A stretch of 64,000 nucleotides of DNA from Alphaproteobacteria bacterium (GTDB taxonomy: Bacteria > Pseudomonadota > Alphaproteobacteria > JANQMY01). The notes below the pieces were generated by a model. The model saw only the letters and a list, made by a program, of their open reading frames with translations, had not been told where the DNA came from and searched no databases. Every line of letters begins with the position of its first letter. Position 1 is the stretch's first letter. The position numbers and the translations under genes are program-made. Where the stretch lies: contig JANQPL010000019.1 of assembly GCA_028289425.1 (NCBI GenBank), positions 1 to 64,000 of the forward strand. Direction: 5' to 3'. Positions 1 through 64,000 of this stretch are shown here, piece after piece.

Positions 1-116
1 GCACCAGGCGCGCTAACATGAATAGCAATCGGATCATCTTGGCCAATCATGCCACGATTCTCACATCACCAAACCCGGAGGAGGTTTTTGGTAGGGACAG
101 CCCACACTTACAATTT

Positions 117-1136
117 TTACGGACGAAGAAGCACCTTGCAATTTTGAGAGCGGGACCTGAGCGATTCAAACATCGCCGGAAAATCGCCAAGCGATACGGT
201 GTCAGTGATCATCGAATGTGGCTGAGGATGCTTTCCTGCCTCGAACATGTCGGCAACTTCCTGAAATTCTTGGAGCGAATATCCAACGGCATACCGCACA
301 TCCAGTTCTTTCAAAACCGCCGGCAGATGGGGTACCGGATCCAAATGGGTACAAATCCCTGCAACGACGATCGTGCCGCGTGTCCTGACATGCTCAATCG
401 ACTTCGCCACCAACCCCGTGTAACCGCCACATTCAAAAACGATATCCGGAGCCCCGCCGAGACGATCGATAACTTCTTTGGACTGATTTTCTTGCGACAC
501 GCAGAAATCGGAGGCCCCCATGGTGAGCGCAAGTTTTTGTCGGGTCTGCGATTTTGCCATCGCAAGAATGGAGCCTGCCTGAAACTGCCCCGCCCAAAAG
601 ATGGTGGCCAGTCCGATGGGACCGGCGCCGATCACCAAAACCTTGTCATTCGGCTTTAGATTAGCGCGGCGCACCGCATGCAATCCGCACGCCATCGGTT
701 CGATCAACGCACCGTCTTCAAGCGAAAATGAAGAAGGTAGTTTGATACAAACGTCTTCGCGTACGGCTGCAAGTTCACTGTACCCTCCCCCCAAAAATGA
801 AACGGAAGAGCACCAAAACGGATGACCAGATTGGCAATGGTTGCACCGACCACACCCCATTGCGGCTAAGGGGGAAATCAAATCGCCGACGCGTAAGTGG
901 CGAACATCTCGGCCTACTGAAACGACACTGCCCGCAAATTCGTGGCCAAGGATTGTTCCAGCGGGTACGGAGTTTTGAAAAAGGGAATCGGGATCAGCTT
1001 CCGTGATGTGCAGATCACTCCCACACACGCCGCATCGTCCTACACTGACGATAACCTCATCCGGTTGCGGCTCAGGGTCCGCAACATCCTCAATGACCAG
1101 GGGTTTTCCGTAGTCGACAAAAACGGCTGACTTCAT
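117..1136 (-). CDS. Zinc-dependent alcohol dehydrogenase (MDR family)
   Basis: A 339-residue medium-chain dehydrogenase/reductase, full length for the family. The N-terminal GroES-like domain carries the catalytic-zinc signature (CGVCGSD near residue 36, GHEFAG near 64) and a structural-zinc loop with four cysteines (GCGRCNHCQSGHPFWC, about residues 94-109). The Rossmann domain shows the nucleotide-binding GAGPIG near residue 170. Expected reaction: NAD(P)-dependent oxidation of an alcohol or polyol; the substrate cannot be read from sequence. It is the leftmost gene, and the next minus-strand gene, a phosphotransferase, lies 86 bp upstream at ATG 1223-side stop, so the two may share a transcript. 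Threonine or sorbitol dehydrogenase-like enzymes are alternatives. Confidence 0.88.
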   Translation of the reverse strand: MKSAVFVDYGKPLVIEDVADPEPQPDEVIVSVGRCGVCGSDLHITEADPDSLFQNSVPAGTILGHEFAGSVVSVGRDVRHLRVGDLISPLAAMGCGRCNHCQSGHPFWCSSVSFLGGGYSELAAVREDVCIKLPSSFSLEDGALIEPMACGLHAVRRANLKPNDKVLVIGAGPIGLATIFWAGQFQAGSILAMAKSQTRQKLALTMGASDFCVSQENQSKEVIDRLGGAPDIVFECGGYTGLVAKSIEHVRTRGTIVVAGICTHLDPVPHLPAVLKELDVRYAVGYSLQEFQEVADMFEAGKHPQPHSMITDTVSLGDFPAMFESLRSRSQNCKVLLRP

Positions 1137-1222
1137 TCAGACGCAGGCTCCTGCAATAGACCGGGTTGGTAGCGTCGTTCCCGGCGTAAACTTTTTAGAC
1201 TGTCGATTTAAACAACGATGCC

Positions 1223-2317
1223 CTATGTTAACAAATCCAACGTCCCTAAATCCGACGCAGCCCAGGCGGCGCGGACGGCGCCTGCCGTATTGATGTTTTC
1301 AGGTTGAAACTGACCCTGATCGTCACCATTGCCCACCCATGTGATGAGGGAAGGCAGAGTATTTGCCCGATAATGCCACCAGGCTTCATCAAAGCTCGGT
1401 GCACTAACGCCGTTTAACTCCAGTTGGGTCAAATAATGATGCAACAGCGCTTGCTCCCACGTGCGGCGGTCGTCGACATCCAAAGCATTGACCATGAAAT
1501 AGGATACGTCATGTGGCCACACGCCTCGACTGCAAATCCAGTCATAAGCGCCGCCTGCGCCTTTGGCATCTATATATGTATTTCCAATATGATAGTCACC
1601 ATGAACGATCGTATGAGGCATCTTATCATAGACCGCATGTAGCTTTTCCAAAGCTTTCATCATGCGTTCAGCATCCTTGAAGACCTTAGGCAGTCCGAGA
1701 CCCCGCGGCAACGAACAATAATAATGCCAGTCGTCGGCGCGCAGAAGCGATTTGTGCCGTTGGCCAATCAGACCGGTATGGATGGTCTGCAGCCATTCTG
1801 AAAAAGGGGGCGAAACAATTTTGGGATCGCCCCACCAAAAGGCATGAAGCTTTGCAAGATTGGATAGAGATGCCGCCGCTTGGTCAAAACTATACGTACA
1901 GTGAGCACCTCCAAAGAATACTTTGTTCTCAGAAAGATCTTCCATTATGATAATGGCATGATCCGCTTCCGGATAATAACCTGTAAAATAACTCTTGGGT
2001 GCGGTCACACCTGACAGTCGAACGATATCACGATACGAACGCATCTCGTTTGCCATGACAGCATTGTACCAGGAGGGATCCTGGCGGCCGAAGCAACCTT
2101 TGATTACGATGTTCGCTGGCAGATAGGCGTCGCATTTATCATCGTTGTAAGTCAGGGCGACTCGGATCTTGACCGAGGCCCCCTGAATGATTTCGACGAT
2201 TTCGGCATGGGAAATTTCAATACCCGGATATGTTTGACAAAGCGCCTGGGTCAGCCAGTCAGGCCCGATCGACAGCACCTCTAGGGACTCGCTGACATCA
2301 CGTATTTGGTAGTTCAT
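1223..2317 (-). CDS. Small-molecule phosphotransferase (APH/EcKinase-like)
   Basis: About 364 residues of the choline-kinase/aminoglycoside-phosphotransferase fold. The catalytic loop is clear (VHGDYHIGN), followed by an AYDW motif that supplies the metal-binding acidic residue. Earlier, IVIKG and the IIMEDL hinge mark the ATP-binding lobe. The layout is closest to the EcKinase/CHK-like branch (ecdysteroid-kinase type), often found beside acyl-CoA or CoA-ligase genes in environmental proteobacteria; the substrate is unknown. I chose ATG 2317 because it has a purine-rich AAGGCG upstream; a TTG at 2344 would add nine residues. It lies just upstream of the alcohol dehydrogenase on the same strand. 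Confidence 0.75.
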   Translation of the reverse strand: MNYQIRDVSESLEVLSIGPDWLTQALCQTYPGIEISHAEIVEIIQGASVKIRVALTYNDDKCDAYLPANIVIKGCFGRQDPSWYNAVMANEMRSYRDIVRLSGVTAPKSYFTGYYPEADHAIIIMEDLSENKVFFGGAHCTYSFDQAAASLSNLAKLHAFWWGDPKIVSPPFSEWLQTIHTGLIGQRHKSLLRADDWHYYCSLPRGLGLPKVFKDAERMMKALEKLHAVYDKMPHTIVHGDYHIGNTYIDAKGAGGAYDWICSRGVWPHDVSYFMVNALDVDDRRTWEQALLHHYLTQLELNGVSAPSFDEAWWHYRANTLPSLITWVGNGDDQGQFQPENINTAGAVRAAWAASDLGTLDLLT

Positions 2318-2869
2318 GCTGTTTTCGCCTTCTTTAGCGGACAATCGGCTCAGATTTCAGAAGAAATAAGTCGGCATTTCCTCATTCTACAGATGATATC
2401 GGTCGCTCGTAGGTAATGTTTCCCGACATCAAGGCTTGAAGGCCAGCACGCTCAATCGTACGCACCGTTATTTATAATTCGGATTTGAATAGAACTGGCC
2501 AAGTTGCCTTCGTATGAAAGCACATTTCGTCTTTTCTGCTTCGCCGGTAAACACCGGTTTCATCCCGTGCATCCTCTCCTCAATAGTTGGCAGATCTCAA
2601 TTTTTCTGTCAACTATACAGTTGAATTTTCAGGAGCACCTACTAAATTGCGCTGCGCCGCGTTGAGCGAACTGGACAGCATCAGTGCCTGCAAGGCATTC
2701 GAGATTATCGATGAAGCCACTTCTAATGAAGACTTCAAAGTACAAGCTGCCTGTCTTGACCGATCTAACGTTGAGCACCAACAACGCATTCCTCTTTGGA
2801 CGGAATGAATGCCGGTTACGTACTATTGTCGAGTATTAGACCATGCGTATTGGAAGGCAAAGAAACACA
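2318..2869. other. Intergenic stretch, no convincing gene
   Basis: A region of about 550 bp between the minus-strand phosphotransferase and the plus-strand HTH gene. The only plus-strand open frame (2587-2808) would need a TTG start, has no visible ribosome-binding site and resembles nothing I know, so I leave it uncalled. Promoters for the divergent genes should lie here, but no convincing -35/-10 pair stands out. Confidence 0.5.
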
Positions 2870-3082
2870 ATGAATGATGCAGCTTCAAAAGGTGTAAACT
2901 TGAAAAAATTGACCGAAGTAGATCGTATCGCCTTGATCCACGAAATTGAGTTGGATGTATCTCAAGGCATATCCGTTACAAATGCATACCGAAAAGTTGG
3001 CATTAGTGATGCTGCTTATTACGCTTGGAAAAGAAAATTGAAAGCGCCCCCCGAAAAATCGGATACAGAGAAAGCACTGTAG
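2870..3082 (+). CDS. Small helix-turn-helix protein, IS3 OrfA-like
   Basis: A 70-residue protein. Residues about 32-58 (GISVTNAYRKVGISDAAYYAW and following) read like the helix-turn-helix of IS3-family transposase OrfA, where VADVCRKHGISEATFYRW is usual. There is no OrfB or catalytic transposase domain downstream, so this is either an orphan DNA-binding protein or the relic of an insertion sequence. ATG 2870 has GGAAGG about 12 nt upstream; ATG 2843 is an alternative. It lies 147 bp before the broken acyl-CoA ligase, fitting a region of decay. Confidence 0.45.
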   Translation: MNDAASKGVNLKKLTEVDRIALIHEIELDVSQGISVTNAYRKVGISDAAYYAWKRKLKAPPEKSDTEKAL

Positions 3083-3229
3083 TCAACGGATAGACGAGAA
3101 CCTCAATAGGGTCGAACAAACTTGATGACAGCGTAGAGACCGTCGATACTTGTTGTAGACGAGCCATATACGGACGGCATTTTTCGACCACAGAGTTTTG
3201 GTGGGCGATGGATAAGAAAGAGGGATGCA

Positions 3230-3960
3230 ATGCTAACGAGCGATGAAGCGTATCGGAAAATCACTGGGCCGGGCCAACCCTTTGAAATGCAAACTCTCGA
3301 AATTGGCGAGCGAAAAATGCGGATTTACAAAAATGCCGCAAACAGTCTGAAGAGAATTTTGCTGTCTACTGATCGTTTCGATGACAGGGTCGCCATTGTT
3401 TATGAAGATGAAAGACTGACATTCAAGGACCTCAGAAACCGTGTCGCAATCCTCGCAAATTGACTGACTGATGAGGGGATAGAAAAAGGCGACCGCATTG
3501 CAATTGCCATGCGTAACTATCCAGAATGGATTATCGCATTTTGGGCGGGCCAAGTTGTTGGCGCAGTCGTCGTCGCCATCAATGCCTGGTGGAGCCCCAA
3601 AGAGATCGCACTCGCCCTTTCTGACTCAGCACCAAAGGTGTTGTTTGCGGATGGTGATCGTTGGCGGCAAATGACGAAAAACAATCAACGTCCCGAGGTG
3701 CCGACAAATGTCATTACGCGGTTCAGCGGTGAACTACCGCCTTCAGCCCATGATTGGTCCTCAATTGTTCAAGCCCAACGTCACACAGAAATGCCGGACG
3801 TTGATATCGCTCCTGAAGACCTTTCAACAATCCTCTATACCTCCGGAACAACGGGTATTCCCAAGGGTGCCGTCGCCACGCATCGTTATCACTCGACATA
3901 TGTTATGAGCACCTTGTACTTCGGGGCGCGCGGCATTGAGAGCGAAACTGGCGTCGCATG
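3230..3960 (+). pseudogene. Acyl-CoA synthetase (AMP-binding), nonsense-mutated and truncated
   Basis: The N-terminal ~240 residues of an ANL-superfamily AMP-forming ligase can be read in one frame. The first block (AIVYEDERLTFKDL) ends at an in-frame TGA (3461-3463) exactly inside the usual LANxLTDEG helix. The frame then continues without a shift through GDRIAIAMRNYPEW to the P-loop-like ILYTSGTTGIPKGAV. After about residue GARGIE (near 3940) homology stops; the tail to 4075 is unrelated. The adenylation core, C-terminal lid domain and catalytic lysine are missing, and I find no C-terminal half elsewhere in the window. One point nonsense mutation plus a deletion or insertion breakpoint makes this a clear pseudogene. 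The break coincides with the edge of the recombinase/ParB cassette. Confidence 0.85.
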
Positions 3961-4119
3961 TTTCCAATCAATCCATTTATCAGCATTCGCAAACTCAAGG
4001 ACGCCGTCTGATAGTTTATCAAGCTGTCCGACCAACTTGCTATTTATGAATACGTTCAATCTCTGGCTTAACTGAGCTATCGCCACAGAACGGGTTCCTT
4101 TCGCAACAATATCAATCAA
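3889..4119 (-). CDS. Short ORF spanning the ligase/cassette junction, unknown
   Basis: A 76-residue minus-strand frame with a TTG start at 4119, directly downstream of the second ParB gene (32 bp gap). Its first ~55 residues (up to KWIDWKH) look protein-like and lie outside the ligase remnant; the last ~20 are the antisense of the ligase pseudogene, so the junction runs through it. It may be the truncated last gene of the recombinase-ParB cassette. No family recognised; coding status uncertain. Confidence 0.3.
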   Translation of the reverse strand: MIDIVAKGTRSVAIAQLSQRLNVFINSKLVGQLDKLSDGVLEFANADKWIDWKHATPVSLSMPRAPKYKVLITYVE

Positions 4120-4151
4120 TAATTTGTCGGATAGGATTGTTTGGACCCTAC

Positions 4152-5006
4152 CTAGGAATCGAAATCCTGCATTTCCTGCAACAGTTCGGGCGATTTCTTC
4201 GCCAAGTAACGCACCACCCTCGCGTTACCAAGCAGTCGATTGCAGTAGTGTCCCAGCATGGTGTGGCGCGTCAGCTCTTTTCCAAAGTTAGCTTCTGCAA
4301 CGACCACGCGTTTCTGCAGCTTAGAGAGCTCGCGTCGCATCTTCGCCCTATCTCGGTCCGACAGTTTTCCACCGGGCCGCAAATCGGCCCTCTTACGAAG
4401 TTGATCCGGCCGACTAGCAGTTAGGAGAGCAACGGCGTAAGGCCGCTTAAAATTGTCAGCAACGCACATAAGGTTAGCCATCTCTATCTGCCTTTGCTTC
4501 TTCGCGCGCCGAATGATTTTCATTGTGGTAATGGGCACTTGTTTATCCTTGAGCACACGTGCTGCGTCGGGATATATGCCGTCGAGCAAATGAAGTCGTT
4601 TGTTCACAGAAGCTTGGTTTAGCCCCAAGATCTCCGAGATCTTGTCCTCAGGAACTCCCTTTTCAACCGCCTTCTTTATCATCAGGTGTTCCTGGATCGG
4701 CGTAAGCCGATTGACCTGCCTGTTATATGTGTAGTGCTCGTCCACTTTTGCCACGATGCACTCAACAGACTTCCACCCCAGTTCCCTTAAGGCCTCAAGA
4801 CGCCAATGCCCGTCTAACAACGCGAAGTGATCCCCGTCGCCGGTCGGCGCGACAACAGGTGGCTCCACCAAACCGATATGTTCTATTGAGCTCAGTATCT
4901 GAGCGTATTTAGTGGACTTAAGAACACTGGTTGCAACTTGGCGAACAGGAAGGATGTCTGAAATCCTAATTGTTTTCGTCTTTGTCTCAAAAGCCTCGGA
5001 TCTCAT
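4152..5006 (-). CDS. ParB-like protein, plasmid RepB C-terminal type
   Basis: 284 residues. The N-terminal ParB/sulfiredoxin-like fold is recognisable from LLDGHWRLEALRELGW (about residues 64-79), equivalent to the ParB GxGxRR/xxA motif, here DGHWRL. It is followed by a helix-turn-helix region (DKISEILGLNQASVNKRL). The usual ENxxR box is replaced by RQVNRL, so CTPase activity may be altered. The C-terminal half is helical and basic, like plasmid RepB C-terminal domains. Its start overlaps the stop of the preceding ParB gene by 4 nt (ATGA), showing translational coupling. Third gene of the recombinase-ParB-ParB operon. Likely DNA-binding; whether it segregates, regulates or directs the recombinase cannot be told. 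Confidence 0.75.
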   Translation of the reverse strand: MRSEAFETKTKTIRISDILPVRQVATSVLKSTKYAQILSSIEHIGLVEPPVVAPTGDGDHFALLDGHWRLEALRELGWKSVECIVAKVDEHYTYNRQVNRLTPIQEHLMIKKAVEKGVPEDKISEILGLNQASVNKRLHLLDGIYPDAARVLKDKQVPITTMKIIRRAKKQRQIEMANLMCVADNFKRPYAVALLTASRPDQLRKRADLRPGGKLSDRDRAKMRRELSKLQKRVVVAEANFGKELTRHTMLGHYCNRLLGNARVVRYLAKKSPELLQEMQDFDS

Positions 5007-5905
5007 TTGTTCGCCTGCCTACGTTTCACGAGCAGATCACCCTTTATAGCTGCCGGCACATCATCCAATCCCTCTTCTCGCAGGATCGTTCGAAACTCAC
5101 GATCTTTTAGTGCCTCCTTGAGTTTCGTAAGGACGGAAACCGAGTGAACTTGTACTTCTTCGAACCGTTCAACGAGGTGTTGCTGCCGATCGGTCTCTTG
5201 GCGATAAGCTTTCAAAAGTGATTTCAGGCTTTTGCGCGTATCAGCGCTTTTCCCACGCGACCCGGTTCTCCGGCCATACTGCATTCTTCCTAGCGCAATT
5301 CGCTTTATCGTTTTTAGAGCTTTTTCGTCGAGCTGATTTTGTTCGTACAATAGTTGGAGATCCTTCTGATCACCCGTTTTTGCAATCCGGCTAATCTCAA
5401 CAGCAATTGATATTGGCAGACGTCCAGCCTGAACACAGTCAATTAGGCGTTCCTCACCATGTTCAAAAAGGAAAAGGATGTCCCTTAGATACTTGGTCGA
5501 TAAATCAGTCATCTGAGAGATTTCAGACAACTTGTACCCTCGCTCTCTCAAAAGCCTGAGGTCATTCGCTGCCTCCAAACCAGTTGGTTTGTGACGTGCG
5601 ATGTTCTCAACCAGACTCATAAGATAGGCATCTGTCTGGCTAATTTTCCGGATAACGGCTGGGATATGGGTTTCGCCCAATTTGTCATATGCCTCGAGGC
5701 GACCCTGCCCACAAACGAGACGATACTTTTTTCCTTGTTTCCCAGCGCCCATTCGCGAAACAGTGATTGGTCTTTTCAGCCCGAGGGCGTTGATGTTCTC
5801 GACAACTCCTTGAAAGACTGTCGGATCCCGGCTTCGCGGATTTGCGATTTCAATCTCAGCTATAGGAATTTTCTGAATTGCGCGTGTAGTCACCCTTTTC
5901 GTCAT
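5003..5905 (-). CDS. ParB/Spo0J-like DNA-binding protein
   Basis: 300 residues with a canonical ParB N-terminal domain: the CGQGRLEAYDKLG segment (about residues 65-77) and LVENIARHK (about 97-105, the ENxxR box that contacts CTP in ParB). A helix-turn-helix follows (KLSEISQMTDLSTKYLRD). The C-terminus is long, basic and helical. There is no ParA partner and no obvious parS nearby, so an ordinary segregation role is doubtful. Its start and stop each overlap the neighbouring genes by 4 nt (ATGA), placing it between the serine recombinase and the RepB-like protein in one tightly coupled operon. Confidence 0.8.
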   Translation of the reverse strand: MTKRVTTRAIQKIPIAEIEIANPRSRDPTVFQGVVENINALGLKRPITVSRMGAGKQGKKYRLVCGQGRLEAYDKLGETHIPAVIRKISQTDAYLMSLVENIARHKPTGLEAANDLRLLRERGYKLSEISQMTDLSTKYLRDILFLFEHGEERLIDCVQAGRLPISIAVEISRIAKTGDQKDLQLLYEQNQLDEKALKTIKRIALGRMQYGRRTGSRGKSADTRKSLKSLLKAYRQETDRQQHLVERFEEVQVHSVSVLTKLKEALKDREFRTILREEGLDDVPAAIKGDLLVKRRQANK

Positions 5906-7461
5906 AGCAAATCCCCCAACGAAACCAATGCGAATTGACCCAGCGCTTTGCTCAATGTGTCGTGGCGAAATTCTCCGTACTTTGCTTCGTTTTGAGGCGT
6001 AAGAGTGAATTGGTAATGGCGGTTCAGTTCCGTTGGCATGAGATAGTAATCACGGATTTGAGAGTTGTGTTCATCCATGCGCACCATCAGCAGAAACTCC
6101 GAAAAAGGTTGCTCATTGATACACGCGGTCCAACGCATCTTTTCACGCATCGTTGGAAGGAAGTTTAGGATGACGGGTCTAAGGGAGGCCTGCTCATCAA
6201 GCTTGAATGTTCCTTGTGTTGACCGCTCGCACTTAAGACCAAGTGTGTTAGCGACTTGAATAACGGCGCGTTCGATTTTGGAACGTGTGGCTTTGTTTTT
6301 ACTTCGCGCGTCTAGCCACGCTGTGCTCTTAATGCCGTCGTATCCGGCCTGTCGGTAACCTTCTCGGTAAGAGCCAAACTTTCTCGCAACACTTGAATGA
6401 GATATCGGACAGTCGGGTTCTCTCAGCAGCTGTCCCGAAATTTTTCCGTATTTCTTTAGCGTGAGTTTGAGACCGTTGAGCACTTCCGCTTCTGTGTAAC
6501 GACGCTTTCGCCGCTCCATCGCTTCTTGAGCCGCTACGAAGGTTTTCATATCAACGATGGCATCGTGGGCATTCTCCACCCTAACCCACTCTTCTTTCGG
6601 CAAACTGATGGATGGGCGCTGCATTCGTCTTATCGCCGTGCACGCGACCAGTGTGCCTGCATATTTTTCTGAATGTAGCATTCTTCGGATGGTCGAGGCA
6701 TTCCACGGTTTTCCTCTCATGAGACGCCCCGCTTCATTGAGACGCTTGGCAATAGTCCTGCAACCTAGATGCTCTTCAGAACACAAAGCGAAGATGTATC
6801 GAACAGTTTCGACCTCTTCTCGAGGTCCGAGGACAAGCCGCGTCCTAACACTCTGACGAACCTTTAGCTCCTTGTTGTCTAGTACGGTACAAAGCCGGCC
6901 GGTCTGGTCGATGATGCCTCTTCGAAAGCCATATCCAGGCGAACCACCTATCCAGAAGCCTTTGGATGCAACGTTTTTCTGTCCATGAGCCACTTTCACC
7001 GACAGGTCGCGGCTGTATTCGCCAGCCATCGCACGTTTGACGCTTTTGAAGATGACAGTGAGCGGGTCGCCGTCATTCACAAATGGCTCTGCACAATATT
7101 GAACATCGACACCGTTAGCACGGCAAAGGAACTCGTAGTGTGCTGCTTCGTCTGCGTCTTGAAACCGGCCCCAACGGCTCACGTCATATACTAAGACCGT
7201 TTTGAAACCGCATTCGCCAGATACGACGTCTTTGATGAGTTGTGATAGCGCTTTTCTTTGCGAGATTGTAAGACCGCTCTTACCATCGTCGGAATAGGAT
7301 GAGACTACCTCATAGCCGTGCCGCGTTGCATATTCTTGGATGGCAATGCGCTGATTCTCGATTGAGTATTCCTGCCGCTCTGAAGACATGCGCAGGTATT
7401 GCGCGGCCTTGATTTTGGAAGACGCGCCGACCACAGCATGCCTGGCCAGTTGCTCCTGCAT
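5902..7461 (-). CDS. Large serine recombinase (resolvase/invertase superfamily)
   Basis: 519 residues. The catalytic domain begins YLRMSSERQ, with the nucleophile serine expected at residue 26 and the neighbouring arginine R24. Further catalytic-domain landmarks are YDVSRWGRF and the FKSVKRAMAGEYSRDL helix. The recombinase domain (about residues 165-280) carries GGSPGYGFRR and the PWNASTIRRMLHSEKYAG motif typical of PF07508. Most members of this class integrate or excise DNA at att sites. The C-terminal 200 residues are unusual: basic, no obvious zinc ribbon, with repeated short helices (SHSSVARKFGSYREGY). First gene of the operon with the two ParB-like genes. Start ATG 7461; an inverted repeat lies about 110 bp upstream. 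Confidence 0.9.
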   Translation of the reverse strand: MQEQLARHAVVGASSKIKAAQYLRMSSERQEYSIENQRIAIQEYATRHGYEVVSSYSDDGKSGLTISQRKALSQLIKDVVSGECGFKTVLVYDVSRWGRFQDADEAAHYEFLCRANGVDVQYCAEPFVNDGDPLTVIFKSVKRAMAGEYSRDLSVKVAHGQKNVASKGFWIGGSPGYGFRRGIIDQTGRLCTVLDNKELKVRQSVRTRLVLGPREEVETVRYIFALCSEEHLGCRTIAKRLNEAGRLMRGKPWNASTIRRMLHSEKYAGTLVACTAIRRMQRPSISLPKEEWVRVENAHDAIVDMKTFVAAQEAMERRKRRYTEAEVLNGLKLTLKKYGKISGQLLREPDCPISHSSVARKFGSYREGYRQAGYDGIKSTAWLDARSKNKATRSKIERAVIQVANTLGLKCERSTQGTFKLDEQASLRPVILNFLPTMREKMRWTACINEQPFSEFLLMVRMDEHNSQIRDYYLMPTELNRHYQFTLTPQNEAKYGEFRHDTLSKALGQFALVSLGDLL

Positions 7462-7562
7462 GAGAAACCCTGCGAGAAGATGGAGGCTTTAGTGATCTGA
7501 TTGAAATGGATAATGAACTTTGGAATTGAAACAAAGGATACCGGTTGCGTCAACGAAATACG

Positions 7563-7589
7563 ACTGACGATGCGATAATCTGCGTCAGT
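7563..7589. promoter_or_regulatory. Inverted repeat ACTGACG/CGTCAGT
   Basis: A perfect 7-bp inverted repeat with a 13-bp spacer lies between the divergent recombinase (start 7461) and the small plus-strand gene (start 7614). It could be an operator for one of the cassette's DNA-binding proteins or a recombination half-site. Short enough to occur by chance. Confidence 0.35.
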
Positions 7590-7613
7590 TATACGCTAAA
7601 CCGGATAAATGAT

Positions 7614-7787
7614 ATGAATGACGACTTTTCGGAGATGACGTTCGAGGTTTCGGAAGCGGAACTTCAGCGCATGCTTGAAACAATCAACAAACCGATGGTT
7701 CTGAACGGTTGTCGGTTTGAAGTTCAAATCAAACAAGTCGCAGACTACCCGTCAGCGGGTAAGACAGAACAAGAAAGACTGAACTAA
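7614..7787 (+). CDS. Small protein of unknown function (57 aa)
   Basis: An acidic, probably soluble 57-residue frame starting MNDDFSEM at ATG 7614. Its stop lies two bases before the PEP-mutase-family gene, so the two are probably cotranscribed. The frame is open further upstream to 7545, but the start at 7614 fits better. No family recognised; it could mark the right edge of the recombinase cassette. Confidence 0.4.
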   Translation: MNDDFSEMTFEVSEAELQRMLETINKPMVLNGCRFEVQIKQVADYPSAGKTEQERLN

Positions 7788-7789
7788 GG

Positions 7790-8650
7790 ATGCCAAACGC
7801 CAAGCTGAAAGCCGATCTTACTGCAGGCAAATTCATCCTCGCTCCCGGAATTTATGATGGTCTGTCAGCACGGATCGCTGATAAAGCCGGTTTCGATGCC
7901 CTCTATATGAGCGGTTATGGCGTAAGCGCCAGCCTTCTTGGCAAGCCTGATGCCGGATATCTCACTGCTACTCATATGGCAGATCGAGTTCGGACATTTT
8001 GTGGCGTGATCGAAACACCACTCATAGCGGACGCGGATACGGGTTTTGGTGGCCTTGTGAATGTCCAAGAGGCGGTACGCGCCTATGAGCATGCAGGCGC
8101 TTCAGCCATTCAATTGGAGGACCAAGAGTTTCCGAAAAAGTGCGGGCACACTAAGAACCGTACTGTCATCGATATAGAAGAAGCAGTTTCCAAGATCAAA
8201 GTTGCTGTTGACACGAGGAACAGCTCAGATTTTCTGATCATTGCAAGAACGGACGCTCGCTCAAGTCTGGGTATGGACGAAGCTTTAAGACGTGCAGAGC
8301 GTTTCCTGGCGGCTGGCGCCGACATATTGTTTGTTGAAAGCCCTCAAAGCGAAGAAGAGCTCCAAAGGGTTGGGCGCTGTTTCATGGGTGGTTGGCTATT
8401 GGCGAATATGGTGGAGGGCGGCTATACGCCTATCTTTCCGTCCAAAGATCTTGCCCAAATGGGGTTCAACATCGCAATTCACCCTGTTATGGCTCTGCAA
8501 GCTGTTGCTCAAAGCTATACTGATGTTTACGGCCAGCTTGCCGACAATGAGCAGAACAATGTGCCTCACATGACTTTTGAAAAACTGACTGAGACCGTCG
8601 GCTTTCAAGAGGTTTGGGACCTGGACGAGAAAGCTACGTCCGAAATCTAG
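7790..8650 (+). CDS. Isocitrate lyase/PEP mutase superfamily carbon-carbon lyase
   Basis: 286 residues of the PEP mutase/isocitrate lyase TIM barrel. Family signatures: GIYDGLSARIADKAGFDALYMSG at the N-terminus, the metal site ADADTGFGG (about residues 83-91), QLEDQEFPKKCGH (the catalytic loop with the cysteine in KKCGH, as in methylisocitrate lyase and oxaloacetate decarboxylase) and IARTDAR. The enzyme should cleave a 2-hydroxy- or 2-oxo-dicarboxylate such as 2-methylisocitrate, dimethylmalate or oxaloacetate. No propionate-cycle partner is nearby. It sits on the plus strand like the ruined acyl-CoA ligase, suggesting both once belonged to one catabolic cluster interrupted by the cassette. 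Confidence 0.85.
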   Translation: MPNAKLKADLTAGKFILAPGIYDGLSARIADKAGFDALYMSGYGVSASLLGKPDAGYLTATHMADRVRTFCGVIETPLIADADTGFGGLVNVQEAVRAYEHAGASAIQLEDQEFPKKCGHTKNRTVIDIEEAVSKIKVAVDTRNSSDFLIIARTDARSSLGMDEALRRAERFLAAGADILFVESPQSEEELQRVGRCFMGGWLLANMVEGGYTPIFPSKDLAQMGFNIAIHPVMALQAVAQSYTDVYGQLADNEQNNVPHMTFEKLTETVGFQEVWDLDEKATSEI

Positions 8651-8723
8651 TTCAGAGGTTCCGAAATACCGTCTCTCCAGAAACACGAACGCGAACCGGG
8701 AGTTGCCGTCAATCTTGGACGCC

Positions 8724-9698
8724 CTATTGCGTAAGAGGCAACGTCCAGCTGCATTGTTGAGCTATCTGTTTAGCAACCTCACGCAAGCCGGTAAGATCAA
8801 AGGTGGTCGTGATGGTATGCCCGCCAGCTGGCCTGACCCGGGCAGTGAGTTTAATCTCACCGACCATTGATCTAATGAGCGGAATTGCATTTCCAGTGAT
8901 CGTGGACTTTCGCGTAGACCCCACGGCCCATGTTTGCCTTACGGCTGTACCATCACCAATTCGTGTCGTGACATGTTTGAGGCCGTCGGCACCGAGATAG
9001 ACGCCCCAATCGATCCAGAGGCGCGTACGGTTTGAAGCGCAGGTCATGTAGAGCGTCGGCAATCTGCCAATGCTGTTTCCGCCTTCTGAAGCGCGCAGTG
9101 AGGCGGTGATGATCGCTGAATCATCGATCGGGTCCGTGCGCCGCCGCACATTCCAAACGCCTAGTGGCTGACGCCCGGTGATCTTGCGCAGACAATATTG
9201 CCGGTCGAAGCTGTCCTCGATTTGAAGACAGTCGGTTACTTGTTTAGTCTTAGAATTGGTTTTCTCAGTGGTAGCGGCGACCGGGGTTTCGGCCGGGCGT
9301 GTTTTCACATTGGCATCTACGTCTCTGTCCGCCACGAAATACTCAAGGACGGCAACAACACTGATCGAAAAGGCAATGACGCCAGCGAGAAGCAACGCAC
9401 TGGTTAAGGTTGAGGGCCGTTTCGCGTCTTCCGCAGCCTCTTCCGTTGGCGGTAGCGGGCTGCTGACCTCGGCCTGTTCCGAAGCGGGGTCTCTAAACAC
9501 CAAAGCAAGGAGGCTCAATACAATCGCAACGACGCCCCACTGCATCAATTGGCCAAAGTAGGCGGCATCGACAATGGCTTGTCCCACCGGTCCCAAATCT
9601 GTGGTGCTGACTTTTGACAGTCTGCTTGAGGTCACCGCGCATCCGTACAGGCAGTATGCGGTCCACCCAATCAAAGCCAACCGAAAGAACGTGGACAT
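8724..9698 (-). CDS. Membrane protein with VasI-like C-terminal domain
   Basis: 324 residues. The N-terminal ~125 residues contain about three hydrophobic segments (residues about 5-20, 48-70, 98-120), so the protein is membrane-anchored. The C-terminal ~150 residues match the type VI secretion-associated VasI/EvfG pattern as I remember it: W-V plus PIDDS, an LYMTCASNRT strand, VTTRIGD, QTW, IPLI, RVRPAGGHT, TFDLTGL and a final CSW. Five cysteines occur after residue 155, favouring a periplasmic domain. No T6SS genes occur in the window. It lies 70 bp downstream of the nuclease gene on the same strand, so cotranscription is likely. The role outside T6SS is unknown. Confidence 0.65.
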   Translation of the reverse strand: MSTFFRLALIGWTAYCLYGCAVTSSRLSKVSTTDLGPVGQAIVDAAYFGQLMQWGVVAIVLSLLALVFRDPASEQAEVSSPLPPTEEAAEDAKRPSTLTSALLLAGVIAFSISVVAVLEYFVADRDVDANVKTRPAETPVAATTEKTNSKTKQVTDCLQIEDSFDRQYCLRKITGRQPLGVWNVRRRTDPIDDSAIITASLRASEGGNSIGRLPTLYMTCASNRTRLWIDWGVYLGADGLKHVTTRIGDGTAVRQTWAVGSTRKSTITGNAIPLIRSMVGEIKLTARVRPAGGHTITTTFDLTGLREVAKQIAQQCSWTLPLTQ

Positions 9699-9767
9699 GT
9701 CAATTACCCCCCGACGCTCATCTTTGAGTGATCTTTCACCTCCGGCTGAAGGCCTCTCGTCTCCAAC

Positions 9768-11027
9768 TCAAGACTCGTTTGCGCTCAAGCGGGCCATCTG
9801 GTCGGTAAAGGCCTCAATCGCTGCAAGCCATTGATCTTGCACTTCCAAGAGCATGACGATTGTCGGGGGATTGCCGTCCTTGCTGACAAACCAGCTCTTA
9901 TCGTTTTTGATCACATTGCCGTCGATGGCTGCCCTGAGGGCCTCGATGTAAGAACGACAAACCGACTTCTCTTCCGGCGTCTCTGTTGCCCACTCCAACG
10001 GATCGGTGCGCACTTTCCCGTTGGAGGCGATGGACGCGAGATTGAAGCTCTGACCGTCAGGCCTCTGCCATTTGAGGCTCATGGCCCGTTTGAGGTCCGG
10101 CAGGACACCTAGTGGCTCAAGCCGTTCGACAAATTCCCGTAATTGCCGCGGCAGTGTTGGATCGGAGATGGCCAGTTGCTCATAGAACATTTCGTGAGTG
10201 ATGGAGGTGCGTCGGCCGCTCCCTGACGCGCGCGAGCTGCTCGTTTCAGCGGGTGCGGAGATGACAAGCCCGCCTGTCTCCGCGCGAACTATGCCGCGTT
10301 CAATATTGATGGTCCGCGCTAGGATGCGCGGCTGCACAAGGTAGGTGTCGTCCTCCGTCAGGCGATGAACCGATAGCTCGACTAGCCCCAAGGTGAAGTG
10401 GGCGCCTGCGTGACGCTGGAGATACTCAGCGAGGTTCTCAGACCCTTGGCGAATACCATCGCCGACAATAAGAAGAAGAAACCGGCCAAGCTTGAGATTG
10501 CGCGTGACCGCATCGACAAACTCCGCTTCCGACAAAACATCCGCATCGGCCACGTAATTGTAGAGTTTTGAGTCCGGCCGTTGACCGTCAAAACCTTTTG
10601 CGCTTCCGATCGCTTGTTCGAGATCTTCATAACTGCAGCGGGACAGGGCATCGGCATAGTCGATAATTTGTGCAACGACCTGTCGCCGCGCTTCGGGATT
10701 GCGCCACAGCTTGCATTCTACGAGGATCAAACCGCCTGTGGGCGTCACGAAGAGATTGTCGATAGGACCTGCACGTGTCGGCAATTCCCGGCAGACGGCA
10801 ACACATGGAGAAAGGCTCGGTTCCAGTTCGGAGATGGGAAGCAGGGCTGGCTTTCGAAAGATCAGATCTTGAAGCCAATCTTCGTCGAAAGAGTCATCCC
10901 CATCGCCCCGCAGCGGTACCGGCGCCAAATCAACGATCTGTGGTTCAGCTCCCGCCTTGGAGACCAAAAGAGGCCGGCCGTATTGGCGGGTGCCTACCGC
11001 ACGTACATTTCGGTCATCAAACCCCAT
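9768..11027 (-). CDS. PD-(D/E)xK nuclease-like protein
   Basis: 419 residues. A restriction-endonuclease-type core is visible: D90 in GPIDN, then FVTPTGGLILVECKLW with E104 and K106, followed by the R..VVAQIIDYA helix, giving the D-x13-ExK pattern. The N-terminal DEDWLQDLIFRKPALLP helix also resembles NucS/Shedu-like nucleases. The C-terminal half has no recognised domain but ends in helices. ATG 11027 is preceded by AGGTGAG. It is divergent from an XRE regulator with an inverted repeat between them, and followed by the VasI-like membrane gene. This layout resembles controller-regulated restriction genes; a defence role is inferred, not shown. Confidence 0.7.
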   Translation of the reverse strand: MGFDDRNVRAVGTRQYGRPLLVSKAGAEPQIVDLAPVPLRGDGDDSFDEDWLQDLIFRKPALLPISELEPSLSPCVAVCRELPTRAGPIDNLFVTPTGGLILVECKLWRNPEARRQVVAQIIDYADALSRCSYEDLEQAIGSAKGFDGQRPDSKLYNYVADADVLSEAEFVDAVTRNLKLGRFLLLIVGDGIRQGSENLAEYLQRHAGAHFTLGLVELSVHRLTEDDTYLVQPRILARTINIERGIVRAETGGLVISAPAETSSSRASGSGRRTSITHEMFYEQLAISDPTLPRQLREFVERLEPLGVLPDLKRAMSLKWQRPDGQSFNLASIASNGKVRTDPLEWATETPEEKSVCRSYIEALRAAIDGNVIKNDKSWFVSKDGNPPTIVMLLEVQDQWLAAIEAFTDQMARLSANES

Positions 11028-11108
11028 AGGCTCACCTAAGATGAAGTCCCTCCACGCACACTCGAATGTGGCAGGCGCGTGTCAAACTCCCGTCTCACGA
11101 GTTTTACG

Positions 11109-11140
11109 ATACGACGCCCTAGAAGTGAAGTCCGTCGTAT
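11109..11140. promoter_or_regulatory. Candidate operator ATACGACG/CGTCGTAT
   Basis: A perfect 8-bp inverted repeat with a 16-bp spacer, centred in the 155-bp gap between the divergent nuclease and XRE regulator. Placement and symmetry fit an autoregulated operator bound by the XRE protein. Confidence 0.5.
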
Positions 11141-11182
11141 TAGTTCATGGTGGAATGGTTAACCCGCACCCAGGATGCGGGT

Positions 11183-11533
11183 ATGTCAAAGACCTTGAAG
11201 TCACATATTGGGTCGAAGCTGCGGCTTGCGCGTCAGAAGGAGGGCCTTACCCAGGAACAACTTGGCGCAAAGGTCCACAAATCGACGGAGGCCATCAGCA
11301 ATATCGAGCGGGGGAACGCCTTCACATCGATCGAAACCCTCGACAAGTTCGCCCAAGCGCTCAACGTGCCGTTGATCTACTTCTTCGAAGACTATGACCG
11401 GAAATCGCGCCGGGGCCGCCAAAAGTCCGAAACCCGTCTTGCACTGGTCAATGCGATCGGCGATCTCAGCGACCGCGATGTACAGATTGTCGCGAACCTA
11501 GTGGACAGTCTACTCCAAAACAGAAAACGCTAA
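11183..11533 (+). CDS. XRE-family transcriptional regulator
   Basis: 116 residues. A standard HTH_3 domain occupies about residues 9-65: KLRLARQKEGLTQEQLG, then the recognition helix region STEAISNIERG and IETLDKFAQALNVP. The C-terminal 50 residues are charged and helical. ATG 11183 is preferred over 11147 because it begins at the conserved HTH spacing. Similar small regulators control restriction-modification genes (C proteins) or prophage-like elements. It is divergent from the nuclease and about 690 bp upstream of the methyltransferase. Confidence 0.88.
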   Translation: MSKTLKSHIGSKLRLARQKEGLTQEQLGAKVHKSTEAISNIERGNAFTSIETLDKFAQALNVPLIYFFEDYDRKSRRGRQKSETRLALVNAIGDLSDRDVQIVANLVDSLLQNRKR

Positions 11534-11658
11534 AGCGAACTCTGCACTTTTCAGTCGAGCCTTGACTGAGTTCGCGATTTCAACTCTGATCCAATAATTG
11601 ATTCGGAGGCAACTCGGATCGTGTTGGTGGAACCGTTGAGCTGATTGTTAGTTTAACT

Positions 11659-11689
11659 CGGTAGAAGTCTGAACACATAGACTCTACCG
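11659..11689. ncRNA. Strong stem-loop
   Basis: CGGTAG (11659-11664), a bulged A, AGTCT (11666-11670), an 8-nt loop, AGACT and CTACCG (84-89) form an 11-bp stem with one bulge. There is no T-run on either strand, so an intrinsic terminator is unlikely. It might be a structured RNA or a protein site. Confidence 0.45.
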
Positions 11690-11774
11690 TTCCAACACGG
11701 GCACGCGACACAATGGATTATTGACCGCGGCCGCAAATCAGATTGCCCGAGCTAAATAGAGTTATTTCTCCCGT

Positions 11775-11838
11775 GAACCATGGAGGGTTGTGGAGAGATA
11801 GCGGTGTTTTAACCCGCTGTCGCTTCGTTCCATGGTTC
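11775..11838. repeat. 10-bp inverted repeat enclosing a smaller hairpin
   Basis: GAACCATGGA at 11775-11784 and TCCATGGTTC at 11829-11838 are perfect complements. Between them AGCGG and CCGCT (about 11800-11817) can pair, giving a cruciform-like nested structure. CCATGG is itself palindromic. It could be an integrase att site, an origin-like element or an RNA. Confidence 0.5.
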
Positions 11839-12088
11839 GTGAAGCGTCAGCACATTTGAAGGATGTTGGCGTGAGAATTCTACGAAACTGTTTCAGGTCT
11901 CTCCCCAAATTTTATTCGTGTACGGATAATTTACGTTCACTCAATCGTTGCCCGATCAGATTTTGCGTGCTTAACGATGGTTTCGCCGCGCGCATGCGTA
12001 CGGCTCGACCACTCTTCGGCGCGCCGGAGGATAGCCGGTCGGAATGCTGCACCTGCATTGCCGCGGAATTCCAGCTTTCGAGGCACAA

Positions 12089-12108
12089 GTGTGAAATTAA
12101 TTTCACAC
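12089..12108. promoter_or_regulatory. Perfect 20-bp palindrome, likely operator
   Basis: GTGTGAAATT followed immediately by its exact reverse complement AATTTCACAC, about 110 bp upstream of the methyltransferase start. A spacerless 20-bp palindrome is a strong sign of a dimeric regulator site, and the XRE protein encoded 560 bp upstream is the obvious local candidate. The likeness to the lac operator half-site is superficial. Confidence 0.6.
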
Positions 12109-12220
12109 CCGTTACAGCATCTGGTGCGGGTAAACCTCTTTTGCTTGATACACCCTACAACATCCATCTCACTGGTATTCGACCGGTAAACCCAAGTCAG
12201 AACTTGCGGGGTGCCACGTC

Positions 12221-13645
12221 ATGAGCAGGCGCAGATTACCGAAACCCTCCAGAACATCTAGGCCAGCTTCAGGAAATCGCCGGAAGCGGAAAACCAAAAG
12301 CACCGACCTGGTTGCGGTCGTGCGAAAGACAAACGGCAAACTGGAATTTGAGCTTGTTCCAATCAAGGCGATACGGATCAATCCGTATGCCGCGCGCACT
12401 CACACCAAAGATCAAATCGAACGGCTTGTGCGTCTCTACATGGAGTTTGGCTTTGTCGTCCCGATTGTTATCGATGAAAACAACGTCATTCTCGCAGGTC
12501 ATCTGCGATTTGCCGCGGTACTAGCGCGAGGCGACCAATTCATTCCTGCCGTTCGCGTTTCCGAGTTGTCGGAAAGACAAAAACGGGCGTTCATGCTCGC
12601 GGATAACAAACTAGCCGAGCTGTCGGGTTGGGATCAAAGAAAGGTTTACCAGGAGCTTTGTTTTCTATCCGGTGCGGATCTTTCGATAACGATAGAAGAC
12701 ATAGGGTTTGACATTGCAGAGATTGACCTCACCTTCCAAAACCACGGCGATCACAATCTGGCCCGCGCAGAGGTCATGCCGAACGAGGCCGACCTACCCA
12801 AGGTAACGCGCAAGGGCGATATCTGGATTATCGGGAGGCACGTCCTGATCTGCGGTGATGCCCTCGATCCATATACGCTGCGCGCGCTCCTTATGAGCGA
12901 AACCGCACGGATCGTCGTTACCGATCCTCCCTACAACGTCAAAGTCGACGGCCATGTAAGTGGCAAGGGGGCGAAGAGGCACCGAGAGTTTGCCATGGCG
13001 TCCGGCGAGATGTCTGAGGCCGAATTCAGACAATTCTTATGTGAAACCCTGCAAAACCTTATTGCCTATTCCGATAACGGTGCCCTGCTCTACATCTTTA
13101 TGGACTGGCGTCACATCCGCATCTTGCTCGATGCGGCGCGCGAGTTGGGCCTCACCCTGCATAACATCTGTGTCTGGTCGAAGACCAATGCCGGCATGGG
13201 CAGTATGTATCGATCGCAGCACGAACTGGTTGCTGTGTTCAAACACGGCAATTCCCCTCACATCAACAACATTAAACTCGGCAAGTATGGCCGTAATCGC
13301 AGCAATGTCTGGACTTGCGCAGGTGCCAATAGTTTCGGCGGCGATCGCTCTGAGATGCTGGATATGCACCCGACCGTGAAACCGGTTGAGCTGATCAAGG
13401 ACATCATCCTTGACTGCACCAAACGAGACGACATCGTCGTCGACTGTTTTGCCGGTTCTGGGTCCACCATTCTCGCCGCCGAAATTACCGGACGACGCGC
13501 CTACGCCGCCGAAATCGACGAACTCTATGTGGATACCGCGGTCCGCCGCTGGGAGGCTTACACAGGCGCGCAGGCAGTCCACGCGGACACAGGCATGACA
13601 TTCGCCGAGATGACCGATGTGCGCAATCCACCGGCCTCGGACTGA
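12221..13645 (+). CDS. ParB-domain/DNA adenine or cytosine-N4 methyltransferase fusion
   Basis: 474 residues. Residues about 45-170 form a ParB-like domain (INPYAARTHTKDQI, then ILAGHLRFAA, the equivalent of the GxGR box). Residues about 185-450 are an N6-adenine/N4-cytosine methyltransferase: catalytic motif IV VTDPPYN near 230, HPTVKPVELI, and SAM motif I VDCFAGSGST near 407. Motif IV before motif I is beta-class order. Phages and integrated elements often carry such ParB-MTase fusions without a cognate endonuclease. It starts the plus-strand set with DUF5681 and terminase. Protection of element DNA, or pairing with the divergent nuclease, are both possible. Confidence 0.9.
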   Translation: MSRRRLPKPSRTSRPASGNRRKRKTKSTDLVAVVRKTNGKLEFELVPIKAIRINPYAARTHTKDQIERLVRLYMEFGFVVPIVIDENNVILAGHLRFAAVLARGDQFIPAVRVSELSERQKRAFMLADNKLAELSGWDQRKVYQELCFLSGADLSITIEDIGFDIAEIDLTFQNHGDHNLARAEVMPNEADLPKVTRKGDIWIIGRHVLICGDALDPYTLRALLMSETARIVVTDPPYNVKVDGHVSGKGAKRHREFAMASGEMSEAEFRQFLCETLQNLIAYSDNGALLYIFMDWRHIRILLDAARELGLTLHNICVWSKTNAGMGSMYRSQHELVAVFKHGNSPHINNIKLGKYGRNRSNVWTCAGANSFGGDRSEMLDMHPTVKPVELIKDIILDCTKRDDIVVDCFAGSGSTILAAEITGRRAYAAEIDELYVDTAVRRWEAYTGAQAVHADTGMTFAEMTDVRNPPASD

Positions 13646-13740
13646 CGCCATGGCAACGCAAACCGCCATCACATCATACAACCAATTGGAGGGGAATGAA
13701 GTGAAACATCACCCTAAATCAATCTTTATACGGAGGTACT

Positions 13741-14130
13741 ATGCCAAAGGACAATGACAAGGTCGGCTATAAAAAGCCACCGAAAAGCGGACAATTTAGG
13801 AAGGGGCAATCAGGTAACCCCAAAGGACGTCCGAAAGGTGCAAAGAGCCTAAAAACCGAACTCTTAGAAGAGTTGAATGCCATGATTACGGTGACCGAAA
13901 ACGGAAAGACAAAAAGAATCACACGTCGACGTGCAGTTCTATTGCGGCTCATTGGGAAAGCTTTTGAAAGCGATGTGCGCGCCATTTCACAACTTGCCAA
14001 GCTGGCTTTGGAGGCTGAACGCGAGGTGGAAAAAGCCGCCCCGGCAAAGGATATCACAGAAAGTGATCGAAAGATCATGGAGCGGCTTGAGAAACGAATT
14101 GCTCTCAAACACAAAGAAAAGGACGGGTAA
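13741..14130 (+). CDS. DUF5681 domain protein
   Basis: 129 residues. The N-terminus has the DUF5681 signature GYKKPPKSGQF-KGQSGNPKGRPKG, a glycine/lysine-rich basic arm, followed by a helical middle (ENGKTKRITRRRAVLLRLIGKA) and a charged C-terminus. An excellent ribosome-binding site (CGGAGGT) precedes ATG 13741. In alphaproteobacterial genomes this family is regularly next to a large terminase, which here begins only 3 bp downstream, so a small-terminase-like or terminase-accessory role is a fair inference; direct evidence is lacking. Confidence 0.85.
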   Translation: MPKDNDKVGYKKPPKSGQFRKGQSGNPKGRPKGAKSLKTELLEELNAMITVTENGKTKRITRRRAVLLRLIGKAFESDVRAISQLAKLALEAEREVEKAAPAKDITESDRKIMERLEKRIALKHKEKDG

Positions 14131-14133
14131 CCA

Positions 14134-15618
14134 ATGACAGACACTTCTTTTACAACCGAAGAGCTTGACGCAATTCTGCGGACTGATTTTCAGGCATTCA
14201 TGGAGAAAGCCTTTGCTGAACTTAATCCAGGCAAACAATTCGTGGACGGTGAATATATCCAAGCGATGACCTATTCATTGGTGAAAGTTGCAAATAGAGA
14301 AACAGGTCGGCTGGTGGTCACCATGCCTCCCCGATATCTGAAAACTCATTGCACGACCATCTCTTTCGTGGCTTGGCTGCTTGGTAAGGATCCGACGCTA
14401 AAGATTGTATGTGTTTCATACAACGAGAAACTCGCTCACGATTTTTCGATTCAATGTCGAAAAGTCATGAAATCAGACTGGTACAAACGAGTTTTTCCGA
14501 ACACGGTTATTGATGCAGACAAAGACACGGCAGCTGAGTTTTGGACTACCAAAGGTGGCGCGCGAATTGCAACCTCAATTGGCGGAACGGTAACTGGAAA
14601 AGGGGGCGACATTATAATCCTGGACGACCAAATGAAGGCCGACGATGCCTTGTCGCAAGTGGCTAGGACAAAAGCGATCAATTCTTATCGAAATACGTTG
14701 CTTTCCCGCCCAGACGATAAGTCGGCGGCCCGCTTCATCCTTGTCGGACAGCGTCTCCATATTGATGATCTTGTAGGTTACATCCTCGAAAACGAAGAAT
14801 GGGATCATCTCAACCTCCCGGCAATCGCGACGGAGCATCAAGAGATTGAAATTGGCGAGAGCTTGGTATGGCACCGTACGCCGGGTGATGTACTACACAA
14901 AGAGCGCGAGACACGAGAAGACCTGGACAAGCTCAAGAAAGCGATGGGTCCGTTTGCTTTTGAAGCTCAGTACCAACAATCTCCAGTGCCTGAGCAAGGC
15001 AATCTTTTCAAGAAGGAGTGGATTCAGCGATATGACAAGCCTCCGGGCGTCGATGCCATGGATATGATAGTCATATCCTGTGACACGGCATCCAGCGAAG
15101 GCGAAAACAACTCATACTCGGCCTGCCTTGTGTTCGGGGTTAAAGACAAACGTTACTACCTTCTAGATGTACACCGCGGTCAGTGGCTCTATACAGACCT
15201 TAGACGAAACATCATCAAACTCTGTCAGGGCTTTCCGTCGCCGGTACTTCTTATCGAGAAAGCTTCATCAGGCTTGCAACTGTTACCGGACCTTTCTCAA
15301 AATAGTAGTTTCAACCCCATTGGCATACCTCCTGAGAAAGACAAGGCCGTTCGGTTCGGGCGCGAGAGTGTTGCCATCGAGGAAAAGCGCCTCTTCCTTC
15401 CAAAGGACGGTCCATTCATCGCAGATTTTGAAAAAGAACTACTGACGTTTCCTATGGGGAAACATGACGATCAGGTCGACGCATTAACGCAATTCTTGTA
15501 TTGGATGCGACAGCGTGAACAGCCGAAGCCGACAATGAAAGTCTACACAATGGACATGTTCTCGGACGGTCCAAGTGACTATGATTTTGCAAAGGTGACC
15601 GGCCTTGACAAGCTTTAG
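14134..15618 (+). CDS. Phage large terminase subunit (TerL-like)
   Basis: 494 residues. ATPase half: variant Walker A MPPRYLKTH (residues 64-72), a VCVSYN strand, and Walker B IIILDD (160-165); TGKGGD and VGQRLH also match the family. Nuclease half: ISCDTASS (RNase-H-like first aspartate), LIEKASSG and the C-terminal KHDDQVDALTQ. This is the TIGR01630-type putative large terminase, complete in length. It packages DNA into phage heads in known systems, but no portal, protease, capsid or tail gene follows; the next gene is on the opposite strand. Either a degraded prophage or a module reused by the element. Confidence 0.9.
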   Translation: MTDTSFTTEELDAILRTDFQAFMEKAFAELNPGKQFVDGEYIQAMTYSLVKVANRETGRLVVTMPPRYLKTHCTTISFVAWLLGKDPTLKIVCVSYNEKLAHDFSIQCRKVMKSDWYKRVFPNTVIDADKDTAAEFWTTKGGARIATSIGGTVTGKGGDIIILDDQMKADDALSQVARTKAINSYRNTLLSRPDDKSAARFILVGQRLHIDDLVGYILENEEWDHLNLPAIATEHQEIEIGESLVWHRTPGDVLHKERETREDLDKLKKAMGPFAFEAQYQQSPVPEQGNLFKKEWIQRYDKPPGVDAMDMIVISCDTASSEGENNSYSACLVFGVKDKRYYLLDVHRGQWLYTDLRRNIIKLCQGFPSPVLLIEKASSGLQLLPDLSQNSSFNPIGIPPEKDKAVRFGRESVAIEEKRLFLPKDGPFIADFEKELLTFPMGKHDDQVDALTQFLYWMRQREQPKPTMKVYTMDMFSDGPSDYDFAKVTGLDKL

Positions 15619-15635
15619 TCGCGGGAAAGCCCTTA

Positions 15636-15995
15636 TCAACTTTTTCTTATATCGGCCAGATCCTCCGAGAGCTTTTCAGCGTCTCGGAGGATGGCGCCCA
15701 AATATATGTGATCGAGCGAGTCCTCTGGAATGGTTTCCCCTTCTGAGAAGAAAAACTCTCGATAGCGATTAAGCTTTACTATTAAGTCAGAAAGCGATTG
15801 TGCAGGATACGCAGCAATCTTCAGATCAAGATCGACAAGTTGGTCGAGCACTCTTCGTCGCTCGGCACTTTCTTCTGTAAGCTGACCATATTCAAGTCGC
15901 GCAAGCATCCATTTTCGCTGAAAAACCAAATCTCTCATCAAATCGAATCCAGTCACCGCGACAGCCTCAGTGTGCCGCTTTTTCGTTCTCCACAC
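15636..15995 (-). CDS. Hypothetical protein, 119 aa, helical
   Basis: Convergent with the terminase (17 bp apart). It is rich in charged helical segments (RDLVFQRKWMLARLEYGQL, DAEKLSEDLADI), has no signal peptide and no membrane segment. The start may be internal at MRDLVF. No family recognised. It may be a regulator or antitoxin-like protein, but nothing in the sequence proves that. Confidence 0.45.
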   Translation of the reverse strand: MWRTKKRHTEAVAVTGFDLMRDLVFQRKWMLARLEYGQLTEESAERRRVLDQLVDLDLKIAAYPAQSLSDLIVKLNRYREFFFSEGETIPEDSLDHIYLGAILRDAEKLSEDLADIRKS

Positions 15996-16478
15996 TGACG
16001 CTCAGTGGAAACCGGAAGTCAAGAGTACTAGGTGACAGGCTAAAGCATTAGCGCCGACATGGCATAGTTGTCACGTCTAGGCGCGAATGGCCAATGGGCC
16101 TTATGTAAATCCAGCGATGATCTGCGCCCTGGGCGGCGCCTCAATTATCCTGCTGGGACATTTGTAAACTGCCAAAGTGGGAGATTACTAACTTGCTGCC
16201 ACAACAAGCTGGGCGGATAACGTGTCTTATGGAAAATTGCCGAGTTTGTTGAACGTCTGTATTTCGCCATTCTCTGCCGTTCACAGTCTAAACCTGTATG
16301 ACCGCTATGCGCGCATAACCGGACATGCATTTGAATACTCTAGGGGACACCACCGTTGTTTCGGGGTAGAATTTGAAATCATTGGAAATGTGAAAAAATA
16401 CGGATAACTCTGCAATGAAGTCAAAAGTGCAGTTCTGAAAGGTCGTTTGATCGATAATTGTGGGAACGGGATAGCGGC
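15996..16478. other. Intergenic region before the ATPase gene
   Basis: Nearly 480 bp without a credible gene. Promoters for the ATPase should be here, and the stretch just before it is AT-rich (around 16385-16460). No clear hairpin or repeat is visible. Confidence 0.4.
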
Positions 16479-18770
16479 ATGATCGAACATGTTCAACTTC
16501 TCAGAAATGTCGGGGTGTTCGATAATCACAGCCCCCCGCAGCAGACAGCGTTTACGCCGTTCACCCTGATATATGGGGAAAACGCTCGCGGCAAAACCAC
16601 ACTCGCTGCGATTCTCCGCTCTTTGGCGACAAACAACCCCGACCTCGTTGTTGAGCGCCACAGGCTTGGAGCTCAACATCCCCCGCATATCGTTTTCAGC
16701 CACCCAGGAGGGCAGGCGATATTTCAAAACGGTGCGTGGTCACAATCGTTGCCGGACATCGCGATCTTCGATGATGCATTTGTCTCAGCCAATGTCTGTT
16801 CCGGGATTGAACTTCAAACCACGCACCGTCGACACTTGCACGAGCTAATTCTCGGCGCGCAGGGCGTAGCACTCGATGCAGCGCTTCAGGGCCATGTCAC
16901 TCGGATTGAAGAACACAACACTGCGCTGCGTGAGCTTGCCGAAGCGATACCGACACGGGCCCTAGGCCCCTACAAGGTCGATGCCTTCTGTAATCTCGAT
17001 GAAGACCCGGACATCGATCAAAAGATTCAGGACGCCGAACGCCGACTTGCAGCAGCGAAATCAGCTGATGTTATAAGGCAAAGACCAGGTTTTCAGACAA
17101 TCGGTCTTCCAGACTTTGATACCGACGGATTAAATGACGTTCTCGGACGCACTCTTGCCGATCTGGAAGCAGCAGCAGCCGAACAGGTGCGCGCCCATAT
17201 CGCAAAGCTGGGTGATGGCGGTGAGTCTTGGGTTTCGGATGGCATGACGCGAATTGCGCCCGCGTCAGAAAGCCAAGAAGGTGACGTGTGTCCGTTCTGC
17301 GCGCAAGACCTCTCAGGCTCTGATCTAATCGAACATTATCGCGCTTATTATAGCCAGGCCTACGAAGACCTGAAGGCTGCCATTCGCCAAACCGGGATTA
17401 CAGTGCGCAATGCTCATTCAGGCGATATTCCAGCCGCTTTTGAGCGTGACGTGCGCACTGCCGCACAGGCGCATGAATTTTGGAAGGATTTTGCCGAGCT
17501 ACCGGAAATTGATATTGATACCGCCGCCGTGGCGCGTGATTGGAATGCCGCGCGAGACACCGTACTCGAACAGCTTCGTGCAAAGGCTGCCGCTCCACTG
17601 GAGCCCTTGGCGTTAACGCAGGAATCCATCGAGGCCATCCAAAATTATCGCAGGCATATCGGTGAAGTTGCAGCTCTTTCCGAGCGACTTGTCGCCGCAA
17701 ACGATCGCCTCGATATCGTCAAAGAACAAGCTGCAGCGGACGACCTTGCTGCCCTGAGTACTGACCTCGCCAAACTGCAAGCGCAAAAAGCGCGCTACGA
17801 TCCCGCTGTGGTGCCGCGCTGCAATGCCTATTCGTCCGAGAAGGACGCCAAAACCGCGACCGAGGCGCTTCGTACCCAAACCCGCGCGGCACTGGATCAG
17901 TACAGAGAACAAATTTTCCCGACTTTCGAGGGTGCCATCAATGATTACTTGCAGCGCTTTGGGGCATCGTTTCGCCTTGGAGAAGTCCAGTCAGTCAATA
18001 CGCGGGGCGGATCAACCGCTTCCTATTGCGTCGTCATCAACCAGCAAAATGTGGATATCACCGCAGACGAAGGCCCGTCTTTTCGAAACACGTTAAGCGC
18101 AGGAGACCGCAACACGCTCGCTCTCGCGTTCTTTTTTGCGTCGCTCGATCAAAACCCCAATCTTGCGAACATAGCGGTCGTAATCGACGACCCCATGACC
18201 AGCCTTGACGATCACCGTACCTTGCGGACACGCCAGGAAATCATAGCGATGGCGGCGAGAGTACAGCAGGTGATTGTCTTGTCTCATTCCAAACCGTTTC
18301 TGTGCAGCCTGTACGAGCAAGCAGACAAAAATGTAGTGATCCCCTTGCGCATCAATAGAGCTGCTGTCGGGTCAGAGATTACCGTTTGGGACGTGCGTAA
18401 TGACAGTATCTCAGAACACGATAAGCGGCATGAACTAGTAAGGGAATATCTGCGAGTTGCCGACCCTGCCAAAGAGCGCGAAGTTGCGCAGGCTTTGAGG
18501 CCGATCTTGGAGGCCTTTATGCGTGTCGCTTATCCAGAGCAGTTTCCGCCCGGAACATTGCTTGGGCCGTTCATCGGACTATGCGAACAGCGAGTCGGTG
18601 GTAACAATGAGGTTCTCTCAGTCCCCGACATTGCCGAACTCAGGGCTTTGCTCGACTACGCCAATCGCTTTCATCATGACACTAATCCCGCTTGGCAAAC
18701 GGCTGCGATAAACGATGCAGAACTCACTGACTTCTCACAGCGAACGCTGATTTTTGCGTCCAGACGCTAA
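16479..18770 (+). CDS. AAA_13 ATPase with zinc hook, RloC/PrrC-like
   Basis: 763 residues from ATG 16479 (a TTG at 16458 is possible). ABC/SMC-type ATPase split by a coiled coil: Walker A GENARGKTT (33-41), long charged helices (about 135-240 and 280-470), a CPFC zinc hook at 271-274, ABC signature LSAGDRN (539-545), Walker B AVVIDD (566-571) with SLDD, and H-loop histidine 603. The C-terminal 110 residues contain R674-x3-E678 and FHHDT (731-735), which recall the Arg-Glu-His set of PrrC/RloC anticodon nucleases, though spacing differs. RloC couples DNA-damage sensing to tRNA cleavage as a phage defence. I propose a defence role by analogy; nuclease activity is unproven. Confidence 0.8.
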   Translation: MIEHVQLLRNVGVFDNHSPPQQTAFTPFTLIYGENARGKTTLAAILRSLATNNPDLVVERHRLGAQHPPHIVFSHPGGQAIFQNGAWSQSLPDIAIFDDAFVSANVCSGIELQTTHRRHLHELILGAQGVALDAALQGHVTRIEEHNTALRELAEAIPTRALGPYKVDAFCNLDEDPDIDQKIQDAERRLAAAKSADVIRQRPGFQTIGLPDFDTDGLNDVLGRTLADLEAAAAEQVRAHIAKLGDGGESWVSDGMTRIAPASESQEGDVCPFCAQDLSGSDLIEHYRAYYSQAYEDLKAAIRQTGITVRNAHSGDIPAAFERDVRTAAQAHEFWKDFAELPEIDIDTAAVARDWNAARDTVLEQLRAKAAAPLEPLALTQESIEAIQNYRRHIGEVAALSERLVAANDRLDIVKEQAAADDLAALSTDLAKLQAQKARYDPAVVPRCNAYSSEKDAKTATEALRTQTRAALDQYREQIFPTFEGAINDYLQRFGASFRLGEVQSVNTRGGSTASYCVVINQQNVDITADEGPSFRNTLSAGDRNTLALAFFFASLDQNPNLANIAVVIDDPMTSLDDHRTLRTRQEIIAMAARVQQVIVLSHSKPFLCSLYEQADKNVVIPLRINRAAVGSEITVWDVRNDSISEHDKRHELVREYLRVADPAKEREVAQALRPILEAFMRVAYPEQFPPGTLLGPFIGLCEQRVGGNNEVLSVPDIAELRALLDYANRFHHDTNPAWQTAAINDAELTDFSQRTLIFASRR

Positions 18771-18894
18771 CCAATATCTTACCGCCACGCCATCTGAAAA
18801 TTGCAACGTCCGGTTTGAGGATAAAGGCGACAAATTGATAGACGCAAAAGCAGCAAAACCGGTCATCCGCTTCATGAAGCGTTACGGCAGTTAA
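18769..18894 (+). pseudogene. Possible C-terminal remnant of a lost gene
   Basis: A frame different from the ATPase reads through about 40 plausible residues (VRFEDKGDKLIDAKAAKPV, then FMKRYGS) and ends at TAA 18892-18894. It has no start of its own and looks like the tail of a gene whose front was removed. Family unknown. Confidence 0.3.
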
Positions 18895-19104
18895 GAGCCG
18901 ATAACAAACGTCTATTAGCTCGATTGAAGCGGATGCACAAACTTTCCCCGTATCTCAAATCAGGCGTTTGATTGGCATTGGCCAGACGTTTGTGGAAATG
19001 TCGTAACGCAGAACAAAAAAACTGGTCCCATTTCGACTGGACTTCTTTCGGAATTCGAGCGGTACTGTTGGTGCGAAAGGCTTGGCCCAATCGGTCAATA
19101 ACGC

Positions 19105-19130
19105 AGCCCTGACCCAGGAATTTCAGGGCT
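19105..19130. promoter_or_regulatory. Inverted repeat AGCCCTGA/TCAGGGCT
   Basis: A perfect 8-bp inverted repeat with a 10-bp spacer, about 50 bp upstream of the DUF3489 start. It may be an operator for the DUF3489 protein or a recombinase-related site. The remaining bases between 18895 and 19181 show no gene. Confidence 0.45.
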
Positions 19131-19181
19131 TCGGGTGGTGGGAGCGCCGCAATGGGCGGCACTCATACAAAGGAGCCACTC

Positions 19182-19406
19182 ATGCCAAAATTGATCCAAT
19201 CCAAACAATCTCGTCTTGTTTCTATGCTGACGAAAGGTGCAAAAATCAATCAACTCACCAAATCATTAGGCTGGCAGCCTCATACAGTAAGAGCAGCTAT
19301 TTCGAGGTTGCGGAAATCCGGTTCGACAATCGAATGCACCAACGTCGGAGGGCAGAGTTGTTACCACCTGATTCAGGCGAACTCTAAAGAAGAGGTGGCG
19401 TCGTGA
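19182..19406 (+). CDS. DUF3489 domain protein, winged-helix-like
   Basis: 74 residues; ATG 19182 has a good AAGGAG site 7 nt upstream, better than the frame-extending start at 19152. The sequence SKQSRLVSMLTKGAKINQL, LGWQPHTVRAAISRLRKSG, IECTNVGGQSCYHL is the DUF3489 pattern and reads as a small winged helix: LTKSLGWQPHTVRAAISRL is a typical helix-turn-helix. Its stop overlaps the DUF2924 GTG start by 4 nt (GTGA). DUF3489, DUF2924 and a serine recombinase recur together in alphaproteobacteria, so it is probably the cassette's regulator or a recombination-directing factor. Confidence 0.85.
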   Translation: MPKLIQSKQSRLVSMLTKGAKINQLTKSLGWQPHTVRAAISRLRKSGSTIECTNVGGQSCYHLIQANSKEEVAS

Positions 19407-19804
19407 ACAATTTCGGCACAATAGGATTGAAAAACCTAAACCGCAACGAACTGGCAAAAGAATGGGAGATTGTTTTCCGGTGCCCTGCCCCCAAGGCGGT
19501 CGGAAAACGAGTTCTAAGAGCGGCGCTCACCCATTACGCCCAATCAAGAAAACACGGCGAACTGACACCATCATGCAAGCGGCAGTTACTTCGTTCTCTG
19601 GAGCCATCCCAAAAAGCGAACAAGAAACGACAAACACTCCAAACCGGGACCAGACTCATTCGTGATTGGAATGGTCAAAAGCATGTTGTGGAGGTGATCG
19701 AGGACGGAATTGTCTGGAATGGGCGCATCTTCTCCTCTCTTTCGGCCATCGCCCGTGAGATCACAGGCGCTCGTTGGTCCGGACCGCGCTTCTTCGGCCT
19801 ATGA
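19403..19804 (+). CDS. DUF2924 domain protein
   Basis: 133 residues, GTG start overlapping the previous stop by 4 nt. Hallmarks of DUF2924: the N-terminal LNRNELAKEWEIVFRCPAPK, the GTRLIRDWNGQKH strand, and the end VWNGRIFSSLSAIAREITGARWSGPRFFGL region, which recalls a small DNA-binding motif seen at integrase N-termini. The ATG of the recombinase overlaps its stop by 4 nt. Function undescribed to my knowledge; tight coupling suggests an accessory protein of the recombinase. Confidence 0.88.
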   Translation: MNNFGTIGLKNLNRNELAKEWEIVFRCPAPKAVGKRVLRAALTHYAQSRKHGELTPSCKRQLLRSLEPSQKANKKRQTLQTGTRLIRDWNGQKHVVEVIEDGIVWNGRIFSSLSAIAREITGARWSGPRFFGL

Positions 19805-21456
19805 AAATGCAGAAGCTGAAATGCGCGGTTTATACCCGTAAGTCCACTGACGAGGGGTTGGACCAAGAGTTCAACTCCCTCGATGCCCAATGGGAGGCGT
19901 GTAGTGCCTATGTCAAAAGTCAAATTGGTGAAGGATGGTCGCTCAACAACAAACGGTACGACGATGGCGGCATTAGTGGCGGTACGTTGGAACGCCCAGC
20001 TCTCCAAAGCCTATTGGAGGACATTCGATTGGGTCGCGTCGATGTCGTGGTCGTTTACAAAGTTGATCGCCTTACAAGATCGCTGACCGACTTTGCCAAA
20101 CTCGTCGAATTGTTTGATGAACACCAAGTGTCGTTTGTTTCGGTGACCCAAGCGTTCAACACCACCTCATCTATGGGGCGACTTACGCTCAACGTTCTTT
20201 TGTCGTTTGCCCAGTTCGAACGGGAAGTCACGGCAGAACGCATTCGAGATAAAATTGCCGCCTCCAAAAAGAAGGGGATGTGGATGGGCGGCTCAGTGCC
20301 GCTTGGTTATGACGTGCAGGACAAGAAGCTCATCATCAATCATGCCGAGGCAAAAACTGTTCGAACCGTTTTTGATCTCTACCGAAAGCACCGAAATGTC
20401 CGATTGGTTCAAGAAGAAACGGAGAGATTGGGTCTCCGTACGAAAGCACGCGGACAAGGCGATGGCGGAAGGACTTCTGCTAGCTCCTTCCAACGAAGCC
20501 ACATCTATCACCTTCTTTCAAACCCGCTCTATTTGGGAAAAGTGAAACACAAGAAAGAGATCTATCAGGGCGAACATGACGCCATTATCGAGCAGACGGT
20601 GTGGGAAGAAGTACAAGAAATCCTTGCAAAAAACTGTAGGGAGGGCAAAGTTCGGATACGGGCGAAAAACCCTTCTCTTTTAACCGGATTACTATTTGAT
20701 GATTCCGGGGAAAGACTCTCGGCGGACCATGCCAACAAAAATGGCAAACGCCATCGGTATTACAAGTCACCTTCAAACTCACTTCGCACTTCTATCGACA
20801 CCGCACTTCGCATTCCTGCAGCAGAAGTGGAAACAGCTGTTATTAGAGCAACTTCGGAATTTCTCAACGACGAACGAGAACTCAGCAACTACTTTGCTGA
20901 GCTCGACACAGACCAGTTTCCAGCACTGACGGCGAGAGCAAAGGAAATCGCATCACGACTTGCTGAAAACCAGGTGGTCAATGGGCGATCATTAGCGATT
21001 GAGGTATTCGATCGGATCGTCATCAATCAAGATTCACTTTCCATCTCGATACGGAAAGAGTGTCTTGTTGGTGAACCCATTTCTGAATCGATCGAGTTTG
21101 TTCACCCAACGAAAATCAAACGTCGCGGCGTCAGCGCAAAACTCATCCTAGAGAACACCAACGCCAGCAACTCCCAACCTGACGAGAACCTCATCAGACT
21201 TGTTGCGCAGTCGGTTAAGTGGTTCGATGAACTGAAATCGGGTGAAGCAAATTCCATCGCCGACATCGCTACTCGGGACCAAGTAGATCGCAACGAAATA
21301 AGCCGCCTCTTGCCAATTGCCTTTTTGGCGCCTGATTTGATCGAAAAAATTCTAAAAGGCGATCACCCAATCTCGCTTACCGCCAACCGCCTCAAACGGA
21401 TGAGCAACTTGCCAATGGATTGGCAGGAACAACGCAACCTTTTTGCATCGCTCTAG
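19801..21456 (+). CDS. Large serine recombinase of the DUF2924 cassette
   Basis: 551 residues from ATG 19801. The catalytic domain starts CAVYTRKSTDEG with the serine nucleophile at about residue 15, then LDAQ, YDDGGISGGTLERPALQ, VYKVDRLTRS, and SFAQFEREVTAERIRDKI. The recombinase domain (about 165-270) shows VPLGYD and HIYHLLSNPLYLGKVKHK. The zinc-ribbon region is atypical, with no cysteine pair near LLTGLLFDDSGERLS. It is compatible with unidirectional integration. Last gene of the DUF3489-DUF2924-recombinase operon; the 3' flank carries a long stem-loop and then a tRNA, marking the likely right edge of the island. Confidence 0.92.
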   Translation: MKMQKLKCAVYTRKSTDEGLDQEFNSLDAQWEACSAYVKSQIGEGWSLNNKRYDDGGISGGTLERPALQSLLEDIRLGRVDVVVVYKVDRLTRSLTDFAKLVELFDEHQVSFVSVTQAFNTTSSMGRLTLNVLLSFAQFEREVTAERIRDKIAASKKKGMWMGGSVPLGYDVQDKKLIINHAEAKTVRTVFDLYRKHRNVRLVQEETERLGLRTKARGQGDGGRTSASSFQRSHIYHLLSNPLYLGKVKHKKEIYQGEHDAIIEQTVWEEVQEILAKNCREGKVRIRAKNPSLLTGLLFDDSGERLSADHANKNGKRHRYYKSPSNSLRTSIDTALRIPAAEVETAVIRATSEFLNDERELSNYFAELDTDQFPALTARAKEIASRLAENQVVNGRSLAIEVFDRIVINQDSLSISIRKECLVGEPISESIEFVHPTKIKRRGVSAKLILENTNASNSQPDENLIRLVAQSVKWFDELKSGEANSIADIATRDQVDRNEISRLLPIAFLAPDLIEKILKGDHPISLTANRLKRMSNLPMDWQEQRNLFASL

Positions 21457-21875
21457 CAACAACTTCTCAAACGGTCTGATCTCGAAAACACCGCATAGAG
21501 ACTATCGCAGAATATAGCGGTATGTGACGCCCGAAATTCGTCTCCGGCACCAAACCATTAACTTACCTCACGCAGATAACCGCAGAAGTCTGCCATTTAT
21601 CTGACCTCGTCCTTCTGACCTCTTGTGGGAGAAGAATGAATGGTGGGGGTACAGTCTTTCGAACTATCGTACAGATGGTGCATCGTTCCAAGCATCGCGC
21701 CATCTCAACGTTCTGGTCTCATAAATCGCCGACAGAGACTTTCGCCTGAAACCTATATATTTACTGGATTTCAGAGTCTCTGTACACGGAATATCGCGCT
21801 GATTTGCCGCTAAATCTTTGAAAACACAACACAATCTAAAAGAGTATATATGTCTCTATATAATCGTAAGGAGTG
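21457..21875. other. Noncoding gap between recombinase and tRNA
   Basis: No gene is apparent. It contains the stem-loop at 21732-21783 and an AT-rich stretch just before the tRNA. As the gap faces the tRNA 3' end, it is the natural place for an element boundary, but no repeat of the tRNA 3' end was found elsewhere in the window. Confidence 0.5.
21732..21783. repeat. 52-bp imperfect palindrome, strong stem-loop
   Basis: ACAGAGACT (21732-21740) pairs with AGTCTCTGT (21775-21783). After a 5-nt bulge, CTGAAACC (21746-21753) pairs with GGATTTCAG (21766-21774, one bulged A), leaving a 12-nt AT-rich loop. No T-run follows. Length and symmetry fit a serine-integrase att site or a structured RNA. Confidence 0.5.
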
Positions 21876-21952
21876 TGGTGGGCCCGGTAGGACTCGAACC
21901 TACGACCAGACCGTTATGAGCGGTCGGCTCTAACCAACTGAGCTACAGGCCC
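21876..21952 (-). tRNA. tRNA with CAU anticodon (Ile2 or elongator Met)
   Basis: On the minus strand a full cloverleaf can be folded: acceptor GGGCCTG/CGGGCCC (one G-T pair), D arm AGCTCAG..GAGC, anticodon stem GACCG/CGGTC with loop CTCATAA, T arm GTAGG TTCGAGT CCTAC, discriminator A and an encoded CCA. The first pair is G-C, so it is not initiator tRNA. The GGGCCTG acceptor resembles alphaproteobacterial isoleucine tRNAs, favouring Ile2, whose C34 becomes lysidine. Its 3' end faces the recombinase island. Confidence 0.93.
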
Positions 21953-22149
21953 ACCTTTCGCTCGACACGAGCGCGATCATATTTATCAGGAATTCGCTTC
22001 GGCACCAAAGACTTATGGCGGGGCGGCCCATCGAGCAGCAAATATGCTGTGGCTGGCCATCCGCCAAAAATTTTTCTAATTTGTGCGTTATGGATTGGCC
22101 TCACCCACAAAGGCCGCCAGCTGGGGACTGCCGGGGAAAGGAACGCACT

Positions 22150-22875
22150 ATGCCAGATCAGCGAATGGTCGTGTTTGCCGCTATCGTCACGATGATGGGG
22201 GCGATTGGTTGCATCTCGTCCGCACAGGCGGAAGATGCAGATCGATTTGTTACCGTCAGTGGTCTTGGCGAAGTATTTGCCGCTCCGGACATGGCGCGCA
22301 TCAATGTGGGTATCGTCACCGAAGCGAAAACCGCCGCAAAAGCGGTCGCGGAAAATTCCACACAGATGGCGGGCGTCTTCGGCATATTGCGGTCCCTCGG
22401 CATCGAAGACAAAGACATGCAAACGTCAAATTTTTCGGTACAGCCGAAATACGAAACCTATGAGGCGAACCGCCAACGACGCGACCGCATTGTCGGATAT
22501 CGGGTGTTCAACCAGGTGCGCGTGGCTGTCCGAGATCTTGATAATCTTGGCGACGTGCTGGACCGGCTGGTGACAAGAGGCGAAGCCAATCAACTGAACG
22601 GCATCTCGTTCCACATTTCAGAGCCCGAACCGCTTTTGGACCAAGCGCGTCGTCATGCGGTTAACGACGCCAGGCGGAAGGCCAATCTGTATGCGGATCA
22701 AGCCAGCGTCCGCTTGGGCAAAGTACTGAGTATTCAAGAACATGGGGGACCGCGGCCGCAAGCGCCCCAGGTCGCGTTCGCCACCCGTGAGCGGGCGTCT
22801 GCCGACGTGCCGATTGCCCGCGGAGAGCAGTCTCTCAGCACATCCGTAACGGTGACGTTCGCGCTTCAGGATTAG
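22150..22875 (+). CDS. SIMPL domain (DUF541) exported protein
   Basis: 241 residues from ATG 22150, preceded by AAAGGA; earlier in-frame starts would put the signal peptide in the middle. The signal peptide ends AQA at about residue 27. The SIMPL fold follows: VTVSGLGEVFAAPDMARINVGI, then KDMQTSNFSVQPKYE, YRVFNQVRV, ISFHISEPEPLLDQARRHAV, and KANLYADQASVRLGKVLSI, all classic. Proteins of this family are periplasmic and linked to oxidative or envelope stress; the biochemical role is unclear. Confidence 0.9.
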   Translation: MPDQRMVVFAAIVTMMGAIGCISSAQAEDADRFVTVSGLGEVFAAPDMARINVGIVTEAKTAAKAVAENSTQMAGVFGILRSLGIEDKDMQTSNFSVQPKYETYEANRQRRDRIVGYRVFNQVRVAVRDLDNLGDVLDRLVTRGEANQLNGISFHISEPEPLLDQARRHAVNDARRKANLYADQASVRLGKVLSIQEHGGPRPQAPQVAFATRERASADVPIARGEQSLSTSVTVTFALQD

Positions 22876-22877
22876 GA

Positions 22878-23237
22878 TTAAGCAGCTGGGCGCTCAATTT
22901 CGTTGTTTTCGTCGAGCTGGATGACAACCGGCGCATAGTTGCGGGCTTCTTCCGCCGGCAGTTGGCCGAACGCACACACGATGATGCGGTCTCCGACTTC
23001 GGCCTTGCGGGCGGCCGCCCCGTTAATGCCGAACATTTTCGAGCCGCGTGGCGCTTCGATCGCATAGGTCGTAAAGCGCTCGCCATTGTTGATGTTCAGA
23101 ACATCAACTTGTTCGTGCGGCAGGATGCCGGATTCGTCGAGCAAATCGCGGTCTATGGAAATCGAACCTTCGTAGTGCAAATCCGTTTGCGTCACGGTTG
23201 CACGGTGAAGCTTTGCCTTCAGCATTGTCAAAATCAT
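22878..23237 (-). CDS. panD: Aspartate 1-decarboxylase proenzyme
   Basis: 119 residues. The self-processing site is plain: HYEGS with Gly24-Ser25, where cleavage generates the pyruvoyl cofactor. [42 protein letters not shown] and [15 protein letters not shown] are family blocks, and the Ser25 position matches the E. coli enzyme when the first ATG is used. It makes beta-alanine for pantothenate and CoA. It begins 26 bp after the rpoD stop on the same strand, so it may be read from the rpoD transcript. It is convergent with the SIMPL gene (2 bp apart). Confidence 0.95.
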
Positions 23238-23263
23238 TGGAATAATCTCACTGTCTTTGACGC

Positions 23264-25267
23264 TTAGTTGTCCAAGAAGCTGCGCAGTTTCCTCGACCGG
23301 CTCGGATGCTTTAGTTTTCTAAGAGCCTTTGCTTCAATTTGGCGGATACGCTCGCGGGTGACGGAGAATTGTTGACCCACTTCTTCAAGCGTATGATCCG
23401 TGTTCATCCCAATACCAAAACGCATGCGGAGCACCCGCTCTTCACGCGGCGTCAAGGACGCCAAAACACGCGTTGTTGTTTCGCGCAAGTTCGACTGAAT
23501 GGCCGCATCGATCGGCAGCACCGCATTCTTGTCCTCGATGAAGTCGCCCAGATGACTGTCTTCCTCATCGCCGATCGGCGTTTCGAGCGAAATGGGTTCC
23601 TTGGCGATCTTCAAAACCTTGCGCACCTTTTCCAGCGGCATAGCCAATTTTTCGGCCAGCTCCTCCGGCGTCGGTTCCCGGCCGATCTCGTGCAGCATTT
23701 GGCGCGATGTGCGCACCAGCTTATTGATCGTTTCGATCATATGCACAGGGATACGGATGGTGCGCGCCTGGTCGGCGATCGACCGTGTGATCGCTTGGCG
23801 GATCCACCAAGTGGCATAAGTGGAAAACTTGTACCCGCGCCGGTACTCGAACTTATCCACTGCTTTCATAAGACCGATATTGCCTTCCTGAATGAGATCC
23901 AGGAATTGCAGCCCACGGTTCGTGTACTTCTTCGCAATTGATATCACCAGGCGAAGATTGGCTTCGACCATCTCTTTTTTGGCCTGGCGCGCTTCGCGCT
24001 CGCCCTTCTGAACGGTTTGAACGATGCGGCGGTATTCAACAACGTCCACGCCCACCTCTTGGGACAGCGTTTGCACATTGCCGCGCAGTTCTTTGATCTG
24101 GTCGCGTTCTTCTTTGACGAACGCTTTCCAGCCTTTGCCGGCAAGGCGCCCAACCCGGCGCACCCAATTGGGATCGAGTTCGTTGCCGATATATTGCTTC
24201 AGAAACTCTTCACGCGATACGCCCCGGCGGTCCGCCAGGCGCAGCAGCTTGCCTTCAAGGCTCATCAGCCGGCGGTTAATGCCGTAAAGCTGATCCACAA
24301 GGGCTTCTATTCGATTGTTGTTAAGGCGCAAGCCCTTAACGTGCTCCACCAAATCCTTCTGAAGCTTCTTGTACCGTTTTTCCTGACTGGTGGTGAGTTC
24401 GTCGCCTTTGAGCGCCGCTTCCACACGGGCTTCTTGAAGCTTTCTCAATTTCTTGTAGTCGGACGCCACCTGATCGAACGTCTCGAGCACATGGGGCTTC
24501 AGCGCCGACTCCATTGCGGCGAGCGACAGATTGTTCTCATCGCCATCGTCGAAATCGTCATCGCCTTCTTCTTTCGCCTCGCCGTCGGCATTTTCCTCTT
24601 TCGACTCTTCGGCGGGCTTCTCGGCTTCGGCTTCCGGCGGTTGCGCTGACTTATCGGGCTGTGCCTGGGGCGCCGGGAAATTGCCGTCCGCGTCCGGGCC
24701 GGTGCCGTAGGTGGCATCCAGATCAATAATGTCACGCAAAAGAATGCGGCCTTCATTGAGCTCGTCGCGCCAAACGATAATCGCGCGGAAGGTCAGCGGG
24801 CTTTCGCACAAACCGCCGATCATGGTTTCGCGGCCCGCCTCGATGCGCTTGGCAATGGCGATCTCACCCTCGCGCGACAGCAGTTCCACCGATCCCATCT
24901 CGCGCAGGTACATACGCACCGGATCATCCGTGCGCTCAAGCTCTTCATTGTCGTTCTTGGCTGCCGGCAGCGCCTCTTCCTTTGGCGCCGGAAGATTTGC
25001 CGCCTCTTCCTTGTCGTCGCTTTCTTCGCTTTCGATGACATTGATGCCCATTTCGGACAGCATGGACATGGTGTCTTCAATGTGGTCGGGTGATACTTGA
25101 TCAGACGGCAGAACTTTATTCAGTTCCTCATAGGTGACGTAGCCACGCTGCTTCGCCTTCGCGATCATTTTCTTGACCGCCTGATCCGAAAGATCGAGCA
25201 GAGGCGCATCTTGCCCCTCTTCACGGTTTTGCTTCCGGTCAGTCTTTTCAGCGGTTTTTGTAGCCAT
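23264..25267 (-). CDS. rpoD: RNA polymerase primary sigma factor (sigma-70)
   Basis: 667 residues, the length of alphaproteobacterial RpoD. Region 1.1 at the N-terminus ([20 protein letters not shown]), 1.2 ([23 protein letters not shown]), an acidic non-conserved insert around residues 185-245, region 2 ([38 protein letters not shown]), region 3, and region 4.2 with [19 protein letters not shown]. It directs housekeeping transcription. In this genome a class II aldolase gene separates it from dnaG, and panD follows. Confidence 0.98.
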
Positions 25268-25414
25268 TACCCAGTATCTCCAGCGATCTAGATCGCAATC
25301 CCATCACACGGCAGCCCTTGGACGCTCGCGCCGCTTGGGCCTTTTCGCAAATTCGTTTCGGTGCGATCCCGTCCGTCTTGGCACTTGTGGATCGCGACGC
25401 ATACTTACCTTCGT

Positions 25415-26191
25415 CTAGTTTTTATAGTCAGGCTCTTTCTCATCGAGCAGCTTTTTGAGTGCCGGCCACTCTAGCTTACCCATATGTTCCCAATGAAAGG
25501 CTTGTTGAGGGACTTTTTCTATCAATTCGTCCGACAATTCAGTCAGTGGCACACCACCCGCCAGTGTTTGGACTTGCATCTGACAGGCGCGCTCCAAGAA
25601 AAACATGTAGACATAGGCTTGGCCGATGGTGCGACCTACCGTCAATGTACCATGATTTCTAAGCAACATCGCCCAATTTTCCGTACCCAGGTCCTGTACC
25701 AGGCTTTCCCGCTCATCCATGTCCAGCGCCAAACCTTCATAATCGTGATAGGCCAAGATCGGCTGAAAATAGAGCGCGCGCTGGTTCAGCGGCATAAGAC
25801 CTTTCTGGTGGGTCGATACCGCAACGCCCGCGGGCGTATGCAAATGGACCGCGGAAGCCACATCCTTTCGGGCTTCAAGCAGACCGCCATGAATCACGAT
25901 TGCCGCCGTATTGACCGGGTAGTCCGTGTCTGAATAGACATTGCCTTCAAAATCGACCTTTACGAGCGAAGATGCCGTTATCTGGCTAAACAACACACCG
26001 TATGGGTTAACAAGAAATTTTTCCGGATCGTCAGGGATGCGCGCCGAAATGTGGGTGGACAACATCTCGTCCCACCCTTCGCGCGCCACAAGCCGGTAAG
26101 ACGCTGCAAGATCGACACGCGCTGCCCACTCCGCCTCCGAGACGGAGTCACGTAAGGTGGGTACCGATTTCAGCGTGCCAGTTTTTGCCAA
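25415..26191 (-). CDS. Class II aldolase/adducin family protein
   Basis: 258 residues. Zinc-binding histidines are recognisable in HLHTPAG and in the NHGTLTVG segment; the N-terminal WDEMLSTHISARIP and FLVNPYG blocks also match. The start is TTG 26191, with GGGAG 8 nt upstream. The adducin-like branch of this family lacks a clear substrate; some act on sugar phosphates such as fuculose-1-phosphate. It sits between dnaG and rpoD, an unexpected insertion into the macromolecular-synthesis block, with 95 bp to dnaG and 147 bp to rpoD. Confidence 0.88.
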   Translation of the reverse strand: MAKTGTLKSVPTLRDSVSEAEWAARVDLAASYRLVAREGWDEMLSTHISARIPDDPEKFLVNPYGVLFSQITASSLVKVDFEGNVYSDTDYPVNTAAIVIHGGLLEARKDVASAVHLHTPAGVAVSTHQKGLMPLNQRALYFQPILAYHDYEGLALDMDERESLVQDLGTENWAMLLRNHGTLTVGRTIGQAYVYMFFLERACQMQVQTLAGGVPLTELSDELIEKVPQQAFHWEHMGKLEWPALKKLLDEKEPDYKN

Positions 26192-26286
26192 TCTTCCTAC
26201 TCCCGGTCCACTATCTCTTCGGCGAGCTGAAACTCAGCCGGCCGGGGTCCAACGATCACAATAGATCAAATATGTGGTGCCCTGAT

Positions 26287-28227
26287 CTAATGGGCATCTT
26301 CCTCAAAACTATCGCTGTGCAGCAGTTCCAGCTCATTTCTTAGGATCTGCCATCGCTCGAACAATTCCTCTGTCGGCTCTTCGGCCATCTCGACGACAAT
26401 CTCGTCGTGCTGAGCTTGCAGCCGACCGATCTTGTCGTGAATTGAGTACGCCTGTTGCCATCCCTTCAAAGCGTCCTCTGTCGGGCACTCAGCGTTTACA
26501 AACCGGAAACTCCCGAGAACGTTTTTTCCCAGAAAACGTTCCTTTATCTTCCCTATCCCTAGGTCATTGAAGTGGGTGACTAAGCCGTCTCTGTCAACCC
26601 CAGACGACGAAACCGCGATTTCTAAGATCTGCCGCCTAATGCTGTCAAGTTCGGCGGATTGAAGCTCCAAAGCCGCAAATTCCTCTCCAACGCTATCCAG
26701 CAACTCGGGATGGTTGATAACCGTTAAAACCAGCACGGTTTCCCGCATGCCGGAGTGCTTCTGGGTGCCTTTTTGAGAGTCATTCGCAAAAACTGAGTTG
26801 GCACCGCTGGGCTTGGCCAGACTTGACTGCAGAAGGGCGCTGGATGGAAGGGGCGCGTCACCTTCCTGATATCGCATGTTGCGGCTTCTCGAACCACGTT
26901 CGCCTCGCCAATGCGCAGGCCGCCGCCGGTCTTCCGCCGGCGACGAAGACGACCTAATTGCTGGAAACAATTCCTGCCAACGACGGGTAAACTCCCGCCG
27001 ATAGTGATCACGCACGCGGCCCTCTTCAATCGTCGATAACAGATCCGACACGCGTTTCTCGAAGCCGGCCCGCGTTTCGGGCGTGGAAATGTCCCGCGCC
27101 CTAATCTCCCGATCCCAAAGCGCATCAACCAGCGGAAGCGCTTGGTCCAAGACGTTCTGGAAGCCAGCCGCCCCACCTGTGTTGATAATATCGTCGGGGT
27201 CCTGCCCGCCCGGCAGCAGCGCAAATCGCAAACTGTGACCTGGTTTGAGAAGAGGCAGCGCCAAGTCAATAGCCCGGTGCGCCGCTTTGAGACCCGCCCG
27301 GTCACCGTCAAAGCAAAGAACGGGTTCCGGTGCCATGCGCCACAACAGTGACAATTGATCCCCGGTAAGTGCGGTACCCAACGGAGCGACGGCGTTTCGG
27401 AAGCCGCCTTGCGCCAGAGCGATCACGTCCATGTAGCCCTCGGCTAACAGAACGGATTGTGACTCGTGGGCAGCACCTCTGGCCAAGTGATGGTTGTAAA
27501 GAACACGTCCTTTATGGAACAGCGGTGTTTCTGGCGAATTGAGATATTTCGGACGATGGGAGTCCTTCTCTAAGGCGCGTCCTCCAAAGGCGATGATCCT
27601 GCCGCGCACATCTGCAATTGGAAACATGATGCGATTGCGGAATTTGTCCTGAAAATCACCATCATCCCGTTTACTAAGAAGGCCGGCTTGTTCCATCAGT
27701 TCCCGAGACACGTCCTTCGACGAAAGAAATCCGATCAAACCGGTTCTGCTGTCGGGCGCATACCCCAAGCGAAACGTCTTCCAGGTTTTTGACGCGAGTT
27801 TTCGCGTTTGAAGGTACTGGCGCGCCTCTTCGCCTTGCGTGCCTTGAAGCGCCTGTTCGAAGTATTGGGCCGCCAGCTCAACCACATCCATTAGGCTTCG
27901 CTGCGCTTCGGCCGCTTGCTTGCTGCGCCCAGTTTGACGCGGCACCTCAAGGCCAGCCTCCTCGGCAAGCCGCTCGACCGCCTCAGGAAAGCTGAGGCCT
28001 TCTACTTCCTGCAGGAAGGCAAAGATGTCGCCATGCTTGCCGCTGCTGAAGCAATGATAAAACGCCTTTTGGTCGTTCACCGTAAAGGACGGCGTCTTTT
28101 CATTATTGAACGGACTTAGACCCACAAACTCCCGGCCGCGGCGCGTGAGTTTGACGCGCCGACCGACGACATCGGAAACGCGAATACGCGCTCTGATCTC
28201 ATCAAGAAAGTCAGGAGTGATTGCCAT
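26287..28227 (-). CDS. dnaG: DNA primase
   Basis: 646 residues. N-terminal zinc-binding domain (about residues 35-85), RNA polymerase core, TOPRIM (LAEGYMDVIAL, then CFDGDRAGLKAAHRA with the acidic metal-binding residues) and a C-terminal DnaB-binding domain. The zinc motif is degenerate: the usual CPFH is SPFN and the CFGC is CFSS, so only one ligand remains. I recall the same loss in other alphaproteobacteria, so it is lineage-typical and not a defect. It synthesises replication primers. YqeY is 60 bp upstream on the same strand. Confidence 0.96.
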   Translation of the reverse strand: MAITPDFLDEIRARIRVSDVVGRRVKLTRRGREFVGLSPFNNEKTPSFTVNDQKAFYHCFSSGKHGDIFAFLQEVEGLSFPEAVERLAEEAGLEVPRQTGRSKQAAEAQRSLMDVVELAAQYFEQALQGTQGEEARQYLQTRKLASKTWKTFRLGYAPDSRTGLIGFLSSKDVSRELMEQAGLLSKRDDGDFQDKFRNRIMFPIADVRGRIIAFGGRALEKDSHRPKYLNSPETPLFHKGRVLYNHHLARGAAHESQSVLLAEGYMDVIALAQGGFRNAVAPLGTALTGDQLSLLWRMAPEPVLCFDGDRAGLKAAHRAIDLALPLLKPGHSLRFALLPGGQDPDDIINTGGAAGFQNVLDQALPLVDALWDREIRARDISTPETRAGFEKRVSDLLSTIEEGRVRDHYRREFTRRWQELFPAIRSSSSPAEDRRRPAHWRGERGSRSRNMRYQEGDAPLPSSALLQSSLAKPSGANSVFANDSQKGTQKHSGMRETVLVLTVINHPELLDSVGEEFAALELQSAELDSIRRQILEIAVSSSGVDRDGLVTHFNDLGIGKIKERFLGKNVLGSFRFVNAECPTEDALKGWQQAYSIHDKIGRLQAQHDEIVVEMAEEPTEELFERWQILRNELELLHSDSFEEDAH

Positions 28228-28287
28228 TGATCCCCCAAGTTGGGGTAAGCCGAAACAACAGAGTAGCGATTCCGGCGCTGATTGGCA

Positions 28288-28746
28288 TCAGCTTTGTGTC
28301 AGCATTTCCTTGACGATGGCGCTGGCTTTGGAGAAGTCCATCTGGCCGGTGTATTTGGCTTTAAGCGCGCCCATACATTTGCCGATGTCTTTGATGCCGG
28401 TTGCGCCCACTTCTCCGACAACTTCGCTGCAGGCACCTCTGATCTCTTCCGAGCCCAACTGCCGCGGCAAAAAGGATTCGATGATTTCGATTTCTTCGCG
28501 TTCCTGCAAAGCCAAATCCGCACGGCCGGCTTCTTCATAGGTTTGCGCCGACTCGGTCCGTTGCTTGACCATTTTTGACAGGATCTGGAGTATTTCGTCA
28601 TCGGAAACGCCCTTGCATCGATCTTCTGCCCGAGCCGCAATGTCACGGTCTTTTATGGCTGCCAAGATAAGACGCAATGTGGATACTCGACGGCGATCCT
28701 GGTTTTTGATCGCCGCCTTCAGGGCTTCGTTGAATTTGGTGCGCAT
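28288..28746 (-). CDS. yqeY: GatB/YqeY domain protein
   Basis: 152 residues from ATG 28746, which has AGGAG five bases upstream; a GTG at 28752 adds two residues. The helical YqeY pattern is clear: LKAAIKNQDRRRVSTLRLILAAI, ILSKMVKQR, EEIEIIESFLPRQL, and the C-terminal MGALKAKYTGQMDFSKAS. The domain resembles the tail of the GatB amidotransferase subunit and may bind tRNA. In alphaproteobacteria it regularly precedes dnaG, as here, and lies divergent from carA. Confidence 0.93.
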   Translation of the reverse strand: MRTKFNEALKAAIKNQDRRRVSTLRLILAAIKDRDIAARAEDRCKGVSDDEILQILSKMVKQRTESAQTYEEAGRADLALQEREEIEIIESFLPRQLGSEEIRGACSEVVGEVGATGIKDIGKCMGALKAKYTGQMDFSKASAIVKEMLTQS

Positions 28747-28865
28747 TTCCACTCCTAGGCCCCAGCTGGGGAGGCCGAACTTTAATTCAGCCGCCCCGCC
28801 GAAGCAATCAAACTTTTCTTGTCTAACCTATTGATAATCCTGAATAAAATTCCTTAACGATTTTC

Positions 28866-28894
28866 TTGACGGAATCGGGTGATTTATCTATTGT
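28866..28894 (+). promoter_or_regulatory. Candidate sigma-70 promoter for carA
   Basis: TTGACG (28866-28871) and TATTGT (28889-28894) are separated by 17 bp, inside the 220-bp gap between divergent yqeY and carA. Transcription would start near 28901, giving a 5' leader of about 65 nt. Confidence 0.5.
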
Positions 28895-28966
28895 CGCGCC
28901 GTTTTGGCCCGATTTTGCCTTTGTTGGAGTGACTTAAGCCAATCGGGTCAGGTCGGGAGTCCCCTT

Positions 28967-30175
28967 ATGTCAGAGCGCCAAAATTCGCTGAACGGAACGG
29001 AAGTCTCCGGTCCGGGACATCTTTCCGCGCGCGCTTTGCCGCCAAATGCCTGCCTTATCCTGGCCGACGGAACGGTGTTTGAGGGATATGGGATTGGATC
29101 TCTCGGTACGGCCGTCGGCGAGGTGTGCTTCAATACGTCTATTACTGGGTATCAGGAAATTCTTACCGATCCTTCCTACGCCGGTCAGATCATTGCGTTC
29201 ACCTTCCCGCATGTGGGCAATGTGGGAACAAACCCCGAGGATGTCGAGACCCAGACACCCCATGCGCGCGGCATGGTGATTAAGGGTTCGATAACAAATC
29301 CGTCCAATTTCCGCGCGACACAGCACCTTCATCATTGGCTTCAATCCCACAATATTGTGGGCATCTCAGGCATCGACACCCGTGCCCTGACGCGGCAAAT
29401 CCGCGAAAAAGGCATGCCAAAGGCGACGATTGCATTTGGCGAAGAGCATCTGCGCAACACACAGAACCTTCTCAATGAGGCGCAAAATTGGAGCGGTCTG
29501 GAAGGGTTGGACTTGGCCAAGGAAGTCACCTGTCTTCAAACCTATGACTGGGTCGAGACAAGCTGGCAGCTAGAACGTGGGTATGCTGAACGATTGGTGG
29601 AGCGGCGCCATATCGTAGCGATTGACTTTGGCATAAAGCGAAACATTTTGCGCTTGTTCGCCGACCGTCAATGCCGGTTGACGGTGGTTCCGGCTTCCAC
29701 AACGGCCGAAGAGGTATTGGCGCTCAACCCCGACGGAATCTTCTTGTCGAACGGGCCGGGTGATCCGGCGGCGACGGGCGTTTACGCCGTGCCGACAATT
29801 AAGGTGCTCATCGAAACGGGCATTCCGATCTTCGGCATTTGCTTAGGCCACCAGATCCTTGCTTTGGCTTTGGGGGCAACGACTGAAAAGATGCATCAGG
29901 GGCATCATGGGGCGAACCACCCGGTAAAAGATCTGACCACAGACAAAGTCGAAATCGTTTCCATGAACCATGGCTTTACGGTAGCTCGAGATAGTCTGCC
30001 TACAGATGTTCGAGAGACGCACGTTTCGCTTTTCGACCAAACCAATTGCGGTATTGAAGTGGCGCACAAGCCGATCTTCTCGGTTCAATATCACCCCGAA
30101 GCAAGCCCAGGGCCACAGGACAGCCATTATCTTTTCGACCGCTTCATCGAGCTTGTCGACGCCAACAAAAACTAA
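28967..30175 (+). CDS. carA: Carbamoyl-phosphate synthase small subunit
   Basis: 402 residues from ATG 28967 with GGGAG upstream; the longer ATG at 28904 would add a non-conserved leader. N-terminal domain LADGTVFEGYGIG, GEVCFNTSITGYQEILTDPSY, and SGIDTRALTR. The class I glutaminase follows: NGPGDP oxyanion region, the nucleophile elbow IFGICLGHQ with the catalytic cysteine near residue 292, and the late HPEASPGP with the catalytic histidine. It hydrolyses glutamine and feeds ammonia to CarB for arginine and pyrimidine synthesis. carB begins three bases after its stop codon. Confidence 0.97.
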   Translation: MSERQNSLNGTEVSGPGHLSARALPPNACLILADGTVFEGYGIGSLGTAVGEVCFNTSITGYQEILTDPSYAGQIIAFTFPHVGNVGTNPEDVETQTPHARGMVIKGSITNPSNFRATQHLHHWLQSHNIVGISGIDTRALTRQIREKGMPKATIAFGEEHLRNTQNLLNEAQNWSGLEGLDLAKEVTCLQTYDWVETSWQLERGYAERLVERRHIVAIDFGIKRNILRLFADRQCRLTVVPASTTAEEVLALNPDGIFLSNGPGDPAATGVYAVPTIKVLIETGIPIFGICLGHQILALALGATTEKMHQGHHGANHPVKDLTTDKVEIVSMNHGFTVARDSLPTDVRETHVSLFDQTNCGIEVAHKPIFSVQYHPEASPGPQDSHYLFDRFIELVDANKN

Positions 30176-30178
30176 ATC

Positions 30179-33418
<3,240 letters not shown>

Positions 33419-33576
33419 CCTGGTGGAGAGTCGCTCGAAGATTGAGACAGCAAGTGGCTCATCGCTTCTCCGATCAAATCGAGGATTTGCTTTATGCTTC
33501 TCATTCAATTGAGAGCAACGAGGAAGATGTCCCGATTGGCGGAATGTTAAGGTCGATAAGTGAAGATCGGTAGACT

Positions 33577-34050
33577 ATGGAAAGAATCCCTATGACGGCT
33601 GGCGGGTATGACCGGCTGGAAGAAGAAATCAAGCATCTGAAATCAGTAGAGCGCCCCGCGGTGATCAAGCAGATCGCAGAAGCGCGCGAGCATGGCGATC
33701 TCTCCGAAAATGCCGAATACCATGCAGCCAAGGAGCGCCAGGGGTTCATTGAAGGGCGTGTCATGGAGTTGGAAGACAAAATCAGCCGCGCCGAAGTGAT
33801 CGATGTGAGCAAGCTCACCGGATCGACTGTAAAATTCGGCGCTACCGTCACGGTGGTCGACGAAGATACGGACGAAGAGAACAGCTATCAGATTGTCGGC
33901 GATTTTGAGGCCGACGTTAAAGAAGGCCGAATCTCTATTTCGTCGCCTATTGCGCGCGGATTGATCGGCAAATCCGTCGGCGACAGTGTCGAGGTTGCCA
34001 CGCCCGGCGGCGGCCGATCATACGAAATCCTCAAAGTAGAGTTTGTGTAG
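33577..34050 (+). CDS. greA: Transcription elongation factor GreA
   Basis: 157 residues. N-terminal coiled coil begins [18 protein letters not shown], with the acidic tip [16 protein letters not shown] that reaches the polymerase active site; the C-terminal FKBP-like domain ends [18 protein letters not shown]. It rescues backtracked RNA polymerase by stimulating transcript cleavage. It follows carB after 158 bp on the same strand, an order I recall in other alphaproteobacteria. The gap contains no gene. Confidence 0.97.
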
Positions 34051-34072
34051 GAATTCGTCCCTACACGTCCTA

Positions 34073-34684
34073 TCAGTCGCTGCGGTCGACCCTATGCCAA
34101 ACATAAGGGTTGCTGCCGGACTGAACAGAGATCCATTTGTAATCGACCCGTTCCCAGGAATGAATCTCCGGTTCCCGGTTGTCGAGGACAAGGATTCCTT
34201 CGTTGGTTTTCACAAGCAAAACCGCGTGGCGCCGCTCCAGCGGCGGCACGTTCGGAATATCCACCACGGCAATCAGTAAGCTGCTGCGCGGCCAACCCGT
34301 CGCGACAAGGTGTGACTTCTTCGCCAGCACATAGTCCTCACAATCGCCAAACTTATCCGCATGTTCCCAGCGTTCTTGAACGCCGTGCCGCTGATGATCC
34401 GTCACTGGCGAAACGGTTGCGTTGTACAGATTGTTGACGGACCGAAGCTCACTCCATCGGCTTTCGTCCATGGGGACAGTGCGCGGCGGGGCTGGTAGGC
34501 AATGTTGAGGCTCGCGAAAGCAGAATGAAATAAACCCTTTCGGAACCACCGCGGGACGGTCGGGATTGATCCGCAGGGTGCCGCTGCTCTGCGCCGCGAT
34601 CACGAGCGACGGCCCAAATGCAAAAATGGCAATGGCCAACACCCCTGCCGCAAGTTTGCGCCCAACTGTCACGGTCAACCCCAT
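34073..34684 (-). CDS. Bacterial transglutaminase-like cysteine peptidase (BTLCP)
   Basis: 203 residues with an N-terminal signal sequence (hydrophobic residues about 10-30). The catalytic cysteine lies in FGDCEDYVLAK, the histidine in RRHAVLLV and the aspartate in LVLDNREPEI, matching the BTLCP/DUF920 pattern. In its best-studied members this periplasmic family (LapG type) works with c-di-GMP signalling to cleave surface adhesins; no LapD partner is in the window. It converges on greA, 22 bp away. Confidence 0.88.
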   Translation of the reverse strand: MGLTVTVGRKLAAGVLAIAIFAFGPSLVIAAQSSGTLRINPDRPAVVPKGFISFCFREPQHCLPAPPRTVPMDESRWSELRSVNNLYNATVSPVTDHQRHGVQERWEHADKFGDCEDYVLAKKSHLVATGWPRSSLLIAVVDIPNVPPLERRHAVLLVKTNEGILVLDNREPEIHSWERVDYKWISVQSGSNPYVWHRVDRSD

Positions 34685-34783
34685 CTCAAAAGCCGCCCAA
34701 AAATATCATGGGCCATCGGGATAACCTACACACGCCCGGGTGAATCGAGTCTTATGGTTAACCTGGACCAGCGGGGATTCGGT

Positions 34784-35293
34784 TCAACCTGAAAATGCCG
34801 CCTTTTCAGAGCCGTTTTGCGGGACCGAGATGGGAATGCCGGGGCTTTGCTTGCTTGTTCGAATGGTCAACGAGGTTTTGACGCTTTCGACGTTTTCGGC
34901 GGGCGTCAAACATTCGGTCAGGAATGATTGGAACGCCGAAAGGTCATGGGCCACGCATTTCAATATGAAGTCGATCTCGCCATTCAGCATGTGACATTCA
35001 CGCACGATCGGCCATGAATTCACAAGCGCTTCAAACGCCTGCAGATCCGCTTCTGCCTGTTTGTGCAGCCCAACCATCGCAAAAACCGTGACTTCGAACC
35101 CCAGCGATTTGGGATCGAGATCGGCATGATAGCCCCTCACGAATCCCGCTTCTTCCAAGGCCCGCACACGACGCAGACAGGGGGGCGCCGAGACGCCAAC
35201 CCGCTTTGCCAATTCCACATTAGTGATGCGGCCGTTCGCCTGGAGTTCGGATAGAATCTTCCAGTCGATTTCATCCAGCTTTACGCGTTGCAT
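34784..35293 (-). CDS. Lrp/AsnC family transcriptional regulator
   Basis: 169 residues. The N-terminal winged helix-turn-helix (LDEIDWKILSELQANGRITNVELAKRVGVSAPPCLRRVRALEEAG) is followed by the RAM ligand-binding domain (GFEVTVFAMVGL, VRECHMLNGEIDFILK). Lrp-type regulators respond to amino acids. The C-terminal ~20 residues after TIRTSKQ extend slightly past the typical end. It is divergent from the ELM1-like gene. Confidence 0.92.
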   Translation of the reverse strand: MQRVKLDEIDWKILSELQANGRITNVELAKRVGVSAPPCLRRVRALEEAGFVRGYHADLDPKSLGFEVTVFAMVGLHKQAEADLQAFEALVNSWPIVRECHMLNGEIDFILKCVAHDLSAFQSFLTECLTPAENVESVKTSLTIRTSKQSPGIPISVPQNGSEKAAFSG

Positions 35294-35425
35294 AAATCCA
35301 TGCCATTCGATTTTCAGCCATTAGACCGCAAACCGGGCAGTCCGCGCAATAAAATTGCCCACCCATAGAGATAAATTGCTAGATAGTCTCTCTCTATAGA
35401 ACTTAACTTCTTTTGGAGGAACGGC

Positions 35426-36433
35426 ATAAGCGCTGGGGATAAAAAAGCGGCGGCCAAGCCGCAGACGCTTAACCGCTGCTGGGTACTTACCGATGGTTCG
35501 ATCGGAATGGAAAACCAAAGCCTCGCTGTCGCTGAGGCGGTGGGACTGCCGATCGACATCAAGCGCGTTACAACGACAACGCCTTGGAAATGGTTGCCGA
35601 GACAATTGCGGTTCGGGGCGCTCAACCGCATCGACCCGTCGGGGGATCAGTTGCAGCCGCCCTGGCCAAAACTGTTGGTCACAACCGGCCGGCATAGCGT
35701 GCCGCTGTCCATCGCCATTCGCCAATTGTCGCAAGGTGCGACGTTCACCGTCCACATTCAAAACCCCAAGACGTCATTCAACCATTTCGATTTGATAGCC
35801 GCACCGATCCACGATGACATCTCCGGTGAGAATGTTGTGGTGACAATGGGTGCCCCCCATCGTGTGAACGAGCAAACACTTTCGGCATCGGCCAATATAG
35901 ACTCTCTACTGACGTCGGACGCGATGCCTCGACCCTACATCACAGTGTTGCTGGGCGGCACCAGCAAAGCCTTTCGATTTACCGACCAAAAGGCAGAAGA
36001 GCTTGCGGGCAAGTTGAAAAACCTGGCTGAGCAATCGAAAGGCTCTCTGCTGATAACACCGTCTCGGCGGACGCCGCCATCCGTCGTGGAAATCCTCCGC
36101 AACCGATTGTCAGAAACACCCCATACCATCTGGGACGGTGAGGAAGAGAACCCCTATTTCACGTATTTGGGGGCTGCCGATTATCTGATCGCGACAGGCG
36201 ACTCCGTGAACATGGTGACGGAGGCGGCCGGCACGGGGAAACCCGTATTCGTCTTTCACTTAGAGGGTGCTTCGGCGCGGTTTGACGCCTTTCACGCTCA
36301 CATGCAGCGACATGGCGCCACACGACCGCTGTCCGACACGCTTGAGACCTGGTCCTACGATCCGGTAAATGATACGGAAAAAATAGCCGAGAGAATCCGA
36401 ACAGCTTTGGACCTGGCGAATCCATCCGAATAG
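35426..36433 (+). CDS. ELM1-like (DUF1022) glycosyltransferase-fold protein
   Basis: About 335 residues if read from ATA 35426. Bacterial ELM1 homologues begin near a WVLTDG-x-GMENQ block; here CWVLTDGSIGMENQ is in frame but the only standard start is the ATG inside it (35507), which would remove that block. The frame opens after TAG 35384, and no ATG, GTG or TTG lies between. A strong GGAGGA (35415-35420) sits 5 nt before ATA 35426, so ATA initiation, or an ATG-to-ATA change, is the best explanation. Later blocks LLGGTSKAF, GDSVNMVTEAAGTGKPVFVF are typical. The plant ELM1 acts in mitochondrial fission; the bacterial role is unknown. Confidence 0.82.
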   Translation: MSAGDKKAAAKPQTLNRCWVLTDGSIGMENQSLAVAEAVGLPIDIKRVTTTTPWKWLPRQLRFGALNRIDPSGDQLQPPWPKLLVTTGRHSVPLSIAIRQLSQGATFTVHIQNPKTSFNHFDLIAAPIHDDISGENVVVTMGAPHRVNEQTLSASANIDSLLTSDAMPRPYITVLLGGTSKAFRFTDQKAEELAGKLKNLAEQSKGSLLITPSRRTPPSVVEILRNRLSETPHTIWDGEEENPYFTYLGAADYLIATGDSVNMVTEAAGTGKPVFVFHLEGASARFDAFHAHMQRHGATRPLSDTLETWSYDPVNDTEKIAERIRTALDLANPSE

Positions 36434-36462
36434 AACCCAGGCGTGGCGGGGGTGATCAGTTC

Positions 36463-38448
36463 ATGGCGTTAAAGATTGAGACATTCAAGAATGCGGATCT
36501 AAGCGAGGGATGGCGTCCCGGCAACAATCCCGGCGGCCAAACGCTTTTTAAGGCTCTGGGCCACCCCGCTTGCGTGGCTGACGCACACGCCCTTGTCAAC
36601 CGCCTTTCCAGTGCGGGACCCATTGCCATCTATGATCCCACGGGAGCGATTGGCAATTTCAATTCGTTCTATGATTTGGGCGAATGTGAAGTCGTCGACT
36701 TTTATGTTCAGCGTATTGAAGATCTGTCTACGTCTTTTAGGGGACTTGCGGTCAAACCCGTTAGCGACTTGGCCAAAACGCAAGCGAAAACCGTGTTTGC
36801 CCTAGTATACGATTGGGAAAAACAATCCGGCGTTCTCAACCACCTTATTCCCGACGGCGCGGAGCTTGTATCTCTGGACGCAATGCGGCTGCCTGACGAT
36901 ATGCTCACGGACACAAAGAACTATTTGGCGCCATTGAACTTCGCGACCAATTTCGCCCTGCTCCGAGACTCGGTTTCGACGGATGGTCCGAATTTGCACA
37001 CCCGCGTGACGTCCGCAAATTATTGGGGACTGCATGGCGCGACGGCGCCAGAAATGTACCTCCACCTATTCGACACGAACGGCAACACGCTTGCCGCCTG
37101 GCGCGAACCGCTTGGCAAGCCCGGCGCATTGTTTGCCGTGGACAGCCAATCAGTGCGCGAACGGTTTGGCTTGGATGATTTTTGCGGGTCGCTGTTCATG
37201 CACGCCATCGGCATTGCGGGTCATGACATCGTCAAATATGCACTGGACACCTATGGGGATGACGGCCGCGCCCTTTCCTGCAATCACGACGCCAATGCCT
37301 GGCCTGCCGACTATTATGCTGGCTTGCCCGCCCCCACAGAGGGCGAAACCATCACTCTGTTCGTTCAGAACTCTCATCCGGCGCCCATTCCAGCGGGTTC
37401 CGTCGGCATCAATCGCATGGGAAAAGCCGACGGGACTTACTTTGCGGAAGAAATCGCGCCTTTTGCGACCCGTCAAATCGATGTGTCTGACCTGGCGCCG
37501 GGTGCCCAATGGCCGGAACAGTTGGAGATTGACGCCGGCCGGCATTTCGTCCGCCCGCGATATGAATGTGTGATCACCAAAGGCAATGACTCCCGGCGCC
37601 GCATCGCGCATGCGAATGTGGAGCGCACGGATCTGCAGCCTGACCCCTTCGTACCGGAACTCAGCAAAACCATGGGCAAGGGATACATTATGCCCCTGCC
37701 CGTCCCGCCAATTGATCGCTTTTCGACAGACGCGTTGCCCACGCCCATGGCACGCGCCCAGCAGGAGCTCCCGTTACGGATCGACCTGATCGATGCAGGG
37801 GGCGACACCGTCGCGAGCAAATATCTCGGACGCGTGCAGCGGCACGAAAGCGTGTGCGTGTCCATCGACCGATGGCTCGCCGACGAAAAGATCCCGCTTC
37901 CATCAGGTCATGGCCATGTAGAGCTGTTATACGATTTCCGGGACGGCGGAGAGGCCGACGGTTGGTTACATGCCCTTGGCCGATTCCAACAGCGGGCCAG
38001 CGGCCATGTGTCGGAAACGATTTTCGGCGCCCATATCTTCAACACGCCATCGATCTACAAAGACGAGCCGCAAAGCTACAACAACAAACCGCCCGGCCTG
38101 TCGACGCGATTGTTCCTTCGGCTCGCCGATGGCCATGTAGCCGGGGCGGACGTGGACACGTTGTGTCACCTGATTTATCCGTCTTCTCTGCCGTGGCATC
38201 CCAAAAGCAGCACGGTTCTCATTCTGCATAACCGGGACGGTGAGCCGGTGGCAGAGGAAACACTGCAAATTGCCTGCGGGGGCAGCCGGTTTTGGACCTA
38301 TCACGAAGTCTTTGACCAGCAGACCCGGCAGCAGGCGGGCAGCGGGGCTTACATCGTCATTCGAGATCCCACCTGCCGCCTTTTCGGCTATCACGGGCTG
38401 TTGAACGGCCAGGAAAGCTTCTGTCTGGACCATATGTTCGGGTTTTGA
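36463..38448 (+). CDS. Large protein of unknown function (661 aa)
   Basis: A long uninterrupted frame, 29 bp after the ELM1-like gene, same strand. No signal peptide, no membrane segment and no motif I recognise. It contains several beta-rich stretches (TLFVQNSHPAPIPAGSVGIN, VLILHNRDGEPVAEETL) that read like immunoglobulin-like or fibronectin-type sandwich strands, and a middle segment rich in PLPVPP. Seven or so cysteines are scattered. Codon use looks like that of its neighbours, so it is not recent foreign DNA. Confidence 0.75.
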   Translation: MALKIETFKNADLSEGWRPGNNPGGQTLFKALGHPACVADAHALVNRLSSAGPIAIYDPTGAIGNFNSFYDLGECEVVDFYVQRIEDLSTSFRGLAVKPVSDLAKTQAKTVFALVYDWEKQSGVLNHLIPDGAELVSLDAMRLPDDMLTDTKNYLAPLNFATNFALLRDSVSTDGPNLHTRVTSANYWGLHGATAPEMYLHLFDTNGNTLAAWREPLGKPGALFAVDSQSVRERFGLDDFCGSLFMHAIGIAGHDIVKYALDTYGDDGRALSCNHDANAWPADYYAGLPAPTEGETITLFVQNSHPAPIPAGSVGINRMGKADGTYFAEEIAPFATRQIDVSDLAPGAQWPEQLEIDAGRHFVRPRYECVITKGNDSRRRIAHANVERTDLQPDPFVPELSKTMGKGYIMPLPVPPIDRFSTDALPTPMARAQQELPLRIDLIDAGGDTVASKYLGRVQRHESVCVSIDRWLADEKIPLPSGHGHVELLYDFRDGGEADGWLHALGRFQQRASGHVSETIFGAHIFNTPSIYKDEPQSYNNKPPGLSTRLFLRLADGHVAGADVDTLCHLIYPSSLPWHPKSSTVLILHNRDGEPVAEETLQIACGGSRFWTYHEVFDQQTRQQAGSGAYIVIRDPTCRLFGYHGLLNGQESFCLDHMFGF

Positions 38449-38562
38449 CGCTTCTAGCCACAAAATGTGCATCCCCTCTTGAAGGCATCGGGTTGTAGCT
38501 TTACCTATGGGCCCATCATCCAACCCGAACGAGCCTGACCTAGCGCCACCGGAGACTGTCCC

Positions 38563-39531
38563 GTGTCTGAAACCAAGCATAGCAAAGTCGTCATTCTGGG
38601 CAGCGGCCCTGCCGGGTATACCGCAGCCATCTACAGTGCGCGGGCCCTGTTGGAGCCGATGGTCATTGCGGGCATTCAGCCAGGGGGTCAGCTGACAATC
38701 ACGACGGATGTGGAGAACTATCCCGGCTTCGAAGACGCCATTCAGGGCCCATGGTTGATGGAACAAATGCAAGGCCAGGCCGAGAAGATGGGAACGACGC
38801 TCATCCAAGACACGATCGTTGACGTCGACCTGACATCGCGCCCGTTCAAGCTTACCGGTGATGGCGGACAAATCTATACGGCCGACACGCTGATCATCAG
38901 CACAGGGGCGCAGGCCAAATGGCTTGATCTGCCCTCGGAAGAAAAATTCAAGGGTTTCGGTGTCTCAGCGTGCGCCACCTGCGATGGGTTCTTTTATCGC
39001 GAGAAGGAAGTTTTCGTGGTGGGCGGCGGCAACACGGCCGTCGAAGAGGCCTTGTTCCTGACCACATTTGCCAGCAAGGTGACGCTCGTTCATCGACGCA
39101 ATGAACTTCGTTCGGAAAAAATCCTGCAACAGCGCTTGCTCAATCACCCGAAGATCGAGGTTATGTGGGACAGTGTTCTGGAAGAAGTTCTTGGTACGGA
39201 AGACCCCCTCGGCGTGACCGGCGTGCGGATCAAGAACGTCAAAACCGGCGAAGAAAGCGAACATGCCGCGGATGGTGTGTTTATTGCCATCGGACATGAA
39301 CCGGCCACGGAGGTCTTTAAAGGCAAAGTCGACATGGATGATGGCGGCTACATCATCACCCAACCGGATTCGACGGCAACCAACATTCCTGGCGTGTACG
39401 CCGCAGGTGATGTGAAGGACAAGATATACCGTCAAGCCGTCACGGCCGCCGGCATGGGCTGCATGGCCGCTCTGGAATCCGAGAAATTCTTGGCCGAACA
39501 GGAGGCAGCTGCTCAGCAAGCCGCCGAATAG
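38563..39531 (+). CDS. trxB: Thioredoxin reductase
   Basis: 322 residues from GTG 38563, which has GGAG upstream. FAD-binding ILGSGPAGYTAAIYSARA, redox-active pair CATC (137-140), NADPH-binding VGGGNTAVEEALFL, and C-terminal GVYAAGDVKDKIYRQAVTAAG complete the family. It reduces thioredoxin with NADPH. It is followed 80 bp downstream by a LysR-type regulator on the same strand. Confidence 0.97.
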   Translation: MSETKHSKVVILGSGPAGYTAAIYSARALLEPMVIAGIQPGGQLTITTDVENYPGFEDAIQGPWLMEQMQGQAEKMGTTLIQDTIVDVDLTSRPFKLTGDGGQIYTADTLIISTGAQAKWLDLPSEEKFKGFGVSACATCDGFFYREKEVFVVGGGNTAVEEALFLTTFASKVTLVHRRNELRSEKILQQRLLNHPKIEVMWDSVLEEVLGTEDPLGVTGVRIKNVKTGEESEHAADGVFIAIGHEPATEVFKGKVDMDDGGYIITQPDSTATNIPGVYAAGDVKDKIYRQAVTAAGMGCMAALESEKFLAEQEAAAQQAAE

Positions 39532-39610
39532 CGGGACGGCGCGTTTGAGAGCCGAGACCTTTCAGGCGCGCGACACCCCACCGCACACGCCAAACAAAAG
39601 AGGCTCCCCA

Positions 39611-40501
39611 ATGGATTGGGATAAGCTGCGCATCTTTCATGCGGTTGCCAATGCGGGAAGTTTCACCCATGCGGGCGAAACCCTGAACCTCAGCCAGTCG
39701 GCGGTAAGCCGGCAAATCAGTGCCCTTGAAGACGATCTGCAAACGCCACTCTTCCACCGGCATGCCCGTGGGCTGACGCTGACGGAACAGGGCGAAATGC
39801 TGCACCGGACCACTCAGGACGTGACCGCCCGTATCAAAAGCGCCGAACAACAATTGGTGGAAAGCGGCGACAAGCCGCGCGGTCCCCTGACGGTTACCGC
39901 ATCTATCGGGCTTGGCTCGTTCTGGTTGGCGCCGTCCGTGGGTGAATTTCTTGAGTTCTATCCCGACATCGATCTCAATTTGGTGCTGACGGACAACGAA
40001 CTGGACCTGTCTCAACGTGAAGCTGATGTGGCCCTGCGGCCCCGCGCACCGGTGCAGCCGGATTTGATCCATCGCCGGCTGATGACCGTGCACTATCACG
40101 TCTATGCCTCGCCGGCCTATATTGAGCGCCGGCGCGCGCCCCAGAGCATTGAAGCCATCAAAGACCACCCGATCATCGGATATGGAGAGAACGTTCCGTT
40201 GCCCCTGAAAGACGTGAATTGGCTGCTGGAGGTGGGCCGTGAAGGGCGCCCGCCCCGAGAGCCGGCCGTCAATATCAACCATGTTTACGGCGTTTTGCGC
40301 GCCGTTGAGAGCGGCGCAGGCATCGCCGTGTTGCCGGATTACATCGCTGCCAATAATGCAAATCTCGTTCGGATCATGGAAAATGTGGGTGGCCCCGCCT
40401 TCGAGACCCATTTTGTCTACGCAGAACCCCTCAAAAATTCCAAAAGAGTGGCAGTTTTCCGGGATTTTTTGCTACGCAAGATCCGCGGGTGGCAATATTA
40501 G
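39611..40501 (+). CDS. LysR-family transcriptional regulator
   Basis: 296 residues from ATG 39611 (MDWDKL); the upstream in-frame start 39545 would precede the conserved beginning. Winged HTH: FHAVANAGSFTHAGETLNLSQSAVSRQISALE; effector domain from LTVTASIGLGSFWLAP onward. LysR regulators bind metabolite co-inducers. Cotranscription with trxB is plausible. Target genes unknown. Confidence 0.93.
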   Translation: MDWDKLRIFHAVANAGSFTHAGETLNLSQSAVSRQISALEDDLQTPLFHRHARGLTLTEQGEMLHRTTQDVTARIKSAEQQLVESGDKPRGPLTVTASIGLGSFWLAPSVGEFLEFYPDIDLNLVLTDNELDLSQREADVALRPRAPVQPDLIHRRLMTVHYHVYASPAYIERRRAPQSIEAIKDHPIIGYGENVPLPLKDVNWLLEVGREGRPPREPAVNINHVYGVLRAVESGAGIAVLPDYIAANNANLVRIMENVGGPAFETHFVYAEPLKNSKRVAVFRDFLLRKIRGWQY

Positions 40502-40699
40502 CCCCTGACGAGCCCTGCGTCAGACGCATAACTGAGTTGCGCGGCAGATCTTGTAACAGAAACTTAACATGCCTATCTCCCAGTCATGGTTGCTGCCCTG
40601 CAGCAATTCGCAAGTTGGATAACCTCCCTTCCGACTTTGCATGGACCGACAGTACCCACGCAATTTTGTCGGTCCGTCATGTCCTAGACATGAGCTTCC

Positions 40700-41392
40700 C
40701 TAACCCCCTGGCTGGACCGGAATTTCCGGTTCAGCCATTTTTTTGAGCTGCAGGACGACATCGCCCATAGTGTCGGCCAACTGGGCACCGGCGGTTTCGA
40801 GCGCTCGGCGGTCGGCCAGCGGGTCTCCCACATAGGCGCAGACCCGCATTCCGGCGGCAACCGCCGCGGTCACGCCGGGTACGCTGTCTTCAATAACCAG
40901 CGTGTGCGACGGCGGCGTGTCCATCTGTTGCGCTGCGTGCAGGAAGAGGTCCGGATTGGGTTTACCGCGCGCAACCATGGACGCCGAGAAAATGTGAGGC
41001 TCGAAATAGCTAAGCAGGCCGGAGCTCGTGAGCGACAAGGTGATCTTATCGAGTCCGCCTGACGACGCGACACACGTGCGAATGCCGCTTTCTTGGACAC
41101 GCTGGATCAGGTCCTCAACGCCAGCCACCGGCTGCACTTCCTTTGCAAGCCTGGCAAATGTTTCTTCTTGAAGATCTTCGAGCCAGCGTTCCGGTAAGGC
41201 GCGTCCCAACTTTTCTTCGAACAAACGCACGCAGCTTTCCATGGAGAGGCCCACATATCGCCTGCGGGCTTCTTCGTAACTTGTGGGAAGACCAATCTGG
41301 GTAAGCGCGTCGGCCAAAAGCCGGTTGGCGATGGGTTCGCTATCGACCAGCACCCCATCGCAGTCGAATATGACAAGCTGCACATCGCTCAT
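40700..41392 (-). CDS. HAD-superfamily phosphatase, phosphoglucomutase-like
   Basis: 230 residues. Motif I FDCDGVLVDSE with nucleophile Asp, motif II CVASSG, motif III GKPNPD and motif IV IEDSVPGV. The alpha-helical cap (about residues 18-85) is of the beta-phosphoglucomutase/phosphoglycolate phosphatase type. The substrate is a small phosphorylated metabolite. Its start overlaps the msrP stop by one base, so the two are translated as an operon. Confidence 0.92.
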   Translation of the reverse strand: MSDVQLVIFDCDGVLVDSEPIANRLLADALTQIGLPTSYEEARRRYVGLSMESCVRLFEEKLGRALPERWLEDLQEETFARLAKEVQPVAGVEDLIQRVQESGIRTCVASSGGLDKITLSLTSSGLLSYFEPHIFSASMVARGKPNPDLFLHAAQQMDTPPSHTLVIEDSVPGVTAAVAAGMRVCAYVGDPLADRRALETAGAQLADTMGDVVLQLKKMAEPEIPVQPGG

Positions 41393-42405
41393 CAGCGGTA
41401 AAGCTGCTCGCCCTCAACGTTCGCGTATAGATGCGCCACTTCTTCCGCATACCCATTAAAAAGGAGGGTGGGTACACGCTCGCCCGTTCCCAGCACCTGT
41501 TCTGTCGCCTGCGACCAGCGCGGATGGGAGACTTCCGGATTGACGTTGGCCCAGAACCCGTATTCGGCGGGCTGGATCTCTTCCCAGAAACTCACCGGGC
41601 GTTCCTTCGTAAAACTGATCCGCACGATGGATTTAATCGACTTAAAGCCATACTTCCAGGGAAGCGCCAGTCTCAACGGCGCGCCAAATTGTTTGGCAAG
41701 GGGCTTTCCGTAAACGCCGGTTACCATGAACGCCAAATCGTTCGTCGCTTCTTCGATGGTAAGGCCTTCCACATATGGCCAGGGATACCAAAACTGAAGC
41801 TGGCCCGATGCAACCTTGGTATCGAGAAAAGTTTCCATACGAACATACTTGGCCGAAGAAAGGGGGCGTGCTAACTCAACAAAGGCACGCAGCGCAAATC
41901 CGGACCAGGGCACCGCCATCGACCACGCTTCAACGCATCGGTGACGATAAAGACGCTCTTCGCGTGGCATCCGCTTCACCAAATCATCAATTCCGATGGT
42001 GAACGAACGCTCTACTTCGCCGTCGACTTTGATATCCCAGGGCCGTATCTGCAAAGCCTGCGCGGCACGGGAAATTCTTTTGTGAGAACCGAATTCGTAG
42101 AAATTGTTGTACGTGGACGCCAACGCCTCGTCGGTCACTTCCCGGTCGAGCACAAACCGGTCGTTCGGCTCGAATGGATAATATTGAGCGGTCAGATCCG
42201 GTTCATCGTCCGCCGCGGCCAAGGCAGGCGGTGCAATTTCCGTCGGCATGCTGTCGCCCAGCAGCCGGGCTCCCAGGCCGATCGAACCAATGCCCGCCGC
42301 GCCAAGTCCCGCGGCAGCCAGAACTTTGCGCCTGTTCCAAAACACCTCTTCCGGTGTGGCGCGCGCTTCGTCGATCTCCCAACGGCGGCGGCGTTTGTAG
42401 AACAT
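41392..42405 (-). CDS. msrP: Protein-methionine-sulfoxide reductase, molybdenum subunit
   Basis: 337 residues from ATG 42405 (the longer frame begins at 42426). Tat signal with twin arginines at 25-26 (WNRRKVLAAAG). The molybdopterin domain has the metal-coordinating cysteine C157 in YRHRCVEAWSMAVPW. MsrP repairs oxidised methionines in periplasmic proteins with electrons from the haem membrane protein MsrQ. No msrQ is next to it, unlike E. coli; the neighbours are a HAD phosphatase and, after a gap, Dps. The partner is presumably elsewhere in the genome. Confidence 0.93.
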   Translation of the reverse strand: MFYKRRRRWEIDEARATPEEVFWNRRKVLAAAGLGAAGIGSIGLGARLLGDSMPTEIAPPALAAADDEPDLTAQYYPFEPNDRFVLDREVTDEALASTYNNFYEFGSHKRISRAAQALQIRPWDIKVDGEVERSFTIGIDDLVKRMPREERLYRHRCVEAWSMAVPWSGFALRAFVELARPLSSAKYVRMETFLDTKVASGQLQFWYPWPYVEGLTIEEATNDLAFMVTGVYGKPLAKQFGAPLRLALPWKYGFKSIKSIVRISFTKERPVSFWEEIQPAEYGFWANVNPEVSHPRWSQATEQVLGTGERVPTLLFNGYAEEVAHLYANVEGEQLYR

Positions 42406-42573
42406 GAGGCTCCCCTCTCTTTCCAACGAAACGGTTTGGGGCGCCCAGGCAGACCAATAGAACCGCCTGTGCGCTCACGCACCGGTTTTATCCCGAAACC
42501 TTCACTTATGGAGTTTCGAGATCACAGGAAAGTCACTCTTGAGTGACCGACACAAACGGCAGACGAGGCACCC

Positions 42574-43041
42574 CTAACCCAGCATGCTGCGCAGCATCCA
42601 AGCGGTTTTTTCGCTCGACTGCATGCGTTGCGTTAGCAAATCCGCCGTGGGTTCGTCATTTGCTTCGTCAGCCGCAGGAAAAACGCTGCGCGCCGTCCTC
42701 ACCACGGTTTCATGGGCTTCGACCAGATTGCGGATCATTTGTTCCGCCTCCGGAACGCCCTCCTCTTCTTTGATCGAAGACAGTTTGGCATAAGCGCTAT
42801 AGGTGCCGGGCGCGGGAAATCCAAGCGCTCTGATACGTTCAGCCACTTCGTCAACCGCCAGCGCCAGCTCGTTGTATTGCGTTTCGAACATCAGGTGCAG
42901 GGTGTTGAACAGCGGACCGGTCACGTTCCAATGATAATTGTGGGTTTTCAAGTAGAGGGTGTAGGTATCCGCCAAAACACGCGACAGCCCTTCGGCGATT
43001 TCCTTCCGCGCCGCTTCCTCAATTCCGATATCGATTTCCAC
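42574..43041 (-). CDS. dps: Dps-family DNA-protection ferritin
   Basis: 155 residues, start GTG 43041 with AAAGGAG upstream. Ferroxidase-centre residues are visible in [14 protein letters not shown] (His) and [24 protein letters not shown] (Asp/Glu), as in Dps. It stores iron and shields DNA under oxidative stress and starvation. Grouping with msrP suggests a shared oxidative-stress context, though a gap of about 170 bp separates them. Confidence 0.95.
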
Positions 43042-43135
43042 GGGTCACTCCTTTGTTGTCGCTCACACCCCATCGAGGGCGCATTTCTGCTCTGATATAA
43101 TGCAAATCGAAAAAATAGCGACTCTTGCATGTGAA

Positions 43136-43164
43136 AAGGGCGTGTTCACACCAAACACGCCCTT
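43136..43164 (-). terminator. Intrinsic terminator after the EF-G-like gene
   Basis: AAGGGCGTGTT (43136-43146) and AACACGCCCTT (43154-43164) form an 11-bp stem with a 7-nt loop, followed on the minus strand by a short T-run. It lies 46 bp past the EF-G-like stop at 43211. Confidence 0.8.
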
Positions 43165-43210
43165 GGAACCGCAACTGGGGCCGCGCCAGCGACCCCAAAA
43201 ACGCTAGATA

Positions 43211-45250
43211 TTACGCCGCATCCGCGTTCAGAACGTTGGTGGCAAGCTTGCCCGTCAGCTCTTGCATATGATCGAACGAGAACCGGTACGTACCGACGCC
43301 CTGACTGGCGGACCGCAAGTCCACAATCAGACTGTGCAGCTCGGATTGAGGCATGTGCGCGCTCACCACATCCCACCCGGCCCAGCCCGGCCGGGTATCG
43401 AAGCCGAGGATCTGACCGCGCCTAGTGGAAACAATGGAATTCACTTTGGCCGTTGCCTCGGACGGCACAAAGATCTCCACATGCATGATCGGTTCCAGCA
43501 GCACCGGCTGACATTGCGGCAACGCTTCGGACATTGCCAATCGGCCGGCGGCACGGAAGGCCATGTCGGATGAGTCGACCGAGTGGTGCGATCCATCGGT
43601 AAGGGTGACAGCCAAATCCACCACCGGGAAGCCCAATGGCCCCTTTTGCAGGAAATCCTTCACGCCGATTTCGACCGATGGAATGTATTGCCGGGGCACG
43701 ACGCCGCCGACCACTTTCTCTTCGAACTGGAACCCGGATCCGCGCGGCAGCGGCTTAATATCCAGGACTACGTCACCATATTGCCCGTGTCCGCCTGATT
43801 GTTTCTTGTACCGGCTTCGTTGTGTGATCGGTTTGCGAATGGCTTCCTTGTACGGCACTTTCGGATCATGAACCGCAATAGACAGCCCAGATCGGTTCTT
43901 GAGCTTTTCGGCGGCCACCCGCAAATGCATTGGCCCTTGTCCCCACAGGATCATCTGCTGGGTATCGCCATTGTGTTCCACAGAGATTGACGGATCTTCG
44001 TCACAGATTTTGGCAACTGCCGTTGCGAGTTTTACCTCATCCTTCGACTCACTCACTTGAATCGCCTGACCGTAGACAGGTGGCAAAACCTGTGGCCGTT
44101 CCGCGGAGATTTCAGCACCCTTGGACGTCGTCAGGGTATCGCCGGTGTGCACAGAGGCCATGCGTCCCAAAGCGACCGTGTCCCCTGCGACAACGGAACT
44201 AACCTTGGATGTGGACTGTCCGCAGAGTGAGAACAGACCCGAAATACGTTCTGCATCCCCATCGGCCCGATAGACAGTTTCCCCGTCCTTAACGGCCCCC
44301 GACAGCACGCGCGCCAAGGTGAGCTTACCACCTTGGCCACTGTGATATGTCTTTAGCACGCGAAGGACGGCACCCTCGCCTTCTTCGATACCAAGGCGGT
44401 CCGCCAGCACTTGAACTTCGGGCACGTCGTGCCGAAGTGATTTAAGCAGCCGGCGAATGCCGTTATCTTTTTCGGCGCTGCCCATCAACACGGGAACGAT
44501 CAAGCCGTCGGTCAGTTCTTTCTGAAGATCGCCGAATATTTCGTCCAGCGGCGGCTCAACGTCCTCCAGCAATTCTTCCATCAGATGATCGTCATAGTCC
44601 GCTAGCTTCTCGAGCATTTCGTAGCGGGCCTGTTGTTCTTGGTCTGCTAAATCGCCCGGCATATCGATTACTTCTGACGGCGCATGTTCGCGATAAACAA
44701 AAGCACGCTCCAGCGCCAGGTCCACAAATCCTGTGACAATGCCGTTTTCCCATATCGGCAATTGACGCAGAACCAGCGGTTTGTCGCTTGACGGCTGCAA
44801 GGACTGCAGCAGCGTGTTGATGTCACCTTCCGCCGTATCGATCTTATTCACGAAAACCAGATGCGGGATATTCTGTTCGCTCAGCGCTTTCAAGATGGGC
44901 TGCAGCGCGGTGACTTTCGTCGTGTCCGGCTCGCACACCACAATTGCCGCATCGATGCCGTCTCTTACATTGATCGTTTCTTGAAGGAATTCGATGGAAC
45001 CGGGACAGTCGAGAAAGGTAAAGCTTTCGCCCATAAACTCTGTCGTCGCGGTGGTTACTTCGGTACTCATGGAATGGTCGCGGGCTTCTTGAGCGGAATC
45101 GCCGACCATGTTTTTGGACGCTGCGGAGCCTTTTCGTTCTATGGCTCCGGTACACAAAAGGATCGCCTCGAGCAGGCTTGTTTTGCCACTCAAATAGGGT
45201 CCCATTAACGCGACGGTTCTGGGCCCGGAAGGTTTCCGGTCATTCGCCAT
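43211..45250 (-). CDS. Elongation factor G-like GTPase (FusA2 type)
   Basis: 679 residues, start ATG 45250 with a perfect AGGAGG. The GTPase has a G1 loop GPYLSGKTS, DCPG (G3) and NKID (G4). Domains II to V follow, with domain IV ending in the KYKKQSGGHGQYGDVVLDI and GFPVVDLAVTLTDGSHHSVDSS blocks. The length and divergent G1 match the second EF-G found in many bacteria, which is not thought to be the main translocase; its task may be ribosome recycling or stress. The true fusA should be in the str operon elsewhere. Confidence 0.88.
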   Translation of the reverse strand: MANDRKPSGPRTVALMGPYLSGKTSLLEAILLCTGAIERKGSAASKNMVGDSAQEARDHSMSTEVTTATTEFMGESFTFLDCPGSIEFLQETINVRDGIDAAIVVCEPDTTKVTALQPILKALSEQNIPHLVFVNKIDTAEGDINTLLQSLQPSSDKPLVLRQLPIWENGIVTGFVDLALERAFVYREHAPSEVIDMPGDLADQEQQARYEMLEKLADYDDHLMEELLEDVEPPLDEIFGDLQKELTDGLIVPVLMGSAEKDNGIRRLLKSLRHDVPEVQVLADRLGIEEGEGAVLRVLKTYHSGQGGKLTLARVLSGAVKDGETVYRADGDAERISGLFSLCGQSTSKVSSVVAGDTVALGRMASVHTGDTLTTSKGAEISAERPQVLPPVYGQAIQVSESKDEVKLATAVAKICDEDPSISVEHNGDTQQMILWGQGPMHLRVAAEKLKNRSGLSIAVHDPKVPYKEAIRKPITQRSRYKKQSGGHGQYGDVVLDIKPLPRGSGFQFEEKVVGGVVPRQYIPSVEIGVKDFLQKGPLGFPVVDLAVTLTDGSHHSVDSSDMAFRAAGRLAMSEALPQCQPVLLEPIMHVEIFVPSEATAKVNSIVSTRRGQILGFDTRPGWAGWDVVSAHMPQSELHSLIVDLRSASQGVGTYRFSFDHMQELTGKLATNVLNADAA

Positions 45251-45357
45251 AAATTCCTCCTGTGCTGATATTTTTGGCTAAGTGATTGATGTGCTGCGGT
45301 AGGTCCTCCATCCTCTTTGGGTTGCAGCTTTCTGGATTTCTATGTTTCCAAGCAACG

Positions 45358-45390
45358 CAAAAAGGCGCAACCCCTTTTAGGGATTGCGCC
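45358..45390 (-). terminator. Intrinsic terminator after the aminotransferase
   Basis: On the minus strand GGCGCAA-TCCC, a short loop, GGGG-TTGCGCC, then TTTTT. The arms are 45364-45370 and 45384-45390 on the plus strand. It stops transcription between the aminotransferase and the EF-G-like gene. Confidence 0.85.
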
Positions 45391-45458
45391 GGCTAAAACA
45401 CCGAAATTGGTAAAAATAAAGCGCCCTTGCGCCGAGAATCTGGGCGGGCGGGCGGGCC

Positions 45459-46817
<1,359 letters not shown>

Positions 46818-46953
46818 TCACGCACTACCCTTGCGAGCTCACATGTCCGCGGCAGAGGTCATGCCACATTTTGATCAGGAACCCAACAAGGAATTGCGCG
46901 TCAGGCGAGAAACTCGCTTAATAGAGGATATCCGACCTATATCTAGGCTGCGC

Positions 46954-48435
46954 TCAGTCTTCGAATGGTATGTCGTCATCGTCATAGGAGGACGACGAAG
47001 AGGAGCGACCCTTGACAGCCGACACACCACCTCGGGAACGGCCTATTCCACGCCACCAGGCTTTCTTGCCTTCGCAGTTCTCGGTGATGCAATCCCCATC
47101 GGTCCAGGCAATCCGGAACCCGACCGCGTTGCTGCGCAATTCTGGAGATCTGTTGTTCCGATAGTCGACGCGAATCGCATGGCTTGCACTGCCCCAACTG
47201 CCGCCGCGCAGGACCCTTTTTCCGCACGGCTTGTCATCGTCCAATTCGCGCGCCGATCCGTCGAATGGTCCGCCCCTATAGGTCCCCACATAACAGTCTT
47301 GGACCCACTCCCATACATTGCCGTGAACGAAATGGACTCCCAAGGGATTTGCATTGTTGATGTACGGGAAAAAGATTTCTCTCGATTCGTCGATCTTGCT
47401 GCAGTCTCGCTTTTGATCAGTGAGGTTAGACCTTTCCACATAGTATTGCGGCACAGTTCTGCGTCGGTATTCGCATCCGCGCCCCTCATCAACGTGATGT
47501 GTCGGCTGATAATTTGCGATATACGGTGACGGCTCTGCCTGTGAGTTCCGCAAAGTGCTGAAGTCGTTCCGGCCGACAATCTCCGAGGGATCGGTAAAAG
47601 CGTAAGCAACATGACGGCTCGGCGCATTGTTCCCGCCGCGGGCCATGTATTCCCATTCTGACTCTGTCAGTAGACGGATATGTTTGCCCGTCTTAACCGA
47701 AAGCCACCGCACATACTGCTGTGCTTCATTCCAACTAATATTGATGACCGGCCGGTCGCCCCGGCCCCAGCCATTATCATAGGGTTGAACCACGCACCCG
47801 AATGGATTGCCCTCCGGATCGACCCGGTTCTTGTCTCGATCGAAATAACAGGCATCCCATTGATCGAAGGTGATCTCGAATTTGCTGACCCAAAAATCGT
47901 CTCTGATCGTCACACCGTGCCGGAATTCGGCATCGGCAAATTGTTCGTACAGCTCAGGACTTTGTTCCTTAATGGCATCGATATCCGTCCCCATTCTGAA
48001 GTGGCCGGACGCGATTTTCACCATCTTCACGCAGGCTTTCCCTTTGACGGTCTTGCCCTCTTTGTCCTTCGGGCAAAAACAATCGTCTTCCTTGTCGCCT
48101 TCGGCACAAATGGGGCCACTGGAAGAACCTTGTTGCGCCGGCGTCTTCGCACTGCTCGTCGAAATCGGGGCGCCGGAGAATGTGTAGAGAAGAACGCCGA
48201 GAACGCCGAAGATCGCGAGGAAAGCAACCAACGCGGCAATCGCGCCCCAAGGCGGAACTTCCCCGCTACGCGGCGGCCGGGGCCGACCTCCTCCACCACC
48301 GCCGGAGTTTGATCCTCCAGGCCCCCCTGGGTTCTTTTCTTTTTCACCGCGGCTTTTTTTGGAAGTGGGGACGCCGTCACCTTCTTCTTCCTGATCCTGC
48401 CCCTCGATGATTACGATCCTCGACATGTCACTCAC
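46954..48435 (-). CDS. Membrane-anchored formylglycine-generating-enzyme family protein
   Basis: 493 residues. Cytoplasmic N-terminus of about 65 residues rich in Gly, Pro, Lys and Arg, one transmembrane helix (IAALVAFLAIFGVLGVLLYT, residues 68-87), then a C-terminal SUMF1/EgtB-type domain: MVKIASGHFRMGTD, FWVSKFEITFDQW, VINISWNEAQQYVRWLS, RLLTESEWEYMARGG, and GNVWEWVQD. It probably faces the periplasm. The cysteine pair of true formylglycine-generating enzymes is not obvious, so the domain may only bind substrates. It is divergent from the sortase-substrate gene. Confidence 0.85.
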   Translation of the reverse strand: MSDMSRIVIIEGQDQEEEGDGVPTSKKSRGEKEKNPGGPGGSNSGGGGGGRPRPPRSGEVPPWGAIAALVAFLAIFGVLGVLLYTFSGAPISTSSAKTPAQQGSSSGPICAEGDKEDDCFCPKDKEGKTVKGKACVKMVKIASGHFRMGTDIDAIKEQSPELYEQFADAEFRHGVTIRDDFWVSKFEITFDQWDACYFDRDKNRVDPEGNPFGCVVQPYDNGWGRGDRPVINISWNEAQQYVRWLSVKTGKHIRLLTESEWEYMARGGNNAPSRHVAYAFTDPSEIVGRNDFSTLRNSQAEPSPYIANYQPTHHVDEGRGCEYRRRTVPQYYVERSNLTDQKRDCSKIDESREIFFPYINNANPLGVHFVHGNVWEWVQDCYVGTYRGGPFDGSARELDDDKPCGKRVLRGGSWGSASHAIRVDYRNNRSPELRSNAVGFRIAWTDGDCITENCEGKKAWWRGIGRSRGGVSAVKGRSSSSSSYDDDDIPFED

Positions 48436-48876
48436 ATTCCGCTTTTGAAAACGCTTTGTTGAAGTCTACCGGTCTGGCGAAACGGTGGCCCTCCACACAT
48501 CAATCGCGACCGCCGAAAAACGGCGATCGGCAGACGATCAACCGGGCGCGCCAAACCGCCCAAATCGGTTGCAACACAATTGACGCTTTTTGCCATCAGG
48601 TATCCCCCACCTTTGGCCAGGCCTTAACTATGGCAATTCCAAGTTTACCTTAACTTTGTGCCAGATCAAAACAAGCAATACTGCCTAAAATTGTGACAAG
48701 TACTACAGATTCTAGGCGATTCGGTCCGGTGTGGCTCCTTTCGCTTGGCCAACCGGCCACAGTCTTGCCGCACTATTTCCCCGCGGCGTCACAATGTTCT
48801 GAAAATGTCGCCGCAATCCTCCCTTCAACTCCGGATTGCCTTTCAACGAGGCAACACCGTTTTCAAGGGGAGAATA
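48436..48876. other. Divergent intergenic region, no gene
   Basis: About 440 bp between the formylglycine-like gene and the sortase-substrate gene. It contains a small GCCG/CGGC hairpin near 48510 and presumably promoters for both genes, but none is clear. Confidence 0.4.
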
Positions 48877-51183
48877 ATGTTCCAATTCGATTACGCCGAC
48901 GCAGATTACATGCGATCCGTCTGGCTGGAGCGCATTTCGTCCGCGCTTCAGCTGCTGACGGCGCTGACGATTACGCTTGCGACTTTGTCGTTCTCGCATT
49001 ACGCAAGCGCGCAAACCACCAACGCGACCACAGAGGCCGGCCCGCGGCTCACATTGACAAAAATGTCCGATGTGGGCAGCGGCGGGCTGCTCCTCAAATC
49101 CCAATATGATGGCTACTTCCTGGAAGCGCCCGCGCTGGCGACCGACGTGGATATCAGTGTCAACGGTCTCATTGCGCGCACGAAGATTACCCAGCGGTTT
49201 GAAAATCCGTCTCAAGCCTGGGTGGAAGGAGTTTACGTCTTTCCCCTGCCGGACAATTCCGCCGTCGACACGCTGCGCATGCAAATCGGTGACCGGTTCA
49301 TCGAGGGTCAAATAAAAGAACGACAAGAAGCGCGCCGGGTCTACGAAGCCGCCCGCGACGCCGGACAACGCGCCAGTCTTATCGAACAAGGACGCCCGAA
49401 TATGTTCACCAACTCGGTTGCCAATATCGGACCGGGCGAGACGGTCATTGTGCAGATTGAATATCAAGAAATGATCCGGTATGACGGCGCCCAATTCCAT
49501 TTGCGTTTTCCCATGGTGGTCGGTCCGCGATTCATACCACCCGTTGACGCGCAACTCGTTTCCTACGGCACCGCCGAGAACACGCAAATCGTCTATCGCG
49601 ATCCGGTGCCGGACGCTGACCGTATTACGCCACCTGTGCTGCACCCCACTCAAGGCCAGCAAAATCCGATCGACCTAACCGTTTACTTGAATGCCGGCAT
49701 TCCGATTGAACAAATTCGCAGCGCCCATCACGACATCAAGGTGAAACGTGAGGACGAAAATGGGGCCAAGATCTCGTTCGTCCACCAGGACGAAGTCGCC
49801 AATCGAGATTTCGAGCTGGTATGGCAGACCAAATCCGGCAATAAGCCTTTGACGGCGCTTTTCAAAGAAACCCGCGACGGCAAGACCTATATTGCCGGTT
49901 TCGTTGTACCGCCCAAGGACAGCGCGGCCGAAGCGCGCCAATCGCGTGAAACAATTTTCGTTATCGACAATTCCGGCTCCATGGGCGGTGCTTCTATCCT
50001 TCAGGCGAAGGAAAGTCTCCTCTATGCGCTGACGACGCTCGTGGAGGGAGACCGGTTCAACGTGATCCGATTTGACGACACCACGGATTCCGTCTTCCGC
50101 ACACCTCAATTGGTGTCCGGACAATCCATCGCGGTGGCCAAACGTTACATCGAAAACCTGGAAGCCGAAGGCGGAACCATGATGCTGCCGGCGCTGCAGT
50201 CCGCCCTCAACGACACATCCGTCGAAATCGACGACGAGGAGCGCTTGCGCCAAGTGGTTTTTCTAACCGACGGCGCCATCGGCAATGAGGCACAGCTATT
50301 CGAAGAGATCGACCGTAGCCTTGGCCGCAGCCGTTTGTTTACCGTGGGCATCGGGTCCGCGCCGAATTCCTATTTCATGTCGCGGGCCGCACGGCTCGGC
50401 CGCGGGACCTTCACCCATATCGGTTCCGAACGCCAAGTGAAAGAACGCATGGCGGCATTGCTGTCCAAACTTTCGGCGCCCGTCATGACCGGCGTAAGCG
50501 TTTCGACGCGGGATGCAGCCGCTGCAGAGATTTGGCCTAATCCGCTGCCGGACCTTTATGCGGGCGAACCCATCGTGTTTACCGCCATGGTCGCCGAAGA
50601 GGCACCAAGGTTCACCATCCGCGGACAAACGTTGAAAGGCGCTTGGTCCACGCGGCTTTCCGTGAAGGATGCGGAGACCGCTTCCGGCGTTGCCAGAATC
50701 TGGGCGCGCAACAAAATCGCGTCGCTTGAGGAATGGCGCTTCCAGGGTGCAAACCTCACCACCATCGACACCCAGGTTCTGGCCGTCGCGCTCGAGCACG
50801 ATCTGGTGACGCGATTGACCAGCCTGGTTGCCGTGGACCACGACGTCGCCCGGCCGGCGCAGACCCGCCTTGAGACTCAGGACGTGCCGCTCAATCTGCC
50901 CGAAGGATGGGATTTCGACAAAGTCTTCGGCGAGCAAGTGCCGACCCGCCGCGCCTCCTACCAATCGCCGGAAGCTAAGGTGATGCTGGCGTCGCTTGAC
51001 ACCTCGTCCACCAGCGCCACGGGTGCTATCGGCGACGACACTCAGGGTCTCGCGCTGCCCCAAGGCAGTACGGATCGATGGCTGCTCCTGATCATTGGGC
51101 TTGCCTGCATGATCGGCGGCCTGGTGATGTCCGTTCTTCAGTGGCGCGAAATCTCCGCCGCGTCGAGAAGGGAACTGATTTGA
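48877..51183 (+). CDS. Marine proteobacterial sortase target protein (VIT + vWA)
   Basis: 768 residues from ATG 48877, preceded by AAGGGGAG. A signal/anchor segment lies at residues about 20-47 (ending ASAQ). The VIT domain follows (SGGLLLKSQYDGYFLEAP, FENPSQAWVEGVYVFPLPDNSAVDTL). The vWA domain has the MIDAS DNSGS in FVIDNSGSMGG. The last 42 residues are a sorting signal: LPQGS, a 20-residue hydrophobic stretch, then an R/K-rich tail (LQWREISAASRREL). This is the substrate of the adjacent class GN sortase and should end up anchored at the cell surface or periplasmic face. Confidence 0.92.
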   Translation: MFQFDYADADYMRSVWLERISSALQLLTALTITLATLSFSHYASAQTTNATTEAGPRLTLTKMSDVGSGGLLLKSQYDGYFLEAPALATDVDISVNGLIARTKITQRFENPSQAWVEGVYVFPLPDNSAVDTLRMQIGDRFIEGQIKERQEARRVYEAARDAGQRASLIEQGRPNMFTNSVANIGPGETVIVQIEYQEMIRYDGAQFHLRFPMVVGPRFIPPVDAQLVSYGTAENTQIVYRDPVPDADRITPPVLHPTQGQQNPIDLTVYLNAGIPIEQIRSAHHDIKVKREDENGAKISFVHQDEVANRDFELVWQTKSGNKPLTALFKETRDGKTYIAGFVVPPKDSAAEARQSRETIFVIDNSGSMGGASILQAKESLLYALTTLVEGDRFNVIRFDDTTDSVFRTPQLVSGQSIAVAKRYIENLEAEGGTMMLPALQSALNDTSVEIDDEERLRQVVFLTDGAIGNEAQLFEEIDRSLGRSRLFTVGIGSAPNSYFMSRAARLGRGTFTHIGSERQVKERMAALLSKLSAPVMTGVSVSTRDAAAAEIWPNPLPDLYAGEPIVFTAMVAEEAPRFTIRGQTLKGAWSTRLSVKDAETASGVARIWARNKIASLEEWRFQGANLTTIDTQVLAVALEHDLVTRLTSLVAVDHDVARPAQTRLETQDVPLNLPEGWDFDKVFGEQVPTRRASYQSPEAKVMLASLDTSSTSATGAIGDDTQGLALPQGSTDRWLLLIIGLACMIGGLVMSVLQWREISAASRRELI

Positions 51184-51782
51184 CACGTCCCCAGACCAAA
51201 ACGCTTGCATCGGCGGCATTGTTTGCTGCCGGTGCGGTGTTTCTTGCTTGGTCCGCCTACATCCCAATCAAGGCGGCCGTGGCGCAAGTGCTTCTCGAGC
51301 AAGCGTGGCAGCGCACGCTGACCGGTGACCAAACCGCCAAGCCGTGGCCGTGGGCCGACACCTGGCCGGTTGCCCGTATCGCCGTTCCGCGTCTCAACAG
51401 ATCGGCGATTGTGCTGCACGGCGCATCGGGACAAGCCATGGCGTTCGGGCCGGGGCACATGACGGCAACGCCGGCGATCGGCGCACCGGGCACGGCGGTC
51501 ATCGCCGCACATCGGGACACTCATTTCCGCTTCGTGAAAGATCTTGCGTTGGGCGATACGATCGAGGTGGCAACGGCCGACGGCGACGTCCGGGACTTCG
51601 TGGTGAGCGCGACCAAAATCGTCCATGCCGAATCGTCTGGGCTCAACCCGACCTTGGCGGGCGCGACCGGCACGACGCTGGCGCTGGTGACGTGTTATCC
51701 CTTCGATGCCATTGCACACGGACCGCTGCGCTATGTGGTGTTCGCGGATCTGGTGCCGGAGGAAAAGCTCCTTCCCTCATAA
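51180..51782 (+). CDS. Class GN sortase (marine proteobacterial sortase)
   Basis: 200 residues. TTG 51180 overlaps the target's TGA by 3 nt, and GAAGGGA lies upstream. A membrane segment at residues 10-30, then the sortase barrel with catalytic His111 (AAHRDTHF), Cys172 (VTCYPF) and Arg184 (PLRYVV). It transfers the LPxxG-like target to a nucleophile. Sortases are rare in Gram-negative bacteria; this subclass nearly always neighbours one VIT/vWA target. The two genes are clearly one operon. Confidence 0.94.
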   Translation: MTRPQTKTLASAALFAAGAVFLAWSAYIPIKAAVAQVLLEQAWQRTLTGDQTAKPWPWADTWPVARIAVPRLNRSAIVLHGASGQAMAFGPGHMTATPAIGAPGTAVIAAHRDTHFRFVKDLALGDTIEVATADGDVRDFVVSATKIVHAESSGLNPTLAGATGTTLALVTCYPFDAIAHGPLRYVVFADLVPEEKLLPS

Positions 51783-51851
51783 GACAGGCGCTTTGCGCAT
51801 TGGCGCACATCCTCTAGACTGCACCGCAATAGATGTGGCGAGGGGGAAGCC

Positions 51852-52259
51852 ATGGAGCTTTACGAACTTCTGGATCTTGCATCATCCGGCTACGACCGGA
51901 TCGATGTATTGTGGAATTTTTTCATCTGGATTCACATGGCGGTAATCGGCGCCATGATCATCGTCACGCGCTATGTGAACTTCGTGGAGCGCGCGATCGC
52001 CATCACCACATACCTTGCCTTCATCTACATGAACTATGTGGGCCTGGCGGATGCGTACGCCTACCAAATGTCGCTGCTGGAGGAAATCGCAAACTATGAA
52101 TTGGCATCCGGTCCGGGCGAGCTGGTGATCGATCACGTCCGCCAATCCAATCTGGAAGGCAGGCTCGAATATTTCGATTACATTCACATGGCGGCGGCCA
52201 TTCTCGTGACGCTAGCGCTGTCCTGCATCAATTGGGTGGGCGACTTGAAAGAAGAATAA
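51852..52259 (+). CDS. Small membrane protein, unknown (135 aa)
   Basis: GAGGGGGA precedes ATG 51852. Three hydrophobic helices (about residues 21-40, 48-66, 108-127) separated by acidic loops; no family recognised. It lies 70 bp after the sortase on the same strand and could belong to its operon, but no functional link is evident. Confidence 0.65.
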   Translation: MELYELLDLASSGYDRIDVLWNFFIWIHMAVIGAMIIVTRYVNFVERAIAITTYLAFIYMNYVGLADAYAYQMSLLEEIANYELASGPGELVIDHVRQSNLEGRLEYFDYIHMAAAILVTLALSCINWVGDLKEE

Positions 52260-52271
52260 TCCGTATAAGGA

Positions 52272-53057
52272 TTACTTCTTCACGGCCAGGAACATATAGC
52301 GGTTAAGGCTAAAGAAGAAATCGCCGCGCCCCTCCCCGGCGATCAGATCGTCATACCAGGTTTTGGCCTCCGCCTCGGACACGCCCGACCGGCCGGAGAC
52401 GAAATTCATGATCATGCGCAGCATGCCCGCCGCATAGGAATGGGTGTGATAATGGGGGCTGAACATGGGGATCATCTCGATCCGCACCACCGTGAACCCC
52501 GCCCCCTCCAAAATCGGTGTCAACTGCGCCGGCAGGTTCGGGTGGGCCAAATGCTCGTCCCACACTTCCAGCACGCGCTGCGAAAGCCCCCGGTCGCCGG
52601 CGTTGATCACCAGACTGTCCCAGGCCGTGTCCAGAATGACGGCGCGACCGCCGGGCTTCAGCACCCGCGCCGCTTCCGCCGCCGCTTTGTCCATGTCAGG
52701 CACATACTCGTAGACCTGGGTGGACACGAGCGCATCGAACATGCGGTCGTCAAACGGCAGCGCCGTGGCATCGCCCTTGCGGAAGTCGCATTGAGGCAAG
52801 TCCTTGCAGCGCTCGTCGGACATGGCAAGCATGGCGTCCGCCACATCGATCCCCGCCACGTTGCCTGCATCGCCGACAGTCAGGGCCATGTCATGGGCGA
52901 GGAGGCCCGGCCCCACGCCCACATCGATCACCGCGTCGCCGCGCTTGAGGGACAATTCGGACAGAACCCGCGCCCGCTGACCCACCACATCCGGGGTGAG
53001 ATAAACCCGCTCCAGCGCTTTTGCCGCATCGGAATTAAAATCGATCATGTCGGCCAT
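52272..53057 (-). CDS. Class I SAM-dependent methyltransferase
   Basis: 261 residues. SAM motif I VIDVGVGPGLLAHDMA, motif II GIDVADAML, post-motif LPFDDRMFDALVS, and LKPGGRAVILD are all of the UbiE/Methyltransf_11 type. ATG 53057 has GAGGAA upstream. Substrate unknown; ubiquinone/menaquinone-type or small-molecule methylation is possible. Convergent with the small membrane gene. Confidence 0.88.
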   Translation of the reverse strand: MADMIDFNSDAAKALERVYLTPDVVGQRARVLSELSLKRGDAVIDVGVGPGLLAHDMALTVGDAGNVAGIDVADAMLAMSDERCKDLPQCDFRKGDATALPFDDRMFDALVSTQVYEYVPDMDKAAAEAARVLKPGGRAVILDTAWDSLVINAGDRGLSQRVLEVWDEHLAHPNLPAQLTPILEGAGFTVVRIEMIPMFSPHYHTHSYAAGMLRMIMNFVSGRSGVSEAEAKTWYDDLIAGEGRGDFFFSLNRYMFLAVKK

Positions 53058-53137
53058 GCAAAATTCCTCGGACGTTTTGAAAGCGCGCCCCGCCGCTCTA
53101 CATTAGCAACAAGAGACCACATCACACGGGAGGTGCC

Positions 53138-53494
53138 ATGTCCAACGATGCGCTGGAGGTCGTCCAGAGATTTTGGAAGATCCAAGACGACCGGGATTAC
53201 GAAAAGCTGGTGGATCTTTTTGCCGACGACGCGGTGTTGGAAGATCCGGTCTTCGGCACGTTCAAGGGCAAGGACGCCATTGCGGGCTTTATGTCCAAGA
53301 TGAACGAGGAAATGGCGAAGATCGAAACGCACTTTAATGCGATCGAGATTTCCGGCGGCGGCGATACGGCCTGGTGCCAATGGGAAGCGGTAAGCCCACG
53401 GGGCAAACGCCAAGGCTGCGGCCTTTACAAAGTGCGCGACGGCAAGATGACCTATTACCGCGATTATATGAACGCGGAAGAAGAGGCGACGTAA
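53138..53494 (+). CDS. NTF2-like/SnoaL-fold protein
   Basis: 118 residues. VVQRFWKIQDDRDYEKLVDLFADDAVLEDPVFGTFKG is the typical opening of SnoaL/DUF4440-like cone proteins, and YKVRDGKMTYYRDYM closes the fold. Members are isomerases, lyases or binding proteins; the active residues cannot be inferred. It is divergent from the methyltransferase gene, 80 bp away. Confidence 0.85.
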   Translation: MSNDALEVVQRFWKIQDDRDYEKLVDLFADDAVLEDPVFGTFKGKDAIAGFMSKMNEEMAKIETHFNAIEISGGGDTAWCQWEAVSPRGKRQGCGLYKVRDGKMTYYRDYMNAEEEAT

Positions 53495-53516
53495 CCCGAC
53501 CCGCCTGCTTCTTATT

Positions 53517-53623
53517 GTCGTCCCCGTGAAAACGGGGACCCAGTATGCCGTGCCAACAATGCTGTGTCTGGGCGTTTCATCAACAACATAGGTTACTGGA
53601 TCCTCGCATGCGCGAGGATGACG
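53517..53623. repeat. Palindromic intergenic repeat, copy 1
   Basis: Two hairpins in tandem: GTCCCCGT-gaaa-ACGGGGAC (53520-53539) with a CCCAGTA tail, then ATCCTCGC-atgc-GCGAGGAT (53600-53619). It lies between the convergent NTF2-like and OYE genes. A related copy occurs at 54789-54930. Confidence 0.75.
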
Positions 53624-53652
53624 ATCAGGGTTTGTGTCTGGATCCAGAACAC

Positions 53653-54753
53653 TCATGCCAAACTCGCCAAAACCTCCGGCGTGTAGGGTTTAAGGTCCGT
53701 GAACTGACCATCGCGGATTTTGTTCGGCCAGTCCGGATTGGCGAGCAAGGCCCGGCCCACCGCGATCATGTCGAATTCGCCGCGGCCCATGCGTTCCGCC
53801 AATTCGTCCAAATGCTCGTCGGCCATTTCGCTGTCCACCATGCTCTCGATCATGTCTTTTTTGAGCCCCACACTGCCCACGGACATGGACGGCTTGCCGG
53901 TGAGCTTCTTCGCCCAGCCCGCGAAGTTGAGGTCGGAGCCGTCGAATTCCGGCTCCCAAAACCGCCGGGTGGAGCAATGGAACATGTCAACACCCGCAGC
54001 GCTGATCGCATTCAACAAAGTGCCCAGATCGTCCGGCGTGGGTGCCAGTTTCACGTCGTAATCCTGCTGCTTCCATTGAGACATGCGCAGCAGCAGCGGA
54101 TAATCCGCCCCCACGGCGGCGCGCACGGCCTTGATGATTTCGATGAGGAAGGTGGCGCGGCCCAGCATGTCGCCGCCGAACCGGTCGCTGCGTTCGTTCG
54201 TGCCGTCCCACAGGAATTGGTCGATCAAATAACCATGGGCGCCGTGCAGTTCCACGCCATCAAAACCCAGATCCTTCGACGCCTTGGCCGACGACGCGTA
54301 GGCCGCGATGATGTGGTCGATTTCCTCCGTGGTCAGAACAGCGCCCTTCTTCTTGCCGGGCTTGGTGAGACCCGACGGACCCACGCTTTCCACCTCCGGC
54401 AGATAGGATTTATCCTGCCGGCGCATCATGCCCATATGCCAGAGCTGGGGCATGATCTTGCCGCCGACGGTGTGCACCGCGTCGCACACTTTTTTCCATC
54501 CGGACAAGGAGCTTTCGCCGTAGAATACGGGCACTTCGCGCGCGTCCACCGCGGCGTCGTGTTCGATGGGGGTGGCTTCCGTGATGATCAGCCCGCAGCC
54601 CCCGGTGACGCGCCGCGCGTAATAGGCCGCCACCTCGTCCGAGGGCACGCCTTCCGGCGACATGGTGCGCGTCATGGGCGCCATGGCGATGCGGTTGGGC
54701 ATGGTGAGCCCATTGAGTGTGTAGGGTTCGAAGAGGATGTCGAAGTTGGTCAT
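53653..54753 (-). CDS. NADH:flavin oxidoreductase (old yellow enzyme family)
   Basis: 366 residues. FMN-barrel blocks: LFEPYTLNGLTMPNRIAMAPMTR, GCGLIITEATPIEH, QLWHMG, GVELHGAHGYLIDQFLW with the substrate-anion His and Asn, NERSDRFGG and MIAVGRALLANPDWP. OYE-type ene-reductases use FMN to reduce activated alkenes, often in xenobiotic or stress metabolism. It is flanked by copies of the palindromic repeat. Confidence 0.93.
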   Translation of the reverse strand: MTNFDILFEPYTLNGLTMPNRIAMAPMTRTMSPEGVPSDEVAAYYARRVTGGCGLIITEATPIEHDAAVDAREVPVFYGESSLSGWKKVCDAVHTVGGKIMPQLWHMGMMRRQDKSYLPEVESVGPSGLTKPGKKKGAVLTTEEIDHIIAAYASSAKASKDLGFDGVELHGAHGYLIDQFLWDGTNERSDRFGGDMLGRATFLIEIIKAVRAAVGADYPLLLRMSQWKQQDYDVKLAPTPDDLGTLLNAISAAGVDMFHCSTRRFWEPEFDGSDLNFAGWAKKLTGKPSMSVGSVGLKKDMIESMVDSEMADEHLDELAERMGRGEFDMIAVGRALLANPDWPNKIRDGQFTDLKPYTPEVLASLA

Positions 54754-54788
54754 AAATGTTTTCTACTCTTTGGTTTCAAAACTCTCTT

Positions 54789-54930
54789 GTCGTCCCCGTG
54801 AAAACGGGGACCCAGTAAGCCGTGTGGCTGATGTTCTGTTGCGACATCCCACTCACGGCAGTGAGTACTGGATCCTCGCGGGAGTTTATGCTTGTGCTGG
54901 CCAAAGGCCAGACACGGGCGCGAGGATGAC
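54789..54930. repeat. Palindromic intergenic repeat, copy 2 (expanded)
   Basis: The first hairpin is the same as copy 1 (GTCCCCGT at 54792-54799, ACGGGGAC at 54804-54811). The second hairpin (ATCCTCGC ... GCGAGGAT) is split by about 35 bases, giving a longer variant. Confidence 0.75.
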
Positions 54931-54941
54931 AGCAATAGATT

Positions 54942-55135
54942 CCGCTCATCCCGGTCGCGCCTTCGCGAACCGGGATCTCGCACCAAAAACTTCGGATAGG
55001 AGATCCCTGCTTTCGCAGGGATGAGCGGGTTGTTGTCAGTTCCGTCATCGCGAGGAGGCGAAGCCGACGACGCGATCCAGAGCGGCTTGCTCTGAGCAAG
55101 AGACCCTGGATTGCTTCGCTGCGCTCGCAATGACG
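54942..55135. repeat. Two further palindromic repeat units
   Basis: CCGCTCATCCC (54942-54952) is the exact complement of GGGATGAGCGG (55018-55028), enclosing smaller hairpins. Next, CGTCATCGCGAG (55043-55054) pairs with CTCGCAATGACG (55124-55135), one mismatch. Both are REP-like intergenic elements. No gene lies in 54754-55237. Confidence 0.65.
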
Positions 55136-55158
55136 GCATTGTTTGGGTGGCTTGACCG

Positions 55159-55220
55159 CCCACTCCCCCTCCCAGCCACCCATAGGGTACCCTGTTCGGG
55201 TGGTTGGGAGGGGGAGTGGG
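55159..55220. repeat. 23-bp inverted repeat, bidirectional hairpin
   Basis: The arms 55159-55181 and 55198-55220 match at 22 of 23 positions (one C/T, G-U in RNA), with a 16-bp loop. It lies 17 bp beyond the acyl-CoA dehydrogenase stop, where it could block exonucleases or end transcription, although no T-run is seen. Confidence 0.75.
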
Positions 55221-55237
55221 CCGGCCAGGTCAATCAT

Positions 55238-56332
55238 TTAAGCAACCTCTCCCCATCCCTGCAGCTTGGCGGCTTCGGCGCGGACGGCTTCGGGCCCGCC
55301 CAAGATCTGCCGGTTAGCGCCGATACGCTTGAACCAGTAATGCAGGCCCAACAGGTCGGTAAAGCCCATGCCCCCATGCACTTCCGTGGCGGTGCGGGCA
55401 ACGAACCGTCCGACCTCGGACAAATGGGCCTTGGCGTGGCAGGCCATGAGGCTCGATTCTTCCGGCACATGGTCGAAGGCGTGCGCCGCGTACCAGACGA
55501 GCGAGCGGCAGGGTTCCAGTTCCGCCGCCATTTCCGCGCACATATGTTTGACCGCCTGGAACGAGGCAATCACCCGGTTGAACTGTTTGCGTTCCTTGGC
55601 GTATTCGACGGCCTGGCGGATCATTTCCTGGCCCGCCCCCAGCGTGTCGGCGGCGAGCATGATGCGCCCCGCATCCACCATGCGGCGGCAGGCAAGGCCT
55701 TGTTCGTTTTCCGCATCAAGCGGCGTTGCCGTAACGCCCTTGAGCGTCAATTCCCGGAACGTCCGGGTACGGTCGATGGTTTTGAGGTCCTGGGTGTCAA
55801 GACCGGCAGCCCCCGCCTCCACCACATACAGGCGCCCATCCCTGTCGGCGACGATGATGTGGGTGGCATCCGCCGTATCGAGCGCGAAAAGCGCCTGGCC
55901 GCTCAACTTGCCGCCTTCCGCCGTGATGCCCGCTTGCAGCCGCGCGCCGGTTTTCTCCGATACCGCCACGCCGAACCGCAATTCGCCGCCGGCGATTTTC
56001 GGCAGCCAATCGGCTTTCTGTTCGTCCGTACCGCTGGCGAGGATGCCCACTGGAGCCATCACGCCCGTGGCCGTGAAGCTCACCGGCGACACATGGCCGC
56101 CCAACGCTTCTTGGATAAGGGCTGCGTCCAGCATGCTTAAGCCCAACCCGCCGAATTCTTCCGGCACCAGCAGGGCCGGCGCGCCCAGTTCCGTCAGGGC
56201 TGCTTGCACGGCCGCGCTTTGCTTCCAATGGCCCGCCGTTTCACGCACGTGATCAAGCGGCGATTTTTCTTCCAACATCTTCGCCACGCTGTCTTGGAGA
56301 AGGCGCTGTTCTTCCGATAGTCCGAATTCCAT
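55238..56332 (-). CDS. Acyl-CoA dehydrogenase, second subunit type
   Basis: 364 residues, shorter than a standard acyl-CoA dehydrogenase (about 380-400). FGLSEEQRLLQDSVAKML at the N-terminus, EFGGLGLSMLDAALIQEALG, GRIMLAADTLGAGQEMI and QFNRVIASFQAVKHMCAEM. It lies 11 bp downstream of a longer dehydrogenase; such unequal pairs form alpha2beta2 enzymes in steroid side-chain degradation, one subunit supplying the catalytic glutamate. Substrate unknown; side-chain or branched acyl-CoA is the inference. Confidence 0.88.
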   Translation of the reverse strand: MEFGLSEEQRLLQDSVAKMLEEKSPLDHVRETAGHWKQSAAVQAALTELGAPALLVPEEFGGLGLSMLDAALIQEALGGHVSPVSFTATGVMAPVGILASGTDEQKADWLPKIAGGELRFGVAVSEKTGARLQAGITAEGGKLSGQALFALDTADATHIIVADRDGRLYVVEAGAAGLDTQDLKTIDRTRTFRELTLKGVTATPLDAENEQGLACRRMVDAGRIMLAADTLGAGQEMIRQAVEYAKERKQFNRVIASFQAVKHMCAEMAAELEPCRSLVWYAAHAFDHVPEESSLMACHAKAHLSEVGRFVARTATEVHGGMGFTDLLGLHYWFKRIGANRQILGGPEAVRAEAAKLQGWGEVA

Positions 56333-56343
56333 CGCTTTTCTCC

Positions 56344-57555
56344 TTATGCTGACGCCCGAGACGGATCTTGCGCCGGCTTCGGCTCGCGCGGCATTTCAAG
56401 GCCCCGCTCGCTGATGATGTTCTTCTGGATCTGCGCCGTGCCGCCGCCGATGATGAGGCCCAGATCGAACATGTAATAGCGCTGCCAGATACCGTGGGAG
56501 CGTTCGTGCGGGCTGCCGTCATACAAAATGCCAAGCTCGCCCATCACATCGATGGCAAGCGCCGCAAGCTGATGGTTGAGCTCGCAGCCCTGCAGCTTGA
56601 CGATGAGCTTGGCCAGCCCCGCATCCTCTTTTTTGGCCGAGGCCGAGAGCAGCCGCATGCCGTTGAACTGCATGGAAAACACGCGGGATTGCAGCGCCAC
56701 CAGCCGGTCGCGGAAGACCGGATTGTCGATCAGCCGTTCGCCGTCAAGCGTTTCCCGGTGCATGAGATCCACAATGGCTTTGAGCCGGGTGCCCGCGGCG
56801 TTGGGGTCGCCCAGCATGCCGCGTTCGTGCTTTAGGGTCGCGTTGGCGACGAACCAGCCCTGGCCCGGTTCGCCCACGATTTGCTCACGCGGCACGCGCA
56901 CATCGGTGAAGAACACCTCGTTGAAATTGGCTATGCCGGTCATGTCCACCAGCGGGCGCACTTCGATGCCCGGCGTGTCCATGGAAAACAGCAGATAGGA
57001 AATGCCCTTGTGCTTGGGGGCGTCGGGTTCCGTGCGCACGAGGCAGAAAATCATGTCGGCCTGTTTGGCGGTGGACGTCCAGATTTTCTGGCCGTTGATG
57101 ACGTAATCATCGCCGTCGATTTCTGCCTTGGTTTGCAGGGAGGCGAGGTCGCTGCCCGAGCCCGGTTCCGAATAGCCCTGGCACCAAATCATCTCCCCAC
57201 GGAGGGTCGGCGGAATGTATTTCTGCTTCTGTTCTTCCGTGCCCATCTCGAGCAGCGTGGGCACCAGCATGGAAATGCCCTGGCCCGACAGGCCGCCGGG
57301 CAGGCCGGCTTCGGTGAATTCTTCGGCGATGATGCGCGATTTCAGAATGTCAGGCTCCGCGCCATGGCCGCCATAGTCGGCGGGGATGGTGCGCGCCGTG
57401 TAGCCGTGCTTGATGAGCAGCTTCTGCCACTCGCGCGCTTGCTTGTTGCCAAGGCCAAGCCCCATGGCTTTGGGCGCCTTGTCCTTATGGTCGGCGAGGA
57501 ATTTGCGCACCTGGTCGCGAAACGCCTGATGTTCGGGGCTGTAGCTTAGATCCAT
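56344..57555 (-). CDS. Acyl-CoA dehydrogenase, first subunit
   Basis: 403 residues from ATG 57555 (MDLSYSP); an in-frame extension to 57696 is poor sequence. FAD-binding and substrate blocks: AEEFTEAGLPGGLSGQGISMLVPTL, MIWCQGYSEPGSGSDLASLQTKA, VINGQKIWTSTAKQAD, and the final LGLIIGGGTAQIQKNIISERGLEMPR. It oxidises acyl-CoA to enoyl-CoA with ETF as acceptor. The pair (with the shorter gene 11 bp downstream) is most likely one heteromeric enzyme. Confidence 0.92.
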   Translation of the reverse strand: MDLSYSPEHQAFRDQVRKFLADHKDKAPKAMGLGLGNKQAREWQKLLIKHGYTARTIPADYGGHGAEPDILKSRIIAEEFTEAGLPGGLSGQGISMLVPTLLEMGTEEQKQKYIPPTLRGEMIWCQGYSEPGSGSDLASLQTKAEIDGDDYVINGQKIWTSTAKQADMIFCLVRTEPDAPKHKGISYLLFSMDTPGIEVRPLVDMTGIANFNEVFFTDVRVPREQIVGEPGQGWFVANATLKHERGMLGDPNAAGTRLKAIVDLMHRETLDGERLIDNPVFRDRLVALQSRVFSMQFNGMRLLSASAKKEDAGLAKLIVKLQGCELNHQLAALAIDVMGELGILYDGSPHERSHGIWQRYYMFDLGLIIGGGTAQIQKNIISERGLEMPREPKPAQDPSRASA

Positions 57556-57918
57556 CGTCTTCCTCCAGCGTGTGCCTCTTTTGTAGGGTGGTTGGCGCCA
57601 CCTATAGCGCGCTCGGAAACGCCTGCAAACCCGCGGAAAGGGCTGACGCAGGGGAATTGGGAGGCGTTTTTGCACGGGCCCTGCCCCTTGCCCCAACTGT
57701 CATCCCAAGGAGCAGGCCCAGAGTCTTTTCGGGCCTGCGAGCTTGGGATCCATAACCCCTGACCCTGAATGGACGGAAAGCGCCGTTGCCACGCCACCAA
57801 GGCCTCACCCCAACCACTCAAACCTGTGGGTATGGGTCCCAGCTCAAGGCTGGGACGACACCCAAAGTAAGGGCGCCTGAATCCCCCAAAAACACATTGA
57901 CGAGATGGGTGCATGGGG
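57556..57918. repeat. Intergenic region with large cruciform repeats
   Basis: No gene. A nested hairpin spans 57702-57749: ATCCCAAG, GCAGGCCC, 11-nt loop, GGGCCTGC, CTTGGGAT. A second hairpin GTCCCAGC-tcaag-GCTGGGAC lies at 57836-57856. Both resemble the GTCATCCC/GGGTCCC family of intergenic repeats found at 53.5-55.2 kb. Confidence 0.65.
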
Positions 57919-57985
57919 TTCATCCAACTTCTCGCGTGAGCCCCCCTCTCCGCCCATGAAAAAAGGGCCCCTCGGGCCCTTGTCA
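57919..57985 (-). terminator. Duplicated terminator segment, copy 1
   Basis: A block beginning TTCATCCAACTT, with GAGCCCCCCTCT then CGCCCATGAAAAAAGGGCCC, is repeated at 58594-58662. The stem AAGGGCCC/GGGCCCTT (57963-57981) is followed on the minus strand by a run of six Ts, an intrinsic terminator with no minus-strand gene now directly upstream. Confidence 0.7.
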
Positions 57986-58228
57986 TAGCATTACTGCTCA
58001 TTCGTGGTCGCCTCATATCGAGGTACCCCTCGTCATTGTCTTCCATCGCTCAAATTGTAACACACTCTGTGTCGTTCCCAAACGACCGGCAAATGCGTTG
58101 GGCGCGTCAAAACACTGATCTAGCTTTTACTCAGGCAAGCGCTGTTAATGCTCTCACTGCGTCTCAACTCAAACTGGATCTAAACTTGTCCAGCACAAAG
58201 CATGTCTTGGCCGGAATGGAGAAGAAAC

Positions 58229-58480
58229 ATGTCAACCATATTTACAATTAACGTGCCGACAAGGTCGAACATAGAGTTTTCTCAAGTTAAGACGACGTTT
58301 AATGTTAAGGTTACCAAGAAGAGCAATCTCGATAATGTCGTCGCAGTTGCAGACTCTGTTGATGCGAAAACGCCGCTGAAAGATTGGGACCCCGAAGAGT
58401 TTCGCATCGAAAAGTTCCTAATCATCGACAATCAAAATACAGGCGCCAACCAAGACGTGGACATTGAGTTTGAGTTTTAG
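58229..58480 (+). CDS. Small protein of unknown function (83 aa)
   Basis: ATG 58229 has GGAGAAG at ideal distance. The sequence MSTIFTINVP, then FNVKVTKKSNLDNVV and ending DVDIEFEF, suggests a small beta-rich, acidic protein; no motif recognised. It lies alone between two copies of the terminator repeat. Confidence 0.5.
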   Translation: MSTIFTINVPTRSNIEFSQVKTTFNVKVTKKSNLDNVVAVADSVDAKTPLKDWDPEEFRIEKFLIIDNQNTGANQDVDIEFEF

Positions 58481-58593
58481 TTCAGTCCAAATCATGTAGG
58501 TACGGATTGATTGAGCACTGCAAGGCGTCGCCAACCGGTGTGCGGGTCATATGTCTCATGCTGCAAATGTTGCAAGCATTAGTCCGGCGTTGT

Positions 58594-58662
58594 TTCATCC
58601 AACTTTTCACATGAGCCCCCCTCTTCGCCCATGAAAAAAGGGCCCTCAGGGCCCTTACGGTC
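58594..58662 (-). terminator. Duplicated terminator segment, copy 2
   Basis: AAGGGCCC/GGGCCCTT stem at 58638-58656 with six Ts following on the minus strand. It sits 125 bp past the trypsin-like gene stop and probably ends that transcript. The gap 58481-58786 holds nothing else. Confidence 0.7.
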
Positions 58663-58786
58663 ATCGTCATAAGGTTCTGTCTCAATAGTGAATCTCATTC
58701 CGATACTATCTCTTTATCTCTCTTGGAGAACACTACGACAGAAATACAAAACCGTCTCGGATGCATGATCGAAGCACTAACGTACA

Positions 58787-59602
58787 TCAATTGCGCGAAC
58801 GCACGTCCTCGATACATTTCAGAATCTGAATTCGCTCATTGACTCTAATCGTGTTCACACCATCAACAAGCCCCGACTCATAAAATGCGACGCCTGCAAA
58901 TCGACATTCGTCCGAGACCTTGGTTTCTCCACCACCCATCTCTAACTCGACCCGCCAAACCCCTCCGCCGCTATAACCACCAAATGAAGTGGGTCCAGGA
59001 AACTCTTCATTCACGGTGATTTCCAGCTCCCAGTAATGTTGGCCGAGCTTGCTAGTTGCAGGGCTGGCTCTGCCATCGATGATCTGTCCCACGAACTCGA
59101 CAAAGTTTCCCAACTCTGGCTGCCACAGTTTTTGCCTGGTCCATTCACCCGCAAAACCTGCAAGGAGCCAAAGGCCGCCGGAGTTTGACAATCCACAAAC
59201 GGGAATGAATTCGGAACCATCGCTCAGATTAGCAGAAGATTTTTTGGCCTGTATAGTGGCCACATAATTTTCACTCAGTTGCACAAACCCGATATCCGGT
59301 GGATGACGCTCGGCCGCCGGCCGTTCAACCTGACATCTCCTCAATAGTTGCTTATTAAGCGTGAGTTTGTGAATTTGGTTTGGTCTCATGCTCGACAAGA
59401 TGAGGCCGACATGTTCACTCCTGGAGTCCCAGATTGCGTCTATGACGTGAGCAGCGGTCATCACGCCGAAAATGTCATCGATTCTAACGAGTGTACCGCT
59501 TCCGCAGAGATTGGTGCTGTCCGAACCCGGCAGCGCAAATCCGACCAAATAACTATCAATCTTTCGAGCCGTCGGCTCATACTGTTCGAAAGAAATCTCG
59601 AC
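58787..59602 (-). CDS. Trypsin-like serine protease without signal peptide
   Basis: About 271 residues from ATG 59602 (59635 is an alternative adding MCLFHIYHFP). The chymotrypsin fold triad is visible: His in GVMTAAHVID, Asp in PPDIGFVQL, Ser in GGYSGGGVW. There is no secretion signal, so it may act in the cytoplasm. Standalone cytosolic trypsin-like proteins are often effectors of defence systems. It follows two membrane/secreted genes on the same strand, suggesting a three-gene operon. Confidence 0.72.
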   Translation of the reverse strand, partial: VEISFEQYEPTARKIDSYLVGFALPGSDSTNLCGSGTLVRIDDIFGVMTAAHVIDAIWDSRSEHVGLILSSMRPNQIHKLTLNKQLLRRCQVERPAAERHPPDIGFVQLSENYVATIQAKKSSANLSDGSEFIPVCGLSNSGGLWLLAGFAGEWTRQKLWQPELGNFVEFVGQIIDGRASPATSKLGQHYWELEITVNEEFPGPTSFGGYSGGGVWRVELEMGGGETKVSDECRFAGVAFYESGLVDGVNTIRVNERIQILKCIEDVRSRN

Positions 59603-59707
59603 CATGGGGAAATGATAAATATGAAATAAACACAATGTGCAAACAATAGGCAGCGACCGGTGATGTTTGACACACTAGTTCTTCCGACAAATGTCGATAA
59701 CGGCATT

Positions 59708-60325
59708 TCACGGGGTGATCGCCACACCATTTTTTTCCGCTGCGACCGCCGCACTAACTTCATTGTAGATTTCTTCGTCAGTCAATTCGACAATCCGCCT
59801 GGCTTCTTCATCGCTTATGGTCAATATGACATTCCACATTCGAAAATCTGGCATGACCGTATCGTTTCCATCGATGATCAGACCGCTGTGGTGTCGGCTA
59901 AAAGACGGCTCGCTGGGATCAAATGCCAGACGCACGCGGTGGTCGGCAACAAAATTCATATCACGCTGTTGAGCAAATACTTCCCTCAAAAAGAAGAGTG
60001 TGTCAGGAAATGCAGCCTTCCACTTGGGCAATGGACTGAAATCGTCATTTCTGAGTTCAAAACTCTTAGAGTAGTCGGTCAATCGCTGTACAAGATGCTT
60101 TGGAGTGTACTTTTTTCCGCTTGCCGCGGGACAATAGGTCAGGCACTTGGAGTTATCACACGTAGCATCTGGTTCAGCATACGTGCATCTAGCGATACAC
60201 TTGTCGTCGCACGGGAATGTGTGCTCCCAATCGTCGCCATCGGCGCTCCGGGCATCCCCATAAAATGCAAAGATGCATATGCACAACAGCGTAACAATTC
60301 TAGTCGACAGTTGCACACTCATCAT
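59708..60325 (-). CDS. Secreted cysteine-rich protein, unknown
   Basis: 205 residues with an N-terminal signal sequence (hydrophobic residues about 10-20, cleavage near ARSADG). Seven cysteines lie between residues about 37 and 67 (CDDKC, CTY, TCDNSKC, YC), likely disulfide-bonded in the periplasm. The rest is helical and charged. No family recognised. Its start lies inside the 3' end of the upstream gene (26-bp overlap), indicating coupling. Confidence 0.65.
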   Translation of the reverse strand: MMSVQLSTRIVTLLCICIFAFYGDARSADGDDWEHTFPCDDKCIARCTYAEPDATCDNSKCLTYCPAASGKKYTPKHLVQRLTDYSKSFELRNDDFSPLPKWKAAFPDTLFFLREVFAQQRDMNFVADHRVRLAFDPSEPSFSRHHSGLIIDGNDTVMPDFRMWNVILTISDEEARRIVELTDEEIYNEVSAAVAAEKNGVAITP

Positions 60326-61313
60326 TTTTTTCTCCGTCTAAGGATGATAAGGGAACTGGCTGCAATTTCCGCTCCCTTAACAAGATCCGTATATGTTCTG
60401 TTGGATCCGAATTCTTGTTAAAATCGTCCTCAAGCAGATCCAGGGTTTTGCAAAGTGGAACGTTGTAGATTTCTCCACCAGACAGTTTGAACTCGCGCTC
60501 GCGCAGACTGGAATTGATCATAGTAAGATCGGCACGTATCGTAACCGATTGCCTTCGCGTTGATGCAGCTCTTGCGACTTGTATGGCCAAAGCAGGTAAA
60601 ACGCGCCCTAGAGTTACACGTGGAGAAGTCTGTCGATAGAGCGGCAACTTTATAGAGCGAACGTCGATTTCCTTGTCATCAATCGAAATAACTAAGTTCC
60701 CGCAGCCTGATTCAAAAGTGACCCCTGAAGGACTTCTTTCGCTTTCAATTTCATCGCATCCGCCGCTTGCGCGCGCGTTTATTATTTTCCACTCGTCGGT
60801 ATCTAATTCGACACGCAGCTTCTCGCCTTTCGGAACAAACGCAAATTCAACACGGCCAAGGGAATCATTCAAGGGTCGGGACTGGTTCAATGACTCCTGT
60901 ATGAGGCGAACACGGAAATTCTCAATATGGTCAACACTCTCATTTTTGCTGTCGTTGAACTGAATTGCGAGATTTGTTGTTGGATTTAGTTGGGGAGCGA
61001 CCAGCATGTACAGTACAACTGTGGCCGCAACCGCGCCTCCAAGTCGCACGACCCGGCCGCCCCCTTCCAGCTGAATAAACGCCTCCGAACCTTCGAGTAC
61101 GCCAAAAAGAAGTACACCAAGTGTCGCGCTAACCGTTAGGGCGAGAAAAGATTGAAAAAGGCTGCTTTGCGCGAAGCGTTGATCAAAAAAAATTGGCAAG
61201 GTACTGATTAATGTCGCCAGCACTATCAAAAACGCGGAAGCGTACAAAAGCGGCCGTAGTTTTTGCGACGGGTTCTTTTCTTGTGGCATTGCTTCGTTCG
61301 ACGACTGATTCAC
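60300..61313 (-). CDS. Membrane protein with large soluble domain, unknown
   Basis: 337 residues from GTG 61313, which has AGGGAG eight bases upstream; the longer frame to 61409 lacks one. Three transmembrane helices in the first 120 residues (YASAFLIVLATLISTLP, FLALTVSATLGVLLFG, AAVATVVLYMLVAP), then about 210 residues, possibly periplasmic, rich in beta strands (FRVRLIQESLN, EKLRVELDTDEWKI, VTIRADLTMIN). No known family. First gene of the putative operon with the Cys-rich protein and the protease. Confidence 0.6.
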   Translation of the reverse strand: MNQSSNEAMPQEKNPSQKLRPLLYASAFLIVLATLISTLPIFFDQRFAQSSLFQSFLALTVSATLGVLLFGVLEGSEAFIQLEGGGRVVRLGGAVAATVVLYMLVAPQLNPTTNLAIQFNDSKNESVDHIENFRVRLIQESLNQSRPLNDSLGRVEFAFVPKGEKLRVELDTDEWKIINARASGGCDEIESERSPSGVTFESGCGNLVISIDDKEIDVRSIKLPLYRQTSPRVTLGRVLPALAIQVARAASTRRQSVTIRADLTMINSSLREREFKLSGGEIYNVPLCKTLDLLEDDFNKNSDPTEHIRILLRERKLQPVPLSSLDGEKNDECATVD

Positions 61314-61574
61314 GTGACGTGCTCCCTTGGATTTCTGTTCTTGCCTCCGGATCAAACAATCAAAGCTGGCGGTTTGGCAATGAAGATAGCTAAACGTGTA
61401 CCATTTCACAACTCAACCGTTGGCCGATGCGCAGGGAGCTGAAAGAGCCTTTCTATGAGACTGACATGCCAGTTCGATGTTGGCTGCTATCCGCATCTAC
61501 AACAACCGGTCTGGGGCAGAGTGAAAGAGGTCATTGAGTTGACAAGTTAGATTCGAAGCCCAAGCCAGACGGAT

Positions 61575-61650
61575 TTTGAACTCCTTCCGCACATTCATTT
61601 CTAAACTGGCGAACATGCAATCGGGAATACAAATCCCGACCGGAGTAAGG
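61575..61650. repeat. 78-bp-type dispersed repeat, copy A
   Basis: Shares TTTGAACTCC, a CATTCAT block, GAACATGC and ATCCCGACCGG with the tandem pair at 63351-63506. The right half can fold (CGGGA/TCCCG). No gene lies in 61314-61708. Confidence 0.65.
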
Positions 61651-61708
61651 ACCCCGGGTTGGGCGCATCGGCGCTCGCTATGAATTGTCCTTTTCGTTCT
61701 TTTGAGAC

Positions 61709-62341
61709 TTAACCTTCGCGCGCGACCGGTTTCGGCCGCTTCTTGTTCGCCCGCTTGTATTTGCGCTGATAGTCGCGCCGCTGCTTTGTCACCTCGTACA
61801 ACACAATGCCCGACGTGGTGCCCAGATTGAGGCTTTCGATCATGCCGAACATGGGGATGCTGACGCACATCTCCGCCGCGTCCACCGCTTCATCGCTGAT
61901 GCCGCGCCGCTCATTGCCGAACCAAACGGCGAGTTTGGTGTAAACGGTGTAGTCCGCCTCGTGCAGGACGACATTGGTGTGCCCCTTCACATGGGGTGAG
62001 GTGACAACCGACACAAAGCCGTATCGCTGCAGATGCTTGAGGCACGCCTCGGTGCTGTCGAAGCGTTTGACGAAGCTCCATTTGATGGCCGAGACCGAAG
62101 TTTTGGACAGCGAGCGCCGTTCGCGCATGTATTGCCAGTCATCGGGCAAGCGGCCCTTGGGGTCGACGATATAGGCCTTTTCGACGCCCAACGCGTTCAC
62201 ATTGCGGATGACCGTGCCTATGTTTTTAACATCGGACGGGTCTTCGATGACCGCGATGAGGTTCTTGCAGCGATAGTTCTTGATCTCGTCCGCGCGCCGG
62301 CGGACAGCGCTCTTCTGTTTGGGTGTGTTGTTGATTGTCAT
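61709..62341 (-). CDS. SpoU/TrmH-family RNA 2'-O-methyltransferase
   Basis: 210 residues. SPOUT motifs: NLIAVIEDPSDVKNIGTVIRN (motif 1, the RNA/SAM asparagine), VWFGNERRGISDEAVDA (motif 2), and IPMFGMIESLNLGTTSGIVLYE (motif 3 knot). The basic C-terminus (QRRDYQRKYKRANKKRPKP) fits tRNA binding. Closest to TrmH-type tRNA Gm18 methyltransferases, but the exact RNA target is not determined. Confidence 0.92.
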   Translation of the reverse strand: MTINNTPKQKSAVRRRADEIKNYRCKNLIAVIEDPSDVKNIGTVIRNVNALGVEKAYIVDPKGRLPDDWQYMRERRSLSKTSVSAIKWSFVKRFDSTEACLKHLQRYGFVSVVTSPHVKGHTNVVLHEADYTVYTKLAVWFGNERRGISDEAVDAAEMCVSIPMFGMIESLNLGTTSGIVLYEVTKQRRDYQRKYKRANKKRPKPVAREG

Positions 62342-62471
62342 GTCGATAATGTTCGAGCGATCGCATTCAATAGACGATTAGAAAACGCACTATTTTAGCG
62401 AGTATGTGCAGTACTTCACCAACTAGCACCAAAGTTCGGGCTTACCATTGAAACACAGGGAGGTATTCGGC

Positions 62472-63314
62472 ATGCAAACAAAAAAAGCTCGAAATACATC
62501 CATTTTGGCACTAGTCGCTTTCGGTATTGCCCAACACACTTTCGCGGCGGACTCGGATGACAAGGAAAAGCTCATTGCCAGCGCGGCTTATACCCTTGGT
62601 ACGGAAGACTTCAATGATTTCTTCAGTGGGGGCGTGTCTGACATTGACGGTGGTTTGGATGATGACCGCAACCTAACCCGCGTACACACGTTTGAGGGTT
62701 CCCTTCAATACACCGATAAGAAGGGACACAGTTACTTGCTTGCCCTTGAACACGAGATCGATGGAGAAAGTCGCGATCTCACAACACGGGAGATCACATT
62801 AGGGTACACGCATCTAATTGCACCAAACGGCAAGCACGAACTCGGTGTCCAAGGTTCCTATGAGGAAGTCGATGACGAGTTCGAAACGGGTCTCACCATA
62901 GAGAGGAGCGCAGGTTGGAATCTCTGGGGCACAGACTACCCTGTTGTGCCATCAGCTGGTTTTACCGTAAGCGATCTGGGTGCTGAGGATGACTTAAGCC
63001 TTAGAGGCACGCTCAAACCCACATTGAAAGACTTTAAGGCTCTCATTTGGAACAACATAAAACCAATGCTTGAGCTCCAAGCGTCCATTGATCCAGAGGA
63101 GGTCGGCCAAGGGCCGCGCGTGGAATTGGGCCTATCTTTCGCACTACTCCCTTTTGAAGGGAAGTTTGATAACCTGGAGATGGAATTCGGCGGCAGCGTC
63201 AGTCACGACTCCGACGACGGAAAGCCTGACGGAGCGGCCTTCATTACATTTACGCTGAATTCGGAAGACCTGCTGCCGTCTCTACGGCGACACTTTTCGA
63301 GGTCAGGCGCATGA
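62472..63314 (+). CDS. Exported protein, possibly outer-membrane beta-barrel
   Basis: 280 residues from ATG 62472 with AGGGAGG upstream. Signal peptide ending TFAAD near residue 25. The body alternates polar and hydrophobic residues (FEGSLQYTDK, SYLLALEHEID, REITLGYTHLI, HELGVQGSYEEV), suggesting antiparallel membrane strands, but the last residue is not the usual aromatic. Function unknown. Confidence 0.6.
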   Translation: MQTKKARNTSILALVAFGIAQHTFAADSDDKEKLIASAAYTLGTEDFNDFFSGGVSDIDGGLDDDRNLTRVHTFEGSLQYTDKKGHSYLLALEHEIDGESRDLTTREITLGYTHLIAPNGKHELGVQGSYEEVDDEFETGLTIERSAGWNLWGTDYPVVPSAGFTVSDLGAEDDLSLRGTLKPTLKDFKALIWNNIKPMLELQASIDPEEVGQGPRVELGLSFALLPFEGKFDNLEMEFGGSVSHDSDDGKPDGAAFITFTLNSEDLLPSLRRHFSRSGA

Positions 63315-63350
63315 TGCTGCAACGACAATAGCCTGCCCGCCGGATGGCGG

Positions 63351-63506
63351 TTTGAACGCCGTCGGCCATTCATCCATTTCCAAATCGGTCAACATGCGGT
63401 CGGGATTGAAAATCCCGACCGGCCAGGGTTTGAACTCCGTCGGCCATTCATACACTTCCAAATGGGTGAACATGCGGTCGGGATGACAAATCCCGACCGG
63501 CTAGGG
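63351..63506. repeat. Two tandem 78-bp repeats
   Basis: Units 63351-63428 and 63429-63506 have exactly the same length and differ at only a few positions. Each contains CGGTCGGGAT ... ATCCCGACCG, a 10-bp inverted repeat with a 4- to 5-nt loop. They lie just after the exported-protein gene. Confidence 0.8.
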
Positions 63507-64000
63507 TTATTGAACAATCATCCTCACTTCCTGAGACTTAAAGCAAGCAAACGGATCGATCACGCGTTGCGCGTCGGATTCGTATAGCGGCCATTGATCT
63601 TTACATCGCCCGCGCAGACAAACGCACGCATACTTGGTGTCTAACGACGACGTAGTGTCCGAGAAGACTCGAATTTTTGCTCGCCTCGCATTTAGCCGCT
63701 GGAACGCGGCATGATGGTGGAGCGTCGTTTCAAAACTCACGATGCGCATTATGTTGAGCCTTGTGTTTTCTTTTGAGTTCGCCAGCCTTTCTTCGCTCAC
63801 GAAGTCTCCCGTTATCTCAAGAGTTTGCGCTTCGTAATCTGCATAGGCTTCGACGCTATCTTGAAGCAGACGTATCTTCTCGCGGGTTTCAGCAACTATC
63901 TCATTCAAATCGTTGCCTGTGTAATCGGATAGCTCGCCAATCAAACTCCGGTTGCGTTCGCCTGAGATATAGAGGGGTTGTTCGTCTCTAATCTCCGTGA
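63507..64000 (-). CDS. Partial gene, helical protein, runs off the window
   Basis: The C-terminal 163 or so residues of a gene whose start lies beyond 64000: the frame is open across the window edge. Residues are strongly helical and charged (NDLNEIVAETREKIRLLQDSV), suggesting a coiled coil, followed by a C-terminal section with three cysteines (YACVCLRGRC). No family recognised. Confidence 0.55.
   Translation of the reverse strand, partial: TEIRDEQPLYISGERNRSLIGELSDYTGNDLNEIVAETREKIRLLQDSVEAYADYEAQTLEITGDFVSEERLANSKENTRLNIMRIVSFETTLHHHAAFQRLNARRAKIRVFSDTTSSLDTKYACVCLRGRCKDQWPLYESDAQRVIDPFACFKSQEVRMIVQ

Follow-up and report, generated by a model that had tools for sequence, protein, structure and literature searches.

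A serine recombinase encoded with two ParB-like proteins: a conserved trio and probable integration module for tRNA 3' ends

Described systems and the trio

Large serine integrases such as phiC31, Bxb1, LI and SPbeta YokA combine a Resolvase with a PF07508 domain and use a short att core. In the classical enzymes a zinc ribbon contacts the outer half-site and bears the coiled coil (PMC3783163). The 3' ends of tRNA genes have been thought to be the target of a different enzyme class. According to the Islander paper, serine integrases were not known to target tRNA genes; since then, a serine integrase at tRNA-Arg has been listed for a Variovorax prophage (PMC9658991). The locus analyzed here encodes a serine recombinase (Rec) and two ParB-like proteins (ParB1 and ParB2), together called the trio. 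Rec has the domains and the short att core of the large serine integrases, but it lacks the zinc ribbon, has another C-terminus and two ParB-like partners, and its elements reside at tRNA 3' ends.

The nearest precedent is the group of ssrA genomic islands of Dehalococcoides, which carry a DsiB/DsiA serine-recombinase integration module beside att (McMurdie 2011, PMC3146451). Common features are an att site at the 3' end of a tRNA-like (tmRNA) gene, a ParBc-domain protein, variable cargo, and tandem accretion. In contrast to the trio, the Dehalococcoides module has six genes with a second small serine recombinase and RecF-like and Mom-like genes, it encodes one ParBc protein of 210 aa, the direct repeat is 20 bp long, and ssrA is the only target (PMC3146451). 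Also the gene order DsiB, DsiA, RecF, ParBc, Mom is not matched, because the trios place two ParB-like genes directly after Rec. The Ccr system of SCCmec is likewise a serine system of several proteins, and CcrB is the best NCBIfam match of Rec, although its 52 bits are far below the cut-off of 900 bits. It differs from the trio in its target, rlmH, in the absence of ParB partners, and in having a second recombinase, CcrA, as the partner. The last comparison concerns RepABC and ParABS systems, whose RepB, Spo0J, Noc and KorB proteins resemble ParB1 and ParB2 in sequence and predicted fold. The trio, however, has neither ParA/RepA nor RepC, the CTP-binding motifs are altered (ParB1) or lost (ParB2), and the ParB-like genes always come after a recombinase.

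A published description of the trio was not found in a search of openly accessible literature. The trio is a real, widespread and undescribed variant of the serine-recombinase integration module, inserted at at least three tRNA species in hundreds of genomes. We infer that it may also explain the largest serine recombinase group of Paracoccus prophages, the integration sites of which had not been found (PMC6536676). As a case open to direct testing, it presents ParB-fold proteins that would serve site-specific recombination rather than segregation, and it may be a source of new integrases directed at conserved tRNA ends.

Conservation of the three genes and their proteins

In the window, i.e., the whole analyzed stretch of 64,000 nucleotides, the trio is encoded on the minus strand. 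Rec (519 aa, 5902..7461) was assigned by Pfam, an AF2 model, Foldseek and conserved residues. ParB1 (300 aa, 5003..5905) was assigned by Pfam, an alignment and PDB profile matches, and ParB2 (284 aa, 4152..5006) by Pfam, alignments, an AF2 model and Foldseek; they belong to phrog_3951 and phrog_31451, respectively, and both groups have no function assigned there. The three frames, their order and strand, and the 4-nt ATGA overlaps on the sense strand at both junctions were all reproduced as the initial annotation had given them. The window carries rpoD, dnaG and carAB, and thus it is chromosomal.

The annotation had further proposed that the ParB-like genes belong with the recombinase, and this was borne out across genomes. 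ParB2 matches were present in 16 of the 289 alphaproteobacterial genomes searched, and 15 of these 16 contained all three genes. Conversely, Rec matches were found in 21 of 385 genomes, 18 of which also had both ParB genes; the remaining three had one fragment and two divergent Rec relatives. The Rec relatives in G178 and G384 occur without ParB genes. ParB genes mostly without a recombinase were, therefore, not observed. The absence of a ParA or replication gene was likewise confirmed: the AAA_31 profile had zero matches on the contig of the window, and no ParA homologue, and hence no ParA partner, was detected in the 1.86 Mb surrounding 110 trios.

ParB2 homologues were found at 548 places in GTDB genomes, 80 of which were fetched for locus analysis, at 56 in IMG/VR and in 102 plasmid records, among them P. 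aeruginosa IncP-2, Sphingobium, Agrobacterium and Roseomonas plasmids. For the IncP-2 copy an empty relative was sought in the plasmid set, and none was found. In the 136 loci fetched, the order Rec-ParB1-ParB2 and the common strand are kept in essentially every uncut locus. The gap between Rec and ParB1 is -4 in 44 and -1 in 43 of the 110 complete trios, and between ParB1 and ParB2 the commonest value is again -4 (58/110). The recurrence of these junctions shows that the gene overlaps are not due to chance. By its distribution, the trio is an ancient conserved unit. A phage-only interpretation was rejected, because only one match was found in 50,697 phage records, and that one was an unverified faecal contig of 7.5 kb.

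Upstream of Rec, a small divergent HTH gene is present in 96 of 140 loci. In addition, the palindrome GGCACANNTGTGCC precedes Rec in 32 of the 110 trios (e.g., L067, L057 and L093) and has zero copies elsewhere in those loci; it is missing from most clades and from the window. The palindrome was considered as a possible parS-like centromere. In the tRNA-fMet group the divergent HTH gene contains it among its first codons, where it codes for a repeated MGTxVP motif.

On pSymA of Sinorhizobium meliloti (L164, L165, L169) multiple decayed ParB2 copies per replicon were observed beside RelE/ParE toxin-antitoxin genes. These relics are a graveyard of trio-type elements, and they were too degraded to be of use for att mapping.

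The window copy of Rec matched Resolvase with 82 bits and Recombinase PF07508 with 67 bits. The catalytic domain comprises about residues 17-150 and PF07508 about 215-318, followed by a helical region (305-371), a helix (380-406) and a beta domain (about 411-487). The AF2 model had a pLDDT of 78.8, and its top Foldseek matches were serine integrases (complexes of phiC31, Bxb1 and SPbeta). Y22, R24, S26, R96 and R99 are conserved across the Rec alignment, and the catalytic serine S26 is invariant. Both the PF00239 resolvase catalytic domain and PF07508 are present in all 33 Rec members, whereas Zn_ribbon_recom matches none of the 33. A Cys4 pattern past residue 319 was also sought, and only a single common Cys column (28/33) was found. 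Instead, the C-terminus has a helical stretch, with weak similarity to HNH_repeat in 12 of 33 members, and then the beta domain. The designation as a large serine recombinase thus holds with respect to size and the Resolvase and Recombinase domains, but not with respect to the zinc ribbon, and Rec would be LSR-like in its working without being a typical LSR member. The lack of the zinc ribbon raises the suspicion that DNA recognition or synapsis is provided by the ParB-like pair.

ParB1 matched ParB_N with 41 bits, and its RepB-type C-terminal part matched weakly, below the threshold. ParB2 matched RepB PF07506 with 106 bits and ParB_N with 25 bits, slightly below the cut-off. In a profile comparison, homology between the two proteins extended over ParB_N plus the helix-turn-helix region (probability 96%, E 1e-9). 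The PDB profile matches of ParB1 were Spo0J, Noc and ParB, the AF2 model of ParB2 (pLDDT 84.5) matched ParB and Noc in Foldseek, and KorB was among the structural relatives of both.

The motif pair of ParB CTPases, GERRxRA and ENxxR, is intact in neither protein. ParB1 has kept ENxAR in 19 of 19 sequences (ENIAR in the window copy), and GERR is changed to GQGR or GEGR. In ParB2, box II reads DGHxR instead of GERR, and ENxxR is replaced by TYNxxxNRL, i.e., E by Y and R by I or V. The reported loss of the ENxxR box from the second ParB was seen throughout the alignment, in which TYN[KR].. takes its place and Y and N are invariant in 38 of 38 sequences. Judged from these sequences, ParB2 has lost both nucleotide-binding motifs and probably does not hydrolyze CTP, and ParB1 may still bind a nucleotide. 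The search for a defence system was negative, since PADLOC gave no system match for the trio and only a weak MTase_II match over the N-terminus of ParB2.

Element ends, tRNA targets and proposed function

The clearest case is L043, a 5,923-bp element in a Sphingomonadaceae genome, which is located at the 3' end of tRNA-Pro(CGG) and has the 6-bp repeat TGGTCG at both ends. The empty site is present in the congeneric genome G424 (L224), in which both flanks are contiguous with 90% identity. Against the L043 genome itself, the joined flanks match as two segments that share just the six bases TGGTCG. The attP of this element type reads ...GCGCGTATTGAA-TGGTCG-TGTATCG..., and the same ends were found in other contexts in L068 and L060. 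Besides the trio, the element carries toxin-antitoxin and HTH genes: a RelE/HTH pair, an HTH regulator that diverges from Rec, and a further small HTH gene. No second recombinase was found within it. Its contents and the empty site show that the trio is the sole recombination function of a defined integrative element. This comparison establishes the short core and the defined attB at the level of the family, and not for the copy in the window.

The comparison of integration boundaries suggested by the annotation was carried out, and it revealed a fixed distance between trio and att. Related elements with otherwise different content are homologous from a sharp left end to shortly past ParB2; in loci other than the window, the end of the conserved module lies about 100-220 bp past ParB2, frequently at a hairpin that resembles a terminator. 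In one large clade of Rec the elements have TGGCGGAG as their left end, which equals the tRNA-Ser 3' end CTCCGCCA in reverse complement. Its distance to the ATG of Rec is 610 bp in six loci, 655 bp in two, and about 1,380-1,393 bp in five, and 27 upstream copies were counted versus 7.7 expected. The native downstream sequence of tRNA-Ser (...CGCGAGGGCAAG) forms the flank in eight loci, and in L187 and L088 it is contiguous with an undisturbed tRNA-Ser. In Ruegeria pomeroyi SZCCDBG043 (L081) the tRNA-Ser and the native flank are separated by 20,023 bp, and the trio is at the flank end. Among the Pfam-scanned proteins of this 20-kb island are a helicase-nuclease, a WYL regulator and an IS256-type transposase, and no site-specific recombinase other than Rec.

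The 3' end pointed toward the trio in 18 of 20 tRNA predictions near trios, and tRNA-like 3' ends (T-arm plus CCA) were about fivefold denser upstream of Rec than in the remainder of the loci. A single junction was mapped in the fMet group; an att copy at the far end was sought in two contigs and not found. The partial tRNA copies on the fMet contigs have the anticodon loop as their starting point and could be parts of nearby tyrosine elements. In five loci of a Rhodobacteraceae group (L057, L062, L078, L093, L115) a Fic gene, DUF4172-like by eye, is situated between tRNA-fMet and the trio.

On the Rec tree the Ser, fMet and Pro targets can be placed with 3 changes, versus 13.6 for shuffled labels, and the target tRNA goes with the Rec clade. 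Host taxonomy does not explain this pattern, because Ser-target and fMet-target clades both occur in Paracoccaceae. The correlation alone does not prove which gene sets the target, since the att labels share the inherited DNA of Rec.

The combined results make it probable that the trio is an integration module for tRNA 3' ends, with Rec as the catalytic integrase and, less certainly, ParB1 and ParB2 as obligatory partners. It would serve small islands, prophage-type elements and plasmid-borne copies that enter tRNA 3' ends. Rec would recombine a short core of about 6-8 bp in attB and attP, presumably made up of the CCA end and the part of the acceptor strand next to it. ParB1 and ParB2, made through translational coupling, might bind close to att or to the promoter of the operon. 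There they would provide sequence recognition, synapsis or control of directionality, i.e., the job of the zinc ribbon and coiled coil in classical integrases. We infer that the pair represents accessory DNA-binding factors of a three-protein serine integrase; the synapsis or directionality role that the annotation had suggested, att recognition, operon regulation and maintenance of the excised circle may all be compatible with the data. A more specific version can be offered only tentatively: recognition and synapsis or directionality may have moved into a heteromeric ParB clamp with one nucleotide-dependent and one dead member, and the target tRNA may have changed repeatedly.

Three other explanations were weighed. 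The ParB-like pair could be KorB/RepB-like regulators whose targets are the operon together with the divergent HTH gene, and which time the movement without taking a direct part in recombination. The restriction of the palindrome to the region upstream of Rec, the frequent divergent HTH gene, and the relationship of both proteins to KorB would fit. However, the HTH protein could own the palindrome, which most clades lack, and two paralogues, maintained through very deep divergence and invariably placed behind Rec, exceed the need of one repressor; we regard this explanation as unlikely. Alternatively, Rec alone would recombine, and the pair would stabilise the excised circle as a clamp or by partition, without ParA or with the ParA of the host. 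ParB on integrative elements is usually read as a maintenance factor (PMC5704250), and ParB1 has kept ENxAR. This role is quite improbable given that ParA is absent around 110 trios, ParB2 has lost its motifs, Rec is without the usual DNA-recognition domain, the coupling with Rec is tighter than segregation requires, and trios occur on elements of just 5.9 kb.

The trio could also be cargo with an unrelated function, if the islands were moved by a tyrosine integrase or by ser2, a second serine recombinase of the window. Another serine or tyrosine recombinase was present in the fetched DNA of 28 of 122 loci, the window included, and a few of these are Rec fragments. Ser2 adjoins a tRNA in the window, L067 and L059, and on some plasmids and prophages a tyrosine integrase occurs along with the trio. 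This explanation is very unlikely, because the L043 element and the L081 island have no other site-specific recombinase, the homology of otherwise unrelated elements runs from the att core to just past ParB2, and the ser2 of L075 falls outside the TGGCGGAG that opens the trio element.

The window copy and its island

The window Rec has at most about 42% identity to any other Rec found and a very long branch in the tree. At the ParB2-side edge of the trio lies a truncated, frameshifted acyl-CoA synthetase gene (3230..4075, plus strand). It is whole in a same-genus relative, the 574-aa protein of which matches up to position 3936, and its 3' half is absent from the window; the edge of the acquired DNA was thus placed at 3937..4151. 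The neighbours on the Rec side are metabolic genes, a ParB-methyltransferase/terminase pair, a defence-like ATPase, ser2 (19774..21456, plus strand, of the canonical type) and tRNA-Met(CAT) (21876..21952, minus strand, predicted with ARAGORN), the 3' end of which points toward the island holding the trio. No repeat of the tRNA-Met 3' end of at least 12 nt was found as an att of the window copy, and the two flanks of the island are on different contigs in the same-genus relative.

Trio-type islands accrete in tandem (L067, L075, L068), so the tRNA-Met junction is probably that of ser2, the probable integrase of another element that accreted at this tRNA. Because all three genes are open, the module may be intact despite the decay of the element. 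The trio copy of the window is very divergent and lies at the margin of a decayed island by tRNA-Met. The arrangement around ser2 recurs in L067, where a serine recombinase is encoded beside tRNA-Ser. Members of this second family were observed by tRNA-Ser, tRNA-Met or a tRNA-Ser-like att core in L067 (15606-17285), L059 (10887-11891), L075 (4205-6484) and the window, and another serine lineage may therefore also target tRNA genes.

Further genes of the window were noted. The 419-aa protein encoded at 9768-11027 has no Pfam match and is weakly similar to the candidate defence family PDC-S11, and a 770-aa AAA ATPase of the candidate defence family PDC-S06 (240 bits) is encoded at 16458-18770, on the same island as the trio. 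At 12221-15618 a gene for an N6/N4 DNA methyltransferase fused to ParB_N is followed by a terminase large subunit gene. This is apparently a phage remnant of the 'ParB-Tls' type, an arrangement that has been described as a phage feature in Paracoccus prophages (PMC6536676).
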